Shown here: positions 1 to 64,000 of the stretch, one piece after another
How the letters are laid out: each line of letters starts with the position of its first letter
Numbering within the stretch: position 1 is the stretch's first letter
From: Thioalkalivibrio thiocyanoxidans ARh2
Lineage (GTDB): Bacteria > Pseudomonadota > Gammaproteobacteria > Ectothiorhodospirales > Ectothiorhodospiraceae
Direction of reading: 5' to 3'
Assembly: GCF_000385215.1 (NCBI RefSeq)
Contig: NZ_ARQK01000046.1
Span: 1-64,000 of the forward strand
DNA length: 64,000 nucleotides
The notes under the pieces: generated by a model
Databases searched by the model: none
Seen by the model: only the letters and a program-made list of their open reading frames with translations
What the model was told of the DNA's origin: nothing
Made by a program: the position numbers and the translations under genes

Positions 1-94
1 ATGGATGGAGGCAAGGTATTCCGACATCCTGGGCACGCGCGGCCTGCGGCCCTGGCGTGCCGCGCCCGCCAGCGGGCGCCAAGACCCATCGTAG
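1..94 (+). CDS. 3' end of an unidentified gene (partial)
   Basis: The window opens inside a plus-strand gene. Frame 2 stays open from base 2 to a TAG at 92-94 and encodes about 30 C-terminal residues ending GRQDPS. Nearly all its codons end in G or C, as in the real genes here, so I prefer it to frame 1, which also stays open as far as a TAA at 127-129. The stop codon is provided by the GTAG head of the repeat that starts at 91. The fragment is too short to name. Confidence 0.45.
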   Translation, partial: WMEARYSDILGTRGLRPWRAAPASGRQDPS

Positions 95-178
95 GATGTG
101 ATGAGCGCAGCGAATCGCATCAGGATTAACCCCGACGTCGGAGCGGTGCGTTTCGCTGCGCTCAACGGCACCCTACGG
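91..178. repeat. Pair of inverted REP-like palindromes (BIME-like)
   Basis: Two related units face each other. The left unit (91-121) starts GTAGGATGTGAT and ends AATCGCATC. The right unit (145-178), read on the minus strand, starts GTAGGGTGCC and ends AAACGCACC. Both carry the same core GAGCGCAGCG. Each unit is a GTAG head plus an imperfect stem-loop, and the two units can also pair with each other. This is the layout of REP elements mobilised by RAYT transposases. A single related copy lies at 29469-29500. Confidence 0.7.
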
Positions 179-514
179 CATACGGGATAGCCAGAAGCGC
201 TGGAACACGACTGGTTTTGACCTTCCCTCCCGATATGAGCCCCTTGTGGAGGGCGTGACAGGCCGGGAGAAGGCGCTGACTGTCTGAGCGGAGCGACAGC
301 GCAGCGAGTTTCAGCGCCGCCGGCCTGGCGCGTCCGGAGCAAGGTCCCCGGGCGAATCCCGGGCGTGTTTCTTGGTTATTTCTTTGCACGAGCAAAGAAG
401 TAACTCGGGGTGCGCTCGCGAGTGAGCGCTTGGCGGGCGGCGGACCGAAACCACCGTAAACACTGAAAGACGAACCAGGCCCAGCCCTAGAGCGCAGGGC
501 GCGACGAAGCGCGG
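179..514. other. Non-coding, repeat-like stretch
   Basis: I see no convincing gene here. A 77-codon minus-strand frame across 162-395 has no homology that I recognise and overlaps the REP pair. The stretch contains a perfect 8-bp hairpin (TTCTTTGC at 380-387, GCAAAGAA at 392-399, loop ACGA). From memory, it resembles a dispersed non-coding repeat seen in other gammaproteobacterial genomes, but I cannot check that here. Confidence 0.4.
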
Positions 515-1081
515 TCAGTCGTGGGCGGCGGCGGGCGGCAGCTGGATGAAATGCTCGCGGTAGACGCGGAGTTCGTCGATGGAGTCGCGGATGTCCTGCA
601 GCGCCTGGTGCGAGGCGTTCTTCTGCAGCTTCGAGAGAACGTCCGGTGCCCAGCGCCGGGCCAGCTCCTTGAGCGTGGAGACGTCCAGGTTGCGGTAGTG
701 GAAATAGGCCTCAAGCTCCGGCATCAGGCGCGCCATGAAACGCCGATCCTGGCAGATGGAGTTCCCGCACATCGGCGAGGCCCCCTTCGGAACATAGTCG
801 GACAGGAAGTCGATGGTCTCGCGCTCGGCGGCGGCCGCATCCGTACTGCTGTGACGGATGCGCTCGATCAGGCCGGAGGCCCCATGCGTGCTCCGATTCC
901 ATTCGTCCATCGCATCCAGCACATCCGGCGGCTGGTAGATCGCGAGGACCGGCCCCTCCGCCAGGATATTCAGCTCCTTGTCGGTGATGATGGTCGCTAC
1001 CTCGATGATGCGGTCGTTCTGGGGATCCAGCCCGGTCATCTCGAGGTCGATCCAGATCAGGTTTTCGGCGCTCGCTGCCAT
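515..1081 (-). CDS. orn: Oligoribonuclease
   Basis: A 188-residue DEDDh 3'-5' exoribonuclease that degrades short oligoribonucleotides, including pGpG from c-di-GMP breakdown. The N-terminus shows the metal-binding signature [12 protein letters not shown] (residues about 9-20). [11 protein letters not shown] and [13 protein letters not shown] carry the later acidic and histidine positions. The size is normal for Orn. I place the start at ATG 1081, preceded by AAAGGAG at good spacing; the open frame continues upstream but that part is not conserved. The cytochrome gene lies divergently upstream. Confidence 0.96.
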
Positions 1082-1222
1082 GCCCGCTCCTTTCCTGTGC
1101 GCTCGAAGTCTATCATCATGGTTCAGGTCGACGCTGACGGTATTGCGCAGCCATGCCATTCGATCGGCGTCTTCCCGGGGCCCTGCGGGCCCGCTGGACC
1201 CATCCCCACAGAGGAGGGAATC

Positions 1223-1534
1223 ATGCGACTGATCACCACAAGCCTTGCCGCCCTGACACTGGGACTCGGACTGCCCCTGGGTACCGTGCAGGCGGATGAC
1301 ATCCAGAAGGGCAACAACCTGCATCAGGACAACTGCATCAGCTGTCATGCCGACATGGTCGGTGGCGACGGTACCGACCTGTACACGCGCGACAATCGGA
1401 TTGTCGGCGACTACGACCACCTCGTGCGGCAGGTGAACAACTGCAACGCGCAACTGGGCACCAACTGGTTTGACGACGAGATCAACGCGGTGGTGGCCTA
1501 CCTCAATTCGGAGTACTACCAGTTCGATGAGTGA
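1223..1534 (+). CDS. Small periplasmic c-type cytochrome
   Basis: A 103-residue protein with a clear signal peptide (about residues 1-24, ending TVQA) and one haem-binding CISCH motif. It is a short single-haem cytochrome exported to the periplasm and probably carries electrons. The only methionine after the haem motif is four residues beyond its histidine (HADMVGG), so the usual distal Met ligand of class I cytochromes is not evident. A further cysteine occurs in [16 protein letters not shown] precedes the ATG. It overlaps phhB by 8 bases. Confidence 0.85.
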
Positions 1535-1862
1535 TCTAAAGACCAAGCACTGCCAGGCCTGCGAAGGATTTACCGAGCCGATGTCACGCGAGAGCGCCGA
1601 GCGCGGCCTCGGCCAGCTGGACGGCCACTGGGGCATCGACGAGGCCGGCCACAGCATCCAGCGAAGCTTCAAGTTCAAGAACTTCCACGAGACCATGGCA
1701 TTCGTGAACGCGGTGGCCTGGATCGCACATGTCGAGGACCACCACCCGGACATGGCGGTGGGCTACAACCGCTGCTCGGTGCAGTTCTCGACCCACGCGG
1801 TGGGCGGTCTGACGGAAAACGACTTTATCTGCGCCGCCCGCATCGATGCGTTGTTCGACTAG
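1527..1862 (+). CDS. phhB: Pterin-4a-carbinolamine dehydratase family protein
   Basis: A 111-residue protein with the hallmark motif [14 protein letters not shown] (residues about 67-80), whose histidines form the pterin dehydratase active site. The family dehydrates 4a-hydroxytetrahydropterin and can also act as a small accessory or dimerisation factor (DCoH). No phenylalanine hydroxylase gene lies nearby, so a stand-alone or moonlighting role is possible. The ATG at 1527 lies inside the end of the cytochrome gene, which suggests translational coupling. Confidence 0.92.
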
Positions 1863-1887
1863 CCCGCTGACTGGCACGAAACCGGCA

Positions 1888-1922
1888 CCGACCGGTCCGC
1901 ACTCTTGAGCCGGACCGGTCGG
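1888..1922 (+). promoter_or_regulatory. Perfect 12-bp inverted repeat around the rsgA start
   Basis: CCGACCGGTCCG (1888-1899) and CGGACCGGTCGG (1911-1922) form a perfect stem with an 11-base loop. The loop contains TTG 1905, the only plausible start for full-length rsgA. No T-run follows, so this is not a classic Rho-independent terminator. It could end phhB transcription or mask rsgA initiation. Confidence 0.6.
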
Positions 1923-2789
1923 GTTCATGCCCGGCACAACCAGATGGCCGACATCGCGGCGCCGGAGGACGCGGAGCCGCGCCGAATCCGCCTGCACCGG
2001 CGCCTGAAGGATCTCGCCTGTGGTGATCGCGTGGAGCTGGACGCGGCCGGCGAGCAGGTTCAGCGGCGCCTGCCCCGGGATAACACCCTAGTGCGCCAGG
2101 ACGGCTTTGGCCGACGCAAGGTCATCGCGGCCAACATCGACACCGTCTGGATCGTGATCGCACCCTCTCCAATGCCGGCGCGCTACCTGATCGACCGCTT
2201 CCTGGTCGCGGTGTACAACCTGCCGGCACGGCCACGGATCCTGGTGAACAAGCAGGACACGGGACCTGCCGCGCCCTCGGAGTGGCTGGCCCCCTACGCC
2301 CATCTGGACCTGGATCCCCTGCATGTCAGTGCCCGCAGCGGCTACGGACTGGACGCCCTGGCCGAGGCCGCCCGGGGGCATACCAACATCCTGATCGGGC
2401 AGTCGGGTGTGGGCAAGTCCTCGCTGATCGCCGCGCTGCTGGAGCGCCATGGCAGCGGCGAGATCAAGCTTCCGGAAACAGGGGATCTCGGCGCATCCGG
2501 CGAGGGCCGCCACACGACGGTCACGGCGCAGTGGTATCCACTGACGGGGGGTGGTGCCTGGATCGACTCGCCGGGCGTGCGCGACTTTACGCCGGAACTG
2601 GAATCCATCGACGCGCTGGTGCGCGGGTTTCCGGATATCGAGGCGCTTGGCGAGGGTTGCCGTTTCCGCAACTGCCGCCACCAGACCGAACCCGACTGCG
2701 CGGTACGGGACGCCGTTGATCAAGGCCCCCTGCCTGCTGCACGGCTCGATGCCTGGAATGCGCTATTGGAGACGCTGGAGAAACACTGA
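1905..2789 (+). CDS. rsgA: Ribosome small subunit GTPase RsgA
   Basis: A 294-residue circularly permuted GTPase that acts in late 30S maturation. The G motifs appear in permuted order: G4 LVNKQD, then G1 GQSGVGKSS, then G3 DSPGV. A C-terminal zinc-binding block follows (CRFRNCRHQTEPDC). The N-terminal OB-fold begins GRVHARH and matches the family, so the protein must start upstream of it. TTG 1905 is the only in-frame start codon before it; ATG 1944 would cut into the OB-fold. No Shine-Dalgarno sequence is evident, and the start sits in a hairpin loop. Confidence 0.93.
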   Translation: MSRTGRVHARHNQMADIAAPEDAEPRRIRLHRRLKDLACGDRVELDAAGEQVQRRLPRDNTLVRQDGFGRRKVIAANIDTVWIVIAPSPMPARYLIDRFLVAVYNLPARPRILVNKQDTGPAAPSEWLAPYAHLDLDPLHVSARSGYGLDALAEAARGHTNILIGQSGVGKSSLIAALLERHGSGEIKLPETGDLGASGEGRHTTVTAQWYPLTGGGAWIDSPGVRDFTPELESIDALVRGFPDIEALGEGCRFRNCRHQTEPDCAVRDAVDQGPLPAARLDAWNALLETLEKH

Positions 2790-2815
2790 TTCTCCGAGCA
2801 ACCCCGGCAGAACGA

Positions 2816-3712
2816 CTAGAACGTCAGTCCCATCTCCACGCCGACCACCGAGGATGACGGGTCGCGGGTGCTCTCGAAATCGAGGCGGTCGGACATCCAG
2901 TCGCTCGAGGTATTCAGCGAGTAGTCGTCGTAGTACAGGCTCAGCGACAGTTCGGACTGGTTCTGCAGACGCAGACGGCTGTCGATGCTGAGATAACCCG
3001 CGCTACGACCGAGCTCGCGATGACGGGTCCCGTAGCCAAAACCCAGTGCATCATCCTCGCCCGCCAGCGACTGGCGCACGCCGACCCGGAACTGGCTGTC
3101 AAAGCGGCCGGACGCAAAGGTCGGCCCAAAGCTGAAGTCGGTGAAATAGGCCGTGGACTCGCTCTCCGGGCCCAGGTCGGACCATCCCGGACGGGTCTCC
3201 ATGCCCAGCCCCAGATTCAGGCCATAGCCGAATCCGGCACCCAGCTCCTGGTGATAGGCCCCTTCCACCTCGAACAGGCGGCTGGAGAGAACGCCCATAC
3301 CGGACTCCTCACCGGGCAGGCCACCGGTGGTCTCGGTGCGCAGCGTCAGCTGATAGCGCCAGTCGCGACTCGCCGAGGCGGGCTCCGGGTCGGTCATCGG
3401 CAGGACGTTCGGCGCAGAGCGGCCCGCACCACCGACCGGCTCCATGCCCACCGGGTCCACCACGGTCCCGCGCTCGGATTCGTACTCGGCTTCATCGACA
3501 CGATCCGGGTCGCCAAGCGTCGACTCGGTACTCGTGGGGGTATACGTCAGGGAATAACGGTCATCGGCGTGCGCCACGCTGGTCGCGGCGAAGCCGAACC
3601 ACACGGCCAGCGCTAGCGGTGCCAGCGCGTACGGCACGCGAGCAGGCACCAGCCTCGGGCTGTTGCCTCGCGCTGCTTGCCTGGCTTCACCGTGATGATT
3701 CCGTCGCGTCAC
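2816..3712 (-). CDS. Probable outer-membrane beta-barrel protein, unknown function
   Basis: A protein of about 298 residues with a hydrophobic N-terminal segment and a signal-peptide-like cleavage site (SVAHA before DDRY). The rest has alternating polar and hydrophobic stretches rich in Gly, Ser, Tyr and Asp and ends in Phe, as is typical of outer-membrane barrels. I do not recognise the family. The GTG at 3712 is an uncertain start; other GTG codons closer to the signal peptide are possible. It is convergent with rsgA and lies 30 bases downstream of the HIT gene on the same strand. Confidence 0.7.
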   Translation of the reverse strand: MTRRNHHGEARQAARGNSPRLVPARVPYALAPLALAVWFGFAATSVAHADDRYSLTYTPTSTESTLGDPDRVDEAEYESERGTVVDPVGMEPVGGAGRSAPNVLPMTDPEPASASRDWRYQLTLRTETTGGLPGEESGMGVLSSRLFEVEGAYHQELGAGFGYGLNLGLGMETRPGWSDLGPESESTAYFTDFSFGPTFASGRFDSQFRVGVRQSLAGEDDALGFGYGTRHRELGRSAGYLSIDSRLRLQNQSELSLSLYYDDYSLNTSSDWMSDRLDFESTRDPSSSVVGVEMGLTF

Positions 3713-3741
3713 GCCGTATCGTCCGTGTTGTGTTCTCTCGA

Positions 3742-4086
3742 TCAGCCCGGGGGCCAGCTCAGCGCGCGACCGCCCAGTACGTGCATGTGTACATGGTAGA
3801 CCGTCTGGCCGCCGTCTTGGTTGCAGTTCATCACGGTTCGATAACCGTTTTCCGCAAATTCGCGATCGCGTGCGATCTGTGCCGCAACATGCGCCATGTG
3901 CCCAATGACCGGCGCCGTCTCGGCGGTGAGTTCGTTCAGGGTGGCGATGTGCTGTTTCGGGATCACCAGCACATGCGTCGGGGCCTGGGGATTCAGGTCT
4001 TCGAAGGCCAGAACCTGGTCGTCCTCGAACACGACCTTCGCCGGGATCTCCCCCGCGACGATCTTGCAAAAGATGCAGTCGGCCAT
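3742..4086 (-). CDS. hinT: HIT family protein (HinT-like nucleotide phosphoramidase)
   Basis: A 114-residue HIT protein with the histidine triad HVHMHVLGGR near the C-terminus and the usual N-terminal CIFCKIVAGEIPA. HinT proteins hydrolyse nucleoside phosphoramidates such as AMP-lysine. Length and motifs match bacterial HinT. TTAGGAG lies just ahead of the ATG. It is followed 29 bases later by the outer-membrane protein gene, so the two may be co-transcribed. Confidence 0.93.
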   Translation of the reverse strand: MADCIFCKIVAGEIPAKVVFEDDQVLAFEDLNPQAPTHVLVIPKQHIATLNELTAETAPVIGHMAHVAAQIARDREFAENGYRTVMNCNQDGGQTVYHVHMHVLGGRALSWPPG

Positions 4087-4161
4087 CTTCTTCTCCTAAA
4101 CGACGCGCGGATTTATATCAGGGAATGGTAATGGATTCAACGCGCCAACGGCGCAGGCGGC

Positions 4162-4752
4162 TCAGTACTCGCGACGCCCGGACAGGGCATGCGCAAGGGT
4201 GCCCGCATCGATGTACTCGAGCTCGCCGCCGGTAGGGATCCCCTGCGCGATGCGCGTGGCACGAATGCCGTGACGCGCGGCCATTTCGGCCAGGTAGTGC
4301 GCGGTGACCTCGCCCTCGACCGAGGTATTGGTCGCCAGGATCAGCTCGCGCACGCCATCCTCCTGCAGACGCGCTTCCAGCCGATCCAGCCCCAGCTCTT
4401 CGGGGCCAATACCGTCCAGCGGCGACAGCCGGCCCAGCAGGACATGGAAGCGGCCGGTGAAGTCGGTCGCCGACTCGATGGCCATCACATCGCCCGGACT
4501 CTCGACCACGCAGACCACGCCCGGGTCGCGCTCGGGATCGGCGCAACGAGAACAGACCTCGGCCGTGGTCAGCGTTCGGCACACCTGGCAGTGCCCGACG
4601 CGCTCGACCGCCTGATCGACTGCGCGCGCCAGCCGGCGCGCACCGTCACGGTCACGCTCCAGCAAGTGCAGCGCCATGCGCCGCGCGGATTTGGCACCGA
4701 CGCCCGGCAGGCATCGCAGCGCCTGCACCAGCTCGTCGAGTTCAGCGTCCAT
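4162..4752 (-). CDS. recR: Recombination mediator RecR
   Basis: A 196-residue RecFOR-pathway protein that helps RecA load at gaps. An N-terminal helix-hairpin-helix (LPGVGAKSARRMALHLL) is followed by a four-cysteine zinc finger (CQVCRTLTTAEVCSRC) and a Toprim domain (VVCVVESPGDVMAIE to EGEVTAHYL). Length is normal. It is the last gene of dnaX-ybaB-recR, a conserved bacterial order. Confidence 0.97.
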   Translation of the reverse strand: MDAELDELVQALRCLPGVGAKSARRMALHLLERDRDGARRLARAVDQAVERVGHCQVCRTLTTAEVCSRCADPERDPGVVCVVESPGDVMAIESATDFTGRFHVLLGRLSPLDGIGPEELGLDRLEARLQEDGVRELILATNTSVEGEVTAHYLAEMAARHGIRATRIAQGIPTGGELEYIDAGTLAHALSGRREY

Positions 4753-4773
4753 TCGGGATCGGGACAGACGCGG

Positions 4774-5100
4774 TCAGAACGGCAGCTTCATCCCGGCCGG
4801 CAGGCCCATGCCCTGGGTCAGGCTGCCCATGCGTTCCTGGGTGGTGGACTCGACCTTCTGCACGGCGTCATTGATGGCCGCGGCCACCAGGTCCTCGATC
4901 ATGTCGCGGTCGTCATCCAGCAGGCTGGGGTCGATCTTGACCCGACGCACCGCGTACTTGCCGGTCATGACAACGCTGACCAGACCGCCACCCGCCTGGC
5001 CCTCGATCTCCATCTCGGCCAGTTCGGCCTGCACCTTCTGCATGTCTTCCTGCATCTTCTGGGCCTGTTTCATCAGGCCACCCATGCCACCTTTCATCAT
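4774..5100 (-). CDS. ybaB: YbaB/EbfC family nucleoid-associated protein
   Basis: A 108-residue DNA-binding dimer of the YbaB family: a Met/Gly-rich N-terminus ([20 protein letters not shown]), the conserved core [14 protein letters not shown], and a C-terminal helix. The start is ATG 5100, with AGGAG upstream; the longer frame to 5139 is not conserved. It sits between dnaX and recR, as in most bacteria. Confidence 0.96.
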
Positions 5101-5148
5101 GTTTTCACTCTCCTGCCCCACGCCACGCGCGGGGGTCAATCGTTCAAT

Positions 5149-6945
5149 TTAGTGCGCCGCAGGCGGCGCCTCGCCCGACGGGGAGTCGCCCCCACAGTCC
5201 TCACGAATGCGCACCGTGCCCAGTTCGGCCCCGAAGGCCTCGCCCAGGGCCTGTACCACCGGGTCCTCGCGCATCATCGTCTCGGCGCTAGCCTGACGCT
5301 CGGCTGCGTCTGCCGCAAGCCGCGCGGCGGGCGTGGCCTCCGATGGCTGTGTCTGGTCGACAATCTCCAGCCGGACCGAGTGCCCGAGGCGTTCTTCCAG
5401 GGCCTCCTTCAGGCGCACCCGGGTCCGCTCGGTATACAGCGTACCCGGGGCCAGGGCGATCACGACGCCTTCGTCATCCAGCTTCTTCAACTCGCCGTGC
5501 CGCGCGAGTTCGCGCACCGTCCCGGTCGGCAGGCCTTCCGTAAAGCGATACCAGTCAAAGGCCCCGGAATCCGGCTCCCGGACCACGGACGGCGCAGCGG
5601 CCGCTGGCGCCGGGGACGTGGCGGGCTCGGCGTCCCGGGGCGATTGCGCAGCGGTCGGCCCGATAGCCGGGCCGGGTTCCGGCTCGCGCACCTGTTCCTG
5701 TACCCGTTCGCGCGACGATTCTGGCACGGGGGGCGGAGTCGGTCGCGCCCCCGTGGTGTCCGGCCGCGCCGCGGCCGAATCCCCACCCTGGCCGGATCGC
5801 GGCGCGGCCAGGGTCCCGCCCGGGCGCTCGTTGGGGACAGCGCCCTCACCGGGCGCTTCCGGCCGAAAGGCCAGCAGGCGCAGCAGGGTCATTTCCACCC
5901 CCATCTGCGCATCCGGCGCCCAGGGCAGATCGCGGGCACCGTGGATCAGGATCTGGTAGGTCAGCTGCACGCTCTCCGGATCCACCCGTGCGGCGGTCTC
6001 GCGCGCCCAGAGTCGGGCAGCATCCTCGTCCGTATCCACGCCATCACCGCGAACCACCTGCTCCACCGCTACGCGATGCGCCAGGCCTGCGAGCTCGTCC
6101 AGCAGGCGAGCCCAGTCGGGGCCCAATTCCTTGAGTTCCTGCAGCCCCCGCATCAGGCCCGGTCCGTCGCCGGCAAATACCGCATCCAGCAGCCCGGTCA
6201 GGCGGGTTCGCGGCAGCAGGCCCAGCATGTCGCAGGCATCGGCCTCGGTCAGGCGATCGCCACCGTAGGCGATGGCCTGGTCGGTCAGGCTCAGCGCATC
6301 GCGCATGGAGCCCTCGGCCGCCTCGCCCAGACGCAGCAGTGCGCCCGGTTCGGCCTGCAGGCCTTCGGCCTCGAGGATGCGCGTCAGGTGCTCGGCAATC
6401 AGCGCCGGCGGCATCGGCTTGAGGTTGAACTGCAGGCAGCGTGACAGCACGGTGACCGGCAGCTTCTGCGGATCCGTGGTGGCGAGCAGGAATTTGACGT
6501 GATCCGGCGGCTCCTCCAGCGTTTTCAACAATGCGTTGAAACTCTTCTCGGAGAGCATGTGTACCTCGTCAATCAGGTACACCTTGAACCGGCCTGCGGT
6601 CGGCGCATACGAGACGTTGTCCAGCAGCTCGCGGGTATCGTCCACCCGGGTGCGCGACGCGGCATCGACCTCGATGAGATCCAGATGCCGGCCCTCCGCG
6701 ATCTCGACACAGGAGCGGCATTCACCGCAGGGGGTCGGCGTGACGCCTGATTCGCAGTTCAGGCAGCGCGCGAGGATGCGGGCGATCGTGGTCTTGCCCA
6801 CGCCGCGCGTCCCGGCAAACAGGTAGGCATGGTGCAGACGATCCCCGCTCAGGGCATTGGCCAGGGCACGTACCACATGCGGTTGCCCGACCAGGTCCTC
6901 GAAACGACCGGGACGCCATTTGCGGGCCAGAACCTGGTGACTCAT
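5149..6945 (-). CDS. dnaX: DNA polymerase III subunit tau/gamma
   Basis: A 598-residue clamp-loader ATPase. Walker A GTRGVGKT (about residues 45-52) is followed by a zinc-binding cysteine block (CLNC...CGECRSC), Walker B/DEVHM and the SRC sensor region. A Pro/Ala/Glu-rich linker (about 375-450) leads to the C-terminal alpha-binding region. I see no A-run in this gene that would act as the E. coli frameshift site, so a separate gamma product is not predicted by that mechanism. GGGGGAGG precedes the ATG. Confidence 0.97.
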   Translation of the reverse strand: MSHQVLARKWRPGRFEDLVGQPHVVRALANALSGDRLHHAYLFAGTRGVGKTTIARILARCLNCESGVTPTPCGECRSCVEIAEGRHLDLIEVDAASRTRVDDTRELLDNVSYAPTAGRFKVYLIDEVHMLSEKSFNALLKTLEEPPDHVKFLLATTDPQKLPVTVLSRCLQFNLKPMPPALIAEHLTRILEAEGLQAEPGALLRLGEAAEGSMRDALSLTDQAIAYGGDRLTEADACDMLGLLPRTRLTGLLDAVFAGDGPGLMRGLQELKELGPDWARLLDELAGLAHRVAVEQVVRGDGVDTDEDAARLWARETAARVDPESVQLTYQILIHGARDLPWAPDAQMGVEMTLLRLLAFRPEAPGEGAVPNERPGGTLAAPRSGQGGDSAAARPDTTGARPTPPPVPESSRERVQEQVREPEPGPAIGPTAAQSPRDAEPATSPAPAAAAPSVVREPDSGAFDWYRFTEGLPTGTVRELARHGELKKLDDEGVVIALAPGTLYTERTRVRLKEALEERLGHSVRLEIVDQTQPSEATPAARLAADAAERQASAETMMREDPVVQALGEAFGAELGTVRIREDCGGDSPSGEAPPAAH

Positions 6946-7017
6946 GCCTCCCCCGTCAGTGCAGTCTTGCGCGTGCCCGCGTGCGGGGCCATCACCGCAG
7001 GAATCGGGGCCGCAGGG

Positions 7018-7136
<119 letters not shown>

Positions 7137-7367
7137 ATAACGCGGTCCACGAATCGAGATGAACTCGAAATCGGGATCGCAAGCTTCCGGGTTTGTCCGG
7201 GTTACGTCAAGCACACAAAATAGTCTTAACCTAATGACGCAATAGAAACATAAAACTGGATCAATCGAAGGCCAGCCCTTACCTTGATCCCCGTAGTCGG
7301 GAACTACCCCGACCGAACAGAAATCTGCATCCCTGACTGACGACAAGATTAAGAAGGAGGACCCCCT

Positions 7368-8117
7368 ATGGAACTCGAGAATCGTGAAGGCCAGCGCGTA
7401 CCGGAAGTCACCTTCCGCTGCCGCAAGGACAACGACTGGAACGACGTGCGCTCGGAAGACCTGTTCAAGGGTCGCAACGTGGTCGTCTTTGCCCTGCCGG
7501 GCGCGTTCACCCCGACCTGCTCCTCGGCCCACGTGCCGCGCTACAACGAGCTGGCGCCGGTGTTCAAGAAGCACGGCATCGACGAGATCGTCTGCATCTC
7601 GGTCAATGACGGCTTCGTGATGGAGGCCTGGCAGGCCGACCAGCAGGCCGACCGCGTGACCTTCATCGCCGACGGCAACGGCGAGTTCACCGAGCAGATG
7701 GGCATGCTGGTCGACAAGAGCGACCTCGGCTTCGGCTGGCGCTCCTGGCGCTACTCCATGCTGGTGCGCGACGGCGTGATCGAGAAGCAGTTCATCGAAC
7801 CGGACGAGCCGGGCGACCCCTTCGTGGTCTCCGATGCCGACACCATGCTCGCCCATGTCGCGCCGGATGCGGCCTGCCCCGAAGACGTGGTCGTCTTCAC
7901 CAAGCCGGGCTGCCCGTACTGCGCCAGCGCCAAGGAGATGCTGGAGAACGCCGGTCTCGACTATGAAGAGATCGTACTGGGTCGCGACGCCAGCCTGCGC
8001 AGCCTGCGCGCCGCCACCGGTGCGATGACCGTGCCGCAGGTGTTCGTCGGCGGCCACCGCATCGGCGGCTCGGACGATCTGCAGGAGTGGATCTCCCGCG
8101 AAAAGCGGGCGGCGTAA
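7368..8117 (+). CDS. Peroxiredoxin 5-glutaredoxin fusion
   Basis: A 249-residue hybrid enzyme (hyPrx5 type) that reduces peroxides with electrons from glutathione. The N-terminal Prx5 domain (1-160) has its peroxidatic cysteine in the [10 protein letters not shown] motif (Cys51). The C-terminal glutaredoxin domain (about 170-249) has the dithiol site CPYC (182-185) and the TVPQVFVGG signature. AAGGAGG lies just ahead of ATG 7368. Glutathione reductase, its ultimate electron source, is the next gene downstream. Confidence 0.96.
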
Positions 8118-8179
8118 GTCGTCTCTGCCCCTCGGGGCGGGTTCTGTCCCGCCCCGGGTGGTCACCCGGAACATGGGTG

Positions 8180-8229
8180 GCCATCCGTGTCCGGATGCCC
8201 GCACAGACGGACGTCCGGACACGGATGGC
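8180..8229. repeat. Long perfect inverted repeat in the prx-gor gap
   Basis: Two perfect 16-bp arms (8180-8195 and 8214-8229) flank an 18-base loop. Each arm contains a smaller palindrome (CATCCG/CGGATG on the left), so it can also form two short hairpins. A separate 9-bp hairpin (8133-8156) sits just after the peroxiredoxin gene. No T-runs follow either. The long repeat lies 68 bases ahead of the glutathione reductase start. Confidence 0.75.
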
Positions 8230-8297
8230 AGATCCTGGCGCCCGCGCGAAACGCGGCCGTCATGTAACACTTTCACCGAAACCTTCAAGGAATCGAA

Positions 8298-9698
8298 ATG
8301 GAACACTACGACATCATCGTGATCGGCGGCGGCAGCGGCGGCCTGGCAGTGGCCGAGCGCGCCGCGCCGCACGGCGCACGCGTGGCCGTGTTCGATCCGA
8401 AACCGCTCGGCGGCACCTGCGTGAACGAAGGCTGCGTGCCGAAAAAGCTTACCTGGTATGCCGCAGAACACGCCGCTCAAGCCCGCGGGGCGCATGAATT
8501 CGGCGTGGATGTCGAGATCAAGGGCATCCGCTACGCCGATCTGGCGAACCAGCGCCAGGCCATGCTGAAGGACCTGAACCAGTTCTGGGCCGGGTACCTG
8601 GAAAAGCTGGACGTAACCCACATCCCCGAGCGGGCCCGACTGGCCGACAGGAACAAGGTGGTCACTGACAGCGGTACCGAATACACAGCCGAACGCATCG
8701 TGCTGGCCATGGGCGGCGCCCCGATCGTGCCGCCGCTGGACGGCGCCGAACTGGGTGCAACCTCGGACGACTTCTTCGAGTGGACCGAGTTGCCGGCCTC
8801 CATCGCGGTGATCGGCGCCGGCTACATCGGCCTGGAAATGGCCGGGATGCTTCACTCCCTGGGCGTGAAGACCGACGTGGTCGCGATGGAAGACCGCGTA
8901 CTGGAGATGTTCGACCCGATGATCTCGCACGTACTGGACCAGCACATGGAGCACCAGGGCATGGGTCGCCATCTGGGCGTGAAGGTCGCCGGCCTGGGCG
9001 GCAAGCCCGGCGCGGTGACCGTCAAGCTCGAGGGTGGCCAGGAGCTGGGCCCGTACGAGAAGGTGCTGTGGGCGGTGGGCCGCAAGCCCGTCACCGGCGA
9101 TATGGGACTCGAAGACGCCGGGGTCGAACTCGCCCCTGACGGCACCGTCCCGGTGGACGAGTGGCAGGCGACAAACGTCGACGGCATCTACGCCCTGGGT
9201 GACATCATTGGCAAGGGCCCGCTGACCCCGGTTGCGATCGCGGCCGGTCGCCGACTGGCAGACCACTGGTATGCCCCGGAGAGGAAGCCGGTGCCGGTGG
9301 ACTACGACCAGATCCCGACGGTCACCTTTACCCACCCGACCGCCGGCATGGTCGGGCTGACCGAGCCGCAGGCCGTGGAACGGTTCGGTAAGTCGGTGCG
9401 CGTCTACGAAACCCAGTTCGGCGGTCTGGACCGCGCATTTGCCGAGGGAGACGTCCCGCCGGTTGCGATGAAGCTGGTCTGTGCCGAAGAGAATGAAAAG
9501 GTCGTCGGCATCCACATGATCGGCGCGCACGTGGACGAGATGCTGCAGGGCTTTGCCGTGGCCGTGCGCATGGGCGCGACCAAGCGCGACCTGGACCTGA
9601 CCATCCCGTTGCACCCGACCAGCGCCGAGGAACTGGTGACCCTGAAGGAGTCCCGCCCGGGCCGCCAGGAGGGACTGGCGGAGGCCGAGGCCGCTTGA
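8298..9698 (+). CDS. gorA: Glutathione reductase
   Basis: A 466-residue FAD/NADPH disulfide oxidoreductase. The FAD-binding GGGSGG is at the N-terminus, the redox disulfide is in GGTCVNEGCVPKK (Cys41 and Cys46), the NADPH motif is GAGYIGLEMAG, and the C-terminal dimer and active-site His-Glu lies in LHPTSAEELVTL. GCVPKK and the overall pattern fit glutathione reductase better than dihydrolipoamide dehydrogenase. It follows the Prx-Grx fusion and probably recycles its glutathione. Confidence 0.93.
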   Translation: MEHYDIIVIGGGSGGLAVAERAAPHGARVAVFDPKPLGGTCVNEGCVPKKLTWYAAEHAAQARGAHEFGVDVEIKGIRYADLANQRQAMLKDLNQFWAGYLEKLDVTHIPERARLADRNKVVTDSGTEYTAERIVLAMGGAPIVPPLDGAELGATSDDFFEWTELPASIAVIGAGYIGLEMAGMLHSLGVKTDVVAMEDRVLEMFDPMISHVLDQHMEHQGMGRHLGVKVAGLGGKPGAVTVKLEGGQELGPYEKVLWAVGRKPVTGDMGLEDAGVELAPDGTVPVDEWQATNVDGIYALGDIIGKGPLTPVAIAAGRRLADHWYAPERKPVPVDYDQIPTVTFTHPTAGMVGLTEPQAVERFGKSVRVYETQFGGLDRAFAEGDVPPVAMKLVCAEENEKVVGIHMIGAHVDEMLQGFAVAVRMGATKRDLDLTIPLHPTSAEELVTLKESRPGRQEGLAEAEAA

Positions 9699-9720
9699 AC
9701 AAAAGCCCGTCCGCAAACGA

Positions 9721-9757
9721 CAAAACGCCGCCCCTGTGCAAAGCGCCGGGGCGGCGT
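9721..9757 (-). terminator. Rho-independent terminator of the barrel protein gene
   Basis: A perfect 10-bp stem (ACGCCGCCCC at 9725-9734 with GGGGCGGCGT at 9748-9757) is followed on the minus strand by a short T-run (9725-9722). It lies after the minus-strand gene ending at 9840 and may also serve gorA from the other side. Confidence 0.75.
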
Positions 9758-9839
9758 GCCCGTGTTGCCCTGGGATCCGGCGGTCCGGAGCTGCTCGATC
9801 GCCAATACCCGTCAGGCCTCCGTAGCGGCCTGCACTGGA

Positions 9840-10487
9840 CTAGAAGCGCCAGCCCAGCGAAGCCGTAAAGGCGTCGACCTGGTAGTCGCTGTCGAAGTCA
9901 TAGCGCTCGTACTCGGCACGAATCAGGAATGCATTCAGGTTGACCTGCATCCCGACACCGTAGACCGGATCGAACCCGTCCTGACTGCGCAGTGTACGAC
10001 CCTCGTCTCCCAGGTTTCCGCGCACATCTGCGTCCCATTTCGCCGCACCGACCTTCGCGAAGGCCTCCACATACGGCCCGATCGGCAGCTTGCCAAGGAC
10101 GCTGGCGCCGTAGGCCGTGGAACGGACAGTCGAGTGCGCACCGTCCTCGTCCCCGCGGAGGTGGACCTCGCCGAGGTCGGTATAAAATCCTTCGACCGCG
10201 AAGTACTCATTGAAGTTATAACCCACAAACCCGCGCCAGACATTGTCATCGTCATCGATGCTGTAATCCGACGTCCCGGAACCGATGAAATCGGCGACCT
10301 CGTCGCTATCGTTCTTCAGCGAACTGAAACCGGTACCCAGCCCCATATATACACCTGTCGTGCGGTCGCGCTCTTCTCCCGTGCGCTCCCGGTCCTGTTG
10401 CTGACCCTGCTGCTGCGCCAGCACGTTCTGGGAACCGAACAGAACGAGCGTCGACACCGCAACACTGGCAATCAGATATCGTTTCAT
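9840..10487 (-). CDS. OmpA/OmpX-like outer-membrane beta-barrel protein
   Basis: A protein of about 215 residues with a signal peptide (ending VLAQ) and an eight-stranded-barrel-like domain: GVYMGLGTGFSSL near the start, repeated aromatic/Gly beta-hairpins, and a C-terminal ASLGWRF with the terminal Phe read by the BAM machinery. I choose ATG 10487 because AAGGAG sits at good spacing from it; the first ATG (10493) directly abuts the ribosome binding site. The linker after the signal peptide is rich in Gln, Arg and Glu. Ligand unknown. Confidence 0.85.
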   Translation of the reverse strand: MKRYLIASVAVSTLVLFGSQNVLAQQQGQQQDRERTGEERDRTTGVYMGLGTGFSSLKNDSDEVADFIGSGTSDYSIDDDDNVWRGFVGYNFNEYFAVEGFYTDLGEVHLRGDEDGAHSTVRSTAYGASVLGKLPIGPYVEAFAKVGAAKWDADVRGNLGDEGRTLRSQDGFDPVYGVGMQVNLNAFLIRAEYERYDFDSDYQVDAFTASLGWRF

Positions 10488-10804
10488 CTTCATCTCCTTA
10501 GCGTTTGCAATTCCTGTCCGAAAACGGAAAACGAAAAACGAACGGAGATGATTCTTGACGCAATCAAGGCACTTCGAAAGGTTCGATTATTGAACCCAAT
10601 CATATTAAACGACCGGACATTACGATGAGCCGCAGAATCATTGACCCAGTGCACACGGCACCTTGACTTACGATGTCCCTCGCACACATGCGGAGGCACA
10701 CTGATGCGATGGCGTTCCCCATAAACGCAAAAAAAGCTGGGGCGCGGATGACCACCCGCTCGTGGCCACCCGCCCCCCAGCCTTCTGGGTTGACTCACTA
10801 CGAG
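10488..10804. other. Intergenic region upstream of the barrel gene
   Basis: No gene is seen. The part next to the barrel protein (about 10530-10680) is clearly less GC-rich than its surroundings and should hold its promoter; I cannot assign -35/-10 boxes with confidence. The far end holds the terminator of the lipoprotein gene. Confidence 0.5.
10729..10782 (-). terminator. Rho-independent terminator
   Basis: On the minus strand a GC-rich stem (GCTGGGGGGCG at 10781-10771 with CGCCCCAGC at 10744-10736) is followed by seven Ts (10735-10729). It ends the CsbD-lipoprotein transcript. Confidence 0.85.
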
Positions 10805-11110
10805 CTAATCAAAACGAATGGGATTGCCATCCCGGTGTTCGTCGTAGTAGTCATCTTCGTACTGCTCTTCATTCTCTTCTTCTTCGCGCTGCACGTCGTC
10901 ATCGTCGTCGCGCTCATCTTCAATCCATCCGCGCGCTTCGTCACCGGATTCCTCGACCGCATCCACTGCATCTTCAACCGTCTCGTCGAAGCCGTTACCG
11001 GCGTCGTCCGCCGTATCCGGATCGGAGCAGGCCGCCAGGAACAGCAGCCCGGCGGCTGCCAGGCCCATGCCAGCCCAGCGGAGACCAGGATCCCTATGGG
11101 TTCTCTTCAT
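10805..11110 (-). CDS. Small, highly acidic lipoprotein, unknown function
   Basis: A 101-residue protein with a lipoprotein signal peptide and lipobox (LFLAAC, Cys at about residue 28). The mature part is extremely acidic, with runs of Asp and Glu and a Tyr/Asp-rich tail, as expected for an exported protein of a salt-adapted bacterium. GAGG precedes ATG 11110. The start overlaps the end of the CsbD-like gene by 17 bases, so the pair is co-translated. I do not recognise a family. Confidence 0.8.
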   Translation of the reverse strand: MKRTHRDPGLRWAGMGLAAAGLLFLAACSDPDTADDAGNGFDETVEDAVDAVEESGDEARGWIEDERDDDDDVQREEEENEEQYEDDYYDEHRDGNPIRFD

Positions 11111-11309
11111 TACGCACCTCGTCCATCAGCTCGTTGATCCTGGCCGCGATCTTTTCCCGGCTCTCGCCGTACTTTTCGCGGATTCGGGCGGCCAGCTCTT
11201 CCACATTGCCTTCGGCCTCCATTACTTCATCGTCAGTCAGGCGGCCCCATTCCTGTTTCAAACGCGCTTTCAGGCGCTCACTACGGCCGATCCTCTGATC
11301 TCTATTCAT
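11094..11309 (-). CDS. CsbD-like stress protein
   Basis: A 71-residue hydrophilic, helical protein resembling the CsbD/YjbJ family (stress-induced, function unclear): GRSERLKARLKQEWGRLTDD, then EAEGNVEELAARIREKYG. The start is placed at ATG 11309; the longer frame to 11372 is not conserved. It heads a two-gene unit with the acidic lipoprotein, transcribed away from the DUF1328 gene. Confidence 0.85.
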   Translation of the reverse strand: MNRDQRIGRSERLKARLKQEWGRLTDDEVMEAEGNVEELAARIREKYGESREKIAARINELMDEVRNEENP

Positions 11310-11517
11310 GCTTCGCCCTGCTGCGTTTAATGTGCGTTTTCGTCGGTGGGTACGAAAGGCTATGCCGACCATCCAAAGATGACATTAACGTGTAGACAAA
11401 TGCTGCTCCGAAGATCAAAAAGTGAGAACCGAGACAAGCTGCTGGCCTCGGCCCGCGCAAAAGCGCGGACCATGCCCTAGACTTCAGGCGCGAGTACAAC
11501 CGAAAAAGGAGTGGACG

Positions 11518-11682
11518 ATGCTGGGATGGGCACTGATGTTCTTGATCGTCGGGATCGTGGCCGGCGTGCTGGGCCTGAGCGGCATTGCCGGGGCGGCGAC
11601 CAACATCGCCTGGATTCTGTTCGTGGTGGGCCTGATCCTGGCGGTCATCTTCTTCATCACGGGGCGCCGCCCCCCGCTTTAG
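11518..11682 (+). CDS. DUF1328 small membrane protein (YtjA-like)
   Basis: A 54-residue protein with two transmembrane helices ([19 protein letters not shown] and [18 protein letters not shown]) split by the Gly/Ala turn SGIAGAATN, the layout of the DUF1328/YtjA family. AAAAGGAG precedes the ATG. The function is unknown; relatives are often near stress genes, and here CsbD lies divergently upstream. Confidence 0.9.
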
Positions 11683-11735
11683 GGAGCCCCTGATTGAACC
11701 GCGCATCCGCGCTCGAGGCGAAGTGAAGCCTCGAC

Positions 11736-11766
11736 AACGCCCGGCCTCGCGTCGGGCGTTTCGTTT
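11736..11766 (+). terminator. Rho-independent terminator after the DUF1328 gene
   Basis: AACGCCCG (11736-11743) pairs with CGGGCGTT (11753-11760), followed by TCGTTTT. Confidence 0.85.
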
Positions 11767-11786
11767 TCGGGCCATGGGGCGCGAGA

Positions 11787-12062
11787 TCAGTGCTGCCGCA
11801 CCCCGTTTGCCTCGCAGTCCGCATCGGCCGGATTGAACCCGGAGAAACGCACCAGCCCGTCCAGATCATGGATGCGGATTGCCCCGTCACCGGTGCGAAC
11901 GAGATCCCACTTTCGCAGCAGGCTGAACGACCGGATCACATGCACCGCGGACATGCCCAGCGCATCCCCCAGCAAACCCTGACTCATGGGGAGCCACACC
12001 TCCTGTAACGGGCGCTGCAGTCGAACCTTCATCTCGAGAATACAACCTTCCGGCAGCGTCAT
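11787..12062 (-). CDS. Stand-alone Crp/Fnr-type winged-helix protein (N-terminal domain missing)
   Basis: A product of about 91 residues that matches only the C-terminal HTH of Crp/Fnr regulators: LPMSQGLLGDALGMSAVHVIRS with the following wing (AIRIHDLDGLVRF). The cyclic-nucleotide-like sensor domain is absent, and only about 190 bases separate it from the divergent DUF294 gene, so the domain is not encoded in another frame. I place the start at ATG 12062, downstream of two palindromes; the frame could extend to 12134. It may be a mini-regulator or a decayed remnant. Confidence 0.6.
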   Translation of the reverse strand: MTLPEGCILEMKVRLQRPLQEVWLPMSQGLLGDALGMSAVHVIRSFSLLRKWDLVRTGDGAIRIHDLDGLVRFSGFNPADADCEANGVRQH

Positions 12063-12094
12063 CGCGGACGGCTTTGTTGTTGCGCCAGGTGATC

Positions 12095-12134
12095 GTGTCA
12101 CGCAACGAAACACGGGTGTTACCTTGCGTAACAC
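12095..12134. promoter_or_regulatory. Two tandem operator-like palindromes
   Basis: The palindrome GTGTTAC-N5-GTAACAC (12116-12134) is perfect. A degenerate copy, GTGTCAC-N5-GAAACAC (12095-12113), lies two bases away. Both have GTGT-N11-ACAC symmetry and lie between the HTH gene and the divergent DUF294 gene. The spacing differs from Crp and Fnr sites, so they may bind the neighbouring HTH protein. Confidence 0.6.
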
Positions 12135-12186
12135 GCATCAAGAAAGTCGTACATCCAAACGACTGATTCCCAATACTGGCCACTCT

Positions 12187-12202
12187 TGGCGTACTTTTTG
12201 CT
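12187..12202 (+). promoter_or_regulatory. Sigma-54 (-24/-12) promoter
   Basis: TGGCGTACTTTTTGCT fits the sigma-54 consensus: GG at 12188-12189 and GC at 12200-12201, separated by exactly 10 bases, with TGGC and TTGCT cores. Transcription would start near 12213, about 40 bases before the DUF294 start. The two palindromes lie 53 or more bases upstream, where an activator could bind. Confidence 0.7.
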
Positions 12203-12253
12203 AGGAATGGGTGATTTCGTGAACCCGTTCACCCAGGGAAATGCGCCACCGCC

Positions 12254-14131
12254 ATGACCGATGCGCTTGACAGCACCCGGGAGTTCCTCAGCGCCCACGC
12301 CCCGTTCGACCAGCTCGAACCCGACGCGCTGGACTTCCTGCTGCCGCGTCTGGAGAGCCGCTTCTACGCACGCGGGGCCCGTATCACCGACCCGGATGCC
12401 GGCCCCGCACGCCGCTTCCACATCATCCGCCAGGGCCGTATCCGTGGCGAGACCCCCAGCGAAGACGAGCAGCTCTCGGGCAAGGCCTGGGAACTGATCC
12501 CCGGCGAGTGTTTCCCGATCGGCGCCCTGCTCGGCCGCCGCGCCGTCCACACAGTGCATCGCGCGGTCGAGGACACGGTCTGCCTGGAGCTGGACCTGGA
12601 GGACTTCGATCGCCTGCGTTCCCGGTCCCGCGTCTTCAACGACTTCTGCACACGACGCCTGGCCAACCTGCTGGACCGACTGCAACAGGGCCTGGACACC
12701 CTGTCCAGCCGTGACGGGGGCGCAGCCGGGCAGCTGAACACCCCGCTTGCCCTGCGCATTGCCCGCGGCCCCGTGACCTGCCGCCCGGACACGCGCCTGC
12801 GCGAGGTACTGACCACCATGCGCGACGAGCGCGTGGGCTCCGTGGTCGCGGTGGACGACGAACGGCGCCCGGTCGGCATCTTCACCCTGCATGACCTGCT
12901 GGCACGGGTCGCCCTGAAGGATGTCGGCCTCGACACCCCACTGGACGCGGTGATGACGCCCGACCCGGTCGCACTGGAGGAGAGAACACCGGGCTTCGAG
13001 GGTATCGAGGCGATGACCGAACACGGGATGACGCATCTGTGCGTGGTACGCGACGGTCGCCTGGTCGGCGTGCTCGGCGAGCGCGACCTGCTGACCAGCC
13101 AGCCCCTGACCCTGGACGGCCTGGTGCGCGAGATCCGCCGCGCCGACAGCGTGGCGGCCATTGCCGAGCGGCTGCGCCAGGTACCGCGCCTGATCGAGGC
13201 GGTCGTCGGCCAAGGGGCCGAGGCGGATCAGGTACTGCGCCTGATCACACGCCTGAACGAACACGCCACCCGCCGCGTACTGAGTCTGCTGCGTCCGCAA
13301 TACGAGGCGATTGAAGGGATCGACTTCACCTGGCTGGCCTTCGGCTCCCAGGCGCGCGAGGAGCAGGCCCTGGTCACCGACCAGGACAACGGCATCCTGT
13401 TTGACGCGGAGATTGGCGATACGGACGCGATCCGCGAGCGCCTGCTGCCCTACGCCCGGGCCGTGAACGAGGCACTCGCCGAATGCGGCTTCATGCTGTG
13501 CCCCGGCAACATCATGGCGGGCAATCCGGAGTGCTGCCTGAGCGGCCCGGAGTGGGATCGGCGCTTTACCCGCTGGATCGAGCAGGGCACGCCCGAGCAC
13601 CTGCTCAAGAGCACCATCTTCTTCGATCTGCGCGCGGTGGATGGCGACCACGGCCCGGTGGAGGCCCTGCGCACGCAGCTGCTGCAAAAGACCGCCTACA
13701 ACAGCCGCTTTCGCCGCCAGATGGCAGCCAACCAGCAGGCCTTCCGCCCGCCGCTGGGGCTGTTCGGCGAGATCAGGAGCGGCGCGGACGGCATCGACAT
13801 CAAGAAGCAGGGGCTCACCCCGTTCGTGGATGCGGCGCGCCTGATCGCGCTGGCCGCGGAGCTGCCGGCCACCCGCACCCACGAGCGTCTCGACCAGGCC
13901 GTGACCGCGGAGGTGATGCGCGAATCCGACGCCCGCGACTATCACGCCGCCCTGCGCTATCTGCAGATGCTGCGCCTGCGGGCCCAGCAAAAGGCGCTGC
14001 GAGAAGGACGCGACGACGACAACCGAATCCGGCCGGAGGAACTGGGCACCCTTGAGGGACGCATCCTCAAGGAGTCCTTCCGGCAGGCCCGCAAGCTGCA
14101 AGGCCAGCTTGAAGTGCAGTACCAGCTGTGA
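12254..14131 (+). CDS. cNMP-binding/CBS/DUF294 nucleotidyltransferase-like regulator (copy 1)
   Basis: A 625-residue cytosolic signalling protein. Domain order: a cyclic-nucleotide-binding-like domain (about 10-145), two CBS domains (about 155-285), the DUF294 nucleotidyltransferase domain with GSQAREEQALVTDQDNG (about 364-380), and an all-helical C-terminus. The family is related to GlnD/glnB-type transferases; its substrate is unknown. It is the first gene of the symporter operon, and a paralogue lies on the other side of the symporter. A regulatory role in acetate transport or use is inferred from context. Confidence 0.9.
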   Translation: MTDALDSTREFLSAHAPFDQLEPDALDFLLPRLESRFYARGARITDPDAGPARRFHIIRQGRIRGETPSEDEQLSGKAWELIPGECFPIGALLGRRAVHTVHRAVEDTVCLELDLEDFDRLRSRSRVFNDFCTRRLANLLDRLQQGLDTLSSRDGGAAGQLNTPLALRIARGPVTCRPDTRLREVLTTMRDERVGSVVAVDDERRPVGIFTLHDLLARVALKDVGLDTPLDAVMTPDPVALEERTPGFEGIEAMTEHGMTHLCVVRDGRLVGVLGERDLLTSQPLTLDGLVREIRRADSVAAIAERLRQVPRLIEAVVGQGAEADQVLRLITRLNEHATRRVLSLLRPQYEAIEGIDFTWLAFGSQAREEQALVTDQDNGILFDAEIGDTDAIRERLLPYARAVNEALAECGFMLCPGNIMAGNPECCLSGPEWDRRFTRWIEQGTPEHLLKSTIFFDLRAVDGDHGPVEALRTQLLQKTAYNSRFRRQMAANQQAFRPPLGLFGEIRSGADGIDIKKQGLTPFVDAARLIALAAELPATRTHERLDQAVTAEVMRESDARDYHAALRYLQMLRLRAQQKALREGRDDDNRIRPEELGTLEGRILKESFRQARKLQGQLEVQYQL

Positions 14132-14186
14132 CGAATCGCATAGACGAGTCACGGCGAACAATAAAACCTATGAGAGGAGCTACGTC

Positions 14187-14450
14187 ATGTCACAAGAAGA
14201 CCTGAGCCGGCAGGCCTACTGGCGCGCGCACCTGCGCCTGTTGGCGATCTGCCTTGCCATCTGGTTTCTCGTGTCCTTCGGGCTGGGGATCATTCTGGCC
14301 GCACCGCTGAACGCAATTTCCATCGGCGGGTATCCGCTGGGCTTCTGGTTCGCCCAGCAGGGCGCGATCTACACCTTCATCATCCTGATCTTCGTTTATG
14401 CCTGGCGCATGAACGTCCTGGATCGCAAGTACAACGTCCACGAGGAGTAA
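14187..14450 (+). CDS. Sodium:solute symporter small subunit (DUF4212)
   Basis: An 87-residue protein with two membrane helices (LLAICLAIWFLVSFGLGIIL and GAIYTFIILIFVYAW) and the family pattern SIGGYPLGFWFAQQG ... RMNVLDRKYNVHEE. This family is the small partner of the SSS-type symporter encoded next, 7 bases downstream. GAGAGGAG precedes the ATG. Confidence 0.93.
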   Translation: MSQEDLSRQAYWRAHLRLLAICLAIWFLVSFGLGIILAAPLNAISIGGYPLGFWFAQQGAIYTFIILIFVYAWRMNVLDRKYNVHEE

Positions 14451-14457
14451 GCCTGTC

Positions 14458-16236
14458 ATGGATCAACAGACCCTGAGTCTTCTCGTGGTCGGGGCGACCT
14501 TCGCCCTCTATATCGGCATCGCCATCTGGGCGCGTGCCGGTTCGACCAGCGAGTTCTACGTCGCCGGCCGCGGCGTGAACCCGATTGCCAACGGGATGGC
14601 CACGGCCGCGGACTGGATGTCCGCCGCCTCGTTCATCTCCATGGCCGGCCTGATCGCGTTCCTCGGCTTCACCGGGGGTGCGTACCTGATGGGCTGGACC
14701 GGCGGCTACGTGCTGATGGCCCTGCTGCTGGCCCCGTACCTGCGCAAGTTCGGCAAGTTCACGGTGCCGGAATTCATCGGTGACCGGTTCTACTCGAAGG
14801 TCGCGCGTGTGGTGGCGGTCATCTCGCTGCTTGCGATGTCCATCACCTACGTGATCGGGCAGATGCGCGGCGTGGGGATCGCGTTCTCCAACATCCTCGA
14901 GGTGCCGCTGGCCATCGGCCTGCTGTCCGGCATGGCGGTGGTGTTCATTTACGCGGTGCTTGGCGGGATGAAGGGGATCACCTACACCCAGATCGCGCAG
15001 TACGTGATCATGATCTTCGCCTACACGGTGCCCGCGATCTTCATCTCGCTCACGCTCACCGGCCAGGTGTTCCCGCAGATCGGCCTGGGCTCGACCCTGC
15101 AGGGCGAAGACACCTACCTGCTGGAGGCCCTGGACCAGACCATGGTGGATCTTGGCTTCACCATGTACTCGGCCACCGAGGGCGGCATGAGCATGCTCAA
15201 CATGTTCCTGCTGACGATGGCGCTGATGATCGGTACCGCCGGTCTGCCGCACGTGATCATCCGGTTCTTTACCGTTCCGCGTGTGCGCGATGCGCGCAAG
15301 TCCGCCGGCTGGGCGCTGGTCTTCATCGGCATCCTCTACACCACCGCCCCGGCGGTCGGTGCGATGGCGATCTGGAACCTCGTCAACACCGTGCATCCGG
15401 GCGAGATCGGCACCGAGGAAGGCCACCTGGCCTACGAGGACAAGCCGGCCTGGATGGAGCGCTGGGAACAGACCGGTCTGCTGGCGTTCGAGGACAAGAA
15501 CGAAGACGGCCGCATCCAGTACTACAACGAGGACAATGAAGAGTTCGCCGCGATGGCGGAAGAGGAATACGGCTGGGAAGGCTCCGAGATCGTGACCCTC
15601 GACCGCGACATCATGGTGCTGGCCAATCCCGAGATTGCCGGGCTTCCGGGCTGGGTGATCGCGCTGGTGGCGGCCGGTGGTATCGCGGCGGCCCTGTCGA
15701 CCGCGGCCGGGCTGTTGCTCGCCATATCGTCAGCCATCTCGCATGACCTGCTCAAGGGCGTGTTCATGCCCAGGATCAGCGAACAGAACGAGCTGCTGGC
15801 GGGACGGATCGCGATGGCAGGCGCAATCCTGTTCGCGGGGTATCTGGGGTTGAATCCACCGGGCTTCGCGGCCGAGGTGGTAGCACTAGCCTTCGGTCTG
15901 GCTGCGGCCTCGCTGTTCCCGACCCTGATGATGGGCATCTTCATGAAGAAGATGAACAAGGAAGGCGCGATCGCCGGCATGCTGGTCGGTCTGGTGACCA
16001 CCCTGCTGTACATCTTTACCTACAAGGGGTGGTTCTTCTTCTCCGGCACCGCCATGCTCCCGGATACCGAGGAGTACTGGCTGTTCGGCGTGAACCCGAC
16101 CGGCTTCGGCGCCATCGGCGCGGTGTTCAACTTCGTCGCAGCCTACATCGTGATGAAGCTGACCAAGGAGCCGCCGCAGCATATCCAGGAGCTGGTGGAA
16201 AGCGTGCGTGTCCCGCGCACCGACAACCCGAGCTGA
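14458..16236 (+). CDS. actP: Sodium:solute symporter large subunit (ActP-like, probable acetate permease)
   Basis: A 592-residue SSS-family transporter with about 13 membrane helices; GVNPIANGMATAADWMSAASFISMAG is the usual N-terminal signature (given in part). It pairs with the preceding small subunit. Acetate is the likely substrate because acetyl-CoA synthetase lies in the same cluster. A hydrophilic insert holds DKNEDGRIQYYN (residues 346-357), an EF-hand-like loop except that position 12 is Asn instead of Glu. The insert is probably extracytoplasmic and could bind calcium; I recall similar inserts in relatives. Confidence 0.92.
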   Translation: MDQQTLSLLVVGATFALYIGIAIWARAGSTSEFYVAGRGVNPIANGMATAADWMSAASFISMAGLIAFLGFTGGAYLMGWTGGYVLMALLLAPYLRKFGKFTVPEFIGDRFYSKVARVVAVISLLAMSITYVIGQMRGVGIAFSNILEVPLAIGLLSGMAVVFIYAVLGGMKGITYTQIAQYVIMIFAYTVPAIFISLTLTGQVFPQIGLGSTLQGEDTYLLEALDQTMVDLGFTMYSATEGGMSMLNMFLLTMALMIGTAGLPHVIIRFFTVPRVRDARKSAGWALVFIGILYTTAPAVGAMAIWNLVNTVHPGEIGTEEGHLAYEDKPAWMERWEQTGLLAFEDKNEDGRIQYYNEDNEEFAAMAEEEYGWEGSEIVTLDRDIMVLANPEIAGLPGWVIALVAAGGIAAALSTAAGLLLAISSAISHDLLKGVFMPRISEQNELLAGRIAMAGAILFAGYLGLNPPGFAAEVVALAFGLAAASLFPTLMMGIFMKKMNKEGAIAGMLVGLVTTLLYIFTYKGWFFFSGTAMLPDTEEYWLFGVNPTGFGAIGAVFNFVAAYIVMKLTKEPPQHIQELVESVRVPRTDNPS

Positions 16237-16242
16237 CGCCGT

Positions 16243-16271
16243 GCCCGGTCATGCCGCCGGCATGACCGGGC
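16243..16271 (+). terminator. Hairpin directly after actP
   Basis: A perfect 14-bp inverted repeat with almost no loop (16243-16256 with 16258-16271). No T-run follows, so it may protect the 3' end of the mRNA rather than end transcription. Confidence 0.45.
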
Positions 16272-16317
16272 CTGTCGGCCCACCATGAATGGACATGCAT
16301 GACGTTCATGCAAGGAA

Positions 16318-16372
16318 GGGAGATAACGATCTCCCTGGGGTCGACCCGGCAGGTGCCGGGTCGACCTTTTTT
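16318..16372 (+). terminator. Double hairpin ending in a strong Rho-independent terminator
   Basis: A small perfect hairpin (GGGAGAT, loop AACG, ATCTCCC, 16318-16335) is followed by a perfect 12-bp stem (GGTCGACCCGGC at 16339-16350 with GCCGGGTCGACC at 16355-16366) and six Ts (16367-16372). This is the strongest terminator in the window and separates actP from the second DUF294 gene. Confidence 0.9.
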
Positions 16373-16378
16373 CCTTCG

Positions 16379-16421
16379 GGGCAAGCCTGCAGCGGCCGCA
16401 CTGGCCGCTGCAGGCTTGCCC
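16379..16421. repeat. 19-bp perfect inverted repeat
   Basis: The arms 16379-16397 and 16403-16421 are perfect complements with a 5-base loop (GCACT). It lies between the terminator and the second DUF294 gene. It has no T-run and no GTAG head. Confidence 0.75.
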
Positions 16422-16463
16422 TGAGTACCACCCAACCCGCGAAGACGGCTGTCCGGAACGCAC

Positions 16464-18311
16464 ATGAACGGTGAACTGGAAGAAATTCGCGAATTTCTCG
16501 AACGCTGTCCAGAGCTCGCGCGGCTGCCACCCGAGACCCGCACGAGTCTGGTTCGCCGCCTGACGCTGCGCTATCTGCGCGAGGACAGCCCGTTCCCGCC
16601 CGAGGACACGCCCCCCGGCGAGCTGTGGATCGTGCGTACCGGGGCCGCCGAGCTGTACGACGCCCGGGACCAGCTCCAGGATCGCCTGGGCGAAGGCGAC
16701 CTGCTCAACACCACCCACGCCACCAACCTGCATGGTCACGTCACCGAGGATGCCCTGATCTATCAGCTGGAGGCCGATCGTGCCCGCGACCTCGCCGGCC
16801 GGGACGAGGCCTTCCGCGAATTTGTCGAGGTCAGGCCCGATCGCCTGCAGGCGCCGGCCACGACCTTGCCGGCGGGCGAGCGCAGCCTGCTGACCACTCC
16901 CGTGCGTGCCCTGATGACGCCGCGACCGATCATGTCACCAACCCGTCTCACGCTGCGCGAGGCGGCCCAGCGCATGACCGAGGCCGACATCTCCGCTTTG
17001 CTGCTGCACGACCCCGGGAAGGAAGACGTCCCGGTGGGCATCCTGACCGACACCGACCTGCGGCATGCCCTGGCCGAAGGCACCGATCCAGCCTGCAGCG
17101 TGGCCCGCTGTATGGCTCAACCGGTTGCATCGGTCAGCCGCGATACCCCAGCCTTCGAGGCGCTGCTGCACATGGCTCGCCGCGACATCCATCACCTGGC
17201 GGTCACCGATGGCGACCACGGCCCGCTGGTTGGCATCCTCTCCAGTACCGACCTGATCCGCCATCAGGGGACCAGCGCGGTATACCTGGTACGCGACCTG
17301 CGCCGCGCCGATGACCTCGACGCCCTGCGCGACGTGATGCGTGCCCTGCCCAGCCTGCAGGTACAGCTGGTTGAAGCCGGGGCCGACGCGACCCAGATTG
17401 GTCAGACCATCACTACGGTGATCGACACCCTTACGCAGTGCCTGATCGAACAGGCGGAAACGAAGCTCGGCCCCGCGCCCGCCCGGTATGCCTGGCTGGC
17501 CAGCGGCAGTCAGGGGCGCCACGAACAGACCGTACACACCGACCAGGATACGGCTCTGGTCTATGACGACACGGCACCCCCCGATGCGGACGAGTGGTTT
17601 CGGCGCCTGGCCGACGAAGTCAGCGAAGGCCTGGCAGCCTGCGGCATCCGTCGCTGCCCGGGTGATGTCGACCCAAGCCAGCCGCACTGGCGACGCTCCA
17701 CCAGCGACTGGGAGCGCGAGATACGGCGGGTCATGAGCCACCCCTCCCCGCGCGATGCCATGCTCGCCGGCCATTACCTGGATCTGCGGGTCATTCATGG
17801 CCCGACGAGCCTGTTCGAACCCATGCGTCACGCGGCGCTGGAACAGGGCAGTCGCAGCGAGGCCTTACTGACCGCCCTCGCCGACCAGGCACGGGATCTG
17901 CGCCCTCCGCTGGGGTTCTTTCGCCAGTTCGTGCTCGAACGTGGGGGCGAACACGCCGACACCCTGGACCTGAAGATGCGCGGCCTGATGCCGATCGTAG
18001 CACTGGCCCGTGTGTTCGCCCTGCGCGCCGGGTCGGATGCTCGCGGCACCCTTGAAAGACTGCGGGCCGCCCGCCATGCAGGCGTTCTGTCGGCGAGCAC
18101 CGGAGCCGACCTGATCGACGCCTGGCAGTTCATCGCCACGTTGCGCACACGCCATCAGGGCGCCCAGATTCGACGGGGGCTCGCCGCCGATAACGCGCTG
18201 GCTCCGAACGACCTGTCGGGACTGGAGCGCAGCCACCTGAAGACCGCCTTTCGCCTGGTGGCTCATGCCCAAAAGACCACCCTGGCCCAGGCCGAGCAGG
18301 TGCACGGATGA
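16464..18311 (+). CDS. CBS/DUF294 nucleotidyltransferase-like regulator (copy 2)
   Basis: A 615-residue paralogue of the 12254 gene with the same order: N-terminal cNMP-like domain, two CBS domains (about 150-280), DUF294 with GSQGRHEQTVHTDQDTAL (about 351-368), and a helical C-terminus. The active-site-type G-S-x-x-R-x-E-x5-TDQD pattern is kept, so both copies look intact. It has its own start region after a strong terminator and is followed by the exonuclease gene, a pairing common for this family. Confidence 0.9.
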   Translation: MNGELEEIREFLERCPELARLPPETRTSLVRRLTLRYLREDSPFPPEDTPPGELWIVRTGAAELYDARDQLQDRLGEGDLLNTTHATNLHGHVTEDALIYQLEADRARDLAGRDEAFREFVEVRPDRLQAPATTLPAGERSLLTTPVRALMTPRPIMSPTRLTLREAAQRMTEADISALLLHDPGKEDVPVGILTDTDLRHALAEGTDPACSVARCMAQPVASVSRDTPAFEALLHMARRDIHHLAVTDGDHGPLVGILSSTDLIRHQGTSAVYLVRDLRRADDLDALRDVMRALPSLQVQLVEAGADATQIGQTITTVIDTLTQCLIEQAETKLGPAPARYAWLASGSQGRHEQTVHTDQDTALVYDDTAPPDADEWFRRLADEVSEGLAACGIRRCPGDVDPSQPHWRRSTSDWEREIRRVMSHPSPRDAMLAGHYLDLRVIHGPTSLFEPMRHAALEQGSRSEALLTALADQARDLRPPLGFFRQFVLERGGEHADTLDLKMRGLMPIVALARVFALRAGSDARGTLERLRAARHAGVLSASTGADLIDAWQFIATLRTRHQGAQIRRGLAADNALAPNDLSGLERSHLKTAFRLVAHAQKTTLAQAEQVHG

Positions 18312-18348
18312 CCCACCTCTTGCCACTCGGCGCCGGGACCGTCTGCTA

Positions 18349-19089
18349 ATGCCCTGTCCACGACCGGAGGACACCCCGTGGGCACGCCCTATAGGACACT
18401 GGCGGTTTTGCCGACGCCGACAGCAGGCCGCCCGGCGCGCGCCAGCAGGGGCGCTGCGGGCCTGCCTGGAGTCGGCCCTGCCACCTGCCAGGCAACCCGT
18501 CGCAGAATGCCGTTTTCTCGCGGTGGACCTCGAAACCACGGGTCTCGACCCGGAACGGGATGTCATCCTGAGTATTGGCTGGGTCGCCATGGACGGCATG
18601 CATATCGACCTGGCCACCGCGGATCAACGGCTGGTACGGGCGGATTGTCCGGTCCCCGAACAAAGCGCGGTCATCCACCGCATTACCGACCGCAAAGCGG
18701 CTGGCGGAACCACCGTGGACAGCGCCCTGGACGCCCTGTTCGAGGCACTCCAGGGGCGTATTCTGGTCGCCCACCACGCCGCGCTGGAACTCGGCTTCCT
18801 GGAGGAGGCATGCCACCGCCTGTACGGTGTGCGCCCGCCACTCCCGGTAGTCGACACCCTGCGCCTGGCAGAGCGCCAGCTGCGGCGAGCGGGACGCCCG
18901 ATCCCGGTGGACAGCATGCGTCTTCACACCCTGCGCACACGCTACAATCTGCCGCAGTACCGCGCGCACGATGCGCTATTCGATGCCCTGGCCGCGGGAG
19001 AGCTGTTTGCCGCCCTGGTCAGCCGGTTCTCGCCGGAAGCAAAGGTCCCGCTGGAGCGTGTGCTCTTCCGTCCCGGATGGTTCTGGTGA
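18349..19089 (+). CDS. DnaQ-like 3'-5' exonuclease
   Basis: A product of about 246 residues with a DEDDh exonuclease fold: Exo I AVDLETTGLDPERD, Exo II with VAHHAALELGFLEEA, and Exo III YRAHDALFDALAAGELF. It resembles the epsilon proofreading subunit but is encoded with DUF294 and an acetate symporter, so a replication role is doubtful. ATG 18349 overlaps the TAA of a 13-codon frame that itself starts at the DUF294 stop, so the true start is not certain; the open frame reaches back to 18265. Confidence 0.87.
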   Translation: MPCPRPEDTPWARPIGHWRFCRRRQQAARRAPAGALRACLESALPPARQPVAECRFLAVDLETTGLDPERDVILSIGWVAMDGMHIDLATADQRLVRADCPVPEQSAVIHRITDRKAAGGTTVDSALDALFEALQGRILVAHHAALELGFLEEACHRLYGVRPPLPVVDTLRLAERQLRRAGRPIPVDSMRLHTLRTRYNLPQYRAHDALFDALAAGELFAALVSRFSPEAKVPLERVLFRPGWFW

Positions 19090-19176
19090 CGCGGAAGCAC
19101 ACGATCGGCATGCTATTCTATCCCCCCATAATCCCGTGGTTTTCATGCCACCCCGAACCGATTCACGGAGGCCCTG

Positions 19177-21135
<1,959 letters not shown>

Positions 21136-21180
21136 GCTACGGGCCGGGGCCCGGCGCCCCGGCCCTGCTTCGACCTTGCT

Positions 21181-21249
21181 GTAGGAGGCCAGCCCTCTGG
21201 CCGATAGGGCGCCGGACAGGTCCGATCGGCCAGAGGGCTGGCCTCCTGC
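21181..21249. repeat. GTAG-headed inverted REP pair after acsA
   Basis: Two perfect 23-bp arms (21183-21205 and 21225-21247) face each other across 19 bases. Each arm contains its own palindrome (GGCCAG-CCCT-CTGGCC) behind a GTAGGAG head, so it can fold as two hairpins or one long one. It belongs with the 28511-28586 element, which has the same head but a different stem. Confidence 0.8.
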
Positions 21250-21301
21250 CGTTTGCACCCCTGCCGGGCACCATATCCGTTCCACCCGGGGCACCCGAGG
21301 C

Positions 21302-21679
21302 ATGACGACACACCACTCCGATCACTCGCAAACCCCGCGCCTGCGTGTACTACTCGGCGAGGTCACGGCCATGGGCCCGGGCAAGGCCATGCTGCTGGAG
21401 GCGATCCGCGACAAGGGCTCCATCTCGGCCGCCGCGCGCAGCATCGGCATGTCCTATCGCCGCGCTTGGGACCTGGTCGAGACCATGAACCAGAGCTTTC
21501 GCCAGCCGATGGTCGAGACGGCCAAGGGGGGGGCCGGCGGAGGGGGCGCGAACGTAACAGAGTTCGGCGAACGGGTCCTGGCACGCTACCGGGAGATGGA
21601 AGCCCGCGCGACAGCAGCGATCCAGACGGATCTGGAGGACTTTAGTCGATTCCTCGTCGACACGGAAAACGCGGACTAG
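21302..21679 (+). CDS. ModE-like winged-helix regulator without molybdate domain
   Basis: A 125-residue protein that matches the N-terminal HTH of ModE: KAMLLEAIRDKGSISAAARSIGMSYRRAWDLVETMN. The C-terminal TOBE (molybdate-binding) domains are absent, so this is a short ModE-N or LysR-HTH type regulator. The GGAGGGGANVTEFGERVL region is the usual beta-wing. Targets are unknown; no molybdate genes lie nearby. Its TAG shares the CTAG bases with the stop codon of the convergent sensor gene. Confidence 0.85.
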   Translation: MTTHHSDHSQTPRLRVLLGEVTAMGPGKAMLLEAIRDKGSISAAARSIGMSYRRAWDLVETMNQSFRQPMVETAKGGAGGGGANVTEFGERVLARYREMEARATAAIQTDLEDFSRFLVDTENAD

Positions 21680-24600
21680 TCTCCTGCGGTGACCGGCCCT
21701 TCAGCCAGCAAGGCGGCAAAACGCTCGGCGGGCACCGGCCGGCTTGCCAGGTAGCCCTGGTAGTGGTCGCAGCCGAGCTCGCGCAGAGCCGCCAGTTGAT
21801 CGCGGGTCTCCACTCCCTCGGCCAGCACGCACAAACCGAGGCCGTGCCCCAGTGCCACGATGGCCCGTGTGATCGACCGGTCATCGGCGACTTCCGCCCC
21901 TGCCGCCAGACCATCCACAAAGCTCTTGTCGACCTTGAGCGTATCGACCTGGAAGCGCTTGAGCTGCGCCATTGAAGAATATCCCGTCCCGAAGTCGTCA
22001 ACCGCAAAGCTTACGCCGCGCTCGCGCAGCCGCTGAAGGATCCTGCGGGCGCGTTCGGGGTCGGACAGCAGCGCCGACTCGGTAATCTCCAGCTCCAGAT
22101 ACCTGGCCGGATAGGCATGACTCTCCAACAGATCGGCCACCTGCTGATCGATGGCGACCCGCTGGAACTGTAGTGCGGAGACGTTCACGGCCAGACGCAC
22201 GGCCGGATGGCCCGCCTCGCGCCAGGCCTGCCCCTGCGCCAGCACACGGCGCAGCACCCACTCGCCCAATTCCACAATCAAGCCGGTCTGCTCGGCCACG
22301 GGAATAAAACGCCCGGGCGAGACGGGGCCCAGCCCGGGTTCATCCCACCGCAGCAGGGCCTCCGCCCCAATCAGCGCCCCGTCACGGATGCGATACTGCG
22401 GCTGGTAGTGCACCTCCAGCCGATCCTGTTCGATCGCGCGGCGCAGACGCGTGGACAAATCGATACGCTCGCGAGCGGCCCGGGTAAACTCGTCCGAGTA
22501 GTAGCGATAGCTGCCGCGGCCGTCGTCCTTGGCACGGTCCAGAGCCGTACTTGCCTGCTGCAGCAGGGTATCGGCATCGGTGCCGTGATCCGGGTACACG
22601 GCAATGCCGACGGTGACCGCGATCTCCGTCTCCACCCCGTTGCCCAGATCCGTGGAGTAGCCCACCTCGCGAATCACGTTCTCCGCCACCACGGCGGCAT
22701 CGTCGGGATGCGCGAGGTTCTCCACCAGGATGGCGAATTCGTCGCTGGCCAGGCGCGCGACCGTGTCCGTACCCCGGCGCCCGCCCTGCAGCCGGTCGGC
22801 CACGATCTTCAGCAGGCGATCCCCTACCGCATGGCCCTGGCTGGCGTTGATGTCCTTGAAACGGTCGAGATCGATGATCAGCACCGCCAGATGGCCCGAG
22901 CGCCGCCGCATCAGCGAGACCGCATGGGCCAGCCGCACGCGCAGCAGGCGGCGGTTGGGGAGTTCTGTCAGCGGGTCGTGATGGGCCAGAAAATCCAGTT
23001 CTGCCTCGGAGGCCTTCTCCCGGGAGATGTCCGCGAATACCGAGACGTAATGCGTCAGACGTCCCTGGGCATCGCGCACGGCGGTAATGCTCTGCAACTC
23101 GGGGAAGATCTCGCCGTTCTTGCGCCGGTTCCAGATCTCTCCCTGCCAGTATCCCTCGGTCTCGAGCTGGCGCCGCATGTTGGCGTAGAAGGTCTGGTCG
23201 TGGCGCCCGGACTGGAACATCTTGGGCGTGCGCCCCACGACCTCGTCCTCGGTGTAGCCCATGAGCTCGGTAAAGGCACGGTTGACCGACAGGATATGCG
23301 CGGTGTCATCCGTAATGACCACACCCTCGCGGGTATTCTCGAACACCACCGATGCCAGACGCCGGCGTTCCTCCTCGTCACGGCGATCAGTGATGTCCTC
23401 GAAGGTGGCCACCACGCGGTCCACGGACCCGTCGGGCAACCGGGTACACTTCACGTCGATATCGGCCACCAGCACGCGCCCGTCGTGCCGCAGCAGGCGT
23501 TTCTCGATCTCGTATCCGTCACGCTGCCCGGCAAACATGGCGGCATCCAGCGCCACCTCGCAGCCGCGATCCTCGGGGACCGTCAGCCGGTCCCAGTCCA
23601 TTCGGGCCAGTTCATCCGCGGGATAGCCCAGCATCTCGCCCAGGCAGGTGTTCACCCGCTCCCAGCCCCGCCCTCCCGGACGGGAAATCGCCATGCCAAC
23701 AAACGGCATGTCGAAGAATACGCCCAGCAGGCGGTCCTGCTCGGCATGCGCCTGTACCAGATCGAGGTTGCGCCGCAGCCACTGCTGCCGCCAAAGCATC
23801 GCTCCGCCCCCCAGCACAAGCAGCCAGACCATGAGCGTCGCCCCGCCCATCCACACCGCCTGCTGCCGTGGTAGCACGGCCAGCCCTGCCAGATCCCGCT
23901 TGAGCACCAGATCCCAGCCGGGTGGCTCCAGCCGCTGCACCCCGGCGATGAATGCCGGCTCGGCCGCCTCGAAGGCTGCGACCGCGATGCCTTCGCGCTC
24001 CCCCTCGAGGAGCTCGGCACGCAGCCGGGCAAAGGCCTCGGGCGGCTCGATGATCAGGCCTCCGTTGGCGTCAATGCGGGCAATGGTGGCCTCGTCCGGT
24101 GCCTCCCGGACCACCACATGGGCGTCCGTGGACAGGGCGTCGGGACCGCCCGACAGCGTCAACAGCGGCTGCAGCCGGTCGGCACGGGCCGACAGGAGCA
24201 CCAGGGCTGCCACCCGGCCCGCCTCATCGCTTCGATCGAGGACGGGCACCACCCAGCTGACCAGCGGTCTGCCATTTGCATCCGCGTGCAGTCGAGGCTG
24301 ACTGACCTGTGCCGAGGACCACGCCTCGGCCAACGCTGCGTCCACCGCCACATCCAGCGGCAGCTCCTGTCCGACTTCGATCAGTGGCTCGAAGTCGGAA
24401 TCCAGCAGCACTGCTGAGCGATAGTCGTAGTGGCTGCGCAGCAGGTCCAGATGATGATCGACCTGTTCACGGGCGAGGCTCGACTGCCGCTCGACCGCCG
24501 AAAGGGCAAACACCGCAAACCCGCGCGATTCGGCCAGCTGGCGCGCGTGGCCCAACCGCTCGTCCAGCCAGCCATCCAGCAGTCCGGCCTTCAGGAAGGC

Positions 24601-25005
24601 GGACCGCGTCAGCTCCTCCTCCGCCTGCCGCTGTGCCGAGCCGTGCTGGACATGGTAGGTCGCCAGTGCCACCCCTGTGACCGAGATGGCCACAGCCAGA
24701 ACCAGCAATAGCCAGGGCTTGTAGCCGAAGTCTCCGGGGCGCGGAACGCTGGTGACCGAAGAACCCTCCAGCGGCTGGGACAGCGCCCAGCGCACCGCAA
24801 GAAAAAGCGCAGCCCCCGAGACCGCCACAAAGCCGAAGCCCTTGCCGAGATTCGCCAGCGTGAGCGCGTCGCCGACCTGCGCTCCCGTCCACCAGGCAAC
24901 CACGGCATCGGAGAGCGCGATCCACAGCAGCCCCAGTACGGTGTAGATGCCCGCAATCCAGGACGCCAGGCGCAACGGGGTGCGGGCGCGTTTGTTCACA
25001 GACAC
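21676..25005 (-). CDS. Membrane sensor with two PAS, GGDEF and EAL domains
   Basis: A 1109-residue c-di-GMP signalling protein. One N-terminal membrane helix pair is followed by a second helix (about 90-115), a periplasmic sensor region (about 120-380), another helix (about 385-405), PAS domains (about 415-540 and 548-670), GGDEF (675-840) and EAL (860-1105). The cyclase motif is degenerate: ASDEF (753-757). The phosphodiesterase domain looks intact (EALLRW from 882, DDFGTGYSS). I infer a net c-di-GMP phosphodiesterase. GTG 25005 is the chosen start; GTG 24999 is equally possible. Confidence 0.9.
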   Translation of the reverse strand: MSVNKRARTPLRLASWIAGIYTVLGLLWIALSDAVVAWWTGAQVGDALTLANLGKGFGFVAVSGAALFLAVRWALSQPLEGSSVTSVPRPGDFGYKPWLLLVLAVAISVTGVALATYHVQHGSAQRQAEEELTRSAFLKAGLLDGWLDERLGHARQLAESRGFAVFALSAVERQSSLAREQVDHHLDLLRSHYDYRSAVLLDSDFEPLIEVGQELPLDVAVDAALAEAWSSAQVSQPRLHADANGRPLVSWVVPVLDRSDEAGRVAALVLLSARADRLQPLLTLSGGPDALSTDAHVVVREAPDEATIARIDANGGLIIEPPEAFARLRAELLEGEREGIAVAAFEAAEPAFIAGVQRLEPPGWDLVLKRDLAGLAVLPRQQAVWMGGATLMVWLLVLGGGAMLWRQQWLRRNLDLVQAHAEQDRLLGVFFDMPFVGMAISRPGGRGWERVNTCLGEMLGYPADELARMDWDRLTVPEDRGCEVALDAAMFAGQRDGYEIEKRLLRHDGRVLVADIDVKCTRLPDGSVDRVVATFEDITDRRDEEERRRLASVVFENTREGVVITDDTAHILSVNRAFTELMGYTEDEVVGRTPKMFQSGRHDQTFYANMRRQLETEGYWQGEIWNRRKNGEIFPELQSITAVRDAQGRLTHYVSVFADISREKASEAELDFLAHHDPLTELPNRRLLRVRLAHAVSLMRRRSGHLAVLIIDLDRFKDINASQGHAVGDRLLKIVADRLQGGRRGTDTVARLASDEFAILVENLAHPDDAAVVAENVIREVGYSTDLGNGVETEIAVTVGIAVYPDHGTDADTLLQQASTALDRAKDDGRGSYRYYSDEFTRAARERIDLSTRLRRAIEQDRLEVHYQPQYRIRDGALIGAEALLRWDEPGLGPVSPGRFIPVAEQTGLIVELGEWVLRRVLAQGQAWREAGHPAVRLAVNVSALQFQRVAIDQQVADLLESHAYPARYLELEITESALLSDPERARRILQRLRERGVSFAVDDFGTGYSSMAQLKRFQVDTLKVDKSFVDGLAAGAEVADDRSITRAIVALGHGLGLCVLAEGVETRDQLAALRELGCDHYQGYLASRPVPAERFAALLAEGPVTAGD

Positions 25006-25138
25006 CTGCCTGTTGCCGCCAACGATCTGCCGTCGCCTGGCCTAATCCCAATCACGTCCTTGCCACCCCGTCTTCCATGATGGTTGTGCCCCCCCACATT
25101 CAGCGAGCCATACCAATCCGCATTATGCCCACAAACAC

Positions 25139-25166
25139 AAAAGGGCACGTCCCAGCGGACGTGCCC
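25139..25166 (-). terminator. Rho-independent terminator of the DUF302 gene
   Basis: GGGCACGTCC (25143-25152) pairs with GGACGTGCCC (25157-25166). Read on the minus strand it is followed by TTTT (25142-25139). Confidence 0.85.
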
Positions 25167-25234
25167 AGTTCAGTGCTTTATTCCATACGGATCGCGAAGC
25201 ACCAGGCCCGAAGTCCGTACGGAGAGCCGGCCAA

Positions 25235-25756
25235 TTACTCGGCGACGCTGCGCTCGATGATCTGCTCGATCTCGTTGCTGGAGAGTTCCATCACCTCTGC
25301 CACCTCGTCCGGCATCATCGGCAGGAACGCCGGGACGTTCATCCGCGAGATGAAGACATCCCCCTGGCTGTCCTGATAGATGCTGACACGGCAGGGCATG
25401 AGGGCCGAGACCGGGCGAAACGCGTCTTCCTCGAGGATGCGGGCGCTGTACTGCCCGCTGCAGACGTCGATGATGACCACCGGGTCCAGCGTGAAGCCGC
25501 GCTCCGAGAGCACACCCGACATGTAGTTCTTGTTCAGCACACTCCAGCCGGCATCTTTCGCCTGGGCCTCGAAGGCCTCGACCGTGTCCGGGAAGGACAT
25601 CGGGCTGGGCGTGACCTTGACCATGTCCGGCTGCTCGCCACCGTGACTGCCGGCCTGCGCGACACCGGCGAGCAGCAAACCCGCGATCAACATCGCAACA
25701 ATCGGCAGGAACCGCCCCCCGGTGAGCGATGTCATCTTTGTAAGTGTTCTGGTCAT
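25235..25756 (-). CDS. Exported DUF302 protein
   Basis: A 173-residue protein with a signal peptide or N-terminal anchor (FLPIVAMLIAGLLLAGVAQA) and a DUF302 domain (SFPDTVEAFEAQAKDAGWSV, then the conserved core VVIIDVCSGQYSARIL and LMPCRVSIYQ). DUF302 folds bind or sense unknown small molecules and often sit near sulfur or redox genes. CAGGAG precedes ATG 25756. An FNR-type box lies 104 bases upstream. Confidence 0.9.
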   Translation of the reverse strand: MTRTLTKMTSLTGGRFLPIVAMLIAGLLLAGVAQAGSHGGEQPDMVKVTPSPMSFPDTVEAFEAQAKDAGWSVLNKNYMSGVLSERGFTLDPVVIIDVCSGQYSARILEEDAFRPVSALMPCRVSIYQDSQGDVFISRMNVPAFLPMMPDEVAEVMELSSNEIEQIIERSVAE

Positions 25757-25859
25757 TGCAATTCTCCTGGCGTGAATGGGCGCAAGCTTGTGAGTAGAGG
25801 CCGCCCAGAGAGTTCCCGGACGCTAGGGGCCATTATTCAAGCACCGGCCCCGGGAGGCA

Positions 25860-25873
25860 TTGACCCAGATCAA
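25860..25873. promoter_or_regulatory. FNR/ANR-type box
   Basis: TTGACCCAGATCAA matches the FNR/ANR pattern TTGAY-N4-ATCAA with one base off perfect symmetry. It lies between the DUF302 gene (minus) and the small-protein genes (plus), 81 bases before the ATG at 25955, so it could control either or both in response to oxygen. Confidence 0.6.
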
Positions 25874-25954
25874 CGGGATGCGATTCAGACGCGCTCCAGC
25901 CCCCTGCGGGCAATCCGGACGCGACCCACAAAGCCAGACGACAAGGAGCACGAC

Positions 25955-26179
25955 ATGGAGGCCACACTGAAGGGCGGGACCCTGACCCTGAAGATCGACA
26001 AGAAGACCGCCGAGAGCATCGCGGAGAACATCACCGAGCTTGAGGGCGAGATCAGCAACGGGGCCCGCGCGCTCGGCTCGGTACTGCAGCAGGGCGTCTA
26101 CGAGCTGGAAAACGAGTTCCGCCAGCCGCCGCACGCCTTTGACGAGCACGCGCCCAAGCAGCCATCGATCGAGGACTGA
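25955..26179 (+). CDS. Small protein of unknown function
   Basis: A 74-residue, hydrophilic, probably helical protein (LTLKIDKKTAESIAENITELEGEI) with no cysteine and no signal peptide. ACAAGGAG gives a strong ribosome binding site for ATG 25955, and codon use matches neighbouring genes, so I consider it real. It is followed after 44 bases by another small gene and lies beside an FNR-type box. I do not recognise a family. Confidence 0.7.
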   Translation: MEATLKGGTLTLKIDKKTAESIAENITELEGEISNGARALGSVLQQGVYELENEFRQPPHAFDEHAPKQPSIED

Positions 26180-26223
26180 AGAGCAGCCACTCGCACGCGC
26201 ACGAACCCCGCAAGGAGGACGAG

Positions 26224-26427
26224 ATGCATCTGGAAAAGGCCGAGAACGGCGAACTGGTGATCACGATGCCGGAGGCGGAGGCCTCCGACGCCCTGGCCAC
26301 GCTGAAAAAGCGCGCCGACGAACTGGATGACTGCGAGGAACTGACCGAGGCCCTGGAAGAGGCCGGGATTCAGCTGCCCGCGGAACCCGACCACATCCGC
26401 CACGAATACATGCCCCCGGCGGACTAA
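26224..26427 (+). CDS. Small acidic protein of unknown function
   Basis: A 67-residue acidic protein (SDALATLKKRADELDDCEEL then LTEALEEAGIQLPAEPDHI), predicted mostly helical, with a single cysteine. GCAAGGAGG is an excellent ribosome binding site. It is followed by a terminator and is likely co-transcribed with the 25955 gene. Function unknown. Confidence 0.7.
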   Translation: MHLEKAENGELVITMPEAEASDALATLKKRADELDDCEELTEALEEAGIQLPAEPDHIRHEYMPPAD

Positions 26428-26436
26428 CGATAGGCG

Positions 26437-26464
26437 ACCCGGCCCGCCCCCGGGCCGGGTGTTT
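26437..26464. terminator. Bidirectional terminator between convergent genes
   Basis: ACCCGGCCCG (26437-26446) pairs perfectly with CGGGCCGGGT (26451-26460), followed by GTTT on the plus strand. It separates the small-protein gene from the convergent STAS gene. Confidence 0.75.
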
Positions 26465-26467
26465 CCT

Positions 26468-26803
26468 TCAGGCGTTGACCCGCTCCACGGCCCCGCGGGG
26501 GTCGTCGCACACCTCGAGGATCGTCAGGAAGCCGCTGATCTCGAACACCTCGCGGATCGGATCGCGGATCTCGCACAGCACCAGCCGCCCGCCGTTCTGC
26601 TTGACCTTCTTCGCGGTCATCAGCATCACACGCAGCCCCGCGCTGGAGATGTAGTCGACATCGCCAAACCGGATCACCAGCGAAGGGTGCTCTTCCATCC
26701 GCTGGAACAGGTGGGCCTCGAATTCCGGCGAGGTATTGCTGTCCAGACGGCCGGCCGGACTGACGACCAGCACGCCGTCGATCGTCTCTTCATTGACTTG
26801 CAT
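26468..26803 (-). CDS. STAS-domain anti-sigma factor antagonist
   Basis: A 111-residue single STAS domain with the phosphorylatable serine region VDYISSAGLRVML, as in SpoIIAA/RsbV. Such proteins release a partner regulator when dephosphorylated. The partner is probably the HATPase kinase encoded 62 bases upstream on the same strand. No sigma factor or PP2C phosphatase lies in the window. Confidence 0.92.
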   Translation of the reverse strand: MQVNEETIDGVLVVSPAGRLDSNTSPEFEAHLFQRMEEHPSLVIRFGDVDYISSAGLRVMLMTAKKVKQNGGRLVLCEIRDPIREVFEISGFLTILEVCDDPRGAVERVNA

Positions 26804-26864
26804 CGGTGCGCCTTGCCTTTTGGTTTGCGTTGAGTAATACCCCGCCCACGCGGGCCCGAACGGG

Positions 26865-27278
26865 TCAGACCGGCTGCTTGCGCAAGATCAGGCGGTTGAC
26901 ACCATCGGCGGATCGGTAGTCGATCTCGTCCATCAGCGTCTTCATGAAATGGAGCCCCAGTCCACCGACCTGGCGCGAATCGACGTCGCCGTCGAGCTGC
27001 GCCTCGGGGGCATCGGTCAGCGGATTGAAGGCCTGGCCGTCGTCCGTGACCGTAATCGTCAGCCCGTCGTCTGCCGTGCGCAGATCCACCTCGATGGTGT
27101 GTTCCGCGTCATCATCGAAGGCATAGGCGATCAGGTTGGTCAGCCACTCGTCCAGCACCAGGTTGATCGGGTAGACCGAGGACACCGGGATCCCCGCCTC
27201 CTCGCAGAAGGCCTCCACCTGCTCGGCCAGCCGCGGGATCTCACGCAGTTCACTCTGGATCCGGAAAGCCCGCTGCAT
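26865..27278 (-). CDS. Anti-sigma factor-type serine/threonine kinase (HATPase, RsbW-like)
   Basis: A 137-residue GHKL ATPase: N-box VLDEWLTNLIAYAF, the ATP-lid motifs VTDDGQAFNP and QVGGLGLHFMKTLMD. It would phosphorylate or bind the STAS protein. I start it at ATG 27278, where GGGAG lies at good spacing; the frame extends to 27299. Together with the STAS gene it forms a minimal partner-switching pair. Confidence 0.92.
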   Translation of the reverse strand: MQRAFRIQSELREIPRLAEQVEAFCEEAGIPVSSVYPINLVLDEWLTNLIAYAFDDDAEHTIEVDLRTADDGLTITVTDDGQAFNPLTDAPEAQLDGDVDSRQVGGLGLHFMKTLMDEIDYRSADGVNRLILRKQPV

Positions 27279-27323
27279 CGTGCACTCCCTGCCGGCCACC
27301 GCCGAGCGGATCGCCCCGTCGAG

Positions 27324-27737
27324 TCAAAAGGTGTTCGCGACGCTGGCCACCCCCGGCGCCCGCGAGCGCACCAGGCGCTCGACCACGTTCTTCAGGTCCA
27401 GGGTCGAGCGCGGGCAGCCCACGCAAGCCCCTTTCAGGCGCACCCGCACGGTACGCCCGTCGAGTTCCACGAACTCGATATCGCCCCCGTCCTGCATCAG
27501 GATGCGCCGCGCCTCCTCGATGGCGGCGCGTACCGCGTCCTCGTCGATCGGGCCGTCCGCCGGGACATCGGCGGCCTCGCGCGCGGCGAAGGTCTGGGCC
27601 CGATCCAGGCGCAGCGCCAGCTCCGGATCGAGCTCCTCGATCGCGTCCAATTCGTCCTCGCTGTACACGTGATCCGGGTCGTCGCTCAGCAGGTGGGAGA
27701 CATCCACCATCACCTGTGCCTTGTCGGGTCCCGCCAT
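27324..27737 (-). CDS. NifU-like Fe-S scaffold domain protein
   Basis: A protein of about 137 residues whose C-terminal half is a NifU C-terminal (Nfu) domain: IEEARRILMQDGGDIEFVEL and the cluster-binding CVGCPRSTLDLKNVVERL. The N-terminal 60 residues are acidic and not recognised. ATG 27737 has its own GGAGGA ribosome binding site, but the frame is continuous with the upstream YgfX-like gene with no stop between them, so a fused YgfX-NifU protein can also be made. Confidence 0.85.
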   Translation of the reverse strand: MAGPDKAQVMVDVSHLLSDDPDHVYSEDELDAIEELDPELALRLDRAQTFAAREAADVPADGPIDEDAVRAAIEEARRILMQDGGDIEFVELDGRTVRVRLKGACVGCPRSTLDLKNVVERLVRSRAPGVASVANTF

Positions 27738-28277
27738 GGTCGGTCCTCCGCGTGATCGCATTCGCGCCAGTATAGCAACGGCCTGTACCCACCCGGCCCG
27801 AAGCCGCACACGCCAGCCGGATTCCGGTGTCGCGACCGGCGGCCAGCGCAGGCGTACCCGCAGCCGGCGCAGGTCATCGCGGTCCATGCGCGCGGCATGC
27901 AGCCAGAGCCGCCACAGGTGCCCCCCGTCCCGTTCGCGCAGCACCAGCAGGATCATCCCGGCCAGGACCCGGCTGTCGGGCAGCAGCTCGACCCAGGTCA
28001 CCTGCTCCTGGCGCAGGCCCTCGCGGGTCGCGACCCAGGTCTCCCCCTCCGGCGTCTGCCCCAGCCAGGCCCAGTCCGGTGCCGCATCGCGCCACTGCCA
28101 CCACCAGCCGACGGCCGCCAGGCCCCAGACCGGCGCCAGCATCCACAACGGGCTGTAGATCAGCACAAAACCGGAGACGGCGAGGACCAGCAGGATCTGC
28201 CCGGCTAGCGCCAGCCGTGGCAGGACGGGGTCAGGGTGCAGTCTCAGCCGCAGCGGCGGCGCGGATCGCCGGGACAA
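27738..28277 (-). CDS. YgfX-like membrane protein, in frame with the NifU-like gene
   Basis: About 180 codons from TTG 28277. An N-terminal Leu/Arg-rich start (PPLRLRLHPDPVL) is followed by two membrane helices (ILLVLAVSGFVLIYSPLWML and VWGLAAVGWWW) and a cytoplasmic domain with GQTPEGETWVATREG and RRLRVRLRWPP, the pattern of YgfX/CptA, the usual partner of SdhE. It overlaps the sdhE end by 47 bases. It has no stop codon of its own and runs into the NifU-like frame, ending only at 27324. Confidence 0.75.
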
Positions 28278-28485
28278 GCCGGGCTATCCCGTCGTCCACC
28301 GTGGTCTGGCGACCCATGACCACATCCAGCAGCACATTGTCGGGGTAGTCGAGCAGGCGCTCGAAGGCATCGCGACCCTCCTGGTCCAGTTGCGCATATC
28401 CCTGCGCGAGAAACTGCCCGAGCAGCCAGTCGTTCTCCAGCATGCCGCGGCGGCAGCGCCAGCGGGTGCGGCTGTCGGGTTCCAT
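28231..28485 (-). CDS. sdhE: Succinate dehydrogenase FAD assembly factor SdhE
   Basis: An 84-residue helical protein of the SdhE/YgfY family that assists covalent flavin attachment to SdhA. It shows the signature RWRCRRGMLENDWLLGQF and YAQLDQEGRDAFERLL. ATG 28485 is chosen; GTG 28488 and TTG 28491 precede it directly. It sits downstream of sdhB, separated by a REP-like pair, and overlaps the YgfX-like gene, its usual partner. Confidence 0.93.
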   Translation of the reverse strand: MEPDSRTRWRCRRGMLENDWLLGQFLAQGYAQLDQEGRDAFERLLDYPDNVLLDVVMGRQTTVDDGIARLVPAIRAAAAAETAP

Positions 28486-28510
28486 CACCAAAAAGCCCGT
28501 CCAGGCCTCT

Positions 28511-28586
28511 GGTAGGAGCCTGCTTGCAGGCGAATGCCCCTAAAGTCGGACGCGGGCAGGGGCTTCGCCTGCAAGCAGGCTCCTGC
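28511..28586. repeat. GTAG-headed inverted REP pair between sdhB and sdhE
   Basis: Perfect 21-bp arms (28514-28534 and 28564-28584) flank a spacer that itself pairs further (GCCCC/GGGGC). Each arm carries a palindrome (GCCTGC-TT-GCAGGC) behind a GTAGGAG head. The unit closely resembles the GTAGGAGC...CGAA repeats of Pseudomonas. In this position it may separate expression of sdhE from sdhCDAB. Confidence 0.8.
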
Positions 28587-28618
28587 AAGGGCTGAACCGC
28601 AGTTGTGCAGCGGGTCAC

Positions 28619-29320
28619 TCACAGCGACTTCTTGAGCATGGTGCGGCGGATGTCGCCGATCGCCCGGCTCGGGTTCAGGCCCTTCGGGCAGACCTGGGTG
28701 CAGTTCATGATGGTGTGGCAGCGGTAGAGCTTCCAGGCATCGTCCAGCTCAGCCAGGCGGTGATCGGTGGCCTCGTCGCGGCTGTCCTGGATGAAGCGCG
28801 CGGCCTGCAGCAGCGCGGCCGGGCCCAGGAACTTGTCCGGATTCCACCAGTACGACGGGCAGGCGGCGGAACAGCAGCCGCACAGGATGCACTCGTACAG
28901 CCCGTCCAGCTGGTCGCGGTCCTCCGGGCTCTGTTTGCGCTCGACCTCCGGCTCCGGGCTGTCGTTGACCAGCCAGGGTTCGGCTCTTCGGTACTGCTCC
29001 CAGAAGTTGCCCATGTCCACGATCAGGTCGCGGATCACCGGCATCCCCGGAAACGGGCGCAGTGTGACCGGCGCCTCCAGGTCCGCCAGCGGCGTGATGC
29101 AGGCCAGGCCGTTCATGCCGTTGATGTTCATGCCGTCGGAACCGCAGACCCCGTGCTGGCAGGAGCGGCGGAAGCCCAGCGAGTCGTCCTGCTCCTTCAG
29201 CAGCAGCAGGGCGTCCAGCAGCATCATCCCCGGCTCGACCTGGTCGTCAGGCAGGGTGAAGCGCTGCATCTTCGGTAGCGTGTCCGTCTCTGGGTTGAAG
29301 CGGTAGATCGAGAATTCCAA
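28619..29320 (-). CDS. sdhB: Succinate dehydrogenase iron-sulfur subunit
   Basis: A 233-residue protein carrying the three clusters of complex II: [2Fe-2S] ligands in SCQHGVCGSDGMNINGMNGL, [4Fe-4S] in CILCGCCSAACPSYWW, and [3Fe-4S] in CHTIMNCTQVCPKGLNP. It transfers electrons from SdhA flavin to quinone. Length is normal. It is separated from sdhA by 215 bases, which include a REP-like repeat. Confidence 0.97.
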   Translation of the reverse strand: MEFSIYRFNPETDTLPKMQRFTLPDDQVEPGMMLLDALLLLKEQDDSLGFRRSCQHGVCGSDGMNINGMNGLACITPLADLEAPVTLRPFPGMPVIRDLIVDMGNFWEQYRRAEPWLVNDSPEPEVERKQSPEDRDQLDGLYECILCGCCSAACPSYWWNPDKFLGPAALLQAARFIQDSRDEATDHRLAELDDAWKLYRCHTIMNCTQVCPKGLNPSRAIGDIRRTMLKKSL

Positions 29321-29468
29321 TCGTCTCTCCTGTCAGCGTTGCTACAGGTTTGTCTATTGCGATCCGGGCCCCTGAAATCGCCGCCTCCTGATCTCATACG
29401 GTCCGTGGTGCGCAGGATGTGTCAAGCCCTGCGAAATGCACCGAACGTGGTCCGATCAGGCGCCTGTT

Positions 29469-29500
29469 GATGCGATTCGCTACGCTCATCGCATCCTACG
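29469..29500 (-). repeat. Single REP-like element between sdhB and sdhA
   Basis: Read on the minus strand it is GTAGGATGCGAT, GAGCGTAGCG, AATCGCATC: a GTAG head plus a perfect GATGCGAT/ATCGCATC stem. It is the same family as the 91-178 pair. Its position inside the sdh operon is unusual, and the surrounding 29321-29535 gap holds no gene. Confidence 0.75.
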
Positions 29501-29535
29501 GCCCCACAATCCTCTATTGCAGTACCGGTCGAGCA

Positions 29536-31311
29536 TCAATAGACACGCTCCTCCGGCGGAAACGAGGCCACGCTGGTCGGCTGGGTGCGCACCGGCTTGT
29601 AGTCGAGGCTGTCGTCCGCCAGCGAGTACAGGCTGTGCTTGAGCCAGTGCTGGTCGTCACGTTCGGGGAAATCGATGCGCGAGTGCGCCCCGCGACTCTC
29701 CTCGCGCCCCAGCGCCGAGCGGATGGTCGCGATGGCGCAGTCCATCAGGTTCTCCAGCTCCATCGCCTCCACCCGGGCAGTGTTGAAGGTGGCCGAGTGG
29801 TCCGCGATCACCGCGTGATCCAGGCGCTCGCGCAAGTCACGGACCTTCTCCACCCCCTCGCGCATCACCTCGTCGGTGCGGAACACCGAGCAGTGGTCCT
29901 CCATCACCTTGCGCAGTTCGCGTTTCAGCGGTTCGACTTGCTCGGCGGAGCCGTCGCCCGGGTCCTTGCGGTCCCAGCGCGTCAGTCGTGCCATCGCCTG
30001 CTCCACCGCCGTCTCGTCCAGCGGTCGGTGGTAGTGGTTCTCGCGCAGGTATTCGAGGATGTCGTTGGCAGCCGCACGGCCGAACACCAGGATGTCCAGC
30101 AGCGAGTTGCCGCCCAGGCGGTTGGCCCCGTGCACCGAGACGCAGGCCGCCTCCCCGGCCGCGTACAGCCCCGGCACCGGATCCTCCGGGGTGTCCTTGA
30201 CCGGCGCCACCACCTGGCCGAGGCGGTTGGTCGGGATCCCGCCCATGCTGTAGTGGCAGGTCGGGAACACCGGGATCGGGGCCTCGATCGGGTCCACGCC
30301 GAGGAAGGTCATGCTCGCCTCGCGGATGCCCGGCAGGCGGCTGCGGATGGTGTGCGCGCCCAGGTGGCGCAGGTCCAGCAGCACGTGATCGGCGTTGCGC
30401 CCGCAGCCACGGCCCTCGCGCACCTCGGTGGCGATCGACCGGCTGACCACGTCGCGCGAGGCCAGGTCCTTCGCGCGCGGGGCGTAGCGCTCCATGAAGC
30501 GCTCGCCCTCGGAGTTGATCAGATAACCACCCTCACCGCGCGCGCCCTCGGTAATCAGCATCCCGCGCCCGGCAATCCCGGTCGGGTGGAACTGCACGAA
30601 CTCCATGTCCTCCAGCGGCACGCCGGCGCGCAGGGCCATCGCCATGCCGTCGCCGGTATTGATCAGGGCGTTGGTGGTGGTGCGGAATAGCTGCCCCGCC
30701 CCGCCGGTCGCGATCAGTGTGGTCTTGGCCTCGATCACGATCGGCTCGCCGGTCAGGATCTCGAAGGCGAGCACACCGAGTACGAAGCCCTGCGCGTCGC
30801 GCAGCAGGTCCACCGCGAAGTACTCGTCGAAAAAGTGCGTGCGCGCGCGCAGGTTCTGCTGGTACAGCGAGTGCAGGATCGCGTGCCCGGTGCGGTCGGC
30901 CGCCGCACAGGTGCGCGCCGCCTGGTCCTGGCCGAAGTTCTGGCTCTGCCCGCCAAAGGCGCGCTGGTAGATATTGCCGTTGTCCAGGCGCGAGAACGGC
31001 ACGCCGAAGTGGTCCAGCTCGTAGACCACCTTGGAGGCGGCGCGACACATGTACTCGATCGCGTCCTGATCGCCCAGGTAGTCCGATCCCTTCACGGTAT
31101 CGAACATGTGCCAGTGCCAGGAGTCCGGCAGCACGTTGGCCAGCGCGGCGTTCACCCCACCCTGCGCGGCCACTGTATGCGAGCGCGTGGGGAACACCTT
31201 GGAGACCACCGCGACCTTGGCATCGCCGTTGGACAACTGCAGCGCGGCACGCAGGCCCGCGCCGCCGGCACCGATGATCAGCGCGTCGAATTTGCGCCGG
31301 GTCAGTTTCAT
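29536..31311 (-). CDS. sdhA: Succinate dehydrogenase flavoprotein subunit
   Basis: A 591-residue FAD subunit that oxidises succinate to fumarate. The FAD-binding [15 protein letters not shown] is near the N-terminus, [10 protein letters not shown] includes the histidine for covalent flavin, and HPTGIAG and REGRGCG lie in the active site. ATG 31311 overlaps the sdhD stop (ATGA). Length is normal. Confidence 0.97.
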
Positions 31312-31646
31312 GCAAGCCCCGTTCGAATCAGGAGGTAGAGGGCCCAAAGGCCCAGAAGGATCAAAGCGCCCGCGCCGAGGGTCAGCACGGTCAGGCGCAG
31401 CGCCATCGGCTTCACGTAGTCGAGCACGATATCGCGCAGCCCGATCCACGCATGCAACAGCAGCAGCACGACAAACAGTGCACTGCCCAGCGCCACAGCC
31501 GGGTGCGCGATCACCGCCACCCAGGCCGCGTGATCCGCCGGCGGGGCGATCAGGAAATAGGCCAGCACCACGATCACGAACAGTCCGGCATAGACGGCCG
31601 TGATCCGCTGCAGCAGCCAGGCGCCCTGTCCCGACAGCAGCCTCAC
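31308..31646 (-). CDS. sdhD: Succinate dehydrogenase membrane anchor subunit
   Basis: A 112-residue protein with three membrane helices; [18 protein letters not shown] carries the conserved histidine and the Arg-Asp of the haem/quinone site. The start is GTG 31646, overlapping the sdhC stop (GTGA); the end overlaps sdhA by four bases. Confidence 0.93.
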
Positions 31647-32023
31647 AGGATCAACCCCAGCCAGACGGCAACCGTGGCGAAGATCGCGGCGTACAGGGCA
31701 TCGCGGGCGGTGCGCAGCGAGCCCGCCCGGTCCTCCCCGATGCCGAACTCCATCAGCAGAAAACGAATCCCGGCGAACAGGTGGTGCAGCAGCCACCACA
31801 GCCCGATCAGCAGCAGCGCCAGCCCGACCGGGTGCTGGATGATCGCGGCCACCTGGGCAAAGCCCTCGGGGCTCGCCAGCGAGCGGTCCAGCAGCCACAA
31901 CAGTACGGGGATGGCGAGAATCAGGAGAATCCCGGTAATACGGTGCAGGATGGAAACCACGGCATTCAGCGGTAGGCGGATCTTGCGCAGATCCAGAAAA
32001 ACGGGCCGTGCCGGAGAACGCAT
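31643..32023 (-). CDS. sdhC: Succinate dehydrogenase cytochrome b556 subunit
   Basis: A 126-residue protein with three membrane helices. [20 protein letters not shown] then LHRITG is the family signature; [15 protein letters not shown] carries the haem-ligand histidine region. ATG 32023 is chosen, with GGGGGTGG upstream; an in-frame extension to 32065 is not conserved. First gene of sdhCDAB. Confidence 0.95.
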
Positions 32024-32213
32024 GCCACCCCCAAAACCGGATGATGAAAAATGTCGGGCTGACACCCTGCAAGAGGTTCGTCTACTATCGACCCGCTTGG
32101 TTCAGCCGGTCGCCCGACCTGTGTTGAGCTTACCACCTCAATCCGCCGCCGTGGGTCCCCGAGGCCACCAGCCGAACGGACACACGACGCGCGCTGCCAC
32201 GGGAGAGTTTTCG

Positions 32214-33260
32214 ATGCGCGAAGACTGGAAGAATCACCTGATCGACGCCGGGGCCGAGTTCGAGGACGACGACCTCGTGCACTATGGCAACCCCGAGCGC
32301 GAACGCCGCATGGCCATCAATGGCGAGGTGATCTGCGATCTCTCCCACCGGGGCCTGCTGGAGGTCCGTGGCGAGGACGCGACCGACTTCCTCCAGGGCC
32401 AGTTCGGCAACGACATCACCCAGGTCGATGCCAGCCACAGCCAGCTCTCCAGCTATTCCAGCCCCAAGGGACGCGCCTACGCGGTGTTCCGGGTCCTGCG
32501 CACCGCGGACAGCTACCTGCTGGAGATGCCAGTCGACCGCATCGAGGCCATCGCCAAGCGGCTGCGGATGTTCGTGCTGCGGGCCCACGTGGTGATCGAG
32601 CGCGCCGACGACTCGCGCATCCACTTCGGGCTCTCCGGCCCCGACGCCGAAACCGAGCTGAACAACGCACTGGGCGCCTGTCCCGCGAACGTGGATGACG
32701 TAGTCGAGAAAGACGGTGTGACCATCGTGCGCGTGCCCGGGGTACACCCGCGCTTCGAGCTGTTCGGCGAGTTCGAGCCGATGCGCAACGCCTGGGACAA
32801 GCTGAACGTGCGCTCGGGCCCGGTCGGGCCGCGCGAGTGGGCGTTGCTCGACATCCTCGCCGGGATGCCGACCGTGGTGGAGGCGACCAGCGAGATGTTC
32901 GTGCCGCAGATGCTGAATCTGCATGCACTGGGGGCGATCAACTTCGAGAAGGGCTGCTACCCGGGACAGGAGGTGGTGGCCCGCATGCACTACCTCGGCA
33001 AGCTGAAGCGGCGCATGTTCCGCCTGGCGATCCACGCCACGGAACCGCCAAAGCCGGGCTCGCCGGTATTTCGCGCCGAGGGCAAGCCGGAGCAGTCGGA
33101 TGGCGAGATCGTGGCCGCCGAGCTGCACCCGGACGGGCTCTACTCGGCCCTGGCGGTGGTGCAGGTGGCGGCCGCCGAGGGTGAGCTGCGCTGGGGGTCG
33201 CCGGATGGCCCGCGGGCGGAGGTCGTCGGCCTGCCCTACGCGGTACCGGAAGGAGCCTGA
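32214..33260 (+). CDS. ygfZ: YgfZ/GcvT-family folate-dependent Fe-S assembly protein
   Basis: A 348-residue protein of the GcvT/YgfZ fold. The family fingerprint KGCYPGQEVVARMHYLGK is at about 245-262. It helps maintain [4Fe-4S] enzymes using a folate. GGGAGAG precedes ATG 32214. It is divergent from the sdh operon, whose SdhB is a plausible beneficiary of Fe-S maintenance. Confidence 0.95.
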   Translation: MREDWKNHLIDAGAEFEDDDLVHYGNPERERRMAINGEVICDLSHRGLLEVRGEDATDFLQGQFGNDITQVDASHSQLSSYSSPKGRAYAVFRVLRTADSYLLEMPVDRIEAIAKRLRMFVLRAHVVIERADDSRIHFGLSGPDAETELNNALGACPANVDDVVEKDGVTIVRVPGVHPRFELFGEFEPMRNAWDKLNVRSGPVGPREWALLDILAGMPTVVEATSEMFVPQMLNLHALGAINFEKGCYPGQEVVARMHYLGKLKRRMFRLAIHATEPPKPGSPVFRAEGKPEQSDGEIVAAELHPDGLYSALAVVQVAAAEGELRWGSPDGPRAEVVGLPYAVPEGA

Positions 33261-33263
33261 GCC

Positions 33264-33428
33264 ATGCGATTCCTGTTCTTCTTTTTCGTCCTGATCCTGC
33301 TGGCGCTGTGGGCGGCCTTCTTCAGTCGCCCGAACAACCCGACGCTGTCCAACTGGCTGTACGTGCTGGCCGGGGTCCTCGCCGTGCTGTTCCTGATCGG
33401 CTACCTGCGCCTGGACGGGGTGATATAG
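33264..33428 (+). CDS. Small two-helix membrane protein
   Basis: A 54-residue protein: MRFLFFFFVLILLALWAAFF forms one helix, a short polar loop (SRPNNPTLSN) follows, and WLYVLAGVLAVLFLIGYLRL is the second. ATG 33264 lies three bases after the ygfZ stop, and an AAGGAG lies in the end of ygfZ. Codon use and location argue for a real co-transcribed gene. Function unknown. Confidence 0.8.
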   Translation: MRFLFFFFVLILLALWAAFFSRPNNPTLSNWLYVLAGVLAVLFLIGYLRLDGVI

Positions 33429-33472
33429 CGCGGACCAGCACGAAGAGGGCCCTGCGCTATTCGTGCCCCGCC

Positions 33473-34579
33473 CTATTCGTGAATGTAGTCGACCACCTCG
33501 AGCCCGAAACCGCCCAGGCCGTGGAAGCGCTTGGGCGCGGACATCAGCTTCATGCGGCCCACGCCACAATCCGCCAGGATCTGTGCGCCAATGCCGTACA
33601 TGCGCCACTCGGCCGAGTTCTCGCGCCCGCCGCGCTCCTCCTGCGGCGGCTGCCCGATCTGCTCCAGGCGCTGCGCCAGGGCCTCGGCGCTCTCGTGCTT
33701 GCGCAGCACCACCACGACCCCCTCCCCCGCCTCGTCGATGCGGCGCAGGGCGTCGTCCAGCGGCCAGCCACGATCGGGGCCGGCATAGCCCAGCGTGTCG
33801 TGCAAGGTGTTCTCCAGATGCACGCGCACCAGGGTGTCCTGCTCCGGCTTCGGCTCGCCGCGTACCAGCGCAAAGTGCAGCTCGTGGTCGACCTCGTCCT
33901 GGAATGACAGCAGGCGGAATTCGCCGTGCGCGGTCGGGAACGGGCGCTCCGAGACACGCTGCACGGTCTTTTCGTTCTCGATGCGGTAGCGGATCAGGTC
34001 CTCGATCGTCCCCATCTTCAGGTCGTGCTCGGCACAGAAGCGCTCGAGGTCCGGGCGCCGCGCCATGGTCCCGTCCTCGTTGAGGATCTCGACGATCACC
34101 GCGGCCGGCTCGGCACCGGCCAGGCGCGCGAGGTCGCAACCGGCCTCGGTGTGGCCGGCGCGCACGATCACCCCGCCCGGCTGCGCCATCAGCGGGAAGA
34201 CATGCCCCGGCTGGACGATGTCGCCCGGCTGCGCATTAGGCGCCACGGCGGTGCGGATGGTGTGCGCGCGGTCGTAGGCGGAGATGCCGGTGGTCACGCC
34301 CTCGGCGGCCTCAATGGACAGCGTGAAGTTGGTGCCGTGCACGTCGTTGGTGTCGGTCACCATCAGTGGCAGCGCGAGCTGCTTGCAGCGCTCGCGGGTC
34401 AGCGTCAGGCAGATCAGTCCGCGGCCGTACTTGGCCATGAAGTTGATGTCCTCGGGGCGCACATGCGAGGCGAGCATCAGGAGGTCGCCCTCGTTCTCGC
34501 GGTCCTCGTCGTCGACGATGACCACCATGCGCCCGGCCTTCAGTTCCTGGAGGATGGTTTCGGTATTGGAGAATTCCAT
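33473..34579 (-). CDS. ribBX: 3,4-dihydroxy-2-butanone-4-phosphate synthase with degenerate GTP cyclohydrolase II domain (RibBX type)
   Basis: A 368-residue protein. The N-terminal RibB half (1-205) is complete (VVIVDDEDRENEGDL, RAGHTEAGCDLARLAG) and makes the four-carbon unit of riboflavin from ribulose 5-phosphate. The C-terminal half resembles GTP cyclohydrolase II but lacks the SECLTGD...C-x-C zinc and catalytic signature, so it is unlikely to be catalytic. This matches RibBX proteins of Proteobacteria. A genuine RibA must lie elsewhere. Confidence 0.92.
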   Translation of the reverse strand: MEFSNTETILQELKAGRMVVIVDDEDRENEGDLLMLASHVRPEDINFMAKYGRGLICLTLTRERCKQLALPLMVTDTNDVHGTNFTLSIEAAEGVTTGISAYDRAHTIRTAVAPNAQPGDIVQPGHVFPLMAQPGGVIVRAGHTEAGCDLARLAGAEPAAVIVEILNEDGTMARRPDLERFCAEHDLKMGTIEDLIRYRIENEKTVQRVSERPFPTAHGEFRLLSFQDEVDHELHFALVRGEPKPEQDTLVRVHLENTLHDTLGYAGPDRGWPLDDALRRIDEAGEGVVVVLRKHESAEALAQRLEQIGQPPQEERGGRENSAEWRMYGIGAQILADCGVGRMKLMSAPKRFHGLGGFGLEVVDYIHE

Positions 34580-34606
34580 GCGTGCCTTCGGTCGGGGGCC
34601 GCGCGC

Positions 34607-35290
34607 TCAGTCGCGCGGCCCGGAATGATTGGGAAAGCCCTGTTCGGCCAGCCAGGCCTCGGACAGATCGCCTGCGCCCACGCCCGGCTCCGCCGCGCGC
34701 TCGCCCAGCATCAGGCGTTCCAGGTAGCGGGCGATCAGGTCCACCTCCAGGTTTACCGGCGTACCCACGGCGTAGACGGAGAAGCGCGTCAGCGACCAGG
34801 TGTGGGGGATGATGTTGACCTCGAACTCGGCCCCGTCGACCCGGTTCACGGTCAGGCTGGTGCCATCGATGGTGATCGAGCCCTTCGCGGCGATGTAGCG
34901 CGCCAGCGCGGCGGGGGCACGAAAGCGCACGCGGGTGGAGCGTGCGTCCGGCTCCATCGCGACCACCTCGCCCACGCCATCGACATGGCCCGAGACCATG
35001 TGGCCACCGAGGCGGTCGCCCAGGGCCAGCGCCCGCTCCAGGTTGACCCGGTCACCGGGCCCCAGCCCGCCCAGCGTGGTCACATTCAGGGACTCGCGCG
35101 AGACGTCGGCGGCGAAGCCCGCGGCCGTCAGGTCGGTCACGGTCAGGCATACGCCATTGACCGCGATGGAGTCGCCCAGACGCGTGTCTGACAGGTCCAT
35201 CCTGGGGGCATTCACGTACAGGCGCACGTCGCCGCCGCTGGGCATCAGGCGATCCAGGCTGCCGAGGGTCTCGATGATTCCGGTAAACAT
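34607..35290 (-). CDS. ribE: Riboflavin synthase alpha chain
   Basis: A 227-residue enzyme made of two similar lumazine-binding barrels: MFTGIIETLGSLDRL starts the first; GHMVSGHVDGVGEV and a second GSITIDGTSLTVN mark the repeats. It converts 6,7-dimethyl-8-ribityllumazine to riboflavin. ATG 35290 is fixed by the invariant MFTGI start. Some databases call this gene ribC. Confidence 0.96.
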   Translation of the reverse strand: MFTGIIETLGSLDRLMPSGGDVRLYVNAPRMDLSDTRLGDSIAVNGVCLTVTDLTAAGFAADVSRESLNVTTLGGLGPGDRVNLERALALGDRLGGHMVSGHVDGVGEVVAMEPDARSTRVRFRAPAALARYIAAKGSITIDGTSLTVNRVDGAEFEVNIIPHTWSLTRFSVYAVGTPVNLEVDLIARYLERLMLGERAAEPGVGAGDLSEAWLAEQGFPNHSGPRD

Positions 35291-35439
35291 GGGCCTTGTT
35301 TCGGTTACAGGCCGCCCCGGGAGGGGGCGCCGCGAGCCGCCCATCTTAGGGAAACGCGAAGGACTTCGCACCACGTGACGGCGGGCGTATGGGTTTGGCG
35401 CCCCAAAGGGGCTGGGCGATCAGCGCCTGGGTGTTTCTC

Positions 35440-36615
35440 TCAAGCGCGCGGGCGGGCGCGCAGACGCAGGCTGTCGCCGACCCAGCGGCTCTCGAGAATC
35501 TCCAGCTCCGCGCGCTCGTCCATGCGCGCCAGCGGCCACTCCACCAGCGGGCGGGCACTCGAGCCGAGCAGCAACGGCGCCTGGTACAGCAGCCACTCGT
35601 CCACCCAGCCCCCGCGTGCCAGGGCCCCGGCGAGGCCCGGGCCGGACTCCACATGCAGTTCGTTGACCTCGGCCCGCGCCAGCTCCGCCAGCACCTCGCC
35701 GAGATCCAGCCCGCCCTCGGGCGAGTCGCTGGCCAGCGCGATCGGACGCACGTCCGCGCCATGCCCGCGCAAGGTATCGGCCGCCGGCGACCGGGCCGCG
35801 TCCGGCCCGGTCAGGATCCACACGGGGCCGCTCTGCAGGATCTGGGCGCCGGGGGGCGTGCGCAGCCGGGCATCCAGGATCACCCGCAGCGGCTGCCGAA
35901 CCGGCAGGTCCGAGTAGTGCGGGTCATCGGGAAAGCCAGCCTGGGCGGCCAGCTGGTGCGGCTTCATGCGCACGTTCAGGCGCGGGTCGTCGGCCACCAC
36001 GGTACCGCTGCCGGTCAGGATCGCCCCGGCGCGCGCCCGCCACAGCTGCACATCGCGACGCGCGGCCTCGCCGGTAATCCAGCGTGACTCGCCCGAGGCC
36101 ATCGCCGTGCGCCCGTCCAGGCTCGCGGCCAGCTTGATCCGGACCCACGGGCGTCCCTGCTCCATACGCTGGACAAAGCCCGGGTTCAGCGCCCGCGCCT
36201 CGGCCTCGAGCACGCCGGTTTCGACCTCGACCCCGGCCGCGCGCAGGGCCTTCATACCGCCACCACAGACCCGCGGATTCGGGTCCTGCATCGCGATCAC
36301 GACCCGGGCCACACCGGCCTGGATCAGCGCCTCGGTACAGGGAGGGGTGCGGCCATCATGGCTGCACGGCTCGAGCGTCACGTAGACGGTACCCCTGCGC
36401 GCGGCTTCGCCGGCCGCGCGCAGGGCGTTCACTTCGGCGTGCGGCTCGCCGGCACGCCAGTGCAGCCCCTCTCCGACGATCTCGCCATCACGTACCAGCA
36501 CGCAGCCCACACGCGGGTTGGGGTCGGCGCTGAAGCGACCGCGATCGGCCAGCTCCAGCGCCCGCGCCATGTGGCGTCGATCCTCCACTGCCTGCTCGTG
36601 TCCCGGCTGTGCCAT
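35440..36615 (-). CDS. ribD: Bifunctional riboflavin deaminase/reductase
   Basis: A 391-residue enzyme. The N-terminal deaminase has HAEVNAL and PCSHDGRTPPC zinc motifs (about 55-95). The C-terminal reductase begins near PWVRIKLAASLDGRTA and continues to the family's usual end. It performs steps two and three of the pyrimidine branch. Its ATG overlaps the nrdR stop (TGATG), indicating coupling. Confidence 0.96.
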   Translation of the reverse strand: MAQPGHEQAVEDRRHMARALELADRGRFSADPNPRVGCVLVRDGEIVGEGLHWRAGEPHAEVNALRAAGEAARRGTVYVTLEPCSHDGRTPPCTEALIQAGVARVVIAMQDPNPRVCGGGMKALRAAGVEVETGVLEAEARALNPGFVQRMEQGRPWVRIKLAASLDGRTAMASGESRWITGEAARRDVQLWRARAGAILTGSGTVVADDPRLNVRMKPHQLAAQAGFPDDPHYSDLPVRQPLRVILDARLRTPPGAQILQSGPVWILTGPDAARSPAADTLRGHGADVRPIALASDSPEGGLDLGEVLAELARAEVNELHVESGPGLAGALARGGWVDEWLLYQAPLLLGSSARPLVEWPLARMDERAELEILESRWVGDSLRLRARPRA

Positions 36616-37166
36616 CAGCTGCCCTCCTGCGAATCCCCCGGGGCGGCGGCATCCGTGTCGGCGAGTCCCTCATCGATCAGGCGCAGCTGTGAACGGCGCA
36701 TCTCCGGCGTCAGGTCATCCTCGAGCCGCTCGATGGCCTCGCGGAAGGACTGCACGCTGGCAAAGCTCAGATAGATGGAGGCAAACCGGATATAGGCCAC
36801 GTGGTCCAGGGCATGCAAGGCCGCCAGGACCATTTCGCCAATGCGATCGGACTTCACCTCGGGGGCCGCCAGGGAGGCGAGCTGACGCTTGATGTCGTCG
36901 ATCACGCGCTCGACATCTTCGGTCTTCACCGGGCGCTTGTGCAGCGCCCGGCGCAGACCACTGCGCAGCTTGTCCTCATCGAAGGCGACGCGCTCGCCGG
37001 AGCGCTTGACCACCCGCGGCAGGCTGAACTCCGCCCGCTCGAAGGTGGTGAACCGCGCCCGGCACTCGCGGCACTCGCGCCGGCGCCGGATCTGCTCCTG
37101 CTCCGGGCCGGCCACCCGCGAGTCGACCACGCGGGTATCGTGGGCGCCACAGGCCGGGCAGCGCAT
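36615..37166 (-). CDS. nrdR: Transcriptional repressor NrdR
   Basis: A 183-residue ATP-cone regulator of ribonucleotide reductase genes. It starts with the zinc ribbon MRCPACG...CREC (Cys 3, 6, 31, 34), followed by an ATP cone (PRVVKRSGERVAFDEDKLRS). The C-terminal tail is somewhat longer than usual. Its place between glyA and ribD is conserved in Gammaproteobacteria. Confidence 0.96.
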   Translation of the reverse strand: MRCPACGAHDTRVVDSRVAGPEQEQIRRRRECRECRARFTTFERAEFSLPRVVKRSGERVAFDEDKLRSGLRRALHKRPVKTEDVERVIDDIKRQLASLAAPEVKSDRIGEMVLAALHALDHVAYIRFASIYLSFASVQSFREAIERLEDDLTPEMRRSQLRLIDEGLADTDAAAPGDSQEGS

Positions 37167-37188
37167 GGCAGGCCGCCGCTACGCCGCG

Positions 37189-38448
<1,260 letters not shown>

Positions 38449-38724
38449 TCGGATCTCCCGTTTCATTCATTCGTGGATTCGGTCTCCCGGCGCGCCGACT
38501 CGCCAGCGCAGGCCTGGGAAGGGGGAAACAAAGACGCGTAATGATAGGGGATGCGGGGCATTTTTTCAGGCCGCCGCCACGGCACGGCCCCGCCCCGGGT
38601 CCAATGGCGCTTGGCGCCGGACCGCGAATATTGCCTGTTTTTCATGCAGATAAACCGTATCCCCGCGTTCCCGAAAGCTCGACGGGACCGCAACGATGTC
38701 CGGCGCATACAACCCCGTGTCCCA

Positions 38725-38736
38725 TTTCTTTACACC
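38725..38736 (+). promoter_or_regulatory. Candidate activator site (12-mer TTTCTTTACACC, copy 1)
   Basis: An AT-rich 12-mer identical to one at 39850-39861. It lies 199 bases upstream of the sigma-54 GG element of the first PEP-CTERM gene, a normal distance for an enhancer-binding protein site. Confidence 0.5.
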
Positions 38737-38922
38737 CGGCCCCGGCCGGGGAATCCCCGCCGACCGCGGCCCTCGACGCGTGCGGGGCACCACTCGCCCG
38801 AACAGGGGGCAAGCAAGGTGTCGCACATTTTTACGCCACCCCCCAGTCCAGTGCTGTGCGGCAGCGGGAGTAAGGGGTCTATCCATCTGTTTTTACGGAT
38901 GCGTTCCCGAGACCAGCCCGGG

Positions 38923-38938
38923 TGGCATCGTTTCTGCA
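38923..38938 (+). promoter_or_regulatory. Sigma-54 (-24/-12) promoter of PEP-CTERM gene 1
   Basis: TGGCATCGTTTCTGCA has GG (38924-38925) and GC (38936-38937) exactly 10 bases apart and a good TGGCA core. Transcription would start near 38949, about 70 bases before the ATG. PEP-CTERM genes in exosortase-bearing bacteria often carry such promoters. Confidence 0.7.
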
Positions 38939-39020
38939 TAGTCCTGGATGCAAAAGGATCCGGATGGGCCGGATCCGCGCAAGCCACCCAGGGGGCCCCT
39001 ACCCAGGGAAGGTAAATTGA

Positions 39021-39740
39021 ATGAAACCAACACGCTTCACACCCTATTTCGCGAGTGCGGCCCTGTTGCTGGGCCTGGGACTGTCCGGCGCCACACAGGC
39101 TTCCACGATCGACCCGCTGCTGGAGTGCTCCAGCCTGGACGGAGGCGTTGAAGATCGCGTCACCACCAACATTGGCTGTCAGATTCTCTCGCCGCTGGAC
39201 GGGCATGCGAACGATCCCGTGGGGGGCGACCCCTCGAACTGGATCGTCAACACGGCCGGTGGCACGGGTTTTTTCGGCATCAGCAACTGGCAGTTCGACG
39301 GCCGCTGGGAGGATCCGAAGAAGGAAAATGACGAGAATAACGGAAACGATGAACCGCAGCCCCTGGAGTTCGACCCGGCCGATCCGACCCTTAACCTGGT
39401 CACGATGAACGGCGACGCCCAGGGCGGGACCTGGACGCTCGATCCGAGCTTTGTCTACGGCGACCTGTTGTTCCTGTTCAAGGACGGCGGCAGCACCAAT
39501 CTGACCGGGTTCCTGATGACCGGCTACAGCGGCAGCTATCTCTCGCCGTTTATCGAACCGCCGTTTGACTTCCCGGGCGCAAGCCCCAGGGACATCTCCC
39601 ACGTGAGCATCTATTACCGCCCCAACGGGGACATACCGGAACCCCACACCCTGCTCCTGCTGGGACTGGGACTGGGCCTGCTGGGTCTCGCCCTGCAGCG
39701 GAAATCGCGCAGGCGTTCGCAGGGCTCCCTGACAACCTGA
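39021..39740 (+). CDS. PEP-CTERM exported protein 1
   Basis: A 239-residue protein with a signal peptide (ending ATQAS) and a textbook C-terminal sorting signal: IPEPHTLLLLGLGLGLLGLA followed by a basic RKSRRRS tail. EpsH-type exosortase would cleave this signal; no exosortase is in the window. The mature part holds VTTNIGCQILSPLDG and GTGFFGISNWQFDGRW, shared with the paralogue at 40117, plus an acidic Asn/Glu insert the paralogue lacks. Likely a matrix or surface protein. Confidence 0.93.
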   Translation: MKPTRFTPYFASAALLLGLGLSGATQASTIDPLLECSSLDGGVEDRVTTNIGCQILSPLDGHANDPVGGDPSNWIVNTAGGTGFFGISNWQFDGRWEDPKKENDENNGNDEPQPLEFDPADPTLNLVTMNGDAQGGTWTLDPSFVYGDLLFLFKDGGSTNLTGFLMTGYSGSYLSPFIEPPFDFPGASPRDISHVSIYYRPNGDIPEPHTLLLLGLGLGLLGLALQRKSRRRSQGSLTT

Positions 39741-39766
39741 CGACACCCAACCAACACACCCCATCC

Positions 39767-39800
39767 ATGATGGCGCCCATGTGGCGCCATCATTTCGTTT
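39767..39800 (+). terminator. Rho-independent terminator of PEP-CTERM gene 1
   Basis: ATGATGGCGCC (39767-39777) pairs with GGCGCCATCAT (39783-39793), loop CATGT, followed by TTCGTTT. Confidence 0.9.
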
Positions 39801-39849
39801 AGCCCCTCCTGGCGACGGTCAACGGCCGGTCGCATCTGCCTCTGTCGGC

Positions 39850-39861
39850 TTTCTTTACACC
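39850..39861 (+). promoter_or_regulatory. Candidate activator site (12-mer TTTCTTTACACC, copy 2)
   Basis: Identical to the 12-mer at 38725-38736. It lies 98 bases upstream of the sigma-54 GG element of PEP-CTERM gene 2. Confidence 0.5.
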
Positions 39862-39946
39862 TCGACCACGCCCCGTGGTCAGCGATATCCCGCGCAGGGC
39901 GCCAACCTGCTGTTTTGCGAAGCCAATCACTGCGAACGAGCCAATC

Positions 39947-39962
39947 TGGCACAGGACATGCT
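39947..39962 (+). promoter_or_regulatory. Sigma-54 (-24/-12) promoter of PEP-CTERM gene 2
   Basis: TGGCACAGGACATGCT has GG (39948-39949) and GC (39960-39961) 10 bases apart, with the consensus TGGCAC at -24 and TGCT at -12. Start of transcription would be near 39973, leaving a leader of about 145 bases. Confidence 0.65.
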
Positions 39963-40116
39963 GGATATCGCTTTCGATGAGTGATGGCACTTTCGGGCGA
40001 AGTCGGCCACGGCCGCATTCATTAGGGAAACACTGATGCATGCGCATGCCCGCGCTGGTACTCCAGGTTTCCCGCGAAACCACGGAGGGACTTTCGTCCC
40101 ATGGAGGTAAGCCCGA

Positions 40117-40764
40117 ATGTCATCCAAGCCTTTGCCCACGTTCCTGGCCGGGATCCTGCTCATGCTGAGTCTGTCGCTTTCCGGGACCACCCACGCCACA
40201 CTTCTCGATTGCAATGTCCTGCCCGGCAGCGTCGGCGACGCGGTCACCAGCAATCTCGGCTGTCAGATCCTGTCACCACTGGATGGCGCGGCCACCGACG
40301 CCACCACCGGGGACCCCTCGCACTGGCTGGTCAATACGGCGGGGAACACAGGATTCTTCGGGATCAGCGACTGGGGGTTCGATGGCCGCTGGACCTCTCC
40401 CGGGATGAACAGTTCAAGCCTCGCCAGCTTTGACGGCAACCGCCACCGAGGACAGTGGACCCTCGATACCGAGTGGGATTATGGCGACCTGCTGTTCGTC
40501 TTCAGGCATCGCACCGGCACCAACCTCGTCGGGTTTTTGATGACCGGCATGAGTGGCGAATACACCTCTCCTTTCACCAAACCGCCATTCAGTTTCCCGG
40601 GTGCGGCCACGCGCAACATCTCGCATATCAGCGTGTACTATCGGCCGAGCGAGACCCGCACCGTGCCCGAACCACAGACGATGCTGCTCCTGGGTGCCGG
40701 ACTTGGCTTGCTGGCGTTCATGCTGCGCCGGGGCAAGCGGCAGCGGCCCCGTCCTGCACTTTAG
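40117..40764 (+). CDS. PEP-CTERM exported protein 2
   Basis: A 215-residue paralogue of the 39021 protein. It has a signal peptide (ending THAT), the shared VTSNLGCQILSPLDG and NTGFFGISDWGFDGRW blocks, and a C-terminal VPEPQTMLLLGAGLGLLAFM with a RRGKRQRPR tail. The two proteins share most of their length, which points to a local duplication. Target of an unseen exosortase. Confidence 0.93.
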   Translation: MSSKPLPTFLAGILLMLSLSLSGTTHATLLDCNVLPGSVGDAVTSNLGCQILSPLDGAATDATTGDPSHWLVNTAGNTGFFGISDWGFDGRWTSPGMNSSSLASFDGNRHRGQWTLDTEWDYGDLLFVFRHRTGTNLVGFLMTGMSGEYTSPFTKPPFSFPGAATRNISHISVYYRPSETRTVPEPQTMLLLGAGLGLLAFMLRRGKRQRPRPAL

Positions 40765-40800
40765 GGAGACGCCTTACGCCAGGGAGACGCCTTGCGCCTC

Positions 40801-40833
40801 CTCAGGGGCACGCCGAACAGGCGTGCCCCTGAG
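40801..40833 (+). terminator. Hairpin after PEP-CTERM gene 2
   Basis: Perfect 14-bp arms (40801-40814 and 40820-40833) with loop GAACA; no T-run. Just upstream, AGGGAGACGCCTT occurs twice in tandem (40764-40795). Confidence 0.55.
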
Positions 40834-40926
40834 CTGGAACGACGGCCGTCATGCACCCCGTCTCGGGTTTCCCTAGAATCCTCGTCATTGCCGCGAATTC
40901 ATTGCCGGCATAGTACCGGAGGGCGT

Positions 40927-41928
40927 ATGCATCGATTCAGTGTGCTGAGGACCGACCGGCGGTGGCTGCGCCGACCAGGGGCAGTTCTCGCCTTGGCTGC
41001 GCTGCTTCTGGCCACCACGGCGCAAGCCGAATCGCGATTCATCAATATTGGCACCGGCGGGGTGACCGGCGTGTACTACCCGGCGGGCCAGCACCTGTGT
41101 CGCCTGTTCAACACGCGCCGCGACGAGCACGGGATGCGCTGTACGGCGGAGAGCACCGGCGGCTCCGTGTTCAATCTCAACATGATCCGCTCGGGCGACA
41201 TGGACTTCGGCGTTGCGCAGTCTGACCTTCAACACCACGCCTACCGCGGTACCGGGCGCTTCGAGGAATACGGGCCCACCACCCATTTGCGTGCGGTCTT
41301 CAGCCTGCACGCCGAACCGCTTACCCTGGTGGTACGCCCCGATGCGGGCATCGAGGGGCTGGACGACCTGCCCGGCAAGCGCGTCAACATCGGCAACCCC
41401 GGTTCCGGTCAGCGCATCCTGATGGAAGAACTGATGGAAGCACTGGGCTGGGACCATGACAGCTTCCGCCGGGTCGGCGAGCTGCCTTCCCGCGAACAGG
41501 CGCAGGCCCTGTGCGACAACCGCATCGACGCCTTTGTGTTCTCCGTCGGCCACCCCTCGGCCGCGATCCAGGAACCCATTGCAACCTGCGACGCTCGGCT
41601 GGTCTCGATCGAGGGCTCGACGATCGACCAGCTGGTGAAGGAGACGCCCTATTACCTGCGCGCGGTAATTCCGGCCGGTACCTACCCGAACCAGGACGAC
41701 GACATCCACACCTACGGCGTCGGCGCCACGCTGGTCACCTCGTCCCGCACCTCGGACCGCGCCGTCTACGAGATCACCCGTGCGGTGTTCGAGAACTTCG
41801 AGACCTTCCGCGGTCTGCACCCGGCGTTCGGGCCTCTGGAGCGCGAGACGATGGTGGACGAAGGATTGTCGGCCCCGCTGCATCCGGGGGCCCAGCGCTA
41901 CTTCCGTGAAGCGGGGCTGATCGAATGA
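40927..41928 (+). CDS. TAXI-family TRAP transporter solute-binding protein
   Basis: A 333-residue periplasmic binding protein with a signal peptide (ending AQAES) and the TAXI signature FINIGTGGVTGVYYPAGQHL, followed by STGGSVFNLNMIRSGDMDFG. It delivers its ligand to the TRAP permease encoded next. TAXI ligands are poorly defined; glutamate and other carboxylates are known cases. CGGAGGG precedes ATG 40927. Its TGA overlaps the permease ATG. Confidence 0.95.
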   Translation: MHRFSVLRTDRRWLRRPGAVLALAALLLATTAQAESRFINIGTGGVTGVYYPAGQHLCRLFNTRRDEHGMRCTAESTGGSVFNLNMIRSGDMDFGVAQSDLQHHAYRGTGRFEEYGPTTHLRAVFSLHAEPLTLVVRPDAGIEGLDDLPGKRVNIGNPGSGQRILMEELMEALGWDHDSFRRVGELPSREQAQALCDNRIDAFVFSVGHPSAAIQEPIATCDARLVSIEGSTIDQLVKETPYYLRAVIPAGTYPNQDDDIHTYGVGATLVTSSRTSDRAVYEITRAVFENFETFRGLHPAFGPLERETMVDEGLSAPLHPGAQRYFREAGLIE

Positions 41929-44717
41929 GCGAGACCAGGGGGACAACCGGGGAGACCACGGAACCGCCAAACAACGCGGCCGAGACCGCTCAAGAGCTGG
42001 AGTTCGGCGCACGCCACCCGGGACGTCCCACGCGCACTCTCATCTGGCTGACCGCAGTCGCCTGGTCGCTGTTCCAGATCTGGATCGCCTCGCCCCTGGC
42101 CGACTGGCTGGACGTCTTCGTGGTCTCGGATACCGAAGCGCGTTCAATCCATCTGGCGTTTGCGATATTCCTGGCCTACCTGCTCTTTCCCGCGATCCGC
42201 CCGGGTACGCGCCACACGAGCTGGCCGCGCGCTATCGGGGTGACCTATGCCCTGGGCGGGCTGTTGCTGATGGCGCTCGGGGTCTGGCAGCTGCTGGGCC
42301 TGGAGCGCCTGGCCGAGGTCTACGTAGTCATCGGACTGGGCCTGCTGGTGGTTGCATTGCCGCTGCTGCGCGGCCGGGACCCCATCCACCATGTGCCCCT
42401 GACCGACTGGATGTTCGCGGCGATCGCGGCCTTCAGCTCGCTGTACCTGTACCTGTTTCACGCCGAACTGGCCGATCGTCCCGGCGCCCCAACAGACGTC
42501 GACCTGATCGTTGCCGGGCTCGGCCTGATCCTGCTGCTGGAGGCCACCCGCCGGGTGCTGGGCCCGGCGCTGACGATCATCGCCGCGATCTTCCTCTTCT
42601 ACACCTTCGCGGGCCCGATCATGCCCGACCTGATCGCCCATCGCGGAGCCAGCTACCCGCGCGCAATGGCCCAGCAGTGGCTGTCCAACGAGGGGGTCTT
42701 CGGCATCGCGCTCGGGGTCTCGACCAGCTTCGTATTCCTGTTCGTGCTGTTCGGCGCACTGCTGGAACGAGCCGGTGCGGGCGACTACTTCATCCGGGTG
42801 GCATTCTCCCTGCTCGGGCACATGCGCGGTGGCCCGGCCAAGGCCGCGGTGATGGCCTCCGGGATGACGGGCGTGGTCTCGGGCTCCTCGATCGCCAACG
42901 TGGTCACGACCGGGACCTTCACCGTGCCCCTGATGAAGCGGGTGGGCTTTGCCCCGCACAAGGCGGGGGCCGTGGAGGTTGCCAGCTCCGTGAACGGCCA
43001 GCTGATGCCGCCGGTAATGGGTGCCGCCGCGTTCCTGATGGTCGAGTACGTCGGCATCCCCTACGTCGAGGTCCTCAAGCACGCGATCCTGCCCGCCCTG
43101 ATCGCCTATATCGCGCTGATCTACATCGTGCACCTGGAGGCCTGCAAGAACGGCATGGAGGGCCTCAGGCGCGCCACTGTCACCACCTGGCGCGGCCGCC
43201 TGATCAGCTTCGGGATTACCGTCTCCAGCCTGATCATCCTCGCCGCCGCGGTGTACTGGGGGCTCGGCTGGATCAAGGACCTGGCCGGCGACGCCGCCGC
43301 CTGGATCATCGCCGGTTTGCTGTTTACCGCCTACCTGGTGCTGTTGTGGATTGCCGCCCACGAGCCGGAGGCGGAGCCGCTGGATACCGAGCGTCCCCTG
43401 CCGCGCGTGCTGCCCACGGTGCTGGGCGGCCTGCACTACGTGCTGCCGCTGGTCGTGCTGGTCTGGGCCCTGGTCGTGGAACGCCTGTCGCCGGGGCTTT
43501 CGGCCTTCTGGGCCGTGGCGTTCATGATCTTCATCGTGCTGACCCAGCGGCCGCTGGTCGCGCTGTTCCGGGGCCAGGGCCGGCTCGCCCAGGCAACCTG
43601 GGTCGGCGTCTGGGAGCTGTTCCAGGGCTTCGAGACCGGCGCGCGCAACATGATCGGCATCGGTGTCGCAACGGCCGCGGCCGGGATCATCGTCGGCACG
43701 GTCGCGATGACCGGGGTCGGACTGGTGCTGACCGACCTGGTCGACACCCTCTCCGGCGGCAACCTGCTGCTGGTGCTGCTGCTGACCGCGCTGATCAGCC
43801 TGATACTGGGTCTGGGTCTGCCGACCACCGCGAACTACATCGTGGTCGCAACCCTGATGGCCCCGGTCATCGTGGAGCTGGGCGCGCAGAACGACATCCT
43901 GATCCCGCTGATCGCCGCACACCTGTTCGTGTTCTACTTCGGCATCATGGCGGACGTGACGCCGCCCGTGGGGCTGGCCTCGTTCGCCGGCGCGGCCGTC
44001 GCGAAGGCGGACCCGATCCGCACCGGGATACAAGCCTTCGCCTACAGCCTGCGCACCATCGCGCTGCCCTTCTTCTTCATCTTCAACAGCCAGTTGCTGC
44101 TGATCGGCGTGGACAACGTGTTCCAGCTGCTGCTCGTCTTCTTCGGCTCGCTGGCGGGCATCCTGCTGTTTACCGCGGCCACCCAGGGCTGGTTCCTGGC
44201 CCGCAGCCGACACTGGGAGTCGGCATTGCTGCTGGTCAGCGCATTCGTGCTGCTGGCCCCGACCGTACTGATGGATCGGGTGGCCGAGCCCTACGAGCGC
44301 GTGCCGGCAGAACAGCTGTTCGAGGTCGTGGAGACCATCCCGGATCGCGAATCGCTGCGGGTGGAGGCCATCGGCATCGACCTGGAGGGCCGCGAGATCA
44401 CCCGCACCGTGATGTTCCCTCTGGGCGACCCGGACCTGGAGCCGCGCGAACGCCTGTCCGATGCCGGGCTCGACGTAACCTTCGACGAGGAGACGGAAAA
44501 GGCCCGTATCCAGACGGTTGCTTTTGGCAGCCCGGCCGGCCGGGTAGGCTTGGAGGGTGGCTGGACGATCACCAGCGTGCTCGTGGAAACGGACCGGCCG
44601 AGCCCCTACTGGTGGTACCTCCCGGGCCTGCTGCCGGCACTGCTGGTGGCCTGGAACCAGCGCCGGCGCGAGCCGCCCACCGGGCCCACTGCGACGGCAC
44701 CCGCGCTCAGCGCCTGA
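41925..44717 (+). CDS. TRAP transporter fused permease, TAXI type
   Basis: A 930-residue protein joining the small (DctQ-like, four helices, about 40-200) and large (DctM-like, 12 or more helices, about 200-760) permease subunits. Conserved DctM parts include GMTGVVSGSSIANVVTTGTF and LGLGLPTTANYIV. The C-terminal about 150 residues are a soluble DUF3394-type domain with a PDZ-like GSPAGRVGLEGGWTI. It overlaps the binding-protein gene by ATGA. Confidence 0.95.
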   Translation: MSETRGTTGETTEPPNNAAETAQELEFGARHPGRPTRTLIWLTAVAWSLFQIWIASPLADWLDVFVVSDTEARSIHLAFAIFLAYLLFPAIRPGTRHTSWPRAIGVTYALGGLLLMALGVWQLLGLERLAEVYVVIGLGLLVVALPLLRGRDPIHHVPLTDWMFAAIAAFSSLYLYLFHAELADRPGAPTDVDLIVAGLGLILLLEATRRVLGPALTIIAAIFLFYTFAGPIMPDLIAHRGASYPRAMAQQWLSNEGVFGIALGVSTSFVFLFVLFGALLERAGAGDYFIRVAFSLLGHMRGGPAKAAVMASGMTGVVSGSSIANVVTTGTFTVPLMKRVGFAPHKAGAVEVASSVNGQLMPPVMGAAAFLMVEYVGIPYVEVLKHAILPALIAYIALIYIVHLEACKNGMEGLRRATVTTWRGRLISFGITVSSLIILAAAVYWGLGWIKDLAGDAAAWIIAGLLFTAYLVLLWIAAHEPEAEPLDTERPLPRVLPTVLGGLHYVLPLVVLVWALVVERLSPGLSAFWAVAFMIFIVLTQRPLVALFRGQGRLAQATWVGVWELFQGFETGARNMIGIGVATAAAGIIVGTVAMTGVGLVLTDLVDTLSGGNLLLVLLLTALISLILGLGLPTTANYIVVATLMAPVIVELGAQNDILIPLIAAHLFVFYFGIMADVTPPVGLASFAGAAVAKADPIRTGIQAFAYSLRTIALPFFFIFNSQLLLIGVDNVFQLLLVFFGSLAGILLFTAATQGWFLARSRHWESALLLVSAFVLLAPTVLMDRVAEPYERVPAEQLFEVVETIPDRESLRVEAIGIDLEGREITRTVMFPLGDPDLEPRERLSDAGLDVTFDEETEKARIQTVAFGSPAGRVGLEGGWTITSVLVETDRPSPYWWYLPGLLPALLVAWNQRRREPPTGPTATAPALSA

Positions 44718-44744
44718 CGATCCACGCGACAGGAAACCTGCACC

Positions 44745-45149
44745 ATGGAACAACCCAAATACGGCTTTAACGTGCTCGTGAATGCCCCGATGGATACGAC
44801 CATCGAGCGCACGACGGCGGCACTGGGCGAGGAGGGCTTCGGCATCCTCAGCGAGATCGACGTGGCCGCCGCCTTCAAGAAGAAGCTGGATCTCGATCAT
44901 CGGCCCTACCGCATTCTCGGCGCCTGCAACCCGCACCTCGCGCGCCAGGCCATAGAGGCCGATCCCAACATTGGCCTGCTGCTGCCCTGCAACGTGCTGG
45001 TGCAGGACAACCAGGATGGCACCTGCACGGTCGGCTTCATGGACCCCGTGGCGGTCATGGGACTGGTGGACAAACCGGGCGTCGAGGCCCTCGCCAGTGA
45101 TGTCCGGCAGCGCCTCGAGCGGGTGCGTCTGGCGCTGGAAACCGGCTAA
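44745..45149 (+). CDS. Cytosolic DUF302 protein
   Basis: A 134-residue DUF302 protein without a signal peptide: GFNVLVNAPMDTTIERTTAA, YRILGACNPHLARQAIEADP and IGLLLPCNVLVQD are typical, with the two conserved cysteines. It lies 27 bases after the TRAP permease and 12 bases before glcE. Unlike the exported DUF302 protein at 25235, this one acts in the cytoplasm. Role unknown. Confidence 0.93.
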   Translation: MEQPKYGFNVLVNAPMDTTIERTTAALGEEGFGILSEIDVAAAFKKKLDLDHRPYRILGACNPHLARQAIEADPNIGLLLPCNVLVQDNQDGTCTVGFMDPVAVMGLVDKPGVEALASDVRQRLERVRLALETG

Positions 45150-45161
45150 GCCCCGCGCGCA

Positions 45162-46274
45162 GTGAGAGACGCCAGGGACCATGCTCCCGCCCTCGCGGAG
45201 ACCGTCCGCGAGGCCAGTGTCACAGGCACACGGATCGCCGTGCGCGGCGGGCGCCGGCATTACGCTCAGGCCTTCCCGGCCGGCGTTCCCTCCGGCGTGT
45301 TCGAGCTGGAGTGCCGCAATCACCGCGGCATCGTGACCCTGGAGCCCAGCGAGCTGGTCGTCACAGTGCGCAGCGGCACCCCCGTGGTCACGCTGGACCA
45401 GGCCCTGGCCGAAGTCGGCATGATGCTCCCCTTCGAACCCGCGCTGGGTGCACCAGAGGCCAGCGTCGGTGGCATGGTCGCGCTGGGGCTCTCGGGCCCA
45501 CGCCGTCCCTGGGCGGCCGCGCTGCGCGACGCCGTGCTGGGCACCCGGATCGTGAACGGGCGCGGCGAGATCCTGCAGTTCGGCGGGCAGGTGATGAAGA
45601 ACGTCGCGGGCTTCGATGTCTCCCGCCTGATCTGCGGCAGCCTGGGCGGACTCGGGCTGATCCTGGAGACCAGTTTCAAGCTGCTGCCGCGACCGGCCTG
45701 CGAGCGCTACCTGCAACGCGAGGATGATGCCGAGTCGTTCATCGCGCGCTGCAGCGCCTGGGGGCGCACCGGGTGGCCATTCTCGGGGATCGCCTGGCAC
45801 GACGGCGTCACCCATATCCGTCTCGGCGGCGGCGAGGAGGCGGTTGACGAGGCCATCCAGCGCATCGATGCCGAGCCCGGCGACCCGGCCCGGGGATTCT
45901 GGGACGCACTGCGTGACCGCAGCCTGCCCTTTTTCGTTGACGAGCTGGCCACCAACGCCCGGCTGTGGCGGATCAGCCTGCCGCCGGCGACAGAACCGCT
46001 CGCACTGTCCGGCGAGTGGCTGATGAGCTGGGCCGGCGCGGAGCGCTGGCTGCGCACGACAGAACACCCGGAGACCGTGCGTCGCGCCGTGACCGCGGCC
46101 GGGGGGCACGCCCGCCTGTGGCTCGGCGATGCCCCGGGCGTGCCCCGCCTGCACCCGCGGGGCGAGGCCCTGGAGGCCCTGGAAGGCCGCCTGCGCGAGG
46201 CCCTGGACCCGGACGGTGTCTTCTTCGCCCCCCTGCTGCCGAACCCCCGTTCCCGCCGGCCGCGCACGACCTGA
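45162..46274 (+). CDS. glcE: Glycolate oxidase FAD-binding subunit
   Basis: A 370-residue FAD-binding (FAD_binding_4) protein similar to GlcE: IAVRGGRRHYAQAF, PSELVVTVRSGTPV, ASVGGMVALGLSGPRRPW and QVMKNVAGFDVSRLI. It forms glycolate dehydrogenase with GlcD and GlcF, oxidising glycolate to glyoxylate. The start is GTG 45162 without a strong ribosome binding site. glcD is not adjacent, so the third subunit must be encoded elsewhere. Confidence 0.9.
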   Translation: MRDARDHAPALAETVREASVTGTRIAVRGGRRHYAQAFPAGVPSGVFELECRNHRGIVTLEPSELVVTVRSGTPVVTLDQALAEVGMMLPFEPALGAPEASVGGMVALGLSGPRRPWAAALRDAVLGTRIVNGRGEILQFGGQVMKNVAGFDVSRLICGSLGGLGLILETSFKLLPRPACERYLQREDDAESFIARCSAWGRTGWPFSGIAWHDGVTHIRLGGGEEAVDEAIQRIDAEPGDPARGFWDALRDRSLPFFVDELATNARLWRISLPPATEPLALSGEWLMSWAGAERWLRTTEHPETVRRAVTAAGGHARLWLGDAPGVPRLHPRGEALEALEGRLREALDPDGVFFAPLLPNPRSRRPRTT

Positions 46275-46277
46275 GCC

Positions 46278-47543
46278 ATGGAGACACGGCTGCACGAACG
46301 CTTTGCGAACGACCCGGCCGCGCGCATCGCGGAGGATGCGCTGCGCGCCTGCGTGCACTGCGGCTTCTGCAACGCGACCTGTCCGACTTACCAGGAGCTG
46401 GGCGACGAGGTCGACGGCCCGCGCGGCCGCATCTACCAGATCAAGGAAATCCTCGAATCCGGCGAGGCCAACCCGACCGCGCGCACCCACCTGGACCGCT
46501 GCCTGACCTGTCTCAACTGCATGACCACCTGCCCCTCCGGGGTGGATTACAACCACCTGGTCGCCTATGGCCGGGAGGTGATCGAGCATGACCTCGACCG
46601 AAACTGGCGCGAGCGGGCCCTGCGCGGCCTGCTGTCCCGCGCGCTGCCCGCGCGCTGGCCGTTCCGAATGGCCCTGGGGCTGGGGCGCCTGGTCCGCCCT
46701 GCCCTGCCCGCGGCCCTGCGCCGCCGCGTACCCGAGCGGCACGGCGCCAGGAAGGCGGCACAACCGGCCCCTTCGCAAGTACTGGAAGGTTTTCCCCACG
46801 GGCGCATCCTGCTGCTGGCTGGCTGCGTGCATGACGCAATCGACGCGCGCACCAACGCCTCGCTGAAGAACCTGCTTGGTCGCCTTGGTATCGAGGTCGT
46901 GGAAGTCGGTGAAACGCGTTGCTGCGGCGCAGTCGAACACCACTTGGCCTTCGAGGATCGGGCCCGGCAACGGGTACGCGCCAACCTCGGCGCCTGGAAA
47001 GGCGTGCTCGACCAGGGCGTGGACGCGGTGGTCAGCACCGCCAGCGGCTGCGGCGTGATGCTGCGCGACTACGGCCACCTGCTGGCTGGCGACCCCGACT
47101 ACGCGGAACGCGCACGCGACGTCTCCGAGCGCGTACGCGATCCGGTGGAGCTGTTCACACCGGCTGCCATCGAGAAGCTGGGCATCCGCGCGCCGCAGGG
47201 CCACGACCCGATCGCCTGGCACGCCCCCTGCACCCTGCAACATGGCCAGCGCCTGGCCGGGCGTGTGGAGCCGTTGCTGCAGGCGGCCGGTTTCGAACTG
47301 TCACCCACGGGGGAACCTCACCTGTGCTGCGGCTCGGCGGGGACCTACTCGATCACCCAGCCGGCGATGGCCGCCCGGCTGCGTACCCGCAAGCTGGACA
47401 ATCTGGAGGCCACCGCGCCCGCGCGCATCGTGACCGCCAACGTCGGCTGCCAGACGCATCTGCAATCCGGCACCGACACCCCGGTCGAGCACTGGCTGAC
47501 GCTGCTCGAACGCCATTGCCCGGCAACTCCCGCCGGTGCGTAG
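46278..47543 (+). CDS. glcF: Glycolate oxidase iron-sulfur subunit
   Basis: A 421-residue protein with two [4Fe-4S] motifs (CVHCGFCNATCPTY and CLTCLNCMTTCPSGVDY) and two CCG-type domains (CCGAVEHH, CCGSAGTYS). It passes electrons from glycolate oxidation to the membrane. It follows glcE by three bases and is followed by a glyoxylate aminotransferase. Confidence 0.95.
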   Translation: METRLHERFANDPAARIAEDALRACVHCGFCNATCPTYQELGDEVDGPRGRIYQIKEILESGEANPTARTHLDRCLTCLNCMTTCPSGVDYNHLVAYGREVIEHDLDRNWRERALRGLLSRALPARWPFRMALGLGRLVRPALPAALRRRVPERHGARKAAQPAPSQVLEGFPHGRILLLAGCVHDAIDARTNASLKNLLGRLGIEVVEVGETRCCGAVEHHLAFEDRARQRVRANLGAWKGVLDQGVDAVVSTASGCGVMLRDYGHLLAGDPDYAERARDVSERVRDPVELFTPAAIEKLGIRAPQGHDPIAWHAPCTLQHGQRLAGRVEPLLQAAGFELSPTGEPHLCCGSAGTYSITQPAMAARLRTRKLDNLEATAPARIVTANVGCQTHLQSGTDTPVEHWLTLLERHCPATPAGA

Positions 47544-47607
47544 GGGCGCTTGCCCGGGCTCCTGCGGCGATCTAGATTCCCCCTTTTCCAATCCGGTAGA
47601 CGCATCC

Positions 47608-48789
47608 ATGCAGGCAAAATCCTTTCTCCCCCCGCAGCGCACCCTGATGGGCCCCGGCCCCTCCGACGTGAACCCGCGCGTGCTGAGCGCGATGAGCCGC
47701 CCGATCATCGGCCACCTGGATCCGGTGTTCGTCGGCATGATGGAGGAGATGAAAAGCCTGCTGCAGTACGCCTTCCAGACCGAGAACGCGCTGACCCTGC
47801 CGGTCTCCGCCCCCGGTTCCGCCGGCATGGAGACCTGCTTCGCCAACCTGGTGGAGCCGGGCGACAAGGTGATCGTCTGCATCAACGGCGTGTTCGGCAC
47901 GCGCATGAAGGAGAACGTCGAGCGCTGCGGCGGCACCGCCGTGGTGGTGGAGGACGACTGGGGCGCCCCGGTCTCCCCGGAGAAGGTCGCGGACGCGCTG
48001 AAGGGCAACCCGGACGCGAAGGTCCTGGCCTTCGTGCATGCCGAGACCTCCACCGGTGCCTGCTCCGATGTCGAGACCCTGTGCCGGATGGCCCGCGAAC
48101 ACGACTGCCTGACCATCGTGGACGCCGTCACCAGCCTGGGCGGCAGCCCGCTGAAGGTCGACGACTGGGGTGTGGATGCGATCTACTCCGGCAGCCAGAA
48201 GTGCCTGTCCTGCACCCCGGGCCTGTCGCCGGTCAGCTTCAGCCAGCGCGCGGTGGACCGCATCCAGGCGCGCAGCCACAAGGTGCAGAGCTGGTTCCTC
48301 GACCTGAACCTGGTGATGGGCTACTGGGGTGGCGGCGGCAAGCGCGCCTACCACCACACCGCGCCGATCAACGCCCTGTATGCGCTGCACGAGTCGCTGG
48401 TCATCCTCGCCGAGGAAGGCCTGGAGAACAGCTGGACCCGCCACGCCCGCCACCACACGGCACTGCGCGCGGGCCTCGAGGCGATGGGGCTGAAATTCCT
48501 GGTCGACGAGGCCCACCGCCTGCCGCAACTTAACGCCGTGCACGTCCCCGAAGGCGTGGACGAGGCCGCGGTGCGCGCGGAGCTGCTAGAGCGCTACAAC
48601 CTCGAGATCGGCGCCGGGCTCGGCCCCTATGCCGGCAAGGTCTGGCGCATCGGTCTGATGGGCCATGGCGCGAACGAGCGCAACGTGTCGCTGTGCCTGT
48701 CCGCACTGGAGGCGGTGCTGGCCGACATGGGCGCGGTGAAGCCGGGCCAGGCCCTGGCCGCCGCCCGTGCGAGCTACAAGCAAGCGTAG
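47608..48789 (+). CDS. Alanine/serine-glyoxylate aminotransferase (class V)
   Basis: A 393-residue class V PLP enzyme: GPGPSDVNPRVLSAMSRPII at the start, HAETSTGACSDV, VDAVTSLGG, and the PLP lysine in YSGSQKCLSCTPG. It converts glyoxylate to glycine with alanine or serine as donor. With GlcE/GlcF upstream this gives a glycolate-to-glycine path, typical of carbon salvage in RuBisCO users. The donor cannot be decided from sequence. Confidence 0.93.
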   Translation: MQAKSFLPPQRTLMGPGPSDVNPRVLSAMSRPIIGHLDPVFVGMMEEMKSLLQYAFQTENALTLPVSAPGSAGMETCFANLVEPGDKVIVCINGVFGTRMKENVERCGGTAVVVEDDWGAPVSPEKVADALKGNPDAKVLAFVHAETSTGACSDVETLCRMAREHDCLTIVDAVTSLGGSPLKVDDWGVDAIYSGSQKCLSCTPGLSPVSFSQRAVDRIQARSHKVQSWFLDLNLVMGYWGGGGKRAYHHTAPINALYALHESLVILAEEGLENSWTRHARHHTALRAGLEAMGLKFLVDEAHRLPQLNAVHVPEGVDEAAVRAELLERYNLEIGAGLGPYAGKVWRIGLMGHGANERNVSLCLSALEAVLADMGAVKPGQALAAARASYKQA

Positions 48790-48834
48790 CGCTGGACCAC
48801 CCGAGCCGATAACGAAACCTGCGGGAGACGCAAC

Positions 48835-49164
48835 ATGACGCTTTCCGAACTACTGCAGTACCTGGACGAGAACATGGACGGGGTCTTCCTGGACGGCGAC
48901 TCCGCCAGCACCCTGGAGAAGGCCCGCAGCGGCGAGCACCGCAATCCAATCGCGGCCGAGGTGCTGACCACGCTGATGGACGGTGCCGGTGCCGACGGCC
49001 CGGACACCACCCTGGAGCGCGCCGAGGCGGTCAAGGCCATCGGCCCGCTGCGCCTGAAGTACATGGCCGACGACGCCCCGGTCGAGGGCTTCCGCCTGGT
49101 GGAAAAGACCATCGTCACCATCGACGCGGCCTACAACGACGAGGCCCTCTCCTCGCGCGGCTGA
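48835..49164 (+). CDS. Protein of unknown function
   Basis: A 109-residue acidic, soluble protein (LLQYLDENMDGVFLDGDSAS, VLTTLMDGAGADGPDTTLER) with no signal peptide and no recognisable domain. GGGAG precedes the ATG, and codon use matches the neighbours. It lies 45 bases after the aminotransferase and may belong to the same transcript. Confidence 0.75.
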   Translation: MTLSELLQYLDENMDGVFLDGDSASTLEKARSGEHRNPIAAEVLTTLMDGAGADGPDTTLERAEAVKAIGPLRLKYMADDAPVEGFRLVEKTIVTIDAAYNDEALSSRG

Positions 49165-49267
49165 CACCCCTCGACCCAGTCATCCTCCCGGATCACCGCT
49201 TCACTGCCTCCGGGATCGCGCTGCCTGGTTCGGTGGGTAGAGCCGGGTTGCGTGCTGGCCGTTGTGG

Positions 49268-50050
49268 TCAGTGCGCCTTTCTTCGTCGTTTCGCGGCGGG
49301 TGGATCCAGAGGCTCGGCCGGCAGCCCCAGTCGGTCGACGATCGCGGACCGCGAGGCCTCGGCCAGCGAGCGACGATCCTCGTCAGCGGTTTCGATCGGC
49401 TCCAGGAAATGCACCTGCACGCGGGTCTCGCGGCGGCACAGCAGGCGCCAGGCATTCACAAGCAGGCGGTCGTCGTCGGAATAGGCGACGGGAACCGGAC
49501 CGCCCTCGGGGCGCTCGTAGTCCAGTGCCACCGGCTGCACCGGATGGCCGTTCTCGGCCACCGCGGCAAACAGGCGCGGGTGGAAGCGGCGCACGCCCTG
49601 CCCGCGGCTGGTCGTCCCTTCCGGGAACACCACGAAGTGCCGGCCCTCGTCGAGGCCCTCGCGCATGGCCTCGATGTGGGCGTTTGCCTCGCCCGCGCCG
49701 CGGCGGATGAAACGCGTGTCGTGCTGGCGCGCCAGCCAGCCGATCACCGGCCAGCGGGCAATCTCGTCCTTGGACAGAAAACACGGATCCACGGCCGCGC
49801 CAATCAGCGGGATGTCCAGCCACGACACGTGGTTGGCCACCACCAGCGAGGCCCGCCCCGGCGGCGTACCGGCAAGCCGAAAACGCACCCCTGCCAGCCA
49901 CAGCGCGCGGTCGTACCAGTCGCGGCGGATGCGGCTGCGCGTCTCGAAGTCATCGCCCCGGCGCGACATGCGCCAGCTCAGCCAGACGCCCTTCAGCAGG
50001 TGCAGGAGAATGCGCATCAGCCTACCCGATGCGCGCAGGCTTCCCGTCAT
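49268..50050 (-). CDS. plsC: 1-acyl-sn-glycerol-3-phosphate acyltransferase (PlsC-like)
   Basis: A 260-residue membrane-associated acyltransferase with an N-terminal hydrophobic helix, the catalytic NHVSWLD (H-x4-D) and FPEGTTSRG motifs. It acylates lysophosphatidate or a related lysolipid. ATG 50050 is the chosen start; ATG 50017 (MRILLHLL) is a close alternative. The tail is basic (AAKRRRKAH). Confidence 0.9.
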   Translation of the reverse strand: MTGSLRASGRLMRILLHLLKGVWLSWRMSRRGDDFETRSRIRRDWYDRALWLAGVRFRLAGTPPGRASLVVANHVSWLDIPLIGAAVDPCFLSKDEIARWPVIGWLARQHDTRFIRRGAGEANAHIEAMREGLDEGRHFVVFPEGTTSRGQGVRRFHPRLFAAVAENGHPVQPVALDYERPEGGPVPVAYSDDDRLLVNAWRLLCRRETRVQVHFLEPIETADEDRRSLAEASRSAIVDRLGLPAEPLDPPAAKRRRKAH

Positions 50051-50186
50051 ATCGCAATCCCCGGCTGGCGAGTGCGTGGCTGCACCCGGAAAACATCGAT
50101 CCTGGTCCCGGCGATCCGCAAGACCCCTGGCCGGCATCCGCCACGCCCCAGCGAACAGGCCATGCAGGTCGGCCGCAAGGGGTGCC

Positions 50187-50600
50187 TTACGGCAGCTGAC
50201 CGGTATAGGCGCCGGACTCCACCGGCAGGTCCTCGGCCTCCCAGCCCTTGATGCCACCGGCCACGTTCACGACCTGGCCAAAGCCCATCTCGCGCAGCCG
50301 CTGCACCGACATCGCGGCGCGTCCGCCCGTGGCGCACATCACGGCCACCGGCTTCTCGCGGGCGTTGACCAGCGCATCGATGCGATGCGGGGTGTTCGGA
50401 TCCGCCGCCCCTTCCAGCAGGCCGCGCGGGATCAGCAGCGAGTTCGGCACATGGATCTTTTCGTATTCGTACGGTTCGCGCACATCCACCAGCAGCCAGT
50501 CCTCGCCGGCTTCCATCTTGTCGGAGAGTTCCTCGGGGGAGATCTCCTCGACGTGCTGGCGCGCCTCGGCGACGAAATCCATCAGCTTCTTCTCGCTCAT
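50187..50600 (-). CDS. Single-domain rhodanese sulfurtransferase
   Basis: A 137-residue rhodanese domain with active-site loop CATGGRAAMS and the usual LLVDVREPYEYEKIHVPNS. It probably moves sulfane sulfur, a common activity in sulfur-oxidising bacteria. ATG 50600 with AAAGGGAA upstream is chosen; the frame to 50663 is not conserved. Confidence 0.93.
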   Translation of the reverse strand: MSEKKLMDFVAEARQHVEEISPEELSDKMEAGEDWLLVDVREPYEYEKIHVPNSLLIPRGLLEGAADPNTPHRIDALVNAREKPVAVMCATGGRAAMSVQRLREMGFGQVVNVAGGIKGWEAEDLPVESGAYTGQLP

Positions 50601-50672
50601 TCGAACATTCCCTTTGCAGTGAACAGAAAACGGATACGACGGTACTTCAAACTGTGGCCGCAAACGAGGTCT

Positions 50673-52706
50673 TCAACCCTGATCCAGTGCGTTTGCCAGG
50701 GCATCCGGGGCCGTTACCGGCGCCTCGCAGTGCAGGCCGCGGCAGACATAGGCGCATACGCCGGCCTCCGGCGGCGCCTTCTCCGCCAGGGCCGCCAGCA
50801 GCCCATCGGCATCGCCCGGGATGGCGAAGCCCCACACCGGGCGGTTCTGTGACCGCAGGCGCTGCTCCCAGGCCGGCAGCTCGTCCACCTTGCCGCGCAG
50901 TACGACCAACGGCGGCGGCTGATGGTGCATGTCCAGCGCGATCAACAGGCTCATGTGGCCCAGCGGGGCCTGCTCGATCATCGGCCCGGCGTTGGCCAGC
51001 GTGCGTTCGGCGGCTTCCAGGTAGCGCGGCTCGGCCAGCAGCAAGCCGAGTTTCTGCAACGCCTGCGCGGCAATGCCGTTACCGGCGGCCATCGCGTCGT
51101 CGGCGTAGACCTTGGGCCGCTGGATCAGCGCCTCGTGATCGCGCGCGGTGTAGAAGAACCCGCCGTGCTCGGTATCCTCGAAGTCGGCCAACAGGGCCTC
51201 CGCCAGGGTCGTCGCCCAGCCCACCAGGTCGCTGTCCCACTCGGCTTCCAGCAGCGCCAGCGTGGCCTCCAGCAGCAGGGCGTGGTCGTCCAGATAGGCC
51301 CGTGGCAGCTCGCCGGTCGCCCCTTCGCGGTAGCTGGCAAACAGCCGGCCATCGCGCCAGAGCCGTTCGCGAACCGCATCCATCGCCGCGCGGGCCAGTC
51401 CCAGCCAGTCGGGCCGCTCTAGCGCACGCGCGGCGCGGGCGAGCCCGGTGATCATCAGCGCGTTCCAGGCGCCCAGGATCTTGTCGTCGCGATGCGGCCG
51501 CACGCGCTGCTCCCGCGCGGCCAGCAGGCGCTCGCGGGCGCGGCCCAGGCGCGTGTTCGCCTCGGACTCGTCAATGCCCAGGGCATCGGCTACGGTCGCG
51601 ATCGGGACCAGCTCGTGCAGGTGCCAGCGACCCTCGAAGTTGGCCGGGCCGTTCAGCCCCCAGACCCGGCTGGCGACCGCCCATTCGTCCTCCGCCAGCA
51701 GGCCCTCGACCGTCTCCGGATCCCAGACGTAGAAGCGGCCTTCCTCCCCTTCGGAATCGGCATCGAGACTGGAGTAGAACGCGCCGGAGGGGTCGCGCAT
51801 CTCGCGCTCCAGCCAGGCGACCGTCTGTTCGGCCACGCGCCGTGCACGGTCGTCACCGGCGGCCGCACGCTCGGCATACAGGCCCAGCAGCGGCCCGTTG
51901 TCGTAGAGCATCTTTTCGAAGTGCGGGATCATCCAGCGCGCATCCACCGAGTAGCGGCAGAAGCCACCGCCGACCTGGTCGAAGATCCCGCCGGCGGCCA
52001 TCGCCGCGAGCGTCCGCTCGAGCATGCGGTCGGCCTCGGCATCATTGTGGCGCGCCGCATGCCAGGCCAGCCATTCGAGCGTGGCCGGATGCGGGAACTT
52101 GGGCGCATCGCCGAAGCCCCCGAACTGCTCGTCGAAGGTCTGCGCGAGTTCCGCCCGCGCCTTGTCCATTACACCGATCGCCGGGATCGCCCCGCCCGCC
52201 GGCCGGTAGATGCGGGAGAGCGCCTGCTGCAGGGATTCATTCTGGCGCTGGATCTCGTCCGGGTGCTCCGCCAGGAAATCGGCCACCCGGTTCATCAGGT
52301 CGACGAAAGACGGAAGCCCGTGGCGCGGGGTGCTGGGGAAGTACGTGCCGGCAAAGAACGGCACCTGGTCCGGGGTCAGGAACACCGTCAGCGGCCAGCC
52401 GCCCGGGCGCTGGGACAGCAGCATGTGGGCGTTCTGGTAGATACGGTCGAGGTCGGGGCGTTCCTCGCGGTCCACCTTGATGTTGATGAAGCGGCGGTTC
52501 ATCACCTCGGCGGTGGCCGGGTCCTCGAACGATTCATGCGCCATCACGTGACACCAGTGACAGGCAGAATAGCCGATCGACAGCAGGATCGGCTTGTCCT
52601 CGCGGCGGGCGCGCTGCAGCGCCTCCTCGCCCCAGGGATACCAGTCCACCGGGTTGTCGGCATGCTGTAGCAGATACGGGCTGCTGGCCCCGGCCAGTCG
52701 ATTCAT
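50673..52706 (-). CDS. Thioredoxin-domain protein of the YyaL/DUF255 family
   Basis: A 677-residue protein: an N-terminal thioredoxin-like domain with [14 protein letters not shown] (about 45-60), then a six-hairpin glycosidase-like (alpha/alpha toroid) domain with [20 protein letters not shown] and [13 protein letters not shown]. The family (related to spermatogenesis-associated protein 20) has no settled enzymatic role. GGGAGG precedes ATG 52706; the huge upstream frame is antisense to lgt. Confidence 0.94.
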
Positions 52707-52808
52707 CGCACGACCTCCCTGGAAATCGGATTCGCCCCGACGGGTACAGGTGCACGCCAGGGCTAGGCCGGGTAGCATGTGCAGCCGATTTTCCATCCGC
52801 AAGCGACC

Positions 52809-53624
52809 ATGCCCACGCACCCGTTTATCGATCCGGTAGCCCTGTCGCTGGGGCCCCTGACCCTGTACTGGTACGGGCTGATGTACCTGATCGGCTTCGT
52901 GGCCTTCTGGGCACTGGGGGCCTGGCGTGCGCGCACGCAGGGCTGGGCGCCCCTGCAACCGGCTCAGGTCGGCGATCTGCTGTTCTGGGGCGCGATCGGC
53001 GTAATCATCGGCGGCCGCCTGGGCTATGCCCTGTTCTACAACCTGGATGCGACGCTGGCCGACCCGGTCAGCCTGTTCCGCGTCTGGGAGGGCGGCATGG
53101 CCTTCCACGGCGGGCTGGTCGGGGTGCTCGTAACCTCCTGGCTGTATGCACGCCGACTGGGCGTGGGCTTCTTCCGCCTGACGGACTTTGTCGCCCCGCT
53201 GGTGCCGATCGGCCTGGGCGCGGGGCGCATCGGCAACTGGATCAACGGCGAGCTGTGGGGCAAGCCCACCGACCTGCCCTGGGCGATGATCTTCCCGGCT
53301 GCGGACTACGTGCCGCGCCACCCGTCGCAGCTCTACCAGGCGTTCCTCGAGGGGCTGGTGCTGTTCGTGGTGCTGTGGATCGTGTCGCGTCATCCGCGCC
53401 GTACCGGCCTGATCTCCGGGCTGTTCCTGACGCTCTACGGCGGCTTCCGCTTCCTGGTCGAATTCGTGCGCGTGCCGGATGCGCATATCGGCTATCTCGC
53501 CTTCGACTGGCTGACGCTCGGCCAGGTATTGAGCCTGCCAGTCATCCTGTTCGGGATCGGCCTGATCGTCTGGTCGCGCAGGAACCCCGTACCGGAAGCC
53601 CGCCCGAACGCCGAGAAACCCTGA
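52809..53624 (+). CDS. lgt: Prolipoprotein diacylglyceryl transferase
   Basis: A 271-residue inner-membrane enzyme with seven helices that transfers diacylglycerol to the lipobox cysteine. It shows the Lgt signature [20 protein letters not shown] and the [11 protein letters not shown] motif. ATG 52809 is chosen; 10 further codons upstream are open but unlikely. It is divergent from the YyaL gene and directly precedes thyA, a conserved order. Confidence 0.97.
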
Positions 53625-53625
53625 C

Positions 53626-54444
53626 ATGCAGCAATACCTCGACCTCGTCCGCCATATCCGCAAGCACGGCACCGACCGCCCGGACCGAACCGGCACCGGC
53701 ACACGCTCGGTGTTCGGCTACCAGATGCGCTTCGACCTGGCCGCGGGCTTCCCGCTGGTCACCACCAAGCGCACCCACCTGCGCTCGGTGATCCACGAAC
53801 TGCTGTGGTTCATCCGCGGCGAGACCAACATCGGCTATCTCAAGGAACACAAGGTCCGTATCTGGGACGACTGGGCGACCGAGGATGGCGATCTGGGCCC
53901 GATCTACGGGGCGCAGTGGCGCAACTGGGCCGGGCACGACCAGCTGGCCGAACTGGTGGGCAACCTGAAGCACCGGCCCTATTCGCGGCGCCACATCATC
54001 AGCGCCTGGAACGTGGCCGACCTGCCGGACGAGTCCGTCTCGCCGCAGGAGAACGCGAACGCCGGGCGCATGGCGCTGGCCCCCTGCCACACCCTGTTCC
54101 AGTTCTACGTCGCCGACGGCCGGCTGTCCTGCCAGCTCTACCAGCGCAGTGCCGATGTCTTCCTGGGCGTGCCGTTCAACATCGCCAGCTATGCCCTGTT
54201 CACGCACATGCTGGCGCAGGTGGCCGGCCTGGAACCGGGCGACTTCGTGCACACCTTCGGCGACGCCCACCTCTATCACAACCACGAGCAGCAGGTGGAC
54301 GAGCTGCTGGGCCGCGAGCCCCTGCCACTGCCCACCCTGCACCTGAATCCCGAGGTCACGGACCTGTTCGCCTTCACCTTCGATGACATCGAGGTACGCG
54401 ACTACCAGTCACACCCGCCGATCAAGGCGCCAGTGGCGATCTGA
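53626..54444 (+). CDS. thyA: Thymidylate synthase
   Basis: A 272-residue enzyme making dTMP from dUMP and methylene-tetrahydrofolate. The catalytic cysteine is in [12 protein letters not shown]; the dUMP-binding [11 protein letters not shown] is near the N-terminus and [20 protein letters not shown] follows. It starts one base after lgt and overlaps folA by one base. Confidence 0.98.
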
Positions 54445-54938
54445 TGGCGACCCCCGAGATCCACCTGATCGTCGCGCTGGACCCGGACCATGTGATCGGG
54501 CGCGACAACGATCTGCCCTGGCACCTGCCGAAGGACCTGCAGCACTTCAAGCGCGTGACCGACGGGCACCCGATAATCATGGGACGGCGCACGTTCGAGT
54601 CCATCGGCCGCCCCCTGCCGAAACGCCGCAACCTGGTGCTCACGCGCCAGGCCGACTGGCAGACGGACGGCGTGGAGGTCTATCCGGATCTGGACAGCGC
54701 CCTGGCCTCCATCCCCGAGGGCCCCGCCTTCGTGATCGGCGGTGCCGGGCTGTTCGCCGAGGCCCTGCCCCGGGCCTCGGTGCTGCACCTGACCCGCGTG
54801 CACGAACCCCATGCCGGGGACACCTGGTTCCCGGCTATCAACCCCGATGACTGGGACTGCGTCTGGTCCGAACACCACGCACCCGACGACCGCCACGCCT
54901 GCGGCTTCACCTTCCAGCGTCTGGAACGTCGCCGCTAA
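54444..54938 (+). CDS. folA: Dihydrofolate reductase
   Basis: A 164-residue enzyme that regenerates tetrahydrofolate used up by ThyA. Signature LPWHLPKDLQHFKRVTDGHP then IIMGRRTFESIGRPLPKRRN and VIGGAGLFAEAL. Its ATG overlaps the thyA stop (TGATG), so the two are translationally coupled. Confidence 0.97.
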   Translation: MATPEIHLIVALDPDHVIGRDNDLPWHLPKDLQHFKRVTDGHPIIMGRRTFESIGRPLPKRRNLVLTRQADWQTDGVEVYPDLDSALASIPEGPAFVIGGAGLFAEALPRASVLHLTRVHEPHAGDTWFPAINPDDWDCVWSEHHAPDDRHACGFTFQRLERRR

Positions 54939-55145
54939 CCCCCACCCTGCCATGGGACACTGTGCCGGCCCGGAAAGCCTTCGCGGGCAGGCCGCACCAC
55001 TCGTGCCTATACTCGGTAGAACCACCCGGGACCGCAGGCTGCCCTGTCGGCGCTGCACCCGATGGTCCCGGACCGGCAAGCTCACCAGCGGCGCGCTGTT
55101 GGTCGAGCCCGGTCGATATCCGACAGCTTCGCGCGGAGGGATGCC

Positions 55146-55604
55146 ATGCTGCGCAAGACGACCTACACGATCCTTGCGGCCGGGGCGCTTGCCCTTTCCG
55201 GCTGCGCACACTACGGGGGACAGGAGCAGGCCGGCATGGTGATCGGCGGTGCCCTGGGAGGCCTGCTGGGCGCCGAGGTCGGCGCGGGGCGTGGCCGCAC
55301 CGCCGCGATCATCGCCGGCACCCTGGCCGGCGCGGCGATCGGCGGCGCAGTCGGCCGCTCGATGGACGACGTCGACCGCATGAAGACCGCCCAGACCCTG
55401 GAGACCGTACGCACGGGGGTGCCAGCGCAATGGGTCAATCCGGATACCGGACACCAGTATGCGGTGACCCCCACCCGGACCTTCGACACCGCGACCGGAC
55501 CCTGCCGCGAGTACACCATCGATGCGACCATCGGTGGTCAGCGCGAACAGGTCTACGGCACGGCATGCCGCCAGCCGGACGGGAGCTGGCAGATCCAGAG
55601 CTGA
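55146..55604 (+). CDS. Glycine-zipper outer-membrane lipoprotein
   Basis: A 152-residue lipoprotein: lipobox LALSGC, a glycine-zipper region (GGALGGLLGAEVGAGRGR, GTLAGAAIGGAVGRSMD), and a C-terminal surface-antigen-like domain (WVNPDTGHQYAVTPTRTF) with a Cys pair. It resembles the rickettsial 17-kDa antigen family. Two ATGs (55141 and 55146) are close; only 55146 is in frame. Confidence 0.9.
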   Translation: MLRKTTYTILAAGALALSGCAHYGGQEQAGMVIGGALGGLLGAEVGAGRGRTAAIIAGTLAGAAIGGAVGRSMDDVDRMKTAQTLETVRTGVPAQWVNPDTGHQYAVTPTRTFDTATGPCREYTIDATIGGQREQVYGTACRQPDGSWQIQS

Positions 55605-55643
55605 CCGCTGCATGCCCAGCCCGGTCGCTGCCGGAGCGATGGG

Positions 55644-57188
55644 TCAGCGCCAGGGCGGGTCCACGCCCTCGACGCGGTACTCGCGGCCCAGCGCCCGCAT
55701 GAGGCTGAAGCAGCAGAAGACCAGGATGATCGCCACCGGCAGCCCGGCGGTCAGGGAACCGGTCTGCAGGCTGTCCAGCGCACGCTCGCCGCCGACGATC
55801 AGCAGCGTCGCGGCCACCGCCCCCTCGGTAATGCCCCAGATCACCCGCTGACGCTTCGGCGAGTGCTTCGAACCGCGCGAGATCAGCGCATCTACCACGT
55901 AGGTGCCAGAGGCGGACGAGGTAATGAAATAGGTCGCAATCAGCAGGGTCGCCACGCCGGAGGCAATCGTGGTCCAGGGCAGCTGCGCCAGGGTTGCATA
56001 CAGCGCCACGGTGGTGTCCTCGGCCACTGCCGCGGCGATCCCGGCGCCGTCGTCAAACAGCTCCATGTGCAATGCGGTGCCGCCGAAGATCGCCATCCAG
56101 GCGAACACGAACAGGCTGGGCAGGGCGAGCACGCCGACGATGAACTCGCGGATAGTGCGCCCGCGCGAGATGCGCGCGATGAAGATGCCGACGAACGGCG
56201 ACCAGGCGATCCACCACGCCCAGTAGAACATGGTCCAGTCCTTCTGCCACTGCGAGCCGCCGATGGCGTCGGTGTGCAGGCTGAGCTGGATGATCTGCTG
56301 CAGATAGCCGCCGGTGGAGTCGAGGAAGAAGCGCAGGATGAATAGCGTCGGCCCGGCGATCAGCACGAACAGCATGAAGCTGATCGCCAGCACCAAGTTG
56401 AACACGCTGACCCACTTCAGCCCGCGATCCAGCCCGGAGATCACCGACAGCACCGCCACCGCGGTGATCGCGGTGATGATGCCCACCTGCCACCAGTGCG
56501 AGACCGGCATGTCGACCAGCACGTTGAGCCCGGTATTGAGCTGCATCGCCCCAAATCCCAGCGAGGTCGCCAGCCCGAACAGGGTGCCGAACACCGCGAG
56601 GATGTCGATCACATGCCCGATCGGGCCATAGATGCGATCCCCCAGCAGCGGGTAGAAGATCGAGCGGATGGTCAGCGGCAGACGGTGACGGAAGCTGAAA
56701 TAGGCGACCGACAGCCCCAGCACCACGTACACCGCCCAGGCGTGCAGGCCCCAGTGAAAGAAGGTGTAGACCATCGCCTGGCGTGCGGCCGCGTCGGTCT
56801 CGCCATCGCCGGTCGGCGGGTGCTGGTAGTGCAGGATCGGCTCGGCCACGCTCCAGAACACGAGGCCAATCCCCATGCCGGCGGAGAACAGCATCGCGAA
56901 CCAGGCAGCAAAGCCGAACTCCGGTCGGTCGTCCGGCTGCCCCAGCCGGATCACGCCGTAGCGGCTGAACCCCAGCCAGATCAGGAAGCCGAGGAAGAAG
57001 GTCACCACCAGCAGGTACCCCCAGCCGAGGTACTCGGTGATGAAGCCGTGGATACTGGCGAACACCTCGCTGGCCGTGGACGGGAAGATCACCCCGAAGG
57101 CGACGAACACCACCACCATGATCGCGGAGGCGGTGAACACCGTCGGGTTCACCGTGGCGAAGAAGGCCTCCGGTCGGTAGTGGTTCAT
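55644..57188 (-). CDS. BCCT-family transporter (betaine/choline/carnitine type)
   Basis: A 514-residue transporter with 12 predicted helices and the BCCT signatures GMGIGLVFWSVAEP and WTMFYWAWWIAWSPFVGIFI. Likely substrates are glycine betaine or other compatible solutes, in line with a salt-adapted lifestyle. GGGGAGG precedes ATG 57188. It shares its strand with the PEBP gene upstream, 24 bases away. Confidence 0.94.
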   Translation of the reverse strand: MNHYRPEAFFATVNPTVFTASAIMVVVFVAFGVIFPSTASEVFASIHGFITEYLGWGYLLVVTFFLGFLIWLGFSRYGVIRLGQPDDRPEFGFAAWFAMLFSAGMGIGLVFWSVAEPILHYQHPPTGDGETDAAARQAMVYTFFHWGLHAWAVYVVLGLSVAYFSFRHRLPLTIRSIFYPLLGDRIYGPIGHVIDILAVFGTLFGLATSLGFGAMQLNTGLNVLVDMPVSHWWQVGIITAITAVAVLSVISGLDRGLKWVSVFNLVLAISFMLFVLIAGPTLFILRFFLDSTGGYLQQIIQLSLHTDAIGGSQWQKDWTMFYWAWWIAWSPFVGIFIARISRGRTIREFIVGVLALPSLFVFAWMAIFGGTALHMELFDDGAGIAAAVAEDTTVALYATLAQLPWTTIASGVATLLIATYFITSSASGTYVVDALISRGSKHSPKRQRVIWGITEGAVAATLLIVGGERALDSLQTGSLTAGLPVAIILVFCCFSLMRALGREYRVEGVDPPWR

Positions 57189-57212
57189 GCCGCGGCCTCC
57201 CCGCTGGCGGGA

Positions 57213-57683
57213 TCAGGCCGGCCCATCGGGATCCGCGCCCTCGTCCCCGGAACACAGCGCCCCGGTCAGGTCGACCTCGGCCAGCACATGTCCCTCGGCT
57301 GCGGCATCGAACTGGCTGCGGGTCGCACCCGCCTCCAGCTCCAGCTCGGCATCCAGCGCCTGCAGGCGGAAGCGGTAGTGATGACAGCCCTCCGGCGGGA
57401 CCGGGCCGAGATAGCCCACCTTGCCGAAGGCATCCATTCCCACGCGCGCCTCGCTCGGCAGATGCAGGGCATCCACCCGCGTCGTATCCGGCGGCAGGTT
57501 CCAGACCAGCCAGTGAGTGACATCCCCCAGGGGCGAATCCAGGTCCTCCAGGATCAAGGCCAGACTGCGCGATCCGGCCGGAACCTCGCGGATCTCCAGC
57601 GGCGGCAGCTCGTTGGCATCCCGCGCCGAGACCTCGATCGGCATCCGTTCTCCATCGGCAAACGCCGGACTGCTCAGCCGCAT
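57213..57683 (-). CDS. YbhB/YbcL family PEBP-like protein
   Basis: A 156-residue phosphatidylethanolamine-binding-like protein: LALILEDLDSPLGDVTHWLV (ligand-site D-x-D-x-P and H) and GYLGPVPPEGCHHYRFRLQA. Bacterial homologues have no settled function; kinase-inhibitor names come from eukaryotes. Its promoter region is shared with the beta-CASP gene and contains an FNR-type box. Confidence 0.92.
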   Translation of the reverse strand: MRLSSPAFADGERMPIEVSARDANELPPLEIREVPAGSRSLALILEDLDSPLGDVTHWLVWNLPPDTTRVDALHLPSEARVGMDAFGKVGYLGPVPPEGCHHYRFRLQALDAELELEAGATRSQFDAAAEGHVLAEVDLTGALCSGDEGADPDGPA

Positions 57684-57772
57684 CGCGTTGCAACCTCCTC
57701 CGTGGTCCTGTTGACAGCCTCGCCTGCGGGCCGGGGTGGGTCAACCCATGCGGTCAACTGCCGCGCCCGGGG

Positions 57773-57786
57773 TTGATCCGGATCAA
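57773..57786. promoter_or_regulatory. Perfect FNR/ANR box
   Basis: TTGATCCGGATCAA is a fully symmetric match to TTGAT-N4-ATCAA. It lies 53 bases before the beta-CASP start and 89 bases before the PEBP start. A TACACT at 57828-57833 could be a -10 box for the plus strand, though spacing is not a textbook fit. Confidence 0.75.
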
Positions 57787-57839
57787 GTGCGAACGCTTTG
57801 CTTGCCCATCACACCCGCGTCCCGCGTACACTTCGCCTC

Positions 57840-59240
57840 ATGGCACAACTGACCTTTATGGGCGCAACCGGCGAAGTCACCGGCTCGCGCTATCTACTCG
57901 AGATCGAAAATACCCGCATCCTGCTGGAATGCGGCCTGCATCAGGGGGGCAACGACGCCGACGAGGCCAACCGCGCCTCGCTGGAGGAACTGGCCCGGGA
58001 CCTGGATGCGGTCATTCTGTCGCACGGTCACCTGGACCACTCGGGGCTTCTGCCCAAGCTCGTCCGCGACGGCTACCGCGGGCCGATCTATTGCACGCCG
58101 GGCACGGAGGAGTTGCTGGAGATCATGCTCGAGGACTCGGCCTTCGTGATGAGCAAGGACATCGAGTGGGAGAACAAGTGGCGTCGCCGTTCGGACAAGC
58201 CATTGCTGGAGCCGATCTACGACATCGACGATGTCGCGACAACCCTGGGGCGTTGCGAGGCCGTGCGCTACGGCGACACGCGGACCATCGCGGGCGACGT
58301 CCGACTGACCTTTCGCGATGCCGGGCATATCCTCGGCTCCGCGATCGTGGACCTGATCGTGCCCTCCGGGGGGCGCGACCGGCACCTGGTTTTCTCCGGC
58401 GACCTCGGCAATACCGACGCCGTGCTGATGAACGACCCGGCGCGCCTGGAACACGCGGACCACGTGCTGCTGGAAAGCACCTACGGCGATCGTGACCACC
58501 GTCCGATGGACGATACGATCGAGGAATTCGCGCAGGTACTCGAGGAGGCGGAGCGCTCCGGCGGCAACGTGCTGATCCCGGCCTTCGCGGTAGGCCGTAC
58601 CCAGGAGATCCTCTACCACCTGAGCATGCTGCACCACGCCGGCCGCCTGCCGCAGCAGAAGGTCTTCCTCGACAGCCCGATGGCGATCAAGGTCACCGAG
58701 CTGTACGCGCGTCTGCGCCGGACGCTGGACCCGGGGGACATGGACCGGCTGCACCAGGCCGCGAACGGGGATCCGGCGGCCTACCTGCCGGGGCTGCAGG
58801 TCTGCCGCACGGTCGAGGAGTCCATGGCGATCAACCGCATCACCGGCGGCGCGATCATCATCGCCGGCTCCGGCATGTGCAATGGCGGACGCATCCGCCA
58901 CCACATGAAATACAACCTGTGGCGGCGCGAGGCGCACCTGGTGATCGTCGGCTTCCAGGCCGCCGGCACCCTGGGGCGGCGTCTGGTCGACGGCGCCGAG
59001 AAGGTCAAGCTTCTGGGCGACGAGGTCGCGGTGAACGCCAAGGTCCACACCCTGGGCGGTTTTTCCGCCCATGCCGGGCGCAGCCAGCTGCTCGACTGGG
59101 CGCGCGCCTTTCAGGACCAGCCGGTGTTCCATCTGGTCCACGGCGAGCCGGAGGCACGCGAGGCCCTGGCCGCCGGGCTGCGCGACGAGCTGGGGGCCGA
59201 GGCGCATGTACCCGCCTTCGGCGAGACCATCACCCTGTAA
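57840..59240 (+). CDS. Beta-CASP metallo-beta-lactamase-fold RNA nuclease
   Basis: A 466-residue protein of the MBL-fold RNA hydrolase group (CPSF73/YsgF-like): metal motif ILSHGHLDHSGLLPKL, AGHILGSA, SGDLGN, ESTYGDR, and the beta-CASP blocks with PAFAVGRTQEILY, GSGMCNGGRI, and the final HTLGGFSAHAGRSQL. This RMMBL tail and GSGMC indicate action on RNA. It is the first gene of a likely operon with a Na/Pi transporter and an RNA ligase. Confidence 0.95.
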   Translation: MAQLTFMGATGEVTGSRYLLEIENTRILLECGLHQGGNDADEANRASLEELARDLDAVILSHGHLDHSGLLPKLVRDGYRGPIYCTPGTEELLEIMLEDSAFVMSKDIEWENKWRRRSDKPLLEPIYDIDDVATTLGRCEAVRYGDTRTIAGDVRLTFRDAGHILGSAIVDLIVPSGGRDRHLVFSGDLGNTDAVLMNDPARLEHADHVLLESTYGDRDHRPMDDTIEEFAQVLEEAERSGGNVLIPAFAVGRTQEILYHLSMLHHAGRLPQQKVFLDSPMAIKVTELYARLRRTLDPGDMDRLHQAANGDPAAYLPGLQVCRTVEESMAINRITGGAIIIAGSGMCNGGRIRHHMKYNLWRREAHLVIVGFQAAGTLGRRLVDGAEKVKLLGDEVAVNAKVHTLGGFSAHAGRSQLLDWARAFQDQPVFHLVHGEPEAREALAAGLRDELGAEAHVPAFGETITL

Positions 59241-59261
59241 CGCCGCGCTCCCACAGCAGCG

Positions 59262-60941
59262 ATGCCGGAGGCCGAAGCCGTCAGCACCTACGCCCTGATC
59301 GCCGGCTTCCTCGGCGGTCTCGGGCTGTTCCTGCTCGGGATGACCCTGCTGACCGACGGCCTGAAGACCGCCGGCGGCAAGGCCCTCCAGCACATCCTCG
59401 GGCAGTGGACCCGCACCCGGCCGCGTGCCCTCGCCTCGGGCATGGGCGTGACGGCACTCGTGCAGTCCTCCAGCGCGGTCACGGTCGCCACCATCGGCTT
59501 TGCCAATGCCGGTCTGCTGACGCTGGGCCAGTCGGTCTGGGTGATCTTCGGCTCCAACGTCGGCACCACGATGACCGGCTGGCTGGTCGCACTGATCGGC
59601 TTCAACATCCGCATCGAGGCCTTCGCCCTGCCGGCGATCGGCATCGGCGCCCTGCTCTACCTGTTCATGAAGGCCGCGCGGCCGCGCTACCTGGGCCTGG
59701 CGCTGGCCGGCTTCGGCCTGCTGTTCTTCGGCATCGACGTACTGCGCGAGGCCTTCGAGGGGCTCAGCGCGACCTTCGACCTCGGCGCGCTGGCCCGCCC
59801 CGGCTTCCTCGGGCTGGTCATCATGGTCGGGATCGGCGCGCTGCTGACCGTGCTGATGCAGAGCTCCTCGGCCTCGATGGCCATGGCCCTGACCGCCGCG
59901 ATGAGCGGCGCGGTCCCGCTGGAGGCGGCCGCTGCGGCCGTGATCGGCGCCAACCTCGGCACCACCATCAAGGCACTGCTGGTCGTGATCGGCGCGACTC
60001 CGAACGCCAAGCGCGTCGCGGCCGCCCATGTGATCTTCAACGGCCTGACCGCGATCGTCGCCTTGCTGATCCTGCCCTGGTTCCTGGCCGCGATCGCCTG
60101 GATCTGGGGCAGCACCGGGGAGGCGCCGGCCCCGGCGATGCTGCTCGCGGTGTTCCACACCGCGTTCAACCTGCTGGGGGTTGCACTGATGGCCCCGGTC
60201 GCCCCGCCGATGATCCGCTGGCTGCAGGGCCGTTTCCGCACGATCGAGGAGGACATCGCCCGGCCACGGTACCTGGACCGCAGCAGTTCCGGGGTCCCGG
60301 ATCTCGCCCTGCAGTCGCTGATCCAGGAGACCGAACGCCTGTCCGACATCGGGCATTCGATGGCCCGCGAGGCCCTGCAAACGGCCCCGCCGGCGGCCGG
60401 CATCCTGGACCGCCGGCGCATGGCCGCGGAGCAGCTGACCCAGGCCATCGTGGAATTCGCCGCGCACACGGCCAACCACCCGATGCCGGAACAGGTCGGC
60501 CATGGCATCGCCGAGGCCGTACGCATCGCCCGCTACCACCGCGAGGTCGCCATACTGGCCGACGACATCGCCGACCTGCGCCGCCAGTCCAGCGGCGAGG
60601 AGCGCCCGATCGTGACCGAACAGCGCCGCGCGTGGCAGGAACAGGCGATACGCGCCCTGGACCTGTGCAACCTGGAATCGGACGATGGCGACAACGGCCA
60701 TGACCTGGCCACCGCCGAGGCTGTGGACACGGTGGCGACCGCCTACGTTGAACTGAAGGCCGCCTTGCTGCGCGAAGGGACCTTCGGCTCGCTGAGCATG
60801 GCCGAGATGGAACGCCAGCTGCGGATCATCAGCATGGCGCGGCGCCTGGTGACCCAGGCCGACAAGGCCCGCCGCCACACCGAGGCCCTGAAAGATCAGA
60901 TCCGAGGCCTGCGAAAGACACTGGAAGAAGAGCACGCATGA
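59262..60941 (+). CDS. Na/Pi cotransporter family protein with PhoU-like tail
   Basis: A 559-residue protein. The membrane half has two QSSSA-type repeats (LVQSSSAVTVATIGFAN and LMQSSSASMAMALTAAM), the mark of the NptA/YjbB family that moves phosphate with sodium. The C-terminal about 200 residues are soluble and helical, PhoU-like. It starts 21 bases after the nuclease gene and overlaps the RNA ligase gene by ATGA. Confidence 0.94.
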   Translation: MPEAEAVSTYALIAGFLGGLGLFLLGMTLLTDGLKTAGGKALQHILGQWTRTRPRALASGMGVTALVQSSSAVTVATIGFANAGLLTLGQSVWVIFGSNVGTTMTGWLVALIGFNIRIEAFALPAIGIGALLYLFMKAARPRYLGLALAGFGLLFFGIDVLREAFEGLSATFDLGALARPGFLGLVIMVGIGALLTVLMQSSSASMAMALTAAMSGAVPLEAAAAAVIGANLGTTIKALLVVIGATPNAKRVAAAHVIFNGLTAIVALLILPWFLAAIAWIWGSTGEAPAPAMLLAVFHTAFNLLGVALMAPVAPPMIRWLQGRFRTIEEDIARPRYLDRSSSGVPDLALQSLIQETERLSDIGHSMAREALQTAPPAAGILDRRRMAAEQLTQAIVEFAAHTANHPMPEQVGHGIAEAVRIARYHREVAILADDIADLRRQSSGEERPIVTEQRRAWQEQAIRALDLCNLESDDGDNGHDLATAEAVDTVATAYVELKAALLREGTFGSLSMAEMERQLRIISMARRLVTQADKARRHTEALKDQIRGLRKTLEEEHA

Positions 60942-62038
60942 TCGACCACGAAACACTGCAGGACGCCATCGCGAATCGCCGCGCCGAGGCCCTTACGTTT
61001 GACGGGCTGGAGTACGCCCGGCTGCTGGAGCCGGTGAATCACTACCCGCGCGGATCCGTAGTATTGCCGGACGGTTCAATAGTCCCCGGCTACCCGGCAA
61101 TCGGACGCATCCAGTCGCTGGAGGCCGGGCTGCCCCGCCAGTTCGACCAGCCCTTCTGGGCGGAGGAGAAGATCGACGGCTTCAACGTGCGCATCCTGCG
61201 CTGGCACGGGCGCATCTATGCCTTCAGCCGCGGCGGCTACGTCTGCGCGTTCAGCACCGACCGGGTAACGGATTTCATGGACCCGGTGATCTTCGACGCC
61301 GAGCCCGACCTGATCCTGTGCGCCGAGATCGCCGGCCCGGATACGCCGTACCTGGAAGGTTCCACCCCCCGGGTCGCACACGATGTGGGCTTGTTCGTCT
61401 TCGACTTGATGCGCCTGGGCCAGCCCGGTTTCGTGCCCCAGCCAGAGAAATTCTCCCTGATCGAGCACCACGCACTACCCCCGGCGCCCCTGCACGGACA
61501 GTTCACCCCACACGACACCCGGGCGCTCGGACGACTGATTCAGCGGCTGGACGAGGAAGGCGCCGAGGGGCTGGTGCTCAAGACGGCGGACGGCCAGCAC
61601 CGGGCAAAATATGTCACCGGGAGTTCCTGCGTCTCCGATATCCGGGTCTGCTCGGAACAGCTGCTCGACCTGCCACCGGAGTACTTCACCAACCGCCTGA
61701 CGCGCCTCGCGATCTTCCTGTCCGAGCACCCGGATCGACACCACGCCGACCTCGACCAGGCACTGGGCCAGGCGCTGCTCTCGGGGCTCTACAGTGCGGT
61801 CGCGCAGCACCGTCGGCAGGGCCATGTCGGTCATCGCTATCGCTGCCGTTTTCGCGAGCGTGCCAACGCGCTGCACTTCATGAACCACATGCAGGCCACA
61901 GGCGGACGCCACGTAAGCTTTGCGGATGACGCGCCGCGTCAGGAGGATGGCTACTGGTTGCTGGAGTTCGAACGCCAGTTCGACCGCATCACCGGTACGC
62001 TGGCCTCCGCCCTCGCGGGCGACCGCCAGTACGACTGA
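60938..62038 (+). CDS. ATP-dependent RNA ligase, archaeal Pab1020 type
   Basis: A 366-residue nucleotidyltransferase of the Pab1020/MthRnl type. Motif I is KIDGFN with the adenylated lysine at 78; motif III is LCAEIAG (Glu130); motif IV is EGLVLK (210-215); motif V holds HRAKYV (Lys224). The C-terminal helical domain is family-specific. This type is best known from archaea and scattered bacteria. Translation is coupled to the Na/Pi gene (ATGA). Confidence 0.93.
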   Translation: MIDHETLQDAIANRRAEALTFDGLEYARLLEPVNHYPRGSVVLPDGSIVPGYPAIGRIQSLEAGLPRQFDQPFWAEEKIDGFNVRILRWHGRIYAFSRGGYVCAFSTDRVTDFMDPVIFDAEPDLILCAEIAGPDTPYLEGSTPRVAHDVGLFVFDLMRLGQPGFVPQPEKFSLIEHHALPPAPLHGQFTPHDTRALGRLIQRLDEEGAEGLVLKTADGQHRAKYVTGSSCVSDIRVCSEQLLDLPPEYFTNRLTRLAIFLSEHPDRHHADLDQALGQALLSGLYSAVAQHRRQGHVGHRYRCRFRERANALHFMNHMQATGGRHVSFADDAPRQEDGYWLLEFERQFDRITGTLASALAGDRQYD

Positions 62039-62051
62039 CCCGAGCGCCGGG

Positions 62052-62642
62052 TCAGGCGCCGGGACGCTCCGTCTCGGCGAGATTCTCCATCACCCGGCGC
62101 AGGTAGTCGGCGGTGACCAGCTTGATGCCCATGCGATTGCCCAGCTTGCGCATGCCCTCGTCGGCGCTGGCCAGCTCGGCATCCAGCTCCATCGCCAGCA
62201 GGACGGCGTCGACATCCTCGCGCGAATCCACCAGGCCCTTGCGCATGGCCTCGCGAAAGCGCTCGCGCAGCTGGGTGATCAGTTCCGGCCGGAGCGAATC
62301 GGCCGCGCCGGCCTGGCGCGTATGCTCCTCGGCGATGCGCAGCCCGCGGTCGATGCGCGTGCGCACCTCGTCGATAAACTCGTAGAGGATATCGCTGGGC
62401 AGTGTCAGCGCGAAGCGGCGCGGGGAGCGCACCCAGACCACGGTCTCGAAATCCGCGGCCAGGGCCTCGAGATCACGCATGCCACGAAACTCCTCGTACA
62501 CCGACAGCGGCATGTAGAACTCGGCCGGGCAGTCCCGCGCCAGATGCAGAAAGGTACGCAGGATGTCCTCCGCATCCGCGCCGAACTGGCCCGCCACATG
62601 CGGGTTGGTGAACACGCTGGTATCCAGCACAAAGCGGCGCAT
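62052..62642 (-). CDS. RNA ligase partner protein, PIN domain (MJ_0950 type)
   Basis: A 196-residue protein starting MRRFVLDTSVFTNPHVAGQF, with the first PIN-domain aspartate, then YEEFRGM, and a DSREDVDAVLLAMELDAELA block with further acidic residues, as in PIN nucleases. It matches the family that nearly always accompanies Pab1020-type RNA ligases. It is convergent with the ligase gene (13 bases apart). CAGGAGG precedes ATG 62642. Confidence 0.93.
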   Translation of the reverse strand: MRRFVLDTSVFTNPHVAGQFGADAEDILRTFLHLARDCPAEFYMPLSVYEEFRGMRDLEALAADFETVVWVRSPRRFALTLPSDILYEFIDEVRTRIDRGLRIAEEHTRQAGAADSLRPELITQLRERFREAMRKGLVDSREDVDAVLLAMELDAELASADEGMRKLGNRMGIKLVTADYLRRVMENLAETERPGA

Positions 62643-62778
62643 CACGACCTCCTGTCGGGTTCGTACCCCATCATCGGTGGCGGCCGGAAACCCGTCAACC
62701 AGGGTCGCCGTCCGATCGGCGCCAGCGGCACCCTGTGGCATAATTGCACCCAACCTCCCAGCCCCACAGGCAAGACCC

Positions 62779-63630
62779 TTGGCCACCCGCGCGGAAGTGG
62801 AAAAATTCCTCGAGCGCCTGCGCTCGGATCTGGAACGCCAGCAGATCGATATCCCGACCCTGCCGGACATCTCGGTGCAGGCGCTGTTCATCGTGCAGGA
62901 CGACACCAGCTCCATTGCCGATCTGGTCAATCTGATCTCGCGCGACACGGCGCTGGCCACACGGCTGGTACGCCACGCCAACAGTCCGGCCTATCGTGGA
63001 CTGAGTCGCTGCGCGACCATCCGCTCTGCGGTCACGCGCCTGGGAATGGAACGTGCGCGCCAGACCATCATCGCCCTGTCCATGAAAGAGGTGTTTCAAA
63101 GCGGCAACGACGCAATCCGGCAGCGCATGGAGGCGCTGTGGAACCACAGCCTGGAGGTCGCGATCATCAGCTATCTGCTGGCCCGGCGGCACCCCCACCT
63201 GGACCCGGATACCGCCCTGCTCTCAGGCCTGGTGCACGACATCGGCATGATCCCGATCCTGCGCCGCGCGGAGAAGACACCAGAGATCTACGAGGATCCG
63301 CGCGCCCTGCAGGCGGCGGCGGATGCCGCGCACGTCGCGATCGGCCGTGCGATGCTGAAGAACTGGAACTTCGAGCCGGAGATCATCCGCGCGGTCGCCG
63401 ACCACGAGAACCTCCAGCGCGAACCGGAGGCCGAATCGCCGATCAGCTATAGCGACATCGTGCAGGCGGCGAACATCGAAAGCCACGCCGGCACACCCCA
63501 TCGCCTGGCCCATATCGATCGCGAAGGGGTATCGGCACTGCGCCGCCTGGCCCCGCGCTCGCCCACCCGAACACTGGACTGGGAAGACGACGCGATCGGC
63601 CTGGAGCACGTCAACCAGATCATCGAGTAG
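62779..63630 (+). CDS. HDOD-domain protein
   Basis: A 283-residue protein with an HDOD domain (about 20-230): IPTLPDISVQALFIV, DTALATRLVRHANSPAYRG, LVHDIGMIPIL and VADHEN. HDOD proteins act in signalling, often linked to c-di-GMP or stress, without a known enzymatic activity. The start is TTG 62779 with CAGGCAAG upstream; no in-frame ATG or GTG is available closer to the conserved region. It is divergent from the PIN gene. Confidence 0.88.
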   Translation: MATRAEVEKFLERLRSDLERQQIDIPTLPDISVQALFIVQDDTSSIADLVNLISRDTALATRLVRHANSPAYRGLSRCATIRSAVTRLGMERARQTIIALSMKEVFQSGNDAIRQRMEALWNHSLEVAIISYLLARRHPHLDPDTALLSGLVHDIGMIPILRRAEKTPEIYEDPRALQAAADAAHVAIGRAMLKNWNFEPEIIRAVADHENLQREPEAESPISYSDIVQAANIESHAGTPHRLAHIDREGVSALRRLAPRSPTRTLDWEDDAIGLEHVNQIIE

Positions 63631-63665
63631 GGCAGCCCCTCGAGCAGCGCGGAGCGGATCCCTCG

Positions 63666-64000
63666 TCAAACCCCCTGGTGGCCTCCACCGATCTGCACCG
63701 AAAGCAGCCAGAGCGAGGTAAAGGCGACGCAACCCAGAAGAAATGCACCGAAACGACCCTCGCGGTCGGCGGGCAGCTCCTCCTTGAGCACATTGAGGAT
63801 GATTGCTCCGGCGACCAGCGCGATCACCGTGTAGACCACGATGTCCGGCACGATGTCCAGCGTTGCGGCGGACCAGCCCGCCATCACGGAGACAGCCAGT
63901 ACCCACCTGCCGAAATGGCGGTATTCCTTTTGATGGTGTTCGCGCAGCGAGAAGTCGTTGACGACGTTGTGGAGAAGAAGCGCCATCAGGAAGAGCAATT
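63666..64000 (-). CDS. Membrane protein, 5' end beyond the window
   Basis: The last about 110 codons of a minus-strand gene whose start lies outside the window. Four helices are visible: the LFLMALLLHNVVNDF region, WVLAVSVMAGWSAATLDI, VVYTVIALVAGAIIL and AFLLGCVAFTSLWLLSV, with a cytoplasmic NVLKEELPADREGRFGA loop. The visible fold vaguely recalls ZIP-type transporters, but I cannot name it. It is convergent with the HDOD gene. Confidence 0.75.
   Translation of the reverse strand, partial: LLFLMALLLHNVVNDFSLREHHQKEYRHFGRWVLAVSVMAGWSAATLDIVPDIVVYTVIALVAGAIILNVLKEELPADREGRFGAFLLGCVAFTSLWLLSVQIGGGHQGV

Follow-up and report, generated by a model that had tools for sequence, protein, structure and literature searches.

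Tandem PEP-CTERM genes of Thioalkalivibrio thiocyanoxidans ARh2 with PrsR-type boxes, sigma-54 sites and a putative helically phased, IHF-assisted enhancer

Given that two PEP-CTERM genes lie side by side in the window (the whole 64,000-nucleotide stretch analysed here), we questioned how each of them is switched on and which of the sequences shared by their upstream regions are equivalent.

Two paralogous genes, their boxes and their promoters

Both products possess the C-terminal PEP motif, transmembrane stretch and basic tail of a PEP-CTERM substrate, as recognized by PF07589, and the gene 1 product begins with a signal-like stretch at its N-terminus and ends in the sorting signal at its C-terminus (Table 1). 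Identity and tree comparisons, which included the proteins of loci L020 and L022, identified the genes as tandem paralogues (56% identical). Because a terminator-like hairpin separates them, gene 2 is likely to depend on a promoter of its own. A related-locus search of the genome contigs returned a single weak match spanning ~52 residues. A structured leader as regulator was considered and dropped, as neither leader fold was clearly stabler than its shuffles (z -1.44 and z 0.21, matched by 20 and 112 of 200 shuffles, respectively), and an AlphaFold model built on two sequences (mean pLDDT 36.9) was left unused as a guide to function.

Table 1. Features of the tandem PEP-CTERM locus in window coordinates; the 87-nt gaps are measured up to the first T of TGGCA
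Feature	Sequence	Position	Strand	Remarks
Distal PrsR-type box, gene 1	TGTCCCATTTCTTTACA	38718..38734	+	188-nt gap to sigma-54 site; box kept in 5/5 species compared
Proximal PrsR-type box, gene 1	TGTCGCACATTTTTACG	38819..38835	+	87-nt gap to sigma-54 site
Weak IHF-type site, gene 1	TATCCATCTGTTT	38880..38892	+	8/9 relaxed YAAN4YTGWTW, only 6/9 strict
Sigma-54 promoter, gene 1	TGGCATCGTTTCTGCA	38923..38938	+	82 nt before ATG
Gene 1, PEP-CTERM protein		39021..39740	+	239 aa; PF07589 28.8 bits (cut-off 20.7); TIGR02595 18.7 bits (cut-off 16)
Intrinsic-terminator-like hairpin		39767..39793	+	11 pairs; between gene 1 and gene 2
PrsR-type box, gene 2	TGTCGGCTTTCTTTACA	39843..39859	+	87-nt gap to sigma-54 site
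IHF-type site, gene 2	CAACCTGCTGTTT	39903..39915	+	9/9 relaxed form, 7/9 strict
Sigma-54 promoter, gene 2	TGGCACAGGACATGCT	39947..39962	+	154 nt before ATG
Gene 2, PEP-CTERM protein		40117..40764	+	215 aa; PF07589 26.3 bits (cut-off 20.7)

The earlier note had pointed to an identical 12-mer, TTTCTTTACACC, at 38725 and 39850, lying 199 and 98 bases from the GG of a GG-N10-GC motif, and had proposed it as an activator half-site. All of these coordinates were confirmed, and the worry that the word might be common without any PEP-CTERM association was dispelled by the whole genome (2,765,337 bases, 61 contigs), which holds only these two copies, both at the PEP-CTERM genes of the window, and none of the reversed control. 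By themselves the shared 12-mer and GG-N10-GC are weak evidence: when the letters of the second intergenic region were shuffled, 104 of 5000 versions still had a 12-mer in common with the first region, and some GG-N10-GC was present in 1815 of 2000 shuffles. The half-site itself proved not to be the unit. In the 12-mer, the ten 3'-terminal bases of a 17-mer are followed by CC, and the actual element is this 17-mer, TGTC-N7-TTTACR, a 17-bp imperfect dyad whose right part the 12-mer covers and which fits the "motif 1" published in 2006, the predicted PrsR site (Haft 2006, PMC1569441, cited throughout from parts of its text). Seven copies occur genome-wide, three of them in the window, versus one of the reversed control.

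Nor are the two 12-mers counterparts. The first contributes ten bases to the distal gene 1 box and the second ten to the gene 2 box; the promoter-proximal second 17-mer of gene 1 had been overlooked. It is this box, at 38819, that is equivalent to the one at 39843, with the same distance to the promoter, leaving 38718 as an extra distal copy and correcting which two window boxes correspond. The distal and gene 2 boxes end in TTTACA and the proximal box in TTTACG. In the five-species comparison, all five retain the exact 12-mer at the distal gene 1 box but only one retains it at the gene 2 box, so it is partly by coincidence that the two genes share it; relatives keep TGTC...TTTACA rather than the 12-mer at the gene 2 box, and the 12-mer was dropped as a binding unit.

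Both GG-N10-GC motifs, by contrast with the spacing pattern alone, held up as good sigma-54 sites. On a sigma-54 consensus score, the gene 2 site reached 0.95, a level of at least 0.94 being attained by only two sites in the 64-kb window with both strands counted; the gene 1 site reached 0.87, one of 27 sites of at least 0.865. The window promoters stand above chance because of these scores, the 17-mer counts and an arrangement kept in four other species.

Both promoters are conserved in five species, with the 17-mers at gaps of 84-87 nt. A search of 30 genomes from the genus for the composite TTTACR-N70..100-GGCAY-N6-TGC gave 33 matches versus 12 for the reversed pattern, so many of the matches are chance; by coordinates, 14 of the 33 just precede a PEP-CTERM match, a 15th precedes a gene truncated at a contig end, and for 18 no PEP-CTERM match follows. 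An upstream survey of 20 PEP-CTERM rows left nine without a composite within the limits used, with loci L099, L110 and L112 read on the wrong strand and to be disregarded. The same holds for rows L015, L020, L021, L022 and L024 of the promoter-to-ATG survey; the orientation was correct for both G001 genes, for the G007 gene and for pepA of this genome.

Helical spacing and an IHF-type motif across the class

A strict class-wide search, the class being taken as Gammaproteobacteria on the strength of gene content, returned 69 promoters (50 genomes, 40 genera) and no reversed controls. Box positions 5 and 6, left free in the search, were purines in 68 and 67 of the 69, and 40 of 68 downstream ORFs matched PF07589 at E 0.01 or better, which is probably a floor since the ORFs were chosen mechanically, some apparently in wrong frames, and one promoter yielded none. 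Across the 69 promoters the box-promoter gaps fell into classes near 52, 63, 74, 85 and 96 nt, a helically phased ladder of 11-bp steps (R = 0.79, a value reached by none of 2000 smoothed controls), and with one gap per genus R was never below 0.73 (null maximum 0.57). The window gaps belong to the fourth group of the ladder. Passages of PMC4740811 describe a similar clustering of looping lengths, ~11 bp apart at about 80-120 bp, for the Vibrio qrr sigma-54 enhancers, which serve regulatory RNA genes under LuxO rather than PEP-CTERM genes under PrsR.

The strict IHF-type motif YAA-N4-TTGATW matched at least eight of nine letters in 24 of the 69 gaps versus a mean of 6.4 and a maximum of 12 in dinucleotide shuffles, whereas complement-only (9; mean 6.0, maximum 11) and reversed-only decoys (10; mean 5.2, maximum 11) remained within their shuffles. 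Matches were found in both orientations (forward 18; mean 5.7, maximum 12), and a register 24-27 nt before the promoter, picked after inspection of the data, held the motif in 17 of 69 (shuffle mean 0.4, maximum 2). With the strict threshold loosened to 7/9, a site lay in register in 21 of 40 genera and elsewhere in the gap likewise in 21 of 40.

The window sites are a looser version of this motif, one helical turn further out than the class-wide register, with the TTG position 36 nt (gene 1) and 37 nt (gene 2) before the sigma-54 site. Their relaxed form was fitted to the data after inspection, the strict consensus having been tested first; shuffling each gene's gap 5000 times gave an equal match 12 times for gene 2 and 130 times for gene 1, and the full relaxed form seen at gene 2 recurs in the gene 2 promoters of four other species. 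At the pepA promoter of this genome we observed no good IHF-type site (best 6 and 7 of 9). In the available excerpts on IHF-assisted NtrC/NifA-type enhancers (PMC7962754, PMC4740811), the stretch separating the activator site from the sigma-54 promoter likewise contains an IHF-type site; the action of IHF, predicted here, is reported for those systems.

PrsR and sigma-54 might instead form a two-part enhancer without IHF, the conserved YTGTTT/A-T tract being merely intrinsically bendable or UP-like DNA. We consider this unlikely, though by some way the most serious alternative. The promoter-anchored profile does contain an A/T-rich stretch alongside the YAA-N4-TTG core, 17 of 69 promoters have no relaxed site of even 7/9 in a phased register, the window sites score poorly against the strict consensus, and a second bacterial enhancer class is described, in the part of PMC4740811 consulted, with a conserved AT-rich sequence in place of IHF. 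In addition, excerpts of PMC7962754 report that GSU1943 of Geobacter sulfurreducens, a PEP-motif exosortase substrate, rose rather than fell in both ihf mutants, which would run opposite to IHF as a needed helper, albeit in another organism and at a gene that may or may not carry the box. Against this, strict matches exceed the dinucleotide shuffles while the decoys do not, and the motif is present in both orientations. As far as the literature searched goes, both the 11-bp ladder and a positioned IHF-type site are new for PEP-CTERM promoters.

Regulators of this genome and published precedents

The earlier note would have been undermined by a genome lacking rpoN or a PrsR homologue; RpoN is encoded, and a profile search found one PrsR over the curated cut-off (696 bits vs 502.6; next-best 385), along with PrsK, PrsT and exosortase A (XrtA/EpsH) at 718, 543 and 361 bits, all over their cut-offs. 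Its suggestion of sigma-54 and PrsR-type control thus gains support from the encoded regulators and from both genes being PEP-CTERM genes, while the link itself is not new. The third PEP-CTERM gene of this genome, a PepA family member at 180 bits, is preceded by a box, a 64-nt gap and TGGCACGCAGCCTGCT. A fourth match (contig C41, 13.7 bits, cut-off 16) was rejected, as its frame looks by eye like a polytopic membrane enzyme; the [TC]GTC-N7-TTTACR box is absent from the 1500 bases preceding it.

Ten further sigma-54-type activators (269-385 bits to the PrsR model) leave room for a different NtrC-family regulator at the boxes. We regard this as improbable, since the PrsR cut-off is reached by a single protein, PrsR is present in all nine genus genomes holding the 14 PEP-linked composites (and in 17 of the 30 overall), and motif 1 and PrsR were found in the same 13 species (Haft 2006, PMC1569441).

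The box and sigma-54 arrangement was itself predicted there for proteobacterial PEP-CTERM genes, and the locus agrees with that description in its 17-nt motif 1 ending TTTACA (matched to the published text, not the logo), sometimes repeated, its sigma-54 motif 2, and the long stretch upstream of a single PEP-CTERM gene. Its 87-nt spacers fall within the published 32-92 nt separating motif 2 from the 3'-most motif 1 (mean 62.8, SD 10.6), its -24 GG / -12 GC elements lie within the published 23-221 nt before the start codon, and the genome has the expected PrsR, PrsK, PrsT and EpsH/exosortase. It departs from that description in the one window box of three that ends TTTACG, and the text drawn on describes two motifs, with no IHF-type third element and no 11-bp ladder. 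In the literature examined, the sole experimental promoter test of a PEP-CTERM gene is that of Aquincola tertiaricarbonis pepA, which has a mapped start site and depends on RpoN1 (PMC9850573, in excerpt). Its TGGCAC/CTGCTT promoter and predicted upstream enhancer resemble those studied here, although that work concerns one PepA-type gene, whereas the window genes are other PEP-CTERM proteins known from sequence. The initial observation is real and its reading largely right, but mostly already in print.

That sigma-54-like and TTTACA-like words merely coincide in GC-rich intergenic DNA, as the shuffle counts for GG-N10-GC and the 12-mer alone would allow, is extremely improbable and already contradicted by the comparative data, namely the 17-mers conserved at near-constant gaps in five species, the class-wide matches without a single control and the purines at the free box positions.

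A predicted phase-locked switch

With fair confidence, we propose that the two genes, transcribed separately, are tandemly duplicated targets of the two-component system PrsK-PrsR. Surface proteins associated with exopolysaccharide would be turned on by phosphorylated PrsR, acting from an enhancer that is helically phased and bent by IHF. As an NtrC-like activator, PrsR would occupy the 17-bp boxes in dimeric form, with IHF introducing a bend into the spacer at its YAA-N4-YTG-WTW site. Held on the correct helix face, the activator would then reach the RpoN-polymerase positioned at TGGCA-N7-TGC, and the promoter would open; both binding events, and RpoN-dependence in this organism, are predictions from the sequence. 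The products of both genes would combine a signal peptide with a PEP-CTERM tail addressed to exosortase A, and they would be made together with XrtA-type exopolysaccharide. We hold our confidence at this level because the window IHF-type sites match the strict consensus imperfectly and the explanation without IHF needs room.

Somewhat more cautiously, though still on the favourable side, we suggest that a single switch made up of PrsR box, IHF bend and sigma-54 promoter governs the PEP-CTERM genes of the class, its three parts being allowed to lie only whole helical turns apart (the five gap classes, and an IHF TTG near 14, 25 or 36 nt upstream of the promoter). The whole PrsR regulon, non-PEP-CTERM genes included, would then be readable from sequence. 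In environmental bacteria, PEP-CTERM/exosortase systems are linked to flocs and to matrices of exopolysaccharide, and for these systems a loose published motif pair may become a sharper rule, comprising the 17-mer, a whole-turn gap and a positioned IHF-type site, which predicts promoter-killing insertions and further genes of the regulon.

The paired genes and their boxes

The two tandem PEP-CTERM genes encode products with 56% identity, each carrying a PEP-CTERM motif at its C-terminus (28.8 bits for gene 1 and 26.3 for gene 2, Pfam cut-off 20.7) and, judged by eye, a signal-like stretch at its N-terminus, and with no further Pfam domain at E 0.1. They are flanked by a minus-strand gene starting at 38466 and a plus-strand gene running from about 40792-40930 on. 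The genes are adjacent in four further species of the genus, and a relative of gene 2 occurs in 9 of the 58 genomes searched, our own genome counted. In a midpoint-rooted tree the gene-2 copies of all five species cluster together with support (100/99), and no supported group is made up of the five gene-1 copies alone; the simplest reading of this grouping is that the duplication would predate these five species. The region holds five terminator-like hairpins compared to 2.0 in shuffles, the one between the genes fitting separate promoters for each, and a simple sigma-70 scan returned a single site on the opposite strand against 0.6 expected. Both leaders (40080-40107 and about 38950-39020) hold sequence-conserved hairpins beside the ribosome-binding site, that of gene 2 being CCACGGAGGGACTTTCGTCCCATGGAGG, from which relatives differ by one to two letters; the leader folding energy of both genes is unremarkable (z -1.44 and 0.21). 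One compared genome (G002; contigs C10 and C15, loci L019, L028 and L030) carries two near-identical gene copies with the same box-promoter region, the second being divided between both ends of a 13.7-kb contig, a pattern expected of a circular element.

Features of the window and of contigs C57 and C59 of the same genome
Feature	Location	Strand	Description
Distal box of gene 1	38718-38734		TGTC-N7-TTTACR match, holds ten bases of the first 12-mer
Proximal box of gene 1	38819-38835		TGTC-N7-TTTACR match
Gene 1	39021-39740	+	239 aa, PEP-CTERM
Intergenic hairpin	39767-39793		terminator-like, from hairpin scan of the region
Box of gene 2	39843-39859		TGTC-N7-TTTACR match
Gene 2	40117-40764	+	215 aa, PEP-CTERM
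Inverted box pair	C57 5330-5346, 5393-5409	-, +	TGTC-N7-TTTACR matches
Single box	C59 42131		74-nt gap, then TGGTACACAGTTTGCT, score 0.95 (locus L032, 12132-12148 and 12223-12238)
Strict 17-mer	C59 51771-51787	antisense	inside prsK (locus L033, 1871-1887)
Exosortase A	C59		360.7 bits, cut-off 208
PrsK	C59		717.6 bits, cut-off 300
PrsT	C59		542.7 bits, cut-off 312.2; profile positions 86-898
EpsB_2	C59		508.3 bits, cut-off 393.35

The earlier note had proposed an identical 12-mer upstream of both sigma-54 sites as a candidate activator half-site. Its coordinates and distances all held on re-reading the sequence, and the 12-mer is rare, with two copies genome-wide, both in this window; the 12-mer and GG-N10-GC are nevertheless weak evidence alone when set against shuffles, 104 of 5000 sharing a 12-mer and 1815 of 2000 holding some GG-N10-GC. 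Stronger evidence comes from the full TGTC-N7-TTTACR element, hereafter the box, which occurs in 7 copies genome-wide versus 1 for the reversed control. For the boxes at 38819 and 39843 alike, 87 nt separate the end of the box from the T of its TGGCA, and the distal gene-1 box, 188 nt from its promoter, is an additional copy; the gene-2 box at 39843 corresponds to that at 38819 and not, as the pairing of the two 12-mers had implied, to that at 38718. Two boxes per gene 1 and one per gene 2 were found in all cases across five species, the exact 12-mer being conserved in 5/5 at the distal box of gene 1 and in 1/5 at the box of gene 2. The gene-1 box-to-box distance varies (101 nt in our genome and in G025, 106 in G005, and 110 in G001 and G029), so strict phasing does not hold for the distal copy.

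A 17-nt motif 1, ending in TTTACA and sometimes repeated, is described as preceding 99 of 167 proteobacterial PEP-CTERM genes, followed by a spacer (mean 62.8 nt, SD 10.6, 32-92) and a sigma-54 motif 2, and Haft et al. 2006 proposed that PrsR binds motif 1 (PMC1569441). In Aquincola, RpoN dependence has been reported for one such gene, with its start site mapped and its enhancer predicted (PMC9850573). The window promoters share every tested sequence feature of the Haft 2006 class, which the earlier note had correctly and independently rediscovered in a new genome, albeit with a binding unit and box pairing that are mended here.

Regulators and further boxes in the genome

The activator and sigma factor invoked by the earlier note are both present: profile searches of the genome returned one PrsR over the cut-off (696.3 bits versus 502.6; the next protein reached 384.8) and one RpoN (491.8 bits, cut-off 277.35). 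Exosortase A (XrtA), PrsK, PrsT, EpsB_2 and other XrtA-linked genes lie on one 32-kb stretch of C59, the PrsT match having probably lost its start at the end of the stretch analysed. This stretch also carries a PepA-family member (180.4 bits, cut-off 80) as a third PEP-CTERM gene, which is preceded by CGTCCGATTTTTTTACA, 64 nt and then TGGCACGCAGCCTGCT. The single C59 box is followed by an unnamed gene and then an exosortase-associated acyltransferase-like gene (105 bits, cut-off 112), also on the XrtA stretch. On C57, the plus-strand box precedes an 83-nt gap and the sigma-54-like GGGTATAGATATTGCT (score 0.85; locus L115, 2394-2410 and 2494-2509); the gene behind these boxes is uncharacterised, without an NCBIfam match and near an HprK-related kinase A (414.6 bits), and is a possible extra PrsR target. 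The antisense 17-mer within prsK is not followed by a sigma-54 site and is probably due to chance.

Whole-turn spacing between box and promoter

We searched 30 genomes of the genus, including ours, for the looser composite TTTACR-N70..100-GGCAY-N6-TGC and obtained 33 matches, spread over 16 genomes, compared to 12 for the reversed pattern. When their coordinates were compared with those of 44 PEP-CTERM matches, 14 of the 33 composites sat immediately upstream of such a match, a further one precedes a relative broken off at a contig end, and 18 have no PEP-CTERM match behind them. PrsR is present in 17 of the 30 genomes, including all 9 with the 14 PEP-linked composites. This composite is blind to shorter gaps; among 20 PEP-CTERM entries examined, some of which also belong to the 14, a box and promoter fell within the set limits in 11; the other 9, including three near contig ends, had no such pair. 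The gaps of 23 box-promoter pairs measured 63-65 (7), 83-87 (14) and 96 nt (2), with none between these groups although 50-99 was allowed.

We also searched 369 evenly drawn genomes of the class, presumably Gammaproteobacteria, our own included, with the strict composite TGTC-N7-TTTACA-gap-TGGCAC-N6-TGC. Gaps of 40-70 gave 30 matches in 27 genomes and gaps of 71-101 gave 39 in 31, while reversed controls gave 0 in both ranges. All 69 matches, retrieved from their loci, span 50 genomes and 40 genera, and box positions 5 and 6, unconstrained in the search, hold a purine in 68/69 and 67/69, a bias that makes these very probably real sites. PF07589 was matched at E 0.01 or better by 40 of 68 mechanically picked downstream ORFs. 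Others encode DUF5658 (3/68), DUF3135 (2/68), a type I secretion ATPase and a trehalohydrolase-like protein, suggesting that the PrsR regulon may extend past PEP-CTERM genes. Judged by similar sequence, loci L138 and L139 are among these five DUF3135/DUF5658 ORFs (alignment A1).

The 69 gaps sort into five clusters averaging 52.2 (6), 63.1 (24), 74.1 (25), 84.6 (12) and 96.5 nt (2), a slope of 11.01 nt per cluster. The Rayleigh statistic, scanned over periods 9 to 13 for controls and compared value alike, is maximal at 11.1 (R = 0.788), a value reached by 0 of 2000 smoothed-distribution controls (maximum 0.37). When each genus was represented by a single gap, R averaged 0.79 over 500 resamplings and never fell below 0.73, compared to at most 0.57 for a null of 5000 uniform draws. 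Vibrio qrr sigma-54 enhancers, described as similarly clustered with ~11 bp displacements at about 80-120 bp (PMC4740811), provide a precedent for this spacing principle.

An IHF-type element in the gap

On reading the gaps, a recurring YAA-N4-YTG-WTT was visible. It resembles, on the opposite strand, the IHF consensus WATCAA-N4-TTR. At least 8/9 letters of the strict consensus were matched in the YAA-N4-TTG orientation in 24/69 gaps (100 dinucleotide shuffles: mean 6.4, maximum 12) and in the other orientation in 18/69 (mean 5.7, maximum 12), compared to 9 and 10 for complement-only and reversed-only decoys (shuffle means 6.0 and 5.2, maxima 11). TTG lies 24-27 nt before TGGCAC, a register picked after inspecting the data, in 17 of the 24 strict sites (shuffle mean 0.4, at most 2), and in the forward form CAA lies 14-16 nt before TGGCAC in 11/20 matches. 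Counted per genus, a site of at least 8/9 lies within the 24-27 register in 13 of 40 and outside it in 6; at 7/9 the counts are 21 and 21. The relaxed form YAAN4YTGWTW, fitted to the data, reaches at least 8/9 in 39/69 gaps (shuffle mean 14, maximum 24), 30 of them within the register (mean 0.9, maximum 4); five relaxed matches lie one turn further out at 35-38, and 17/69 gaps lack even a 7/9 relaxed site in any phased register.

The window's own elements are weaker than the class pattern, scoring 7/9 (gene 2) and 6/9 (gene 1) against the strict consensus. The relaxed form is matched 9/9 at 37 for gene 2, likewise at 36-37 in the four other species, and 8/9 at 36 for gene 1, with 7-8/9 at 35-37 in relatives. 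Shuffles of the own gap equalled these sites anywhere in 12/5000 (gene 2) and 130/5000 (gene 1), and at 34-38 in 1/5000 and 7/5000. Because the strict scores are weak, the putative IHF reading here leans on conservation and the class-wide pattern.

These facts are best united by a model in which PrsR, phosphorylated by PrsK, would bind the 17-bp dyad while IHF would bend the spacer, with the box on a set helical face so as to reach RpoN-polymerase; the short gap (52-98 nt) would require that fixed face. In Geobacter sulfurreducens, the ihfA-1 and ihfB-2 mutants are reported to upregulate a PEP-motif exosortase substrate about 3-fold (PMC7962754). This speaks against a helper role for IHF, which may, in that species at least, act as a restraint instead of an aid. 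We found no description of an IHF element or 11-bp ladder in PEP-CTERM promoters in the accessible parts of the open-licence literature. Collectively, the window promoters are the published class in a new genome, to which the whole-turn spacing rule and the IHF-type site are the new addition; these refine an enhancer type that was already known instead of revealing a new one.
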